Assembly (NCBI GenBank): GCA_030841285.1
Contig: JAVECW010000106.1
Span: 1 to 34,490 of the forward strand
Direction of reading: 5' to 3'
Length of the DNA stretch: 34,490 nt
Source: Microbacteriaceae bacterium
GTDB lineage: Bacteria > Actinomycetota > Actinomycetes > Actinomycetales > Microbacteriaceae
Made by a program: the position numbers and the translations under genes. Numbering within the stretch: position 1 is the stretch's first letter; the number at the start of each line of letters is the position of its first letter. Under the pieces are notes generated by a model. That model did no database searches and was not told the DNA's origin. It saw nothing but the letters and a program-made list of their open reading frames with translations. This document shows, piece after piece, positions 1-34,490 of this stretch.

Positions 1-399
1 GTCGTCATCGGAACGCGACCCATCCCGGCGAGCGCCGCGATCTTCCGGCACCCAAATCCGCCGATCCTGGCCGAGACACACGACCTGCACGCGGTGCTCG
101 ACGATCTGCGCGAGCGCGGCATCCGCCGGGCGTACGTCGAGGGCGGGCCAACGCTCGCGAGCGCGCTCGTCGCGGCCGGACTCGTTGACGAGTACCTCAT
201 CTACCTCGCGCCAACCCTGCTCGGCGGTAGCCGGCTGGCGCTCGGCGACATCGGAGTCACCACGATCGACGAGCAGCGCAGGCTCACCATCTCCTCGATC
301 GAGCAGCTCGGATCCGACCTGCTGGTCGTCGCACACCCCGCCGCACAGCCGGCGCCACAACCCGCCGCACACCCGGCCGCACGGAAAGAGGAAAGCTAA
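1..399 (+). CDS. ribD: RibD, C-terminal part (5-amino-6-(5-phosphoribosylamino)uracil reductase domain), 5'-truncated by the window
   Basis: The frame is open from base 1 to a TAA at 397-399, so the N-terminal deaminase domain lies outside the window. The visible 132 residues match the end of the RibD reductase domain. The stretch VEGGPTLASALVAAGLVDE corresponds to the NADPH/substrate-binding GGxxL motif, followed by the typical hydrophobic YLAPTLLGG. In the family the bifunctional protein deaminates and then reduces the pyrimidine intermediate of riboflavin synthesis. The last residues are an Ala/Pro/His-rich tail (AAQPAPQPAAHPAA) beyond the usual domain end, probably unstructured. The stop lies 3 bases before the ribE start, so it heads a rib operon. 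The identification rests on both the domain and the three rib genes that follow. Confidence 0.9.
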   Translation, partial: VVIGTRPIPASAAIFRHPNPPILAETHDLHAVLDDLRERGIRRAYVEGGPTLASALVAAGLVDEYLIYLAPTLLGGSRLALGDIGVTTIDEQRRLTISSIEQLGSDLLVVAHPAAQPAPQPAAHPAARKEES

Positions 400-402
400 G
401 CC

Positions 403-1029
403 ATGTTCACGGGAATCATCGAAGAGCTCGGCGAGATCACACAGGTGGAACGCACGCAGGATGCCGCCCGCATTACGGTGCGCGGACCCCTCGCCGTCAC
501 GGGCGCGCACCACGGCGACTCCATCTCGGTCAGCGGCGTGTGCCTCACGGTCGTCGACCAGACCACGGACAGCTTCACGGCCGATGTCATGGCCGAAACC
601 CTTGCCATGAGTACCCTGAACGGCGTCGAACCGGGGCGCAGGGTCAACCTGGAGCGCGCTGCGCAACTTGGTGACCGACTCGGTGGGCACATCGTGCAGG
701 GGCACATCGACGGCACCGCCAGCGTGCTCGCCATCACGGAGGGCAGCGCCTGGCGCGTCGTTCGGCTGAGCCTCGACCCCGAGCTCGCTCCCCTGGTCGC
801 CCGCAAGGGATCCATTGCGATCGACGGGATCTCGTTGACCGTGAGCGCGGTCGGCGGCGGACGGGGCGACGGCTGGTTCGAGGTGTCGCTCATCCCGGAA
901 ACACTCACAGCGACCACGCTCGGCGACCGTGTGGTCGGCGACCTGGTCAACATCGAAACAGACATCCTGGCGAGGCACGTCGAACGCATGCTCTCCCTCG
1001 CCGATCTCACCACGAGGAGCGAATCATGA
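403..1029 (+). CDS. ribE: Riboflavin synthase, alpha chain
   Basis: A 208-residue protein that dismutates two 6,7-dimethyl-8-ribityllumazine molecules into riboflavin and a pyrimidine. It starts with the diagnostic MFTGIIEELG and shows the two tandem lumazine-binding barrels of the family. The second begins near GGHIVQGHIDG (about residue 100), repeating the pattern of the first (ISVSGVCLTVV then SIAIDGISLTV). Length is normal for the family. The ATG at 403 follows a GAGGAAAG ribosome-binding site inside the end of ribD. Its TGA overlaps the ribBA start as ATGA at 1026-1029, which suggests translational coupling. Some databases call this gene ribC. Confidence 0.96.
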   Translation: MFTGIIEELGEITQVERTQDAARITVRGPLAVTGAHHGDSISVSGVCLTVVDQTTDSFTADVMAETLAMSTLNGVEPGRRVNLERAAQLGDRLGGHIVQGHIDGTASVLAITEGSAWRVVRLSLDPELAPLVARKGSIAIDGISLTVSAVGGGRGDGWFEVSLIPETLTATTLGDRVVGDLVNIETDILARHVERMLSLADLTTRSES

Positions 1030-2306
1030 GTCTCGCCGCCATCCCGGATGCCCTCGCCGAACTGCGCGCGGGCCGGCCCATCATCGTTGCGGACAACGAG
1101 AGCAGGGAGAACGAGGGCGATGTCGTCATCGCCGCCGAGCTCGCCAGCCAGGAGTGGCTCGCCTGGATGGTGCGCAACTCGTCTGGCTTCATCTGCGCGC
1201 CGATGACCAACGAAATTGCGGACCGACTCGAGCTGCCACTGATGGTCGCTGCCAATGAGGATGCCCGCGGAACCAACTACACGGTGTCCGTCGATGCGGC
1301 CGATCGGCTGAGCACCGGCATCAGCGCCTCCGACCGAGCACACACGCTGCGCGTGCTCGCGAACCTGGACTCGACGCCGGCCAGCCTGCACCGGCCAGGG
1401 CACATCCTGCCGCTGCGAGCGGTCGAGGGCGGCGTGCGTGAGCGCGACGGCCACACCGAGGCATCCGTCGATCTGCTTAAGCTCGCCGGGCTCACGCCGG
1501 TCGCCGCGATCAGTGAGATCGTGGCCGACGACGGCGAGATGATGCGGCTGCCGGGTCTCATCGAGCTCGGGGCGCGCGAGGGAATCCTGGTCGTCACGAT
1601 CGAGGCGCTGCTCGCGTACCTCAACGAGTTCCATTGCGACGAGAAGCTCAAGGCCGTCGTGCCGATCCCCGAGACGTCACGCGTGATCTTCGAGGTCGAG
1701 ACCACGGTGCCGACGGATCACGGGCCGTTCAAGCTCCGCGCATACCGCGACCGTACGACGGGCGCCGACCACGTCGCGATCGTGTCCGGCACGCCGTCTG
1801 CCAAGGGAACGCTCGTTCGCGTGCACTCCGAGTGCCTCACCGGCGAAGCCTTCGGCTCCCTCAAGTGCGAGTGCGGACCGCAGCTGGATGTCGCGCTCGA
1901 CACGATCGAGCGCGAGGGCGGGGTCGTCATCTACCTGCGTGGGCACGAGGGGCGCGGCATCGGGCTGATCAACAAGCTCCGCGCGTACAAGCTGCAGGAG
2001 GAGGGCCTCGACACGCTCGACGCCAACCTCGCCCTCGGACTCCCCGTCGACGCCCGCGATTATGGTGCGGCGACGGCGATCCTGCAGGACTTGGGCATCA
2101 CATCCGTTCGCCTGCTCACCAACAACCCGGAGAAGGTGCGCCAGCTCGAGGAGCGCGGCGTGACCGTGACCGAGCAGGTGCCTCTCGTCGTGGGCGTCGG
2201 CGCGTTCAACGAGGGCTACCTCGAGACCAAGCGCGACCGGATGGGCCACTCGATCACAGCCAACCTTGCCGAGACGGCACAAACAACGAATGGGAGTACA
2301 CGATGA
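1026..2306 (+). CDS. ribBA: Bifunctional 3,4-dihydroxy-2-butanone-4-phosphate synthase / GTP cyclohydrolase II
   Basis: A 426-residue fusion enzyme supplying both precursors of riboflavin. Residues about 1-205 are the DHBP synthase domain, with the acidic ribulose-5-phosphate/Mg site DNESRENEGD (23-32) and the conserved HxxxPL and RDGHTEA segments (126-145). Residues about 210-400 are GTP cyclohydrolase II. It has zinc ligands Cys270, Cys281 and Cys283 in HSECLTGEAFGSLKCECG, and the catalytic RGHEGRGIGL motif. Both halves look intact, unlike some RibBA proteins with a dead half. The start overlaps the ribE stop and the TGA (2304-2306) overlaps the ribH ATG (2303), so ribE, ribBA and ribH form a coupled chain. 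Confidence 0.96.
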   Translation: MSLAAIPDALAELRAGRPIIVADNESRENEGDVVIAAELASQEWLAWMVRNSSGFICAPMTNEIADRLELPLMVAANEDARGTNYTVSVDAADRLSTGISASDRAHTLRVLANLDSTPASLHRPGHILPLRAVEGGVRERDGHTEASVDLLKLAGLTPVAAISEIVADDGEMMRLPGLIELGAREGILVVTIEALLAYLNEFHCDEKLKAVVPIPETSRVIFEVETTVPTDHGPFKLRAYRDRTTGADHVAIVSGTPSAKGTLVRVHSECLTGEAFGSLKCECGPQLDVALDTIEREGGVVIYLRGHEGRGIGLINKLRAYKLQEEGLDTLDANLALGLPVDARDYGAATAILQDLGITSVRLLTNNPEKVRQLEERGVTVTEQVPLVVGVGAFNEGYLETKRDRMGHSITANLAETAQTTNGSTR

Positions 2307-2788
2307 GCGGCGCAGGAGCACCGGAATCGTTCGAGCCGGTTGACGGCGCTGGCCTGAAGGTCGTGATCGTGGCTGGAACGTGGCACGAGCAGATCACCGA
2401 TGGCCTCATCGCGGGCGCAACGAGGATGCTCGAGGAATCGGCTGCCGACTACTCCGTCGTGCGCGTTCCGGGCAGCTTCGAGCTGCCCGTCGTGAGCAAG
2501 GCCATCCTCGATGCTGGTGCGGATGCCGTGGTCGCCCTCGGCGTCATCATCCGTGGCGGCACCCCGCACTTCGACTACGTCGCCGCCGCCGCGACCGACG
2601 GTCTCACGCGCGTCGCACTCGACACGGGAAAGCCTGTCGGGTTCGGCGTGCTGACCCTGGACGACGAGCAGCAGGGCATCGACCGCGCCGGGTTGCCCGG
2701 CTCGAAGGAAGACAAGGGAGCCGAGGCCGCGCACGCCGCCATCGTGACGGCCACAGTGCTGCGCGACCTCCGCGCGCTCGCAAACTAG
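2303..2788 (+). CDS. ribH: 6,7-dimethyl-8-ribityllumazine synthase
   Basis: A 161-residue lumazine synthase that condenses the pyrimidine from RibD with the butanone phosphate from RibBA. Family signatures are present: the aromatic substrate contact in TWHEQITDGL, the VPGSFELP loop, GVIIRGGTPHFDYVA (phosphate loop and catalytic His region) and PVGFGVLTLDDEQQ. The start is the ATG at 2303, overlapping the ribBA stop. The same frame is open much further upstream, but that extension only shadows ribBA and is not translated as part of RibH. This is the last gene of the rib operon. A hairpin follows at 2807-2832. Confidence 0.96.
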   Translation: MSGAGAPESFEPVDGAGLKVVIVAGTWHEQITDGLIAGATRMLEESAADYSVVRVPGSFELPVVSKAILDAGADAVVALGVIIRGGTPHFDYVAAAATDGLTRVALDTGKPVGFGVLTLDDEQQGIDRAGLPGSKEDKGAEAAHAAIVTATVLRDLRALAN

Positions 2789-2806
2789 TTGCGCGCCCGC
2801 GATCTA

Positions 2807-2832
2807 GGTCTGGGAGCTACGGCTTCCAGACC
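2807..2832. terminator. Hairpin with UACG tetraloop between convergent ribH and the DUF2269 gene
   Basis: GGTCTGGGAGC (2807-2817) pairs with GCTTCCAGACC (2822-2832), 11 pairs with one G-T, closed by the loop TACG. C(UACG)G is a member of the very stable UNCG tetraloop class. It overlaps the stop codon (2817-2819) of the minus-strand gene. No T-run follows on either strand, so termination, possibly bidirectional, is inferred from position and stability. Confidence 0.5.
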
Positions 2833-3296
2833 ATGAGCACGACGACGGCAACGAGCAGGAGCGCGACGACCCCCGAGCCCCCCGCGATGGCGCCGTAACC
2901 CGAGCGGGTGCTCTCGTCGGTTGCGCTGGTTGCTGCGCCCGCGGCATCCGTCGTCGTGGCACCGGTCTCGAGCTGCTCGGCGGCGCGGCGCAATGCCGGA
3001 ACCACGAGGAACAGGCTGAGGCCGACGGCGATCACGTAGAGGATGATCGAGATCAGGATCCACGGCGACGTGAAGCTGAAGTTGTCCTTCGGGTCGCTCA
3101 CGCCCAGCGCGCCGAAACCGAGGACCGCGACGAGAAGCGACAGCAGGCTGAAGACATAGCTCGACTTCGCGAGCGTCGCGACCTGGGCACCGTTGCCGGC
3201 GCGGAGCGCGCGCATTGCGGTCATCGGAAGGATCGCCATCGGCCCGACGATGAAGACCGCGGCGACGATGTGCAGGACGTTGAAGAGTATTTGCAT
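2817..3296 (-). CDS. DUF2269-like integral membrane protein
   Basis: A 159-residue protein with four predicted membrane segments: about residues 5-29, 45-67, 76-100 and 136-157. The pattern FNVLHIVAAVFIVGPMA at the N-terminus, with a His in the first helix, and the AxGNGAQVATLAKSSYVF loop resemble the DUF2269 family. Its function is not established; a heme- or quinone-type role has no support here. A flexible Ala/Thr/Asp/Ser-rich loop (about 110-134) separates helices 3 and 4. It is convergent with ribH and divergent from the MHS transporter. No strong Shine-Dalgarno sequence precedes the ATG. The family assignment is from memory of the sequence type and is moderate. Confidence 0.65.
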   Translation of the reverse strand: MQILFNVLHIVAAVFIVGPMAILPMTAMRALRAGNGAQVATLAKSSYVFSLLSLLVAVLGFGALGVSDPKDNFSFTSPWILISIILYVIAVGLSLFLVVPALRRAAEQLETGATTTDAAGAATSATDESTRSGYGAIAGGSGVVALLLVAVVVLMVWKP

Positions 3297-3361
3297 GCAG
3301 CCAGCCTACTGAGCGGGGCTATCATCCCGCCGACCGAAAATGGTGACCTGCGCCCTGCGGA

Positions 3362-3376
3362 ATTGGTCATACCAAT
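3362..3376. promoter_or_regulatory. GntR/FadR-type operator overlapping the predicted -35 of the MHS transporter promoter
   Basis: A perfect inverted repeat, ATTGGT-CAT-ACCAAT. It matches the TTGGTnnnACCAA pattern bound by PdhR/LldR-class (FadR subfamily, GntR family) repressors. A plausible promoter overlaps it: TTGGTC (3364-3369), 17 bases, TATGGT (3387-3392), reading towards the transporter at 3509. The pattern is seen directly; the regulator is inferred, and no GntR gene lies in this window. Confidence 0.5.
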
Positions 3377-3508
3377 CGCAGGCGAATATGGTAAATGAAG
3401 CTGCCACAAGCGGCAATCACTTTTCCTTCACCACGCCCGTGACTCGTGACGCCATCGCGCCCTGCTCCGCGGCGCCATCTTCCCTTCCTTTCCACGGAGT
3501 ATTCCTTC

Positions 3509-4903
3509 ATGTCAGCAGCAACAATCGAGGTCATGCCTGCGCCCGCCAACACCCGCGGTCGCGTCATCCTCGCCAGCCTCATCGGCACGTCCATCGAGTT
3601 CTACGACTTCTACGTCTACGCGACAGCCGCGGTCCTCGTCTTCCCGTCGCTCTTCTTCGCGAACGCGAATCCGACCACGGCGCTTCTCGCATCCTTCGCG
3701 GTGTTCGGCGTGGCGTTCATCGCACGCCCGATCGGGTCCATCATCTTCGGGCATTTCGGTGACCGGATCGGTCGTAAGGGCACGCTCGTCGCGTCGCTGC
3801 TGACGATGGGTCTCGCAACTGTCCTGATTGGATGCCTCCCCACTGCGCTCACCGCTGGCTGGCAGTTCCTCGCACCGTTCCTGCTCGTCGTCCTGCGGTT
3901 CTGCCAGGGCCTGGGCCTCGGCGGCGAGTGGAGCGGTGCCGCACTGCTCGCGACCGAGAATGCACCGGCGGGCAAGCGCGCGATCTACGGCACGTTCCCG
4001 CAGCTCGGCGCACCGATCGGCTTCATCATCGCGAACGTGCTGTTCCTCATCCTGAGCCTGACCCTTCCCGTGAATGCGTTCGCCGCGTGGGGTTGGCGCA
4101 TCCCGTTCCTGCTGAGTGCCGTGCTCGTGATCATCGGGCTTTATGTGCGGCTCAAGCTCGTCGAGACCCCGGCATTCCAGAAGGTCGTCGCGTCCGGCGA
4201 GGTCGCCAAGCTCCCGCTCGCGCGCGTGTTCAAGACAAGCTGGCGCCCGCTCATCCTGGGCACGTTCATCATGCTCGCGACCTATGTGCTGTTCTACCTG
4301 ATGACCGCGTTCACGCTCACCTACGGCACCACGCCGGCCACGGCCCAGGCCGCGGAGGCCGCCGCCACCAAAGCCGGGAAGCCATTCGCTGCCGCATCGT
4401 TCGTGCCCGGGCTGGGCTTCACACGCAACGGGTTCCTCATCATGCTCATCATCGGTGTCGTCTTCTTCGGGATCTTCACCCTCGTCGCGGGCCCGCTCGC
4501 CGAGAAGTACGGCCGCCGCAAGACGCTGATCTGGGTGACGATCGGCATCATCGTGTTCGGCCTGCTCTTCGTGCCGCTCTTCGCGGGCGGAGTCGTCGGC
4601 ACGATGGCGCTCCTGATCGTCGGCTTCACGCTCATGGGACTGACCTTCGGACCCATGGGGGCCGAACTGCCGGAGCTGTTCCCGACGAACGTTCGGTACA
4701 CCGGATCGGCGGTCAGCTACAACCTCGCGAGCGTGCTTGGCGCGGCCGTCGCACCGACAATTGCGGTGTGGCTGTGGTCGCTGGCGCAGGGCAGCACGGT
4801 CTGGGTCGGCATCTACCTGAGCGCATCCGCCGTGATCACGCTCATCGCCCTGCTCATCAGCAAGGAGACGAAGGACGTCGAGTTCACCGACAACGTGAGC
4901 TAG
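3509..4903 (+). CDS. MHS-family MFS transporter (metabolite:H+ symporter)
   Basis: A 464-residue inner-membrane symporter with about 12 membrane helices. The MHS-type opening IGTSIEFYDFYVYATAAVLVFP (residues about 24-46), the MFS motif GHFGDRIGRKG (81-91) and its second-half counterpart LAEKYGRRKT are clear. So is LRFCQGLGLGGEWSGAALL. Relatives carry shikimate, alpha-ketoglutarate, proline/betaine or other organic acids, and the substrate cannot be read from sequence. The ATG at 3509 has GGAG at 3496-3499. An in-frame ATG at 3446 would add a hydrophilic, unconserved leader and is not chosen. An Ala/Lys-rich insertion (about 25 residues) lies between helices 7 and 8. The upstream FadR-type operator suggests control by an organic-acid-sensing repressor. 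Confidence 0.88.
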   Translation: MSAATIEVMPAPANTRGRVILASLIGTSIEFYDFYVYATAAVLVFPSLFFANANPTTALLASFAVFGVAFIARPIGSIIFGHFGDRIGRKGTLVASLLTMGLATVLIGCLPTALTAGWQFLAPFLLVVLRFCQGLGLGGEWSGAALLATENAPAGKRAIYGTFPQLGAPIGFIIANVLFLILSLTLPVNAFAAWGWRIPFLLSAVLVIIGLYVRLKLVETPAFQKVVASGEVAKLPLARVFKTSWRPLILGTFIMLATYVLFYLMTAFTLTYGTTPATAQAAEAAATKAGKPFAAASFVPGLGFTRNGFLIMLIIGVVFFGIFTLVAGPLAEKYGRRKTLIWVTIGIIVFGLLFVPLFAGGVVGTMALLIVGFTLMGLTFGPMGAELPELFPTNVRYTGSAVSYNLASVLGAAVAPTIAVWLWSLAQGSTVWVGIYLSASAVITLIALLISKETKDVEFTDNVS

Positions 4904-4915
4904 GGGTTCGCCGCT

Positions 4916-4947
4916 GGTTGAGTGGGCCCGCGGCGGCCCGCTCAACC
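4916..4947. terminator. Long hairpin between convergent genes
   Basis: GGTTGAGTGGGCC (4916-4928) pairs with GGCCCGCTCAACC (4935-4947), 13 pairs with one G-T, around a 6-base loop. It lies between the stop of the MHS transporter and the stop of the ABC permease. There is no clear T-run, so a bidirectional terminator is inferred. The GGTTGAG...CTCAACC frame resembles dispersed intergenic hairpins that I recall from related genomes. Confidence 0.55.
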
Positions 4948-4957
4948 GGCAAGCGGC

Positions 4958-5788
4958 CTAGTCGAGGAAGAGCGCGCGCAGGCGACGCGTCGTGAGGACG
5001 AGCCCGAGCACGATCATCACGAGGTAATAGAGCACGTGCCACAGCATGGCGATGCTGATGGCTCCCGTCGTGAGCCCGCGCACCAGCTCGACGCCGTGCC
5101 AGAGCGGCATGGCCTGGATGAACCACCGGATCCACTCCGGGTAGACCGTGATCGGGTAGAACGTCGCGGAGAGCAGGAACATCGGCAACATGACGAAGTT
5201 GATCCAGTCCATCTGCTGGAACGTCTTCATGTAGCTCGTGATGCCCATGCCGAAGCTCGCGAATCCGAAGGCGATGAGGAGCACCGCAGGTAACGCCAGG
5301 ATCGACCACCACGAGAGGTTGAGGCCGAGCGCCTGCATGACGATCATGAAGCCGACGGCGTACAGCGCGCCGCGGAGCAGCGCGAGCAGGATCTCGCCGA
5401 GCGCGACATCCAACGGTCCTAGCGACGTGGACAGCATGCCCTGGTACAGCTTCGCGAAATGCATCTTGAAGAACACGTTCCAGGTCGAGTCGTACACGGC
5501 CCCATTCATGGCCGCGGTCGCGAGCAGCGCCGGCGCGATGAACGCCACGTACGGGATCGCCTGGCCGGTCGAGGTCGTCACCGTACCGACGAGAGAACCG
5601 AGGCCGATCCCGAGCGAGAGCAGGTAGAAGATCGGCTCGAAGAAGCCACTGAGGATGACCATCCAGTTGGAACTGCGCGTGGCGAGCCAGCCCCGCTGCA
5701 TGACCGAGGTCGCGTTGCCGGCGTAGAGCGAGCGCATCGGCCGCAGCCGGGAGACGGATGCGACGAGCCGGGAGTCTGTGGAGATCAC
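4958..5788 (-). CDS. ABC-2 type transporter permease (second of two)
   Basis: A 276-residue membrane protein with six predicted helices and the ABC-2 fold of NodJ/DrrB-type exporters. Conserved features are the N-terminal segment SNWMVILSGFFEPIFYLLSLGIGLG, the PYVAFIAPALLATAAMN stretch, and the late motif MLPMFLLSATFYPITVYPEW followed by PLWHGVELVRG. The start is GTG at 5788, overlapping the upstream permease stop as GTGA. The open frame continues further upstream, but that part is antisense-like low-complexity sequence. It presumably pairs with the other permease and the ATPase to export a hydrophobic drug, lipid or polysaccharide. The substrate is unknown. Confidence 0.88.
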   Translation of the reverse strand: MISTDSRLVASVSRLRPMRSLYAGNATSVMQRGWLATRSSNWMVILSGFFEPIFYLLSLGIGLGSLVGTVTTSTGQAIPYVAFIAPALLATAAMNGAVYDSTWNVFFKMHFAKLYQGMLSTSLGPLDVALGEILLALLRGALYAVGFMIVMQALGLNLSWWSILALPAVLLIAFGFASFGMGITSYMKTFQQMDWINFVMLPMFLLSATFYPITVYPEWIRWFIQAMPLWHGVELVRGLTTGAISIAMLWHVLYYLVMIVLGLVLTTRRLRALFLD

Positions 5789-6603
5789 TTGTTCAGCCTC
5801 CGTGCCGCGATCCGCCTGGTCCATGCCCAGCCGACGACGAACAGCGCCGCGAGGTACAGCACGTGCACCGCGATGAGCCAGAGGGGTTCGCTCGCGCCGT
5901 ACGCGAAGACCCGCGAGAGTTCGGTGCCGTGCCAGAGGGGCGAGATCCAGCCGATCCACTGCAGGAACCACGGCATCGAACTGAGCGGGAAGAATGTGCC
6001 GGAGAACAGGAACATCGGTAGCAGCACGAAGCGCATGAGCATGGCGACCTGGCCGGAGTCCTGCTCGATCGTCGCGACGTATGCCATGACAACGGTGCCG
6101 AACGCGAGGCCGGTGAGCATGGCGACGAGAATGCTGACAACACCCCAGACGTGCGGAACCGCGCCAAAGAACAGCATGAAGACGTAGTAGATGCCGCAGG
6201 TGGCGAACAACCGCACGATGACCGAGTAAACGATGCCGTCAATGATCTGGCCGGGTGCGATCGGCGCCGCATTCATGGCATAGAACGTCGGATTCCACTT
6301 GAATCCGAGCAGCACCGGATAGGTGAACTCTTCCGCCGTCACCGTGACGGCCGCCGAACAGAGCAAGGCTGGCGCAACGAACTGCAGGTAGCTGACTCCG
6401 TTGACGGCATCCGGCCCCAGGTTCTGGCTGACGAGGCTGCCAAGTCCCACGCCCATCGCGAAGAGGTAGAGGAACGGGTTGCCGATCCCGGTGACCAGGA
6501 CCGTCTGCAGGTACGAGCGCATGACGCGGAACCGGTGTTCCGCGACGTACCAGCCGCCGAAGCGGCGCGGCTTGACGGCCCCAGTGCGTGCCTGCTCGCT
6601 CAT
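5785..6603 (-). CDS. ABC-2 type transporter permease (first of two)
   Basis: A 272-residue paralogue of the downstream permease with the same landmarks in the same order: GNPFLYLFAMGVGLGSLV, YLQFVAPALLCSAAV, LLPMFLFSGTFFPLSSMPWF and PLWHGTELSR. The two clearly arose by duplication and probably form a heterodimeric membrane channel. Its ATG (6603) overlaps the ATPase stop (6600-6602) as ATGA, and its own TGA overlaps the next GTG, so all three genes are translationally coupled. Confidence 0.88.
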   Translation of the reverse strand: MSEQARTGAVKPRRFGGWYVAEHRFRVMRSYLQTVLVTGIGNPFLYLFAMGVGLGSLVSQNLGPDAVNGVSYLQFVAPALLCSAAVTVTAEEFTYPVLLGFKWNPTFYAMNAAPIAPGQIIDGIVYSVIVRLFATCGIYYVFMLFFGAVPHVWGVVSILVAMLTGLAFGTVVMAYVATIEQDSGQVAMLMRFVLLPMFLFSGTFFPLSSMPWFLQWIGWISPLWHGTELSRVFAYGASEPLWLIAVHVLYLAALFVVGWAWTRRIAARRLNK

Positions 6604-7526
6604 TCGATCAGGCTCCGGCCGGTCAGGCGCAGGAAGACATCCTCGAGGCTCGATCGGCGAACGAGGCTCGTGATCGGGTGCAGGCCACGCTCGGTCATCC
6701 GGACGAGTTCCGCCTCGCCGTTGTCGCTGTAGACGAGGATGCGGTCCGGCAGAACGTCGACGCGCTCACCGATCCCGTCGAGCATGCCGGCAACCTCGGC
6801 GTTCTTCTCCGATCCGAAGCGCACCTCGAGCACCTCGCGCGAGGAGTATTCCCGGATGAGCGCGGCGGGTGACCCCTCGGCCATAATCGTGCCCTTGTCG
6901 ACCACCACGAGACGATCGCAGAGCTGCTCGGCCTCATCCATGTAGTGCGTGGTCAGGACGAGCGTCGTGCCCTGCTCCTTGAGCCGGAACAGGCGGTCCC
7001 ACAGGATGTGTCGTGCCTGCGGATCGAGGCCCGTCGTGGGCTCGTCGAGCAGCAGGATGCGCGGGTCGTTGATCAGGGCACGCGCGATCGTGAGGCGGCG
7101 CTTCATGCCGCCGGAGAGATCGTCGACCTTGGACTTGGCCTTGTCTTCGAGCTGCGCGAACGCGAGAAGCTCGTCTGCGCGCGCCTTCACATGGCTGAGC
7201 GGAAGGCCGAAGTAGCGGCCGTAGACGATGAGGTTGTCGCGAACGCGCAGTTCGGAATCGAGGTTGTCTGACTGCGGCACGACGCCGAGTTGCGAGCGGA
7301 TCTCTGGGCCGAACTGATTCGGATCGAGGTCGAGGACACTGAGGTCACCGCTCGTTCGCGTGGACACCGCCCCGACCATGCGCATGGTCGTCGACTTGCC
7401 AGCGCCGTTGGGGCCGAGGAGCCCGAACGACTCCCCCGGAGCTACCTCGAAGGAGATTCCGTCGACAGCGGCGAAATCCTTGTACTTCTTGACGAGGTTG
7501 GTTGCTGCTATGACAGGCGCTGGCAC
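6600..7526 (-). CDS. ABC transporter ATPase, NodI/DrrA class
   Basis: A 308-residue ATPase energising the two ABC-2 permeases encoded behind it. It has Walker A GPNGAGKST (38-46), the Q-loop region GVVPQSDNLD, signature LSGGMKRR (137-144), Walker B ILLLDEPTTGLDP and the switch His in TTHYMDEAEQ. After about residue 220 there is a C-terminal extension typical of the DrrA/NodI group. The start is GTG at 7526. A TACATT sequence lies 8 bases upstream of this GTG with no good Shine-Dalgarno, so a leaderless transcript is possible. The cluster is a drug-type exporter by homology; its actual cargo is unknown. Confidence 0.92.
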   Translation of the reverse strand: MPAPVIAATNLVKKYKDFAAVDGISFEVAPGESFGLLGPNGAGKSTTMRMVGAVSTRTSGDLSVLDLDPNQFGPEIRSQLGVVPQSDNLDSELRVRDNLIVYGRYFGLPLSHVKARADELLAFAQLEDKAKSKVDDLSGGMKRRLTIARALINDPRILLLDEPTTGLDPQARHILWDRLFRLKEQGTTLVLTTHYMDEAEQLCDRLVVVDKGTIMAEGSPAALIREYSSREVLEVRFGSEKNAEVAGMLDGIGERVDVLPDRILVYSDNGEAELVRMTERGLHPITSLVRRSSLEDVFLRLTGRSLIE

Positions 7527-7622
7527 AGTTGTCCAATGTAGTCCTGACCTGCGACATCGGCGAGGGAATCACCAAAGTCGGCGAGTACCATGGGCGGGCA
7601 GCTTCCGTCAAGAAAAGGCCCG

Positions 7623-9497
7623 ATGAGCACCACTTCGAACACCCCAAGATCCCGCGGCTTCTTCGGCCGATCGAAAGACGATGGTCCCCGCGCGACGTTC
7701 CGGCAGCTCCTCCCATACCTCTCCGAGCACAAGAAGGTGCTCGGCGTCGTCATCGGGCTGAGCGTGCTTTCGGCCGGGGCGTCCCTCGCCCAGCCGCTGC
7801 TCGTGAGCCAGGTGATCTCCGTCGTGCAGAAGGGCCAGGCGCTCGGCTCACTGGTCTGGCTGCTCGTCGCGCTGGTCGTCGCATCCGGTGTCCTCAGCGG
7901 TTTCCAGCACTACCTGTTGCAGCGCACGGGTACGAGCGTCGTGCTCTCCGCCCGCCGCCAGCTGGTGCGACGGATGCTGCACCTGCCCATTGCCGAGTTC
8001 GATACCAGGCGCACCGGCGACCTCGTCTCGCGTGTCGGCTCCGACACGACGCTGCTCTACGCGGTCATCACGCAGGGACTCATCGATGCCGTCGGTGGAG
8101 CGCTCGTCTTCGTCGGCGCGCTGGTCGCCATGCTCATCATCGATCCCGTCTTGCTCGGGCTGACGGTGCTCGTGATCGCGATCTCGATCGTCGCTGTCGT
8201 CTCACTCTCCGGCCGCGTGCGCGTTGCCAGTCGCAAGCAGCAGGAGAAAGTCGGCGACCTGGCTGCCTCGGTCGAGCGCGCGATCAGCGCGGTGCGCACG
8301 GTGCGCGCGTCGAACGCGACCGATCGCGAGATCACGGCGATCGAGAAGGATGCCGAGGGTGCGTGGCGCATGGGCATCAGCGTGGCGAAGATCTCGGCAC
8401 TCGTCGTGCCGATCGCCGGGATCGCCATGCAGGTCTCGTTCCTGGTGGTGCTCGGCGTCGGCGGGTTCCGGGTTGCGAGCGGCGCCATCACGATCTCGAA
8501 CCTCGTTGCATTCATCCTCTTCCTCTTCATGATGATCATGCCGCTCGGGCAGGCCTTCGGAGCCCTCAACTCCGTCAACCAGGCCCTCGGGGCGCTCGGC
8601 CGCATCCAGGAGATCATCGCGCTTCCCTCCGAGACCGAGACGGATGCCGAGACCGCCGTGTCCGCGCTGCCCCGAATCGAGACCGATGCCGCCGTCTCAT
8701 TCGAGGGGGTCGAGTTCCGCTATGACGAGGGGACGACGCCGACAGCCGGAGCGGATGACCTGGCCGACCTGGCGAACGCCGCGGATATCACCGACATCAC
8801 CGAAGCGCCGAGGGATCTCACCGTGCTGCACGGCGTGACCTTCAGCGCTGCCCGCGGACAGCGCACCGCACTCGTCGGGCCGTCCGGCGCGGGCAAGAGC
8901 ACGATCCTCGCGCTCATCGAGAGGTTCTACGACCCGAGTGCCGGCATCGTGCGGCTGGGTGGCGTCGACATCCGTTCGATGGATCGCTCGCTCCTCCGCT
9001 CCCAGATCGGCTACGTCGAGCAGGACGCGCCCGTGCTCGCCGGTTCACTTCGCGACAACCTCACGCTCGGCGCGCCGGATGCGAGCGACGAGCAGTGCGT
9101 CGAGGTGCTGCACGCCGTCAACCTCACCGAGGTGCTCGAGCGCAATGGCCTCGGGCTGGACGCACCGGTCGGCGAGGACGGCATCATGCTCTCCGGCGGA
9201 GAACGCCAGCGCCTGGCGATCGCGCGTGCGCTGCTCGCCGCCCCTCCCATCCTGCTCCTGGATGAATCCACCTCGAGCCTCGACGGGCGCAATGAACAAC
9301 TCATGCGCGAGGCCATCGACGCGGTCGCCGAGGACCGTACCCTCATCGTGATCGCGCACCGGCTCTCGACCGTCGTGGACTCCGACCAGATCGTCGTGCT
9401 CGACCACGGTCGCGTCGTCGGAACCGGCACGCACTCCGAACTCGTCGACTCGACGCCGCTCTACCGCGACCTCGCGAAGCACCAGCTGCTCGTCTAG
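7623..9497 (+). CDS. ABC exporter, fused membrane and ATPase domains (half-transporter)
   Basis: A 624-residue type IV ABC exporter half-molecule that should work as a homodimer in the cytoplasmic membrane. Six helices span about residues 35-315. The ATPase domain has Walker A GPSGAGKST (419-427), Q-loop YVEQD (465-469), signature LSGGERQR (523-530), Walker B ILLLDE (543-548) and H-loop His579. Between the A-loop (FRYDEG, Tyr367) and the next strand (LTVLHGVTF) is an acidic insertion of about 29 residues (370-398) that most relatives lack. The ATG at 7623 is preceded by AGAAAAGG at good spacing; an in-frame ATG at 7590 lacks such a site. It is divergent from the drug-type ABC operon. Substrate unknown. 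Confidence 0.9.
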   Translation: MSTTSNTPRSRGFFGRSKDDGPRATFRQLLPYLSEHKKVLGVVIGLSVLSAGASLAQPLLVSQVISVVQKGQALGSLVWLLVALVVASGVLSGFQHYLLQRTGTSVVLSARRQLVRRMLHLPIAEFDTRRTGDLVSRVGSDTTLLYAVITQGLIDAVGGALVFVGALVAMLIIDPVLLGLTVLVIAISIVAVVSLSGRVRVASRKQQEKVGDLAASVERAISAVRTVRASNATDREITAIEKDAEGAWRMGISVAKISALVVPIAGIAMQVSFLVVLGVGGFRVASGAITISNLVAFILFLFMMIMPLGQAFGALNSVNQALGALGRIQEIIALPSETETDAETAVSALPRIETDAAVSFEGVEFRYDEGTTPTAGADDLADLANAADITDITEAPRDLTVLHGVTFSAARGQRTALVGPSGAGKSTILALIERFYDPSAGIVRLGGVDIRSMDRSLLRSQIGYVEQDAPVLAGSLRDNLTLGAPDASDEQCVEVLHAVNLTEVLERNGLGLDAPVGEDGIMLSGGERQRLAIARALLAAPPILLLDESTSSLDGRNEQLMREAIDAVAEDRTLIVIAHRLSTVVDSDQIVVLDHGRVVGTGTHSELVDSTPLYRDLAKHQLLV

Positions 9498-9509
9498 CGC
9501 TGGGCTCGC

Positions 9510-11354
9510 CTACCGCGTTAGGTGGTAGCGCAGCGACGCGAGCTCGGCGTTAAGCGCGGCAGGCACCCGTCCGTCGAAGCGGGCGAAGAACTCGGCCGTC
9601 AGCTCGGACTCGGCGAGCCACGATTCCCGGTTCACCTCGAAGAGCGCGGCGAGGTCGTCGGCGGAGATGTCGAGGCCATCCATCGTCAGTTCGTCGGTGA
9701 TCGGCAGCCGGCCGATCGGCGACTCGATCGCTCCTGCCGCGCCCTCGAGGCGGCGGATGATCCACTCGATCACACGCGAGTTCTCACCGAATCCGGGCCA
9801 GAGGAAGCGGCCGTCACCGCTCTTGCGGAACCAATTCACCTGGAAGATCGCCGGCGCATGGAAGCCGAGACGCTCGCCGACTCTGAGCCAGTGGGCCCAG
9901 TAGTCGGCCATGTTGTATCCACAGAACGGGAGCATCGCGAACGGATCACGTCGCAACTCGCCGACCACGCCTTCGGCCGCGGCGGTCTTCTCCGAAGACA
10001 TGGTCGCGCCAATGAACACGCCGTGCTGCCAGTCGCGCGCCTCGACGACGAGCGGAACGTTCGTCGCTCGTCGACCACCGAACAGGATCGCATCGATGGG
10101 AACGCCATCCGGGTTGTTCCAGTCGTCGGAGATCGAGGGGCTCTGCGCAGCTGACACCGTGAAGCGTGAGTTCGGATGCGCGGCCGGGCGGCCGGAATCG
10201 GGCGTCCAGTCGTTTCCCTGCCAGTCGATGAGGTGTTCCGGGGGCGTCGGGGTGAGGCCCTCCCACCACACATCGCCGTCGTCTCTGAGCGCGACGTTCG
10301 TGAAGATCGTGTTGCCCCAGAGCGTCTCGACGGCGGTCAGGTTCGTGTCCATCCCCGTGCCGGGAGCGACCCCGAAGAAGCCGGCTTCCGGGTTGATGGC
10401 GCGCAGGCGGCCATCCGGTCCCTGGCGCAGCCACGCGATGTCGTCACCGATGGTCTCGACGGTCCAGCCGGGGATGGTCGGGCGCAGCATCGCCAGGTTG
10501 GTCTTGCCCGAGGCGGAGGGGAAGGCGGCCGCTATGTGGTACGCCCTGCCTTCGGGCGAGGTGACCTTGATGAGCAGCATGTGCTCCGCGAGCCAGCCCT
10601 CGTCGCGCGCCATGACCGAGGCAATGCGCAATGCGAACGCCTTCTTCGCCAGGAGGGCGTTGCCGCCGTAGCCGGAGCCGTACGACCAGATCTCGCGCGT
10701 CTCGGGGAACTGCACGATGTACTTGGTGGGGTTGCTCGGCCAGGCCACGTCGTCGTGGTGGGCGCCGTCGTCTCCGCTGAGCGGCGCCCCGACGCTGTGC
10801 ACAGTGGCAACCCACGGCACGCCGGACTCGATCAACTCGAGCACCGAGGTGCCGACGCGCGTCATGATTCCCATGCTCACGACGACGTAGGGCGAGTCCG
10901 TGATCTCGACTCCGAGCCGTGACATCGGGCTGTCCAGCGGACCCATCGAGAACGGGACGACGTACATCGTGCGGCCGCGCATGCTGCCGGCAAAGACGGC
11001 GCGCAACTCCGTGCGCATGGCCTCAGGGTCGCGCCAATTGTTTGTGGGGCCGGCATCCTCAGGTTCAACCGAGCAGATGAACGTGCGGTCTTCGACGCGA
11101 GCGACATCCGCAGGATCGGTGCGGGCAAGGAAGCTGTTGGGCCGCCATTCCGGGTTCAACCGGATGAGCTTGCCCTCGGCGACGAGCTGCTTCGTCAGCA
11201 GGTCAGCTTCCTGCATGGACCCGTCGCACCACACGACCTCGTCCGGCCGGGTCAATGCCGCGATCTCCGCGACCCAGGCGCGGAGACTATCGTCGGTCGT
11301 GGCCTGGCGGCCATCGCTGTGCTCGGCGTGGCGGGGAAGCTCGGTCATCGTCAT
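9510..11354 (-). CDS. pckG: Phosphoenolpyruvate carboxykinase (GTP)
   Basis: A 614-residue enzyme of normal length for the GTP class, converting oxaloacetate and GTP to PEP, the entry step of gluconeogenesis. Family landmarks are [20 protein letters not shown], the substrate segment [20 protein letters not shown], and the P-loop (kinase-1) [13 protein letters not shown] at about 279-290. Also present are GDDIAWL (kinase-2, metal) and the guanine-binding FPWPGFGEN-type region (here [12 protein letters not shown]). The P-loop carries Ser282 where GTP-type enzymes usually have a hyper-reactive Cys (FPSACGKTN). An AAGGA ribosome-binding site sits 7 bases before the ATG at 11354. The gene is divergent from a RamB-like regulator, a likely controller. 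Confidence 0.96.
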
Positions 11355-11450
11355 CTGGCTGTCCTTCCGTCGGCCCCCTCGCGGAGGCGAAAATTCTGCT
11401 GATCTGCCCAGTTTGCGACGAGTATCGGGGTATTGATCGGGATGATGTCG

Positions 11451-11478
11451 TTAAGATTCGCGATTCTTTCGCTACTGT
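11451..11478 (+). promoter_or_regulatory. Candidate promoter of the RamB-like gene, possibly leaderless
   Basis: TTAAGA (11451-11456), a 16-base spacer and TACTGT (11473-11478) place the predicted transcription start at about the ATG (11485). Two TTCGC repeats (from 11457 and 11468) lie within the spacer and could be part of an operator. On the same intergenic stretch AGTTTGCGA (11410-11418) weakly recalls the TTTGC core of RamB sites. All of this is inference from spacing and similarity. Confidence 0.35.
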
Positions 11479-11484
11479 GAAGAG

Positions 11485-12927
11485 ATGGAACGCAGCGCTG
11501 ATCTGACGACCCTGGGCCATCGCATCCGTCACTATCGCGGCGAGCGCTCTCTGACGCTGGATGCCCTCGGGGCGACGGTCGGCGTTGCAGGGAGCCAGCT
11601 CTCGCTGATCGAGAACGGCAAGCGCGAACCCCGGCTCTCCCTACTGCAGGGCATCGCGACCGCGCTCGGCGTCGAGCTCGCCGACCTGCTCGCGGGCGAA
11701 CCACCGAACTCGCGCGCGGCCCTCGAAATCGAACTTTCCCGCGCCCAGCGGAGTCCGCTGTACGCGGCGCTTGGCCTGCCCGCCGTCAAGGCGACACGAG
11801 GCACACCGACCGAAACACTCGAGGCGATCATCGGCCTGCACCGAGAGCTGTCCCGCCGGGCGAGCCAGGCCGTCGCGACGCCGGAGGAAGCCCGCAGGGC
11901 GAACAACGAGCTCCGCGAGCAGATGAGGGCGCAGAACAACTACATCCCAGAGATCGAGGAGCTTGCCGAGGAGCGCGTGCGGGCATCCGGGCACACGACC
12001 GGTGCGCTAAGCCACCGCGAGGTCAGCCTCATGGCGGATCAGCTCGGCTTCAGCCTGGTCTACGTCGATGACCTGCCACATTCCGCGCGTTCGGTCACCG
12101 ACCTCGCCAACGGTCGGATCTACCTACCCCCGGCCTCGATCCCCGGCGGGCACGGCCTGCGCTCAATGGCGTTGCAGGCGATGGCGCACCGCCTGCTCGG
12201 GCACGAGCGTCCGGACAGCTACGCGGAGTTCCTGCGCCAGCGGCTCGAGATCAACTACTTCGCGGCATCCTGTCTCATGCCGCGGGAAGCGGCCGTCGGA
12301 TTCCTCCAGCGGGCCAAGCGGGAACGCGAACTTTCGGTCGAAGACTTCCGGGATGCGTTCGGCGTCACGCACGAGTCGGCAGCGCTCCGCCTGACCAACC
12401 TCGCCACGAGCCACCTCGAGATGACCCTGCACTTCCTGCGGGTGGGCGACGACGGCGCGCTCCATAAGGGGTATGAGAACGACGGGCTCCCGCTGCCGAC
12501 CGACGTCACGGGCGCGATCGAGGGCCAGCTCGTGTGCCGCCAGTGGAGCGCGCGCAGCGCATTCACGCACACCAACCGCACGACGGAGCTGTACCAATAC
12601 ACCGACACACCGGCCGGGACATTCTGGTGCGCCTCGCAGACGGGCACGACTCCGGCCGGCGGATTCTCGATCAGCGTCGGCGTTCCGTTCGCGCAGGCGA
12701 AGTGGTTCCGCGGACGCGAGACGACCGTGCGCGCGGTGTCGCGCTGCCCGGACGAATCCTGCTGCCGGAGGCCGGAGCCCGACCTCGAGGCGCGGTGGGA
12801 GGGCCAGGCCTGGCCGAGCGCCAGGCTGCACGCGCACATCCTGTCTCCGCTACCGTCCGGGAGCTTCCCGGGCGTGGACGACTCCGAGGTCTACTCGTTC
12901 CTGGAGTCGCACTCGGCGAGTAGGTGA
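11485..12927 (+). CDS. RamB-like transcriptional regulator (XRE HTH + IrrE-like + DUF2083 domains)
   Basis: A 480-residue regulator of the short-chain fatty acyl/acetate control family. Residues 8-64 are an XRE-type helix-turn-helix (GATVGVAGSQLSLIENGKRE). About 160-280 is an IrrE/DUF955-like region (EINYFAASCLMPREAA). About 340-480 is a DUF2083-like domain with several Cys (351, 382, 421, 426, 427). In Corynebacterium RamB senses carbon status and represses acetate and glyoxylate genes. Divergent placement next to pckG fits control of acetate use and gluconeogenesis, but that target is inferred. The expected HExxH metal site is degenerate here (AHRLLGH, 234-240), so metallopeptidase activity is unlikely. 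The GAAGAG before the ATG is too close to be a good ribosome-binding site. Confidence 0.85.
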   Translation: MERSADLTTLGHRIRHYRGERSLTLDALGATVGVAGSQLSLIENGKREPRLSLLQGIATALGVELADLLAGEPPNSRAALEIELSRAQRSPLYAALGLPAVKATRGTPTETLEAIIGLHRELSRRASQAVATPEEARRANNELREQMRAQNNYIPEIEELAEERVRASGHTTGALSHREVSLMADQLGFSLVYVDDLPHSARSVTDLANGRIYLPPASIPGGHGLRSMALQAMAHRLLGHERPDSYAEFLRQRLEINYFAASCLMPREAAVGFLQRAKRERELSVEDFRDAFGVTHESAALRLTNLATSHLEMTLHFLRVGDDGALHKGYENDGLPLPTDVTGAIEGQLVCRQWSARSAFTHTNRTTELYQYTDTPAGTFWCASQTGTTPAGGFSISVGVPFAQAKWFRGRETTVRAVSRCPDESCCRRPEPDLEARWEGQAWPSARLHAHILSPLPSGSFPGVDDSEVYSFLESHSASR

Positions 12928-12945
12928 TGCAACCGGGCTCTCGCT

Positions 12946-13707
12946 CTACTTGGGCTGCATCCGGATCGCGCCGTCGAGCCGAATGACCTCGCCGTTCAGC
13001 ATCGGGTTCTCGACGATGTGGCGCACGAGGGCGGCGAACTCGGCAGGCTTGCCCAAGCGAGACGGATGTGGCACTTGCGCGGCGAGGGAATCCCTTGCCG
13101 GCTGCGGCAGGCCAGCCAGCATGGGCGTCTCGAAGATGCCGGGCGCGATCGCCATCACCCGGATGAGCTCGCGTGCCAGCTCGCGGGCGATCGGCAGCGT
13201 CATCGCAGCCACGCCACCCTTCGACGCAGAGTACGCCGGCTGGCCGATCTGGCCATCGAACGCGGCGACCGACGCCGTGTTCACGATCACGCCGCGCTCC
13301 TCCCCGACCGGCTCGGTGTGCGCCATGGCGGCCGCGGCGAGACGGATGACGTTGAACGTGCCGATCAGGTTGACCCGAATCACGCGCTCGAACTCCGCGA
13401 GCGGAAGCACCCTTTCGCGCCCGAGTACCTTGCCCGGCGTCGCGATCCCCGCGCAGTTCACGACGATGCGCAGCGGCGCGAGGTCCACTGCTGCGTCGAC
13501 CGCGGCCTGCACCTCGGCCTCGCTGCCGACATCCGCAGCCACGAAGCGCGCGGTCGGCCCGAGCGACACCGCCGCCTTCTCACCCTCGGAACCCGGCAGG
13601 TCGAGGATGACGACGGATGCTCCGGCATCCGTCAGGGCGTGTGCGGTCGCGAACCCGAGACCGGAGGCGGCGCCAGTAACGAGTGCGGAGCATCCGCTGA
13701 TCTGCAT
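12946..13707 (-). CDS. Short-chain dehydrogenase, 3-hydroxyacyl-CoA dehydrogenase type II-like
   Basis: A 253-residue NAD(P)-dependent SDR. It has the dinucleotide motif TGAASGLG (11-18), NCAG (84-87), catalytic Ser146 and the YxxxK pair Tyr159/Lys163. The overall sequence, including [27 protein letters not shown] and [12 protein letters not shown] in two separate blocks, resembles type II 3-hydroxyacyl-CoA (2-methyl-3-hydroxybutyryl-CoA) dehydrogenases. These act in fatty-acid and isoleucine breakdown. The ATG at 13707 has GGAG 5 bases upstream; the frame runs open far into the thiolase gene but that part is a shadow. It lies 8 bases behind the thiolase gene, which would use the 3-ketoacyl-CoA product, so the pair is probably a beta-oxidation module. 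Confidence 0.88.
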
Positions 13708-13715
13708 GCTGACTC

Positions 13716-14900
13716 CTACAGTCGCTCGATGATCGTGGCGTTGGCCATGCCGCCGCCTTCGCACATGGTCTGCAGGCCGAATCGCCCGCGCGTGGCTTCC
13801 AACTGGTTGACGAGGGTCGTCAGCAGGCGCGTTCCAGAGGAGCCGAGGGCGTGGCCGAGCGCGATCGCACCTCCGCGCGGATTGAGCCGCGCAAGGTCGG
13901 CCTCGAACTCGCGCTGCCACAGGAGCGGCACGGGCGCGAAAGCCTCGTTCACCTCGTAGGCGTCGATGTCGTCGATCGACAGCCCGGTACGCGCCAGCAC
14001 CTTCTCCGTCGCGGGCACGACGCCCGTGAGCATGAGGAGCGGATCGCTGCCCGCAACTCCGAAGCCGTGGAATCGCGCGCGCGGCATGAGGCCGAGACTC
14101 TCCGCGCGCTCGGCGCTCATGATGAGGGCGGCGGATGCTCCATCCGTGAGCGGTGAGGAGTTCCCCGGCGTGATCTTCCAGTCGATCTCCGGGAAACGCT
14201 CGGCAAGCGCGTCGGTGCGGAAGGATGGCACGAGGCCCGCGAGTCCCTCGACGCTCGTCGTCGGGCGCACGGTCTCGTCGACAGTGACCGATCCGCCATC
14301 CGGCGTGCCGACGGACACGATCTCGTGATCGAAAGCACCGGCGGATGCCGCTGCCGCGGCGAGCGCGTGCGAGCGCGCGGAGTAGGCATCCAACTCCTCC
14401 CGACTGAATTTCCAGCGCGCGGCAATGAGCTCGGCCGCGACCCCCTGGCCGACGAGTCCATCGGGGTAGCGCTCGGCAAGCAGCCTGCCGGAGGCGGAGC
14501 GCCCGTCGAGGTTCGAGAGCAGCGGAACGCGGCTCATCGACTCGACGCCGCACGCGATGACGACGTCATATGCGCCGGCCATGACGCCCTGGGCTGCAAA
14601 GGCGACGGCCTGTTGGCTCGACCCGCACTGACGGTCGATCGTCACCGCGGGGATCGACTCGGGGACCCCGGCACTGAGCACGGCCGTTCGGGTGATGTTC
14701 ATGGCCTGCTCGCCGACCTGGGTGACGCATCCGCCGATCACATCATCGATGAGGGCGGGGTCCAGCTCGCTTCGCCGCACGAGCTCGGCGAGCACCCCGG
14801 CCAGCAGATCGACTGGATGCACTCTGGAGAGCGCGCCGCCCGACTTTCCGCGCCCTGACGGGGTGCGGATCACGTCAACGATGACGGCATCGATGCTCAT
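13716..14900 (-). CDS. Thiolase (acetyl-CoA acyltransferase/acetyltransferase)
   Basis: A 394-residue thiolase that cleaves 3-ketoacyl-CoA with CoA, or condenses two acetyl-CoA. The nucleophile is Cys92 in [11 protein letters not shown]. The other active-site elements are NEAFAPV (318-324), His350 in [14 protein letters not shown] and Cys380 in CEGGGMANA. Length is standard and all catalytic residues are present. The last Cys motif reads CEGGGMANA where many have CxGGGQG, as in degradative FadA/PcaF-like or steroid-type enzymes, so chain-length preference is uncertain. The upstream aldehyde dehydrogenase stops 21 bases before, and the SDR follows after 8 bases. The cluster lacks acyl-CoA dehydrogenase and enoyl-CoA hydratase genes, so the pathway must be completed elsewhere. 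Confidence 0.93.
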
Positions 14901-14921
14901 ACGGCCAGACTAACGCGCCCG

Positions 14922-16397
14922 CTACACGGAGAACGGGTCGGGCGTGAGCGTGTACTTCGTCGAAAGGTACTCGTGGATCCCCTCGAGCCCGCCCTCGCGA
15001 CCGAGCCCTGAGTGCTTGACACCGCCGAACGGCGCCGCGGCGTTCGAAATGACGCCCACGTTGAGCCCCATCATGCCCGTCTGCAGGCGTTCGATCATCC
15101 GCTGGCCGCGAGCAAGATCCTTGGTGAACACATAACTCACGAGGCCGAACTCGGTGTCGTTGGCGATTCTGACAGCGTCGTCCTCGTCGGTGAACGGGAC
15201 GATCGACAGCACGGGACCGAAGATCTCCTCGCGCAGGATGTCGCTGCCCGGCTTCACTCCGCTGATCACGGTCGGCTCGTAGAACGTGCCAGCCCCATCG
15301 ATCGCCGATCCGCCGGTCAGCAGGGATGCCCCGCGTTCGACCGCGTCCCGCACGAGCTTCTCGGCCTTTTCGACGGCCGCCTTATTGATCAGCGGCCCGA
15401 TCGTGACGCCATCTTCGGTGCCGCGGCCGACGCGGAATCCGTTCACGCGCTCGGTCACGCGACGCGCGAACTCGTCGGCGATCGACTCGTGCACGATGAA
15501 CCGGTTCGCAGCTGTGCAGGCCTGGCCGATGTTGCGGAACTTCGCGATCATCGCACCGTCGACGGCCCGGTCGAGGTCGGCATCCTCGAACACCACGAAC
15601 GGCGCGTTCCCGCCGAGCTCCATCGACGTGCGCAGCACGCCATGCGCCGACTGCGCGATGAGCTTCTGGCCGACGGCCGTCGACCCCGTGAAGCTGAGCT
15701 TGCGCAGGCGCGGATCCTCGATGATCGGGCCCGAGACCTCACCAGAGGCCGAGGTGGTGATCACGTTGAGGACTCCTGCAGGAAGGCCGGCATCCTCGAG
15801 CAGCCTTGCGAAATACAGGGTCGTCAGCGGCGTCAGCTCGGCTGGCTTGATCACGACGGTGCAGCCGGCGGCCAGCGCCGGCGCGACCTTGCGGGTGGCC
15901 ATCGCGAGCGGGAAGTTCCACGGCGTGATCAGATAGCAGGGGCCGACCGGATGCTGCGAGACGATCATGCGCCCGGTCCCTTCGGGGTTCGTTCCGTACC
16001 GCCCGGCGATGCGCACGGCCTCCTCGCTGAACCAGCGCAGGAACTCGCCACCGTACGTCACCTCGCCCTGCGCTTCCGCGAGGGGCTTGCCCATCTCAAG
16101 CGTCATCAGCAGGGCGAAGTCATCCCGGCGCTCCTGCAGCAGGTCGAACGCGCGGCGCAGGATCTCGCCACGCGCACGGGGTGCCGTTGCTGCCCACGCA
16201 TCGGCGGCCGCGACGGCCGCGTCGACAGCGGCGATGCCGTCGTCGACCGAGGCATCCGCGATGGTCTTGATGACGGAGCCCGTTGCCGGGTCGATGACGT
16301 CGATGGTGTGCCCGGATGTGCCACCCACCCACTGCCCGCCGATGTACAGCTTACTCGGCACGCGGGCCAGCAATTCGGTCTCGTTTGGCACGCTCAT
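14922..16397 (-). CDS. gabD: NAD(P)+ aldehyde dehydrogenase, succinate-semialdehyde dehydrogenase (GabD) type
   Basis: A 491-residue aldehyde dehydrogenase that oxidises a semialdehyde to its acid. It shows TPWNFPLAM with Asn161, cofactor Lys184 in VIKPAELTP, FTGSTAVGQ (237-245), the general base Glu260 in MELGGNAP and nucleophile Cys294 in GQACTAANR. The C-terminal PFGGVKHSGLGREGG followed by IHEYLSTKY is the pattern of the GabD group, so succinate semialdehyde is the best guess; glutarate semialdehyde is an alternative. AAGGAG sits 5 bases before the ATG at 16397. An in-frame ATG at 16466 lies within the nicotinamidase gene and is rejected. It is 13 bases behind the nicotinamidase gene. Confidence 0.85.
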   Translation of the reverse strand: MSVPNETELLARVPSKLYIGGQWVGGTSGHTIDVIDPATGSVIKTIADASVDDGIAAVDAAVAAADAWAATAPRARGEILRRAFDLLQERRDDFALLMTLEMGKPLAEAQGEVTYGGEFLRWFSEEAVRIAGRYGTNPEGTGRMIVSQHPVGPCYLITPWNFPLAMATRKVAPALAAGCTVVIKPAELTPLTTLYFARLLEDAGLPAGVLNVITTSASGEVSGPIIEDPRLRKLSFTGSTAVGQKLIAQSAHGVLRTSMELGGNAPFVVFEDADLDRAVDGAMIAKFRNIGQACTAANRFIVHESIADEFARRVTERVNGFRVGRGTEDGVTIGPLINKAAVEKAEKLVRDAVERGASLLTGGSAIDGAGTFYEPTVISGVKPGSDILREEIFGPVLSIVPFTDEDDAVRIANDTEFGLVSYVFTKDLARGQRMIERLQTGMMGLNVGVISNAAAPFGGVKHSGLGREGGLEGIHEYLSTKYTLTPDPFSV

Positions 16398-16410
16398 CAG
16401 AACTCCTTCA

Positions 16411-17004
16411 CTAATCGAACGCCTTTTTCGAGTGGACGAGAACCGCCCCGGCGTGCGCCAGCTCACCGAGGGCCGCCTCGCTCGTCTCCGCCGCGACGCC
16501 GGCCACCAGATCGGTCAGCACCCGCACTCGCTGCCCATGAGCGAGCGCATCGAACGCGGATGCCCGCACGCAGTGATCCGTCGCGAGCCCGACGAAGTCG
16601 ATGTCGGTGACCCCGTGCTCGTCGAGCAGGTTGTGCACCGTCGAGCCAGCCTCGGTGTGCCCTTCGAAGATCGAGTACGCGGGTTTGCCCTCGCCCTTGC
16701 GGATGTGGAAATCGACCCGGTCCGTCACGAAAGCCGGGTGGTACTCGGCGCCCTTCGTGCCTGCAACGCAGTGGTCCGGCCAGGTCGTCTCGAAATCGGG
16801 TTCCGCGTCGCGCGCGAAGTGACCGCCGTTGTCGTTATCGGCATCGTGCCAGTCCCGCGACGCGAAGATGTGGTCGTAGAAGTCGCCGTGATCGGTCAAC
16901 AGACGCGTCACGCCGACCGCGACAGCGGCGCCGCCGTCGACGCCCAGCGCGCCCCCCTCCGTGAAATCGTTCTGCACGTCGATGATGAATAATGCTCTGC
17001 TCAT
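16411..17004 (-). CDS. pncA: Nicotinamidase, isochorismatase family (PncA-like)
   Basis: A 197-residue hydrolase converting nicotinamide to nicotinate for NAD salvage; enzymes of this group also activate pyrazinamide. The catalytic triad is Asp9 (DVQNDF), Lys103 (HIRKGEG) and Cys145 (ATDHCVRAS). Metal ligands fit Asp51, His53, His62 and probably His78. GGAGG lies 5 bases before the ATG at 17004; the frame is open 24 codons further without a site. It sits 16 bases behind a carboxypeptidase gene and 13 bases before an aldehyde dehydrogenase gene. Its place in an operon with the latter suggests a link of NAD supply to oxidative catabolism, but this may be chance. Confidence 0.9.
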   Translation of the reverse strand: MSRALFIIDVQNDFTEGGALGVDGGAAVAVGVTRLLTDHGDFYDHIFASRDWHDADNDNGGHFARDAEPDFETTWPDHCVAGTKGAEYHPAFVTDRVDFHIRKGEGKPAYSIFEGHTEAGSTVHNLLDEHGVTDIDFVGLATDHCVRASAFDALAHGQRVRVLTDLVAGVAAETSEAALGELAHAGAVLVHSKKAFD

Positions 17005-17020
17005 GACTGCCTCCGAACCA

Positions 17021-18520
17021 CTAATTGTTGGAGAGATTGTCTCCGCACTTGTAAAAGCCGGTGACGAGCGTGTCAATCGCTGTCTTTGCGTTGTTGCTCA
17101 CCTTGCCGAGGGCGTAGACGGCGAAGGTCAGCGCCGTGCCGTCCTTGGCCTTGATCACACCCGCGAGGGTGTACCCGTTGTTGATCCACCCGGTCTTGGC
17201 CAGGACCGCGCCTCGCGCGATGGAGTTCGCACCGGTGAATCGGCTGTAGCCAGGGCCGAGCGTTCCGCTCTTGCCCGCAATCGGCAGACCGTCGTAGACC
17301 ACGCCGAGCCCCTTGTCGCGGTTGAGTACCTTGACGAACAGGCGGTCCACGTACGACGGCGGGACGGCGTTGTCGGCGCTGAGCCCCGACCCATCTGCGA
17401 TGTGGATGCCCGTGGTGTCGATTCCGTACGGCTTGAGTGCGGTGATCACGCCCTGGTTCTCCGCGGCGAACGTGTTGCCCGCGCCGGTCTTGATTGCGAC
17501 CAGCCGCGCGAGCGTTTCCATGATCGTGTTGTCAGAGACGGAAACGGCCTGGTCGATGAGCGCAGACACGGGCTGCGAGAGCACCTGGCCGAGCTGCTTC
17601 GCGCCGGCTGGTGCAGTTCCCTGCGTGATCGTGGTCACGTTGTTACCCGTGGCCGTCGTGAGCGCGGCGGCAAAGGCGTCTGCCGCCCGCCCGACCGGAT
17701 CCGTGCTGCGCGGGGATTCGACCGCCCGCGGATCATTGCGGTCGCCGTCCACCTGAAGCGCCGTCACGTAGGCCGTGCTGCCCTGGACGACCCGCTCCTC
17801 GTGCTCGTCCCAGCTTGGCTGCCAGCCCGGTCCGCCGAACAGCGAGGCGTCAACGATGACCTTGGTGATGGGCCCGTTCGCCGCGACATCCCATGCCGCG
17901 TTGACCTGGTTGGCGAGATCGTCGATATGCGGGGCATTCGTGTAGAAGGATGCCTGCCCGCTCGGGAGGCGCGAAAGCGTAACGTCTCCGCCACCGATGA
18001 GCACGACCGAGCCGGGTTCCGTCCCCCTGACAACGGTGGTCGGGATTCGATAGCTCGCGCCGAGGACCTGGAGTGCTGCCGCGGCCGTCAACACCTTCAT
18101 GACGCTCGCGGTCGCGGCGGGCTGGCCACCATTGCGGTCGAAGAGCACCTCGCCGGTCTTCGCGTTCAGGACCTGCGCCTCGAGGGTGCCCAGCCTGGCA
18201 TCCTGCGTGAGCGCTTGGACCGAGCACGTGCGCAGCCTGCTCGCGGCGGCAGCGTTGGCCGGAACCGGGCGAGCTGTGGCCGTCGGCGTTGGCGTGGGTG
18301 TCGGAGTCGGGGACGCCGACGGGCCTGCTACGGCGGCGGAGGCCGAGGACGCGACCGATGCACCCAGCGCAACAGCGCCAGAGCCGACCACCACGAAGCC
18401 CACCGCTGCCACGGCGATGATCCACGCTTGCGGATGCCGGCGAACGGCCGTGAGAATCCCCGCGAACGGCGACGTCTTGGCCTTCGTTGCGCCCAACTCG
18501 GTGGCGTCCGGATCGTCCAT
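17021..18520 (-). CDS. dacB: D-alanyl-D-alanine carboxypeptidase/endopeptidase, PBP4 (peptidase S13) family
   Basis: A 499-residue membrane-anchored penicillin-binding protein that trims peptidoglycan stem peptides outside the membrane. After a 30-residue cytoplasmic N-terminus there is one membrane anchor (about 32-55) and then a Pro/Thr repeat linker (about 71-84). The S13 domain follows with SxxK (Ser139-Val-Met-Lys142), SxN (Ser329-Asp-Asn331) and KTG (442-444) motifs. The family's extra domain lies between the first two motifs, as expected. Two Cys (about 99 and near 494) could pair. Its stop is 16 bases before pncA, and the next gene upstream (the oxidoreductase) stops 29 bases before its start, so co-transcription is likely. 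It begins MDDPDATELG at an ATG. Confidence 0.92.
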   Translation of the reverse strand: MDDPDATELGATKAKTSPFAGILTAVRRHPQAWIIAVAAVGFVVVGSGAVALGASVASSASAAVAGPSASPTPTPTPTPTATARPVPANAAAASRLRTCSVQALTQDARLGTLEAQVLNAKTGEVLFDRNGGQPAATASVMKVLTAAAALQVLGASYRIPTTVVRGTEPGSVVLIGGGDVTLSRLPSGQASFYTNAPHIDDLANQVNAAWDVAANGPITKVIVDASLFGGPGWQPSWDEHEERVVQGSTAYVTALQVDGDRNDPRAVESPRSTDPVGRAADAFAAALTTATGNNVTTITQGTAPAGAKQLGQVLSQPVSALIDQAVSVSDNTIMETLARLVAIKTGAGNTFAAENQGVITALKPYGIDTTGIHIADGSGLSADNAVPPSYVDRLFVKVLNRDKGLGVVYDGLPIAGKSGTLGPGYSRFTGANSIARGAVLAKTGWINNGYTLAGVIKAKDGTALTFAVYALGKVSNNAKTAIDTLVTGFYKCGDNLSNN

Positions 18521-18549
18521 CAGACCATCTTATCGAGCGACGCTGGGAG

Positions 18550-19539
18550 CTACTCGCCCGGGTAGACGAGGCCAATCTGCCGGCGGATCTCGTCCAGGGT
18601 CTCCATGATCGACACGGACTCGCTCGGTGAGAGGATGTCGCTTGCCGTGCGGCCAGCGCAGATCAGGCGCTCGGCCTCCCGGGCCTGGAACTCCTTGCCG
18701 TGGTCGGCGAACTCGCTGCTGTCGAAGGTCTCGACGACCTCGCCCGTGCTGTCGACCACGCGGAACGTGGTCGGCGTGTACCAGACGCCGTCGATCTCGA
18801 TGCGCCCGTCCTTGCCGAGGATCGTCGCCGTGTTGGCACCGCGCGTGTCGCTCGCGGAGTATGTCGAGGCCAGCTCGCCATCCGCGTACGTGAAGATGGT
18901 CGCGACCGAGGCATCCGCCCCCGTCTCCTTGAACGAGGCGCTCGCCTGGATGGTCTGCGGGGTCCCGAACAGGTGCGCGGCGAACGAAATCGGGTAGATG
19001 CCGAGGTCGAGGAGCGCGCCGCCGCCCAGCTCGAGCGCGTTGAGGCGGTGCGCGGGATCGTCGGTGATGTCCTGCGTGTGATCGGCGATGAAGCCGCGCA
19101 CCTCGCCGATCGTGCCGGCCGCGAGGATCTCGCGGATGCGCACGACGTGCGGCAGGAAGCGGGTCCACATCGCCTCGAGCACGAGGAGATTCTTTTCCGC
19201 GGCGAGGTCGACGACCTCCCGCGCTTCACGGGCGTTGATCGTGAACGGCTTCTCGAGGAGAACGTGCTTGCCCGCGTTGAGCGCAAGCTTGGCGTTCTCG
19301 GCGTGGAAGGGATGCGGCGTTGCGATGTAGACGATGTCCACCTCGGGGTCGGCCACGAGAGCCTCGTAGCTGCCATGCGCGTTCGGGATGCCGTACTCGG
19401 CCGCGAACGCGTCCGCGCTCTCCTGGGAGCGCGACCCGACCGCCTGGATCGTCAAGCCAGCCCACTTCAGGTCTCTCGCGAACGTGTGCGCGATGCCACC
19501 CGTTGCCAGGATCCCCCACCGAATCGTCTCCGCCACCAT
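18550..19539 (-). CDS. Gfo/Idh/MocA-family NAD(P)-dependent oxidoreductase
   Basis: A 329-residue sugar/inositol-type dehydrogenase. The N-terminal Rossmann fold starts at once (IRWGILATGGIAHTFA). Next come the family landmarks DIVYIATPHPFHAE and KHVLLEKPFTINAREA, where the Lys-Pro pair contacts the cofactor and substrate. The C-terminal alpha/beta domain contains GGGALLDLGIYPISFA, with the Asp and His/Tyr-type active-site neighbourhood. The substrate is unknown; close relatives act on xylose, glucose-fructose, or trans-dihydrodiols. The ribosome-binding site GGAGG is only 2 bases from the ATG at 19539 but 5 bases from the next codon, a GTG (19536). The real start may therefore be that GTG. 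A palindrome at 19570-19582 may be its operator. Confidence 0.88.
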   Translation of the reverse strand: MVAETIRWGILATGGIAHTFARDLKWAGLTIQAVGSRSQESADAFAAEYGIPNAHGSYEALVADPEVDIVYIATPHPFHAENAKLALNAGKHVLLEKPFTINAREAREVVDLAAEKNLLVLEAMWTRFLPHVVRIREILAAGTIGEVRGFIADHTQDITDDPAHRLNALELGGGALLDLGIYPISFAAHLFGTPQTIQASASFKETGADASVATIFTYADGELASTYSASDTRGANTATILGKDGRIEIDGVWYTPTTFRVVDSTGEVVETFDSSEFADHGKEFQAREAERLICAGRTASDILSPSESVSIMETLDEIRRQIGLVYPGE

Positions 19540-19569
19540 TGCCTCCGATCGTGGGCTCCCTGCCCGGCC

Positions 19570-19582
19570 TTAGCAATGCTAA
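19570..19582. promoter_or_regulatory. Palindrome upstream of the oxidoreductase gene, candidate operator
   Basis: TTAGCA-A-TGCTAA is a perfect 6-1-6 inverted repeat about 30 bases upstream of the Gfo/Idh/MocA gene, and it is AT-richer than its surroundings. The position suits a repressor site for a sugar-responsive regulator. No regulator gene is adjacent, so the role is inference. Confidence 0.35.
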
Positions 19583-19712
19583 CCCGGCGGAGCGCGCGAT
19601 TCTGTTGGGCACAATGCGTGCGCACCACGCATCCAGTTGCCAAAGATTGCTCGATGGATGCGAGTGGACCCGCATTCTCTGGCACGTCGCCGCCACTCGC
19701 GACTCATCACAC

Positions 19713-19788
19713 TGGAGCCGCCCAAGGGAATCGAACCCTTGACCTTCTCATTACGAGTGAGATGCTCTGCCGACTGAGCTAGGGCGGC
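19713..19788 (-). tRNA. tRNA-Thr, anticodon CGT
   Basis: Read on the minus strand, a full cloverleaf of 73 bases (19716-19788) folds. The acceptor GCCGCCC pairs with GGGCGGC, the D-arm is GCTC-AGTCGGCA-GAGC, and the anticodon arm is TCTCA-CTCGTAA-TGAGA. The T-arm is AAGGG-TTCGATT-CCCTT. The anticodon CGT reads the Thr codon ACG. The 3' CCA is encoded (19713-19715). No integrase gene or duplicated tRNA end is visible nearby, so the tRNA is not evidently used as an attachment site here. Confidence 0.97.
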
Positions 19789-19879
19789 GTGGGCCGCGAT
19801 TCTCGACAAGTCGAGCGCGACGCACAGCTAGATAGCTTAGCCGATGTCGAGTGGTACGCAGAACGCGAGGCAGCACGCG

Positions 19880-20557
19880 TCAGGACATCGTGCGGGCGAC
19901 TTCCTGCAGTTCCGCGAACGACGATCGCAGCAGCGACGCCAGCGGGCCGACGCCGCCGAGGCTGGCCCACGTTGTCCAGGCGTGGCGCATCGCGGCGAAG
20001 GCGACGAGCATGATGAGGCGGGCTCGCTGCTTCAACGCCTCGAGATTGCGTGCAAGCTCCGGATCGTCGCGCGCGAGCCTGCGCTCCAGGACGGCGGAAA
20101 GTTCGTCCTCGAATTTGTGCATGCTCGAAATGCGCATCGCGAAGAGTTGCGGGTTGTCTTTGTACAGCGCACGCCGTAGTTCGTGGAGTCGGTGCGCGCC
20201 CCGGCCATCCGCTTCGGCCCCCGATTCCTCGCCGGCAAAGTCGGTGTCGTCAATCGCCACGACCATCAGCTCGCCGATCCCGGCCAGTATCGGTTCCTCG
20301 GGGCCGGCATCCACGAAGCGTTCGATCGTCGCCCCGTCCGGCAACTCGGGCAGGTCGCCGATGATCGCCGACTCTTTGGACCTGAAGTAGTTGAAGAAGG
20401 TACGCGGCGAAACGTTTGCCGCGTGGCTGATCTCGTCTACGGTGACCCGGTCGAAACCGCGCTCACTCGCCAGCTCGACCGAAGCGAACTGGATCGCACG
20501 CCTGGTCGCCAGGCGCTTGCGCTCGCGCAGCCCCAGCTCGTCGTCGGTCACACTCAT
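19880..20557 (-). CDS. TetR-family transcriptional regulator
   Basis: A 225-residue one-component regulator. Residues about 12-60 form a TetR helix-turn-helix (LRERKRLATRRAIQFASVEL, then TVDEISHAANVSPRTFFNYFRSKE in its usual place). The rest is an unrecognised ligand-binding helical domain with an acidic loop (DDTDFAGEESGAEAD). The ATG at 20557 has no Shine-Dalgarno, and the predicted promoter places the transcript start at or next to the ATG, so translation may be leaderless. It follows the secreted hydrolase on the same strand after 57 bases. TTGCA-type repeats just upstream suggest self-repression. Neither the ligand nor the targets can be read here. Confidence 0.9.
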   Translation of the reverse strand: MSVTDDELGLRERKRLATRRAIQFASVELASERGFDRVTVDEISHAANVSPRTFFNYFRSKESAIIGDLPELPDGATIERFVDAGPEEPILAGIGELMVVAIDDTDFAGEESGAEADGRGAHRLHELRRALYKDNPQLFAMRISSMHKFEDELSAVLERRLARDDPELARNLEALKQRARLIMLVAFAAMRHAWTTWASLGGVGPLASLLRSSFAELQEVARTMS

Positions 20558-20561
20558 ATTT

Positions 20562-20590
20562 CAATTATTGCAGCCAATGCAAACTTGCAA
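20562..20590 (-). promoter_or_regulatory. TetR-gene promoter with TTGCA palindromes
   Basis: On the minus strand TTGCAA (20590-20585), 17 bases, and TAATTG (20567-20562) could be a promoter with its start at the ATG. Overlapping it are TTGCA-n5-TGCAA (20568-20582) and the palindrome TTGCAA (20585-20590). This is the layout of a self-regulated TetR operator. The repeats are seen; binding is inferred. Confidence 0.45.
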
Positions 20591-20614
20591 CAAGCTCAAT
20601 GCGCGACTGCGCGC

Positions 20615-22171
20615 TCAACACATCGGATCGGTGGCCGGCACTGTCCCAGAGACGAGGAACTTGTCGACCGTATTGTTCACGCACGAGTTCGACTTGTTGT
20701 ATGCGGTGTGGCCCTCGCCCTTGTACGTGAGGAGGTGGCCGCTCTGGAGTTCCTTCGCGAGATTCTGCGCCCACACGTATGGCGTCGCCGGATCGTTGGT
20801 CGTTCCAACGACGAGGATGGGCGCCGCGCCGGCGGCCGTCACCGAGGCGCGCTGCACGGTGGACTTGTACGGCCAGGTCGCGCATCCGATGTCGCCGTAT
20901 CCCATGTACGGGCCGATCACGGGCGCCACCTGCGCAAGCTCGGCTGCCTGGGCCCGCATGGTCGCGGGGTCGGCGTTGTACGTGTAGTCGAGGCAGTTGA
21001 TCGCCATGAACGCCTCGGTCGAATTATCGGCGTACGTACCGTCCGAGTTGCGGCCGTTGTAGCCATCCGCCAGTTGGAAGGCGATGGATGCGTCGCCCTG
21101 CATGACCGACGTGAACATCTCGCTCAGCGTCGACCATGCATTCGCGTCGTAGAGCGGGTAGATGATGGCGGTCACGAGCGTGTTCGCACCCAGCTCGCGG
21201 CCATCCGTATTGCGGATCGGGCTCTGGTCGACCGCGGCGAGAAGCGCCGCGATGGTCTTCATGCTGCCGTCGACGGTTCCGCTGAACGGACAGCTCTTAC
21301 CAGCGAGGCAGGCCTTCAGGTAGGCGCGCAGGGCGTTCTCGAAGCCCACCGACTGCACCTTTGTGACCTCGAAGTTGCTCGCGGCAGGGTCGAGCGCGCC
21401 ATCGAGCACGAGCCGGCCCGTCAACTTCGGGTACAGGTTGGCGTAGATCGCGCCGAGGTAGGTTCCGTACGAATAGCCGAGATAGTTCAGCTTCTTGTCA
21501 CCGAGCGCTGCGCGCAGCACGTCCAGGTCACGAGCGGCGCTGACGGTGTCCACATGCGCCAGCAGCGTGCCCGTGTTCGCGGCGCATGCCTGGCCAAAGT
21601 CGGTGGATGTCTTCACATTGTTCGCGATCCAGGCGTCTGAGCCGCGCGCCCCCGGCGTGATGCCGTAGAGATATTGGTCCATCTGGGTCGGCCCGTAGCA
21701 CTTCACGGCGGTCGAGCGGCCGACACCGCGCGGGTCGAAGCCGACGATGTCGTAGCTCGACTGCAGCGTCTTGTCCGTGGCGTAGTTGACCGAATTCTTG
21801 ATGAAGTCGTAACCGGACCCACCCGGGCCACCGGGGTTCACGAGCAGCGAGCCGAGCCGCGTTCCGGTCGCCGGCTGGCGCACGAGCGCAAGCTTGATCT
21901 CCCCCGCGCCAGGCTTCGACCAGTCGAGCGGCACCTTCGCCGTCGTGCACTGCAGGTTCTGGCCGCAATTCGTCCACGACAGTGTCTGGCCGTAGAACGG
22001 CGCGAGCGCGGACGAAACCTTCTCGCCGGTGGGTGTCGACGTGTTCGAGGTGTGCGGGAGGAACCAGGTAACGCAGCCGCTCAGAGCGAGGGCCAGCGTT
22101 GCGGCGATCGCGATGACGGAGGTACGAACGGCAGCACGGCGCGCGCGCCCCGTCGTGGGGCGGCTGGTCAC
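20615..22171 (-). CDS. Secreted alpha/beta-hydrolase lipoprotein, tripeptidyl-aminopeptidase-like (S33/TAP family)
   Basis: A 518-residue exported serine hydrolase, probably anchored as a lipoprotein. It has an Arg-rich N-terminus, a hydrophobic helix and the lipobox LALSGC with Cys33. The alpha/beta fold has the oxyanion segment VNPGGPGGSG (111-120), nucleophile Ser234 in LGYSYGTYLG, Asp460 in TTNDPATP and His488 in GEGHTAY. The last part corresponds to the TAP-like C-terminal domain. Relatives remove N-terminal peptides or cleave proline-containing peptides outside the cell. The start is GTG (22171-22169), overlapping the holB stop as GTGA, so it is coupled to a replication gene. It ends 57 bases before the TetR gene. 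Confidence 0.88.
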   Translation of the reverse strand: MTSRPTTGRARRAAVRTSVIAIAATLALALSGCVTWFLPHTSNTSTPTGEKVSSALAPFYGQTLSWTNCGQNLQCTTAKVPLDWSKPGAGEIKLALVRQPATGTRLGSLLVNPGGPGGSGYDFIKNSVNYATDKTLQSSYDIVGFDPRGVGRSTAVKCYGPTQMDQYLYGITPGARGSDAWIANNVKTSTDFGQACAANTGTLLAHVDTVSAARDLDVLRAALGDKKLNYLGYSYGTYLGAIYANLYPKLTGRLVLDGALDPAASNFEVTKVQSVGFENALRAYLKACLAGKSCPFSGTVDGSMKTIAALLAAVDQSPIRNTDGRELGANTLVTAIIYPLYDANAWSTLSEMFTSVMQGDASIAFQLADGYNGRNSDGTYADNSTEAFMAINCLDYTYNADPATMRAQAAELAQVAPVIGPYMGYGDIGCATWPYKSTVQRASVTAAGAAPILVVGTTNDPATPYVWAQNLAKELQSGHLLTYKGEGHTAYNKSNSCVNNTVDKFLVSGTVPATDPMC

Positions 22172-23337
22172 TTAGGTGTCCCCTTTCGAACGGCGTTGCC
22201 GTTTCTTATGGTGCTGGCGAGCATCGCCTCGAGCGCGAGAGCGGGCGCGACGTTCCCATCGATCCGCTCCCTGGCCACGGCAATGGCATCCATTGCAGCG
22301 AGCGTAGCGGCCGGGCTGATGCGAAGGCTGAGGCGCTCGAGCCGATCGGCGAGTTCGCGGTTGACGAGCGCAACATTGCTGCCGAGCTGCAGCATGACGA
22401 CGTCGCGATACAGCGAGAGCAGGTCGACGAGGATGCGGTCGATCCCGTCGCGCAGGCTGCGTGTGGCGCGACGCTTCTGGTCCTCCTCGAGCTGGCGGAG
22501 CTGGGCGCGCAGCGACGGCGGCAGGGTGGCACCCGGTTCGACGCCAAGCGAGCGCAGCGCGCTCTCGCGCTCCTCCGCGTCGCGTTCCTCGGTGATCGCC
22601 TTGGCATCCGCACCCGCGATCTCGAGCAGGCGCGCGGCGCCGAGCACGGCATCCGACACGCTCTGGATGCCGAGCGCAAGCTCGAGCGTCTCCTCGCGTC
22701 GTTCTCGGGCTTCGGCATTCGTGGCCAGGCGGTGTGCCATACCGATGTGGCTCTGCGCCTCTCGCGCGGCGCGCTCGGCGATCACCGCATCGACCCCGTC
22801 GCGGCGACGGATCAGTTCGGTGACGTCGGCGACGCTCGGAACCCGCAGCCGCACCGTGCGGACGCGCGAACGGATCGTGGGGATGAGGTCGGCGTCGCTG
22901 GGGGCGCAGAGAATCCAGACGGTGCGGGGTGGAGGCTCCTCCAGAGCCTTCAGCAGAACGTTGGAGGTTCGTTCGACCATGCGGTCGGCGTCCTCGATGA
23001 TCATGACCCGGTAGCGTCCGATCGAAGGAGAGAACTGCGAGCTCGCGACAAGGGCGCGCACCTCTTCGATCGTGATGACGACGCGCTCGGTGGTCAGGAC
23101 CGCGAGATCCGGATGCGTTCGCGCATCGACCTGGCGCTGCGCAGCGAGATCACCCTCAGGCGTTCCCGGGCTCAGCAGGGCGGTTGCGAACGCGAATGCG
23201 AGGTTGGAACGCCCGGATCCTGGCGGACCCGTGATCAGCCACGAGTGCGTCATCGAGCCCTCGTTGCCACCTTCGGCGGCAGCACGGAAGATGGCAATGG
23301 CCTCCGCCTGACCGGTCAGGTCATCCCACACTGCCAT
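22168..23337 (-). CDS. holB: DNA polymerase III subunit delta-prime
   Basis: A 389-residue clamp-loader subunit that helps open and load the beta clamp. The AAA+ module carries GPPGSGRSN (37-45), a Walker A with Arg instead of Lys, usual in delta-prime. Next come the Walker B-like RVMIIEDADRM and the downstream VLLKALEEPPPRTVWIL (the family's LLKxLEEPP). A sensor region follows (IRSRVRTVRLR, the SRC/SRV motif). The zinc-binding Cys4 module normally between the P-loop and Walker B is absent; only one Cys (ILCAPSD) is seen in the protein. The C-terminal 200 residues are helical and charged. It follows tmk by 23 bases, and its TGA overlaps the hydrolase start. Confidence 0.9.
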   Translation of the reverse strand: MAVWDDLTGQAEAIAIFRAAAEGGNEGSMTHSWLITGPPGSGRSNLAFAFATALLSPGTPEGDLAAQRQVDARTHPDLAVLTTERVVITIEEVRALVASSQFSPSIGRYRVMIIEDADRMVERTSNVLLKALEEPPPRTVWILCAPSDADLIPTIRSRVRTVRLRVPSVADVTELIRRRDGVDAVIAERAAREAQSHIGMAHRLATNAEARERREETLELALGIQSVSDAVLGAARLLEIAGADAKAITEERDAEERESALRSLGVEPGATLPPSLRAQLRQLEEDQKRRATRSLRDGIDRILVDLLSLYRDVVMLQLGSNVALVNRELADRLERLSLRISPAATLAAMDAIAVARERIDGNVAPALALEAMLASTIRNGNAVRKGTPK

Positions 23338-23360
23338 GCCTTAACGCTATCGTCTGCCCG

Positions 23361-23993
23361 CTACAGGAGCGGGTCGACCCTGGCGCGGATGAGCGCGGCG
23401 ATGTCGGCGACGGGCTGGGAAGCATCCAGAACGAGGAAGCGCTCGGGCTCGGCCTCGGCGAGGTCGAGATACGCCGTGCGGACGCGAGCGTGGAACTCGG
23501 CCTTCTCGGCCTCGAGCCTGTCGTACCGAGTGCGTGCGGAGTCGAGCCGCGTGCGCGCGACGGTCTCGTCGAGGTCGAGCAAGATCGTCAGGTCGGGGAG
23601 CAGCCCCTCGGCCGCCCAGAGCGAAAGTTCGCGAATCTCGACCGGATCGAGCACGCGACCGACGCCCTGGTAGGCGACGGAGGAATCGAGATAGCGATCC
23701 TGGATCACGACCTCGCCGCGCGCCAGCGCCGGACGGACGGTGGATGCGATGTGGTGCGCACGGTCCGCCGCGTAGAGGAGGGCTTCGGCGCGGGGTGCGA
23801 TGTCACCGCGGTGGTGCAGCACGATCTCGCGCACCTCGTTGCCGACATCCGTGCCGCCCGGTTCGCGCGTGCGCAACACCGTGCGCCCGCGCTCGCGCAG
23901 CCACTCGGAGAGCAACTCGGCCTGCGTCGACTTGCCGGAGCCGTCGCCGCCCTCGAGCGTGATGAAGAGACCGGATGCCTGCTCCGCACTCAC
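23361..23993 (-). CDS. tmk: Thymidylate kinase
   Basis: A 210-residue dTMP kinase making dTDP for DNA synthesis. It has the P-loop EGGDGSGKST (14-23), the REPGGTDVG motif that binds dTMP, and DRYLDSSVAYQG in the middle. The LID region carries RTRLDSARTRYDRLE. Length is typical. It begins with GTG (23993). It lies 31 bases behind topA and 23 bases before holB, a conserved actinobacterial order that supports the call. Confidence 0.95.
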   Translation of the reverse strand: MSAEQASGLFITLEGGDGSGKSTQAELLSEWLRERGRTVLRTREPGGTDVGNEVREIVLHHRGDIAPRAEALLYAADRAHHIASTVRPALARGEVVIQDRYLDSSVAYQGVGRVLDPVEIRELSLWAAEGLLPDLTILLDLDETVARTRLDSARTRYDRLEAEKAEFHARVRTAYLDLAEAEPERFLVLDASQPVADIAALIRARVDPLL

Positions 23994-24024
23994 GAGCCCA
24001 CCGCCGTTATCGTCGCACAGCCGC

Positions 24025-26973
24025 TCACTTCTTCGGCGCGGCCTTCCGCGTTGCCGGCTTTTTCGCCGCCGTCGTCTTGGCGGTCGTCGCCTTGGCGGCG
24101 GTCGTCTTCGCGGGCGTCTTCTTCACAGTCGTCGACTTCGCTGCCGGCTTGCGTGCGGCCGTCTTGCGCGGCGCCGCCGGACCCTTGGCCCGTTTGTCGG
24201 CGAGGAGCTGCACGGCACGCTCGAAGTCGATCTCCTCGACCGATTCGCTCTTGGGGATCGTCGCGTTCGTTTCGCCGTCGGTCACGTACGGCCCGAACCG
24301 GCCGTCCTTGACTCGGATCGGTTTGCCGCTGACCGGGTCAGCCTCGAACTCCTTGAGCGCGCTGGACGCACGGCGGGCGCCGTACTTAGGCTGCGCATAG
24401 AGCTCGATCGCGCCGGCCAAGTCGATGTCGAAAATCTGGTCTTCGCTCGTGAGGGAGCGAGTGTCGGCACCCTTCTTCAGGTACGGCCCGTAGCGCCCGT
24501 TCTGCGCCTGGATCTCCTCGCCCGACTCGGGGTCGAGGCCCACGATGCGGGGTAGATCGAGCAGCTGGAGCGCGGTACCGAGATCGATACTCGCGAGGTC
24601 CATGGACTTGAACAAGGATGCGGTACGCGGCTTGGCCGCGGCCACCTTCTTGGGGGCCCGCTTCGCCGCTGGCTTCTTCGCGGCCGGCTTCTCCGCCGCG
24701 GTCGTCGGTTCCGTTATCGTGGCACTTGCCTCGGCGGCCACCGCGGCCGTCTCGAGAACCTCGCCGGTCACAGCGTCGACGACCGAACCGTCGATCTTCG
24801 AACCGTCCCCGGTAGCGCCGTCAGCAGGCTCCTCGGGGTCGAGCTCTGTGACGTAGGGTCCGAACCGGCCGTCCTTCGCCACGATTCGCTTGCCGTTCTC
24901 GGGGTTGATGCCGATAACGCGATCGGTCACGACCGGCGCATCGATCAGCTCGTGAGCCTTGGCGGGCGTGAGCTCGTCCGGGGCGAGATCCTGCGGGATG
25001 TTGACGCGCCGAGGGGTGGCATCCGGGCCGGTGGTGTCACCCGCGACCTCGAGGTACGGCCCGTACTTGCCGATGCGCAGGGTGACGTCGTCATCGATGC
25101 GCACGGAGTTGATCGTGCGCGCGTCGATCTCGCCGAGGTTGTCGATGACCTGGCGTAGGCCGCGGTGCTTATCGCTTCCGAAGTAGAAGCTGCTGAGCCA
25201 GTCGTTGCGCGCCGCCTCGCCGCCGGCGATGCGGTCGAGGTCGTCTTCCATCTCCGCCGTGAAGTCGTACTCCACGAGGTCGCCGAAGAAGTCCTCGAGC
25301 AGGCGCACGACGGAGAAGGCGATCCAGTTGGGCACGAGTGCCTGGCCGCGCGGCGTGACGTAGCCGCGGTCGACGATGGTCGAGATGATCGACGCGTAGG
25401 TCGACGGCCGGCCGACGCCGAGCTCTTCGAGCGCCTTCACCAGGCTCGCCTCCGTGTAGCGCGGCGGCGGCGAGGTCTCGTGACCCTTCGCCTCGACGTC
25501 GAGCACCGCGAGCACCTGGCCGGCCTCGAGCGGCGGCAGCTTGGCCTCGCTCGGCTCAGCGGATGCGTTGCGCTCCTCGTCCCTGCTCTCCTCGTAAGCG
25601 TGCATGAAGCCGCGGAAGGTGATCACCGTGCCGCTCGCCGAGAACTCGGCCACCGTTCCGGCGAGATCCGTCTCGGTGATCGATGCCTCGATCGTGACGG
25701 ACGCTGTCTGCCCCTTGGCGTCTGCCATCTGGGACGCGACAGTGCGTTTCCAGATCAGGTCGTAGAGCTTGAAGTCATTGCCACGCAGACTCGAGGCGAG
25801 CTCGGTCGGCGTGCGGAACGTCTCGCCCGATGGACGGATCGCCTCGTGGGCCTCCTGCGCGCTCTTGCTCTTGCCGGTGTAGACACGCGGCTTCTCCGGC
25901 ACCGTCTCCGGGCCGTAGAGAGCGGATGCCTGCGCACGCGCTGCGTTGGTCGCCTGCTGCGAGAGCGAGGGCGAATCCGTCCGCATATAGGTGATGTAGC
26001 CGTTTTCGTAGAGCGACTGGGCAACGCTCATCGTCTGCCGGGCGGAGAAACGCAGCTTGCGGGCCGCCTCCTGCTGCAGGGTCGACGTCGTGAATGGCGC
26101 GGCAGGACGGCGCGAGTACGGCTTGGATTCGACCTTCGACACGGACACGACGGTGCTCGGACGCGCGACCGCGGCCGTAAGTGCCCGTGCTGCGGTCTCG
26201 TCGAGCGTCGTGGCCGAGCTCTTCAGCGCACCACTGTCGTCGAAGTCCCGTCCGCTGGCGATGCGCTCGCCGGCGAGTCGCACGAGACGCGCCTCGAAAC
26301 CGCTCCCCGGGTCGGCGGATGCGGCATCCGCCTGTGGCGCGAGCTGCGCGATGAGATCCCAGTAGCTCGCCGAGACGAACGCGAGGCGTTCGCGCTCACG
26401 ATCGACGACGAGGCGCGTCGCAGCGGACTGCACCCGACCGGCGGAGAGGCCGGGGCCGACTTTGCGCCACAGCACGGGCGATATCTCGTAGCCATAGAGG
26501 CGGTCGAGAATACGGCGCGTCTCCTGCGCGTCGACGAGCGCAGCGTCGATGTCACGCGTGTTGTCCCTCGCGAGCTCGATGGCCTCCCGCGTGATCTCGT
26601 GGAAGACCATGCGCTTGACGGGAACCTTGGGCTTGAGTACCTCGATCAGGTGCCATGCGATGGCCTCGCCCTCACGGTCCTCATCAGTTGCGAGCAGGAG
26701 CTCGTCGGCATCCTTGAGTGCGCGCTTGAGATCGGCGACGGTCTTCTTCTTCTGCTCAGACACGACGTAGTAGGGCTCGAAGTTGTTCTCGACATCGACG
26801 GAGAACTTGCCGAGCGAGCCCTTCTTGAGCTCCGGGGGAAGGTTTTTCGGCTCGATCAGGTCGCGGATATGGCCAACCGAGGCCATGACCTCGTACCCAT
26901 CTCCCAGATACTGGGCGATCGACTTCACCTTGGTCGGTGACTCGACGATGACCAGTTTCTTCGTGTCTGGCAC
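24025..26973 (-). CDS. topA: DNA topoisomerase I (type IA)
   Basis: A 982-residue enzyme that relaxes negative supercoils. The TOPRIM domain has LVIVESPTK (Glu11) and TDEDREGE (Asp97, Asp99, Glu101). The catalytic Tyr329 is in GYITYMRTDS. The region around 510-620 carries GRPSTYASIISTI. About 640-930 holds repeated C-terminal modules with RFGPYVT-type strands that replace zinc fingers, as in mycobacterial TopA. The tail (about 935-982) is a Lys/Ala/Thr repeat, a nucleic-acid-binding tail known in mycobacteria to aid strand passage. The best start is GTG at 26973 (MPDTKKLVIVESP), with AAGGAG 4 bases upstream. An upstream in-frame ATG would include that ribosome site and is rejected. An AT-rich stretch (26980-27010) probably holds the promoter. 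Confidence 0.96.
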   Translation of the reverse strand: MPDTKKLVIVESPTKVKSIAQYLGDGYEVMASVGHIRDLIEPKNLPPELKKGSLGKFSVDVENNFEPYYVVSEQKKKTVADLKRALKDADELLLATDEDREGEAIAWHLIEVLKPKVPVKRMVFHEITREAIELARDNTRDIDAALVDAQETRRILDRLYGYEISPVLWRKVGPGLSAGRVQSAATRLVVDRERERLAFVSASYWDLIAQLAPQADAASADPGSGFEARLVRLAGERIASGRDFDDSGALKSSATTLDETAARALTAAVARPSTVVSVSKVESKPYSRRPAAPFTTSTLQQEAARKLRFSARQTMSVAQSLYENGYITYMRTDSPSLSQQATNAARAQASALYGPETVPEKPRVYTGKSKSAQEAHEAIRPSGETFRTPTELASSLRGNDFKLYDLIWKRTVASQMADAKGQTASVTIEASITETDLAGTVAEFSASGTVITFRGFMHAYEESRDEERNASAEPSEAKLPPLEAGQVLAVLDVEAKGHETSPPPRYTEASLVKALEELGVGRPSTYASIISTIVDRGYVTPRGQALVPNWIAFSVVRLLEDFFGDLVEYDFTAEMEDDLDRIAGGEAARNDWLSSFYFGSDKHRGLRQVIDNLGEIDARTINSVRIDDDVTLRIGKYGPYLEVAGDTTGPDATPRRVNIPQDLAPDELTPAKAHELIDAPVVTDRVIGINPENGKRIVAKDGRFGPYVTELDPEEPADGATGDGSKIDGSVVDAVTGEVLETAAVAAEASATITEPTTAAEKPAAKKPAAKRAPKKVAAAKPRTASLFKSMDLASIDLGTALQLLDLPRIVGLDPESGEEIQAQNGRYGPYLKKGADTRSLTSEDQIFDIDLAGAIELYAQPKYGARRASSALKEFEADPVSGKPIRVKDGRFGPYVTDGETNATIPKSESVEEIDFERAVQLLADKRAKGPAAPRKTAARKPAAKSTTVKKTPAKTTAAKATTAKTTAAKKPATRKAAPKK

Positions 26974-27181
26974 CTGACTCCTTATATACATAGTGATCCG
27001 CAAAAAATAGCAAGCAGACCCCGACGCGCCCCCCGACGCGTCATTCCAGCTGTGCCGAATGAGCTGCGCCGCCCATCAGGCACACCATACACACACCGAC
27101 TGCCTGTCCACCTAATTCCACCGGATGCCTGCGTGGCGTTCTACTCTTGCGGTATTCGGGGCGGCGAGGACAATGACGTGT

Positions 27182-27427
27182 ATGGGTACTACATCAATGG
27201 GGACGTACACCGCCAAGCTCACCGACGGTCCGCTCGAAGGAAAGACAGTCACGACGGAGTTCCTGGAATCGGGTGATCCGCGCCCGCGGATCGAGATTCC
27301 TGCAGAGTCCGGGGGCAAGCGCTACCTCTACGCCCGCGGGACGGGTCGCGAGTTCGCCGACGGGGATGCGGTCAGCGATCGCCCGAGCGCGGTCGACTAC
27401 CGCTACCTCGAAGCGCAGTTCGACTGA
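27182..27427 (+). CDS. Small protein of unknown function
   Basis: A predicted 81-residue soluble protein beginning MGTTSMGTYTAKLTDGPLEG. It has no signal peptide or membrane segment and is rich in beta-prone alternation (TAKLTDGPLEGKTVTTEF) with an acidic C-terminus ending EAQFD. I do not recognise a named domain. Codon usage has the expected G/C third position, so it looks real. GAGGA (27166-27170) lies 11 bases before this ATG. Other in-frame starts at 27125, 27173 and 27197 are possible; the GTYTAKL part fits a start at or just before 27197 equally well. It is divergent from topA and ends 3 bases before the stop of the convergent pilus-cluster gene. Confidence 0.6.
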   Translation: MGTTSMGTYTAKLTDGPLEGKTVTTEFLESGDPRPRIEIPAESGGKRYLYARGTGREFADGDAVSDRPSAVDYRYLEAQFD

Positions 27428-27430
27428 ATT

Positions 27431-27853
27431 TCAGCCGCCACCCTCGCCGGGCGGGCCAGCCCTGGCCGCGACGCTGATGTCGAAGCCAAGGTAGCCGGCG
27501 CGGGCTGACACGGTGGCGACCGCGCCGCTCACCTCGCACCGGCCGAGTTCAGCGCCGTTGAGTCGTGCCGCCGTCGCAGCGACGTCGCAGGGAAACCCGG
27601 CGATCGCGCCGGACGCGGTGTCTGCCGCGGCGAGCGCGGCCGCGTCCGCCGCACCGGTGACGCGTTGCTTGACCGCAAGCGCCAGCGAAACCGTGACGAC
27701 CATGCTGGTCACCGCGAGCACGGATGCCACGACGCCGACCGCGAGCAGGGAACCGGCGCCGCTCTCGGACGCGAGGCGCTCGGATATGAGCCGCCGAATC
27801 GGTCGGAGCAGGGCGAACGAGCGGCGCCAGACGAGCCGCGCCAACGCGTGCAT
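27431..27853 (-). CDS. TadE-like/Rv3654c-family pilus-cluster protein
   Basis: A 140-residue protein with a basic N-terminus and one membrane helix (about 36-62). The helix is followed by KQRVTGAADAAALAAADTA, the pseudopilin-like pattern of the TadE/TadG and Rv3654c group. Two Cys (FPCDVAA and LGRCEVS) in the exported part may form a disulfide. The ATG at 27853 overlaps the upstream stop (TGATG) and has GGGGGA 5 bases upstream. An ATG at 27877 is in frame but lacks a ribosome site. It is the last gene of the Tad block on the minus strand. A minor pilin or assembly role is inferred from the family. Confidence 0.75.
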   Translation of the reverse strand: MHALARLVWRRSFALLRPIRRLISERLASESGAGSLLAVGVVASVLAVTSMVVTVSLALAVKQRVTGAADAAALAAADTASGAIAGFPCDVAATAARLNGAELGRCEVSGAVATVSARAGYLGFDISVAARAGPPGEGGG

Positions 27854-28230
27854 CAGAGTCCCCCGGCGAGTGCGCATCCGCGCGCGGCGATCGTCAGGCC
27901 GAATGCCGCCGCCGGTCCGAAGGCCGCCGCCGAGCTGAGCCGCACGCAGACGAACTCACCGTGCTGCTCCGTGGCCATGCCGACCGCTCCGACCGACTCC
28001 CGCACGCGATTCGCCGCAACCCCTGCGCTGTCACCGCGGGCGAGCGAGCGCGCGCCGTCCGCCGCGGCATCCGTCAACCGCACCTGTTGCCCGACCACCT
28101 GGACGCCGCCCAGACAACACGCGAGAACAAGCAGTACGGCAGGGACGACCACGGCGAACTCGGCAGTCACACTGCCCCGGTCGCCAGGGCTTAACCCGGT
28201 GCGGTCGTCAGCCCGCAGTCGTGAGCGCAC
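27853..28230 (-). CDS. TadE-family pseudopilin
   Basis: A 125-residue protein with the TadE hallmark RGSVTAEFAVVVPAVLLVLA: a processing-type Gly before a Glu-containing hydrophobic helix. An exported region with Cys pairs follows. It is thought to be a minor pilin of the Flp pilus. The start is GTG at 28230, which lies inside the end of the DUF4244 gene (23-base overlap). No start closer to the motif keeps the RGS residues. The thirteenth codon is TTA, a rare codon in such genomes. Its stop overlaps the next start as TGATG. Confidence 0.78.
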   Translation of the reverse strand: MRSRLRADDRTGLSPGDRGSVTAEFAVVVPAVLLVLACCLGGVQVVGQQVRLTDAAADGARSLARGDSAGVAANRVRESVGAVGMATEQHGEFVCVRLSSAAAFGPAAAFGLTIAARGCALAGGL

Positions 28231-28456
28231 GGCGCACGAGATCGGTCAGGATGCCGCGCACCTCATCGCCCCGAAGGATTACCACGAGCAGGCCGGCAAA
28301 GCCGACGGCGGCCATGGTCGCGACGGCATACTCAGCCGTCGCCGCCCCATCCTCCCGCCGAAGACTCTCGACGAGCCGGTGGACGGCGTAACGCAAGTGG
28401 ACGCGGCGACGCGGGCTCTGCTGCCTGCCATCGCGTGCCCTGGTCGGTGTGTGCAT
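28208..28456 (-). CDS. DUF4244 Flp-pilin-like protein
   Basis: An 82-residue protein with a charged N-terminus and a prepilin-type junction REDG followed by AATAEYAVATMAAVGFAGLL. That is a Gly at 37, a Glu at +5 and a long hydrophobic helix, which suits it as the major pilin candidate. AGAGAGGA lies 5 bases before the ATG at 28456. An in-frame ATG at 28582 would add a Ser/Pro-rich stretch without a ribosome site and is not chosen. In related genomes this gene directly follows tadC. Here 3.9 kb of unrelated genes separate it from tadA and tadB-C. No prepilin peptidase gene is in the window. Confidence 0.75.
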   Translation of the reverse strand: MHTPTRARDGRQQSPRRRVHLRYAVHRLVESLRREDGAATAEYAVATMAAVGFAGLLVVILRGDEVRGILTDLVRRALTTAG

Positions 28457-28591
28457 GACATTCCTCTCTTCGTGCAGCCAGCCTGGTCCAGGCAGACGGC
28501 TCGAGGGAGCGGAGCCCGCATTCAGTGGCGTTCTCGACAACGTGGGGGCTGTGGAGGACGTGGTCGCGAACTGCAGGCTCACAGCACAAGA

Positions 28592-28630
28592 AAGTGCAGC
28601 GACTGACCTGATCGGCCAGCCGCTGCACTT
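28592..28630. terminator. Hairpin between the catalase gene and the pilin block
   Basis: AAGTGCAGCG (28592-28601) and CGCTGCACTT (28621-28630) are a perfect 10-base inverted repeat around a 19-base loop. On the minus strand TCTTGT follows the stem; on plus CCTCTTTTGC follows. It probably terminates catalase transcription before the DUF4244 gene. Confidence 0.55.
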
Positions 28631-28652
28631 CCTCTTTTGCTAGGTGACTCTT

Positions 28653-28684
28653 GGGTTCAACTCACCAAGGGCGTGAGTCAACCC
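28653..28684 (-). terminator. Second hairpin, 20 bases behind the catalase stop codon
   Basis: GGGTT (28653-28657) and ACTCAC (28660-28665) pair with GTGAGT (28673-28678) and AACCC (28680-28684), leaving a small bulge. It lies directly after the catalase gene on its transcript. There is no T-run, so the role as a terminator or 3' stabiliser is inferred. Confidence 0.4.
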
Positions 28685-28703
28685 GCTTCTCAACAGAGAC
28701 GCT

Positions 28704-30173
28704 CTACGCTGCAGCTTCCTCGGCCGCTGCCTCGAGATTGGCACGCAGCTGCGCGCCGAGCTGGGCGTCGACGTTCGTCCAGTACTGGATCGCGCGCTCA
28801 CGGATTCCGTCGTTCTGCACACCGCTGATGGCACCGGTGATCGTCTCGAGGAAACGAACCTTGGCCGCGGCGTCGTACACGTCGCGGTACAGGGTCCCCG
28901 CCTGTCCGAAGTCGGAGTCCTCCGAGTGCAGGATGGCAGCCGTACGGACCAGCGGCCCATCGGTCTCCCAGCTGCCCTCACCCGCAGCTGCAGGGTCTGC
29001 GACGGGACCACCGAAGGAGTTCGGGGCATAGTCAGGGGCGCTGGCAGGCTTGAAGCCGTGACGTCCCTGTCCGTCCTGGGTGTAGCTGTGAACGGGTGCC
29101 GCGTGCGGAGCGTTGACCGGGATCTCGGCGTAGTTGGTGCCGACGCGGTAGCGCTGGGCGTCGGGGTAGGAGAACACCCGAGCCATGAGCATCTTGTCGG
29201 GGCTCAGGCCGATGCCCGGAACCGTGTTCGCTGGTGAGAATGCAGCCTGCTCGATCTGGGCGAAGAAGTTCTCCGGGTTGCGGTTCAGGGTGTGCGTTCC
29301 CACCTTGATCAGCGGGTAGTCGGAGTGCGGCCACACCTTGGTGAGGTCGAACGGGTTGAACCGGTACGTCTTGGCCTCCTCGTACGGCATGACCTGGACG
29401 TAGACATCCCACTTCGGGAAGTTTCCGGCCTCGATCGCCTCGTAGAGGTCGCGGCGGTAGTAGTCGGCGTCCGCTCCGGCGATGATCTCCGCCTCGGCGT
29501 TACCGATGGCGGGAGCGTGCTGCTGGTTCTTGAAGTGGTACTTCACCCAGAAGCGCTCGCCAGCGGCGTTGATCCACTGGTAGGTGTGCGAGCCGTAGCC
29601 GGGCATTTCGCGCCAGGAGCGCGGCAGTCCGCGGTCGCCCATGAGGTAGGTCACCTGGTGAGCGGTCTCGGGCGAGAGCGACCAGAAGTCCCACTGCATG
29701 TCTGCGTCGCGCAGGCCGGAGCCTGGAAGGCGCTTCTGCGAGTGGATGAAGTCGGGGAACTTGATGCCGTCGCGGATGAAGAAGACGGGCGTGTTGTTGC
29801 CGACGATGTCGTAGTTTCCCTCGGTCGTGTAGAACTTCACGGAGAAGCCACGCACGTCGCGCCAGGTGTCAGGAGAACCCTGCTCACCGGCAACGCTCGA
29901 GAAACGCTGAAGCGTCTCAGTCTTGGCACCAGGCTGGAACACAGCGGCCTTGGTGAAACGCGAGACGTCCTCGGTGACGACGAACTCGCCGAACGCGCCG
30001 CCGCCCTTCGCGTGGACGATACGCTCCGGGATCCGCTCGCGAGCGAACTGCGCAAGCTTCTCGACAAGGTAACGGTCATGCAGCGCCACGACCCCGTCTG
30101 GCCCGGTGGTGAGCGAGTGAGCGTCACTGGCGACGGGGGTGCCAGTCTGGCTCGTCGTGTGTTCTTGAGTCAT
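28704..30173 (-). CDS. katA: Monofunctional heme catalase (small-subunit, clade 3 type)
   Basis: A 489-residue cytoplasmic catalase that splits hydrogen peroxide to water and oxygen. It has distal His54 in [15 protein letters not shown], the distal Asn in [15 protein letters not shown] (126/127) and the heme-ligand Tyr336 in [17 protein letters not shown]. Length and the absence of a C-terminal flavodoxin-like domain mark the small-subunit clade; NADPH binding is usual there. A weak GAAGAG precedes the ATG at 30173. The 5' leader is long, because the AT-rich promoter region with two Fur/PerR-like sites lies at 30301-30355. It is divergent from the GlxA-type regulator. It sits within an otherwise contiguous Tad gene cluster. 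Confidence 0.96.
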
Positions 30174-30324
30174 GGAAATGCTCTTCTTTCTTATCTTTCC
30201 TAATGACCAGCCCGGTGATTTGTGTCGTCACCACTCGACTCCCTCCCGAGATCCACACAGCGGGCTCTCGAGAACAAGTAACTACGGTAATGAAGACTCT
30301 TAAATATCCGGGTCTAGGTCGTTC

Positions 30325-30355
30325 TTTTGAATAATTCATCGTTTTGAATGATTCA
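30325..30355. promoter_or_regulatory. Tandem Fur/PerR-like operator between katA and the GlxA-type regulator
   Basis: Two copies of TTTTGAATnATTCA (30325-30338 and 30342-30355) repeat with a 17-base period. Each is centred on a 5-1-5 palindrome, TGAAT-n-ATTCA. This resembles the half-site layout of Fur-family sites (FurA, PerR, CatR), which control catalase genes in actinobacteria. A TATTTA (minus, 30306-30301) downstream could be the katA -10. The repeats are seen; the regulator is inferred, and no Fur gene is in the window. Confidence 0.55.
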
Positions 30356-30447
30356 GATCTACAGTTTGCCTCGATGGCATACATGGCCGCCCCGCAATTC
30401 GGGCCAAACTTCCCACAGTTCCGGACAGACACCTCATGGAGAGCAAG

Positions 30448-31482
30448 ATGACTCGCAATCAGCCCCCGACCGCCCCCGTGCGACGCATCGCCTTCCTCGT
30501 GTTTGACGGAGTCAAGCTGCTCGATGTCTCTGGCCCATCGGAAGTCTTCGCGGAAGCAAACCGGTTGGGGGCGCATTACGAGCTCACCTTCACCTCCCCG
30601 GACGGTGCCGACGTCACGTCCTCGATTGGGATCCGCTTCCCGGTGCATTCTCGAACTGACCAACTCAGTAAGGACAGGGTGGACACGGTCGTGATCAGTG
30701 GCGGGGACGTGTTCCCCGCCGAGCACGTACCGGTCGAGCTCATCGCTGCGGTGCGAGACATTGCGAGCCACACCCGACGACTGGCCTCGATCTGCACTGG
30801 CGCGTTCGTGCTCGCCGCATCCGGATTGCTGGAAGGTAAGCGTGCGACGACGCATTGGCAGCACGTCAAAGAGTTGGCACGACGCTACCCGGGACTTGCG
30901 GTCGACCCCGACGCGATCTTCGTGAAGGATGGCAACACCTATACGTCGGCCGGGGTCTCATCGGGAATCGACCTGGCGCTCGCCCTTGTCGAGGAGGACT
31001 ATGGACCAGAGCTGACGCGCAGGGTCGCCCAATCCCTCGTTGTCTACATGCAGCGATCTGGCGGCCAATCGCAGTTCTCGGCATCCCTGCAGGGGCCTCC
31101 CCCGAAGTCGTCGGCGCTTCGCGAGGTGGTCGACCTCGTCAAGGCAGACCCCGCCGGAAGCTACAGCGTTCCGAAGCTCGCCTTGCGAGCCCGCGTGAGC
31201 GCCCGACACCTCACGCGGCTTTTTGCAGAGGAGATGGAAACGACGCCGGCGAAGTACATCGAGCTCATCCGTTTCGACGCCGCCAAGGCGATGTTGGACG
31301 CCGGCCGCACGGTGACCGAGACGGCGGAGCTCTCGGGTTTCGGCAACTCCGAAACGCTCCGGCGAGCATTCATCAGTCATCTCGGTGTGGCGCCGAGCAA
31401 GTACCAGCAGAGATTCCGTTCCACCCTGACCCCCGACCCGACTGAGCCAGCCGTTTCAATGGTTGAAATCGGTATGTCCTAA
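30448..31482 (+). CDS. GlxA-family regulator (DJ-1/PfpI-like domain + AraC-type HTH)
   Basis: A 344-residue transcription regulator. The first half (about 10-190) is a class I glutamine amidotransferase/DJ-1-like fold with elbow Cys116 in SICTGAFVLAASGLLEG and TTHWQH. The second half (about 225-325) has two AraC-type helix-turn-helix units: VPKLALRARVSARHLTRLFAE, and TETAELSGFGNSETLRRAF some 45 residues on. Family members respond to small metabolites and activate neighbouring catabolic genes. The start is taken as ATG 30448, because GGAGAG lies 4 bases upstream of it. An ATG at 30436 has no ribosome site. The next gene, on the same strand, encodes an HD hydrolase, a likely target. Confidence 0.9.
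   Translation: MTRNQPPTAPVRRIAFLVFDGVKLLDVSGPSEVFAEANRLGAHYELTFTSPDGADVTSSIGIRFPVHSRTDQLSKDRVDTVVISGGDVFPAEHVPVELIAAVRDIASHTRRLASICTGAFVLAASGLLEGKRATTHWQHVKELARRYPGLAVDPDAIFVKDGNTYTSAGVSSGIDLALALVEEDYGPELTRRVAQSLVVYMQRSGGQSQFSASLQGPPPKSSALREVVDLVKADPAGSYSVPKLALRARVSARHLTRLFAEEMETTPAKYIELIRFDAAKAMLDAGRTVTETAELSGFGNSETLRRAFISHLGVAPSKYQQRFRSTLTPDPTEPAVSMVEIGMS
31454..31468. promoter_or_regulatory. Inverted repeat at the end of the GlxA-type gene, candidate operator of the HD gene
   Basis: TTTCAA-TGG-TTGAAA is a perfect 6-3-6 inverted repeat in the last codons of the regulator gene, about 120 bases upstream of the HD-domain gene. It may be an operator or chance. AraC-type proteins more often bind direct repeats, which lowers confidence. 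Confidence 0.3.
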
Positions 31483-31590
31483 TCTGTGGGATTCGTGTCT
31501 TTTCACGCAGTGCGGTCGGCGGGTGGTGCGAACGAGGCTTAGAGCAATGGAGCGGAACGACCGCTTCGCACTAACCAGGAAGCACACGAA

Positions 31591-32229
31591 ATGCCAACAA
31601 CAATCGCCGGAATCACGATTCCGGACACGAAGCTCGTTACCGACGCCACGGAGCTCGTCCGCCAGTCCGCCGATGAGCTGCTCTTCAATCACTCGCGCCG
31701 CGTCTTCCTCTTCGGCGCCCTGCAGGGCAAGCGAAAGGGTCTCACCCCGGATCTCGAGCTGCTCTACGTCGGCGCACTCTTCCACGACCTGGGCCTCACG
31801 AAGACCTACGGCACCGACGACCTTCGATTCGAGATCGATGGCGCCAACACCGCCAAGCAGTTCGTCCTCGACCACGGCTTCTCCGACGCCGATGCAATGA
31901 AGGTCTGGACCGGGATCGCGCTCCACACGACGCCCGGCGTCCCGGAGTTCATGGCCCCGGAGATCGCCTTGGTGACTGCCGGGGTTGAGACCGATGTGCT
32001 CGGAATCGGCTACACCGAGCTCGACCAGTCCCTCATCAGCGAAGTGACCGCCGCCCACCCGCGGCCGGACTTCAAGCGCCGCATCCTCAAGGCGTTCACC
32101 GACGGCAACGCGCACCGTCCAGACACCACCTTCGGCAACGTCAACGCCGATGTCCTCGTGCACTTCTCGCCCGGCTTCAAGCGCACCGACTTCGTCGAGA
32201 TCATCCAGAACTCCGCCTGGTCCGAGTAA
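31591..32229 (+). CDS. HD-domain hydrolase, cyanamide hydratase (DDI2)-like
   Basis: A 212-residue soluble protein with the HD metal site: His34 (LLFNHSRRVFLFG), His65-Asp66 (LFHDLGL), His112 (IALHTT) and Asp135 (GVETDVLG). The NHSxRV opening and the HTTPGVPEF segment resemble fungal cyanamide hydratase/yeast DDI2 and their many bacterial relatives, which hydrate cyanamide or related small nitrogen compounds. A nucleotide phosphohydrolase is the alternative. AGGAAG lies about 7-9 bases before the ATG. It follows the GlxA-type regulator by 108 bases on the same strand and is closed by a 9-base hairpin (32240-32276). The family call is good; the substrate is inference. Confidence 0.82.
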   Translation: MPTTIAGITIPDTKLVTDATELVRQSADELLFNHSRRVFLFGALQGKRKGLTPDLELLYVGALFHDLGLTKTYGTDDLRFEIDGANTAKQFVLDHGFSDADAMKVWTGIALHTTPGVPEFMAPEIALVTAGVETDVLGIGYTELDQSLISEVTAAHPRPDFKRRILKAFTDGNAHRPDTTFGNVNADVLVHFSPGFKRTDFVEIIQNSAWSE

Positions 32230-32239
32230 CGCCCGGATG

Positions 32240-32276
32240 GTCTGGCCGGGGCCCGCTTGCTGGGTCACGGCCAGAC
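32240..32276. terminator. Hairpin at the right end of the catalase/regulator/HD cassette
   Basis: GTCTGGCCG (32240-32248) and CGGCCAGAC (32268-32276) form a perfect 9-base inverted repeat, 10 bases behind the HD gene stop. It lies between the convergent HD and tadB-C genes, with no clear T-run. A terminator role is inferred. Confidence 0.5.
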
Positions 32277-32332
32277 GACGGCGGCGCGCTACGCTCGCAC
32301 GCTTGAGGCGGAGCGTTCTCGTGTGGCACGCT

Positions 32333-33277
32333 CTAGAACGTCGCGACCGTGGAGGACACGATCGCCATGAGCAAGGGCGCAACGCCGACGAGCATGAACG
32401 CCGGCAGCACGCATACGCCCAGCGGCGCCATCAGCCAGACCGCGAGCGCCGCTGCCGCACGCTGGCCATCTGAACGCGCCTGGCGCCTGTGCTGCTCGGC
32501 CTCGCTTCGCAAGAGCTCCGCGGCTGGAACGCCCGCGCGCTGTGCGAGGGCCAGCACGCCATCGATGACGGTCTCGTCCCCTCCGACGACTCCATAGTGC
32601 GCGGATGCCCGCCCAACGATCGACCGCGCGCGATCCACCGAGCCGCCCCCGGTCATCGCGATCGCCATCAGGTCGACGGGGAGTCCCGGCGTGGCGTTCC
32701 GCGGTCGGGCGGCGCGAATCATCCGCCGGTTCCAGTGCCCGCCGAGCACCATGAGCGCGGCGCCAACCCCGAGGCAGATGAGTCCAGGAACGGTCGCGAA
32801 GAGGGTCTGCAGCGTATTGAAGCCAAGGCCCATCCCGAACAGGACGCCGATAACCGGGAGCGCCATGACCATTCGGGCTGTCGCTGCTGGGCCGGCGAGC
32901 GCGACGGCGAGATCCCGTTGCGTCTGCCCCAACGAGCGGAACGACGCCGCCAAGTCGCGCAGGCTCTGCGCAAGTGGGGCGCCCGACTCCGTCGCAACGA
33001 ACCACGCCGCGGCCAGACCGCGCCAGGCCCCGGCGGTCACCGCATCGCCGGCGACACCGGCGACTCCCGCAATCGCGGGCGCAACGCTCTCACCCTCCAC
33101 CGCGGCCGCGACGGCGCGGCGCACAATCGGGTCGGTCGACCCGGCGCCCAGGTACGTCCAGGCCGCAGCCGGAGTCACTCCCGCCGCCAACAGGACCGCG
33201 AGCCGTTCGGTCACGGCAGCCACCGTCTCAATACCGGGCGGTGGCGGCGGGCGCCGACGCACGAGGCGGGCGATCAT
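32333..33277 (-). CDS. Fused TadB-TadC-like pilus assembly membrane protein (type II secretion F family)
   Basis: A 314-residue inner-membrane platform protein of the Flp pilus. Residues about 20-190 match a short actinobacterial TadB: T2SSF segment ATESGAPLAQSLRDLAASFR, then LAGPAATARMVMALPVIGVL and two helices (134-153, 161-180). Residues about 200-314 match the end of a TadC: LLRSEAEQHRRQARSDGQRA then LMAPLGVCVLPAFMLVGVAP. The two are normally separate genes (Rv3658c and Rv3657c in Mycobacterium). Here they are joined, and no separate tadC lies in the window. The ATG at 33277 is 10 bases behind the tadA stop. The frame stays open a further 42 codons into tadA, so a start slightly upstream cannot be excluded. 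Confidence 0.78.
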   Translation of the reverse strand: MIARLVRRRPPPPPGIETVAAVTERLAVLLAAGVTPAAAWTYLGAGSTDPIVRRAVAAAVEGESVAPAIAGVAGVAGDAVTAGAWRGLAAAWFVATESGAPLAQSLRDLAASFRSLGQTQRDLAVALAGPAATARMVMALPVIGVLFGMGLGFNTLQTLFATVPGLICLGVGAALMVLGGHWNRRMIRAARPRNATPGLPVDLMAIAMTGGGSVDRARSIVGRASAHYGVVGGDETVIDGVLALAQRAGVPAAELLRSEAEQHRRQARSDGQRAAAALAVWLMAPLGVCVLPAFMLVGVAPLLMAIVSSTVATF

Positions 33278-33287
33278 GAGCCGGCCA

Positions 33288-34379
33288 TCATGAAGTGGCC
33301 ACCACGGACAGGCGCTCGCGCGCATCCAGGGTGAAGCTGCCGACCTCGGCAAGCCGGCGCACCCCGTTCTCCCGCTCAAGGTGGAGCACCAGGCCGATCG
33401 CACTCACGGTCTGCCGCGCGACGGCCTCCTGGGTCATGCCCGCGAGTGCTCCAAGCGCCTCGATACGTGCGGGCACATCGGAGAGCGAGTTGGCGTGCAA
33501 CGTTCCGGCTCCCCCGTCGTGTCCCGTGTTCAGCGCGGTGAGGAGTTCACGAATCTCGGCACCGCGGCACTCGCCGAGCACGAGGCGATCGGGCCGCATC
33601 CGCAGTGCCTCGCGGAGCAGCCGCTCCATCCCGATCTCGCCCGCGCCCTCCAGATTGGCCTGACGGGATTCGAGCGACACGAAATGCGGATGCTCCACCC
33701 GCAATTCGGCAACGTCTTCGATCGCGACGATCCGCTCGCCCACCGGGGCCTCCGCAAGGATCGCGGACAGCAGCGTGGTCTTCCCCGATCCGCCAGCTCC
33801 CGTGATCAGGAGGTTCTCTCGAGCCATGATCGCCTCGCGCAGGCGGTCGTGTTGCCGGGTCGACAGCATCCCCGCCCCGGCAAGCCCGGCCAGGCGGAAG
33901 CGCTCTCGCCTGGGCACCCTGATCGACAGGAGAGTCCCCGTCGTCGAGATCGGCGGCAGCACGGCATGCACGCGCACACCGTGACGCAGCCGAACGTCGA
34001 CGCACGGCGTGGTCTCGTCGATGTGCCGGCCGCCGAGCGAGATGAGCCGCACCGCAAGCTCCCGCATCGAGCGCTCGTCGCCGCGCCAGTCATCCGCGCG
34101 CGCCAGCCCGTCGCCGACGTCGACCCAGAGCCCGGTCGCTCCGTTCACGAACAGGTCGGTGATGGATTCGCGCGCCAGGTAGGGCGCGAGCGGACCGAAG
34201 TCCGTCCAATCCACCCACTCGGATGACGGCACCGAGCCCGCGCGGTCGGGACCGTCGCGCGAACCATTGTCGTTCTCGGGAGGTGCGAGTGCGTCGGACG
34301 CGACGGTCGGCGCCGCATCCCGCCGCCGTAGCGGCACGAACGGGATGCCTGTTGGGCTGCCGAGCGTGGGATCACTCAC
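33288..34379 (-). CDS. tadA: TadA/CpaF-family pilus assembly ATPase
   Basis: A 363-residue hexameric secretion ATPase powering Flp pilus assembly on the cytoplasmic side. It has an N-terminal disordered region (about 1-55) and a core starting YLARESITDLFVNG. Walker A is TGAGGSGKTT (193-202), the Asp box is IVAIEDVAELR, and Walker B is RLVLGECRG with Glu270. The His box is GHDGGAGTLHANS (His287, His295). All catalytic motifs are intact. The start is GTG at 34379. It is the first Tad gene in the window; a CpaE/Ssd-like gene usually found upstream would lie beyond the right edge, if present. The pilus type and its role (adhesion, DNA uptake) are not determined. Confidence 0.92.
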   Translation of the reverse strand: MSDPTLGSPTGIPFVPLRRRDAAPTVASDALAPPENDNGSRDGPDRAGSVPSSEWVDWTDFGPLAPYLARESITDLFVNGATGLWVDVGDGLARADDWRGDERSMRELAVRLISLGGRHIDETTPCVDVRLRHGVRVHAVLPPISTTGTLLSIRVPRRERFRLAGLAGAGMLSTRQHDRLREAIMARENLLITGAGGSGKTTLLSAILAEAPVGERIVAIEDVAELRVEHPHFVSLESRQANLEGAGEIGMERLLREALRMRPDRLVLGECRGAEIRELLTALNTGHDGGAGTLHANSLSDVPARIEALGALAGMTQEAVARQTVSAIGLVLHLERENGVRRLAEVGSFTLDARERLSVVATS

Positions 34380-34477
34380 GAGCCGACATTAGACAATCGA
34401 TTCGGGTGTGGCCGGGCGAGTCAGGCATCCGTTCACTCGCGATCGAAGGAACGGCTTGTGCAGTGGATGCCCAGCCC

Positions 34478-34483
34478 AGGAGG
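34478..34483 (+). promoter_or_regulatory. Ribosome-binding-site-like sequence at the right edge
   Basis: AGGAGG at 34478-34483 is a perfect Shine-Dalgarno core on the plus strand, 7 bases before the end of the window. A plus-strand gene may start at the GTG 34486 or just beyond 34490. The 98 bases from 34380 to 34477 show no other gene I can support. Confidence 0.3.
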
Positions 34484-34490
34484 CGGTGAA

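Follow-up and report, generated by a model that had tools for sequence, protein, structure and literature searches.

A conserved pair of a GlxA-type regulator and a Ddi2-like HD protein beside catalase in a Microbacteriaceae genome: a putative inducible detoxification module

The genes for a GlxA-type transcriptional regulator and for an HD-domain protein, of which the closest solved relative is the cyanamide hydratase Ddi2, form a real, old and conserved regulator-enzyme module, and their pairing is far beyond chance. We analysed this pair in a 34,490-nucleotide stretch of DNA from a Microbacteriaceae bacterium (contig JAVECW010000106.1; hereafter the window), in which it stands beside a catalase gene that is presumably of the KatA type. 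The first-pass annotation had recognised this arrangement, and Pfam, profile and fold comparisons confirm it. We hold with moderate confidence that the pair is a self-contained inducible detoxification module, in which a hydratase of the Ddi2 kind acts on a small C-N compound. The linkage between catalase and the HD gene is recurrent, real but rare.

The regulator, the HD protein and the distribution of the pair

The regulator gene (30448..31482, plus strand) encodes a DJ-1/PfpI sensor domain (Pfam DJ-1_PfpI, 102.6 bits; cut-off 26.6) followed by an AraC-type helix-turn-helix (HTH_18, 69.5 bits; cut-off 33.6), the domain architecture of the GlxA type. The longest open reading frame opens at 30436. 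As judged by eye, GGAGAG stands right before the ATG at 30448, which is therefore the likelier start, in agreement with the first-pass annotation. The regulator shares its domain order with the GlxA/FtrA-type DJ-1/AraC regulators, and FtrA (NF006902) was the best NCBIfam model, albeit the score of 229.8 bits falls below the equivalog cut-off of 425 bits. Unlike those regulators, it has an HD gene as its neighbour and a predicted operator of its own. The sensor domain matched a ThiJ-family structure best (E value 7.6e-24) and, next, InhA (1.3e-23), an isonitrile hydratase of the DJ-1 superfamily (PDB 6ni5 and others). InhA and the regulator both carry CTG and GKRATTHW stretches. In contrast to InhA, the DJ-1 domain of the regulator is fused to a DNA-binding domain, and any catalysis by it is putative.

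The HD gene (31591..32229, plus strand) encodes a protein with a Pfam HD domain (34.4 bits; cut-off 22), which is predicted to be a metal-dependent hydratase. Residues 5-162 matched the NCBIfam model cyanamide_fam (TIGR03401) at an E value of 1.5e-11, the score of 44.2 bits being below the curated cut-off of 109.85 bits. A search with the single sequence detected Ddi2 at an E value of only 0.019, and a 64-sequence profile of the HD family detected it at 5.3e-8. When the AlphaFold2 model of the HD protein (pLDDT 94.9) was subjected to Foldseek, Ddi2 took ranks 1-15 (top E value 4.5e-7). This predicted model has the Ddi2 fold: it aligned with Ddi2 over 193 residues at 2.3 A with a Z score of 23.4, and the next entry reached 12.0. 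Thus, by profile and fold, Ddi2 cyanamide hydratase is the closest solved relative of the HD protein.

The H…HD metal site is retained as well. H34, H65 and D66 align, in the profile alignment, with H55, H88 and D89 given for Ddi2 in the relevant passages of PMC8177086. H34, D66, E81 and H112 are invariant in all of the 180 aligned HD sequences, a set that takes in the window and seven duplicates, and H65 is found in 179 of them. The same passages describe Ddi2 T157 as replacing the fourth ligand Asp, and tie the position to substrate positioning or metal choice. The HD protein has Val132 instead of this threonine, as read from the ungapped profile alignment to Ddi2; since valine occupies the position in 180/180 sequences, the substrate may differ. 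By its anatomy, the HD protein should work like a Ddi2-type enzyme. The enzyme had been described as cyanamide-hydratase-like in the first-pass annotation. The likeness holds by profile and fold, and the stricter classification as a cyanamide hydratase was rejected because of the missed TIGR03401 cut-off and the valine in place of Thr157.

The yeast proteins Ddi2 and Ddi3 (PDB 6dka, 6dk9, 6dkd) resemble the HD protein in (i) the fold over 193 residues together with the aligned metal site, and (ii) the encoding gene, which in yeast is inducible under a chemical-stress regulator and is predicted to be so here. The yeast regulator is Fzf1, to which the text seen of PMC11442136 assigns further targets. 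They differ in that the identity over the fold is ~18-19%, in the Val132/Thr157 position, and in that the HD protein is accompanied by a bacterial GlxA-type regulator and has a substrate that is only predicted.

We collected 173 distinct loci (180 minus seven with identical HD DNA), in which close relatives were kept so that the loci are not fully independent. A GlxA-like gene, defined by a tblastn match to the window regulator at E 1e-5 or better, was found within 450 bp of the HD gene in 121 of the 173, and was absent from that interval in 52. The gene is upstream on the opposite strand in 101 of the 121, upstream on the same strand in 18 and downstream in two. These counts and the conserved predicted operator described below support the earlier proposal that the pair is a small regulator-enzyme unit. 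In the window and its sister genome, glxA is on the same strand as the HD gene. We rejected the idea that this order is unique to the window, as the 18 loci above share it. One same-strand pair is carried by a plasmid of Paenarthrobacter sp. OM7, which is typed as conjugative; it encodes an HD protein 81% identical to that of the window and is the closest relative of the pair seen outside the genus.

HD matches at E 1e-60 or better were detected in 12 of 396 genomes of the phylum, 44 of 301 genomes of the family of G600, and 100 of 297 genomes of the family of G832. In the window's order, 29 of 396 genomes reached E 1e-3, and in five of these the identity was at least 55%. Actinomycetota have the HD gene together with a GlxA-like gene, and so do plasmids of Pseudomonadota, among them those of a Sinorhizobium, a Bradyrhizobium and Pantoea (neighbours on five plasmid stretches were identified by tblastn). 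There were 126 plasmid records with an HD match at E 1e-20, among which Rhizobium, Pantoea, Paraburkholderia and Sinorhizobium were the commonest names. In the annotated plasmid records that we saw, the protein is labelled just 'HD domain-containing protein'. Three further arrangements were seen. In L246, an IncF plasmid that is typed as conjugative and belongs to an Enterobacter kobei sampled from a human, the HD gene adjoins a TetR regulator and the GlxA-like gene is downstream. The HD-gene match in L005/L034 leaves out the first 74 codons, and its end lies within 4 bp of the position where glxA, on the opposite strand, starts in the alignment. On a Bradyrhizobium plasmid, a cytochrome c peroxidase gene (L237, 7263-8009), another peroxide-related neighbour, is near the pair. 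Our literature search found no paper linking GlxA to HD proteins, to isonitrile hydratase or to catalase, and none linking cyanamide hydratase to actinobacteria; a table in a Neorhizobium galegae paper, in the portion of PMC4417242 seen, names a 'Cyanamide hydratase' (PA08850).

A predicted GlxA operator

We derived a 36-bp matrix by motif discovery from a dereplicated set of 43 intergenic regions between GlxA and HD genes, from which the window and its sister locus L036 were excluded. The motif takes a TGTCC-N2-ATCTGTGGG-N5-TGTCC-like form of ~36 bp. In the whole 34.5 kb of the window, the best site (copy 1; 31473..31508, plus strand, 22.2 bits) overlaps the glxA stop codon and lies 118 bp before the HD gene. 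The second-best site (copy 2; 30394..30429, minus strand, 18.1 bits, core TGTCCGGAACTGTGGGA) is just before glxA, and the third-best scored 0.4 bits. With an adjacent GlxA-like gene and a motif before the HD gene, the window carries the complete GlxA-HD module. The sister genome shares copy 1 (22.1 bits in L036) but not copy 2. The exact motif core, a pattern picked after viewing both window sites (on which the matrix was not trained), occurs twice in the 2.57-Mb genome of the bacterium, both times at the pair.

There were 91 hits of at least 15 bits on both strands of the 2.63 Mb of loci L031-L115, training regions included, vs. none for a column-reversed control matrix in the same DNA. Among untrained actinobacterial loci, from which exact duplicates were removed and in which close relatives were kept so that they are not fully independent, the motif lies upstream of the HD gene in 39 of the 41 with an opposite-strand GlxA gene, nine of the 17 with a same-strand GlxA gene, and five of the 17 without an adjacent one. 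Elsewhere in these loci there were four motif hits and no control hit in 2.59 Mb. On the OM7 plasmid, the two best sites (13.5 and 12.2 bits) stand before glxA and the HD gene in the two-site layout of the window, albeit with low scores, 10.7 and 11.2 bits having been reached by chance sites in other places. The motif was absent from all 14 further plasmid loci searched (13 proteobacterial and one of Rhodococcus). We infer that the motif is the operator bound by GlxA.

A wide GlxA regulon was rejected in two settings. Allowing three mismatches, the genome of the bacterium has 18 further core matches against 11 control matches. Five mycobacterial genomes have 10 matches against 11 for the control, with one per genome at the HD locus. 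Separately, some mycobacterial loci (L046, L053, L054, L056, L061, L062, L068, L069, L070, L077, L088, L090 and L102) have HD paralogues and/or the motif near genes for FAD oxidoreductase, SDR and UbiD/flavoprotein, and in these loci more of the neighbouring genes may be governed by the GlxA-type regulator.

The catalase neighbour and the interrupted tad locus

The catalase gene (28704..30173, minus strand; Pfam Catalase 598.5 bits) is divergent from the regulator gene. A DUF4244 pilin-like gene (28208..28582, minus strand; Pfam DUF4244) and a TadC-like pilus gene (32333..33403, minus strand; Pfam T2SSF), the latter adjoining the HD gene on the side away from the regulator, form the two borders of an insertion. 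The tad locus (27431-34379 of the window) is thereby split between TadC and the pilin-like gene. TadC and pilin genes are not separated in this way in five of five genomes belonging to four other genera, and in both genomes of the window's genus catalase, glxA and the HD gene stand between them. GC content across the trio is 57-65% vs. 67-73% in most flanking windows, with one flank at 59%. The identities to the sister genome (G446/L036) are 99% for catalase, 91% for the HD protein, 83% for GlxA and 71% for TadC. Catalase was found in 76 of 120 family genomes at E 1e-100 or better. Judged by eye across the 120, it lies within 20 kb of a TadC match only in the two genomes of the window's genus.

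A catalase gene lies within 1 kb of the HD gene in five of the 173 loci, always on the HD strand, vs. 0.12 expected. The expected rate derives from 107 matches at E 1e-20 in 313 Mb of 40 actinobacterial genomes, while a looser threshold of E 1e-5, at which fragments also count, was applied to the neighbours, and one of the five, L236, is proteobacterial and the rate actinobacterial only. The five loci span Actinomycetota and Pseudomonadota. Catalase is downstream of the HD gene with one gene between in L089 and upstream in L174, and the two genes are 40 bp apart in L236, a Paraburkholderia plasmid. L078 and L195 have a decayed catalase directly downstream of the HD gene. With the same expectation of 0.12, the Poisson chance is 2.5e-4 for the three intact linked catalases alone and 6e-3 for the two intact actinobacterial ones alone. 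Recurrent linkage, the absence of which would have told against the earlier proposal, was thus found. At 1-8 kb from the HD gene, catalase was seen in two loci (L036, of the window's genus, and L095) vs. ~0.7 expected, which is no clear excess. We therefore rejected the view that a bias of accessory regions accounts for all of the catalase signal, the excess being confined to direct neighbours; the 1-8 kb comparison serves as an internal control rather than a matched one. We also rejected catalase as a fixed partner, since 166 of the 173 loci have none within flanks of 8 kb or shorter (many being shorter).

The decayed catalases are found at 8685-9274 of L078 (Mycolicibacterium hodleri) and 8155-8391 of L195 (G1400), which suggests an older HD-catalase arrangement being lost. 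The window catalase is nearer to seven unlinked orthologues in its family (83-87% identity) than to the intact linked catalases (59%, 62% and 50%), and its association with the pair therefore looks independent.

Two palindromes precede the catalase gene, namely TTGAATAATTCAT (30327..30339) and TTGAATGATTCAG (30344..30356), each with one mismatch to TTGAATNATTCAA; they are the sole ones at that level in the window. We take palindromes of the TTGAATNATTCAA type to be FurA-like boxes. A matching pair, with zero and two mismatches, was found in L136. A perfect copy stands just before a furA-like gene on another contig of the same genome (C62). This gene is the best Fur match in the genome and is 60% identical to one of the seven catalase-linked Fur genes mentioned below. 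Within one mismatch there were 12 sites in the 3.03 Mb of partly overlapping DNA searched. The second catalase of the genome (L148) has no palindrome upstream within three mismatches. In all seven of the other family genomes inspected at the orthologous catalase, which belong to six other genera, a Fur-family gene is directly upstream, and the palindrome, with up to two mismatches, precedes catalase in just three of the seven. Unlike these loci of Microbacteriaceae, the window has no Fur-family gene adjoining its catalase. Because of the two FurA-like boxes, the window catalase is likely under separate peroxide control of the FurA type.

Proposed function and its alternatives

The gene families, pairing, conserved motif, fold, metal site and interrupted locus were computed directly, and the activation, ligand, reaction and substrate class of the module are what we infer beyond them. 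In the mechanism we favour, the DJ-1 domain of the GlxA-type regulator would sense a small electrophilic metabolite, and the regulator would bind the ~36-bp operator located ~118 bp ahead of the HD gene and probably activate this gene, while the second operator copy would serve the promoter of glxA itself. The HD protein would be a Ddi2-type hydratase with a single metal ion, and its reaction would be the hydration of a small compound with a C-N multiple bond, cyanamide being one candidate. The pair presumably moves between replicons, and in the window's genus may have come to lie beside catalase inside the tad pilus locus, with catalase probably retaining its FurA-type control. The adjacent regulator with its motif, the occurrence on plasmids and the partner genes of some loci fit inducible detoxification. 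Small C-N compounds are suggested by the combination of the Ddi2 fold with a sensor resembling isonitrile hydratase. A wider substrate range is suggested by the partners, which encode nitroreductase, SDR, cupin, FAD oxidoreductase and UbiD/flavoprotein. Counting against the favoured mechanism are the missed TIGR03401 cut-off, the valine at the Thr157 position, the 52 loci without an adjacent GlxA gene, the 14 plasmid loci in which the motif was not found, the poor conservation of copy 2 in the sister genome, and the mycobacterial motifs near genes for SDR, FAD oxidoreductase and UbiD/flavoprotein, which hint at a broader metabolism of xenobiotics or aromatics.

The strongest alternative is that the HD enzyme handles aromatic or quinone-like xenobiotics rather than cyanamide, and that GlxA senses an aromatic or quinone-type compound. 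We regard this as a serious possibility, albeit a less probable one than the module acting on C-N compounds. The motif was hit 88 times in L036-L115. Where a gene starts no more than 400 bp downstream of a hit, the genes concerned include not only an HD paralogue (five hits) but also clusters of FAD oxidoreductase (four), SDR (two), UbiD (two) and flavoprotein/UbiX-like (two) genes; with the crude gene finder used, 42 of the 88 had no such gene start. The first three same-strand genes after the HD gene include the cupin cluster in 14 of 83 loci and the nitroreductase cluster in eight of 83. In addition, the pair is ~6.6 kb from an aromatic ring-hydroxylating dioxygenase gene on the Arthrobacter plasmid p2MP, and is beside genes for SDR, cupin and NADP-dependent oxidoreductase in Microvirga. 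Nevertheless, the closest relative of the HD protein in both fold and sequence hydrates cyanamide, the accompanying genes differ from locus to locus and are all missing from many, and in the window's genome the exact core occurs nowhere but at the pair.

The first-pass annotation had joined the pair to peroxide defence. If the trio were one co-regulated unit, GlxA would control the divergent catalase gene through the shared intergenic region, in which copy 2 lies between catalase and glxA and is oriented to catalase as the motif elsewhere is to the HD gene; the excess of same-strand catalases within 1 kb of the HD gene also speaks for such a unit. Several observations make this unlikely: (i) 256 bp separate copy 2 from the start of catalase, and the sister genome does not conserve this copy, (ii) the two FurA-like boxes are nearer to catalase, and a box of the same type, without mismatch, precedes the furA-like gene on C62, (iii) the orthologous catalases of the family have a Fur gene upstream in seven of seven cases, and (iv) the Paenarthrobacter plasmid, with the closest outside relative of the pair, has no catalase within 8 kb. 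The pair as a unit is supported, and its fusion with peroxide defence into one regulated unit in the window appears unlikely.

It is slightly more doubtful still whether the module is devoted to C-N triple-bond detoxification, in which the sensor with the isonitrile-hydratase fold would detect cyanamide or an isocyanide and switch on the HD hydratase, and the activities of hydratase and catalase would have to be kept in balance. Catalase would then recur beside the pair because it would otherwise convert these compounds, and cyanamide in particular, to nitroxyl. The sections of PMC8558164 consulted describe how catalase activates cyanamide to a donor of HNO that inhibits alcohol and aldehyde dehydrogenases. 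The earlier proposal had added that cyanamide inhibits catalase through this chemistry; the activation is borne out by those sections, and inhibition of catalase itself was not found in them. This chemistry gives the catalase-cyanamide idea a mechanism, the link being a candidate one here. Least probable of all is a conventional nucleotide phosphohydrolase activity of the HD protein, with no more than a resemblance to Ddi2. In favour of it, characterised HD proteins mainly are phosphatases or phosphodiesterases in the table seen of PMC8177086, and YpgQ, YqeK and exopolyphosphatases also align with the model at Z scores of ~8 to 10. Against it, the Z score for Ddi2 exceeds that of the next entry by 11.4 and the place of the fourth-ligand Asp is valine throughout the family alignment.

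For the preferred module, candidate inducers could be tested directly with a reporter, since its predicted operator is defined. The 2020 review of the HD superfamily names, in the part seen of PMC8177086, a single lyase. If the HD enzyme hydrates cyanamide or an isocyanide, a bacterial branch would be added to that lyase, and, if this is true, the nearby catalase genes would lead to a specific hypothesis about nitroxyl.
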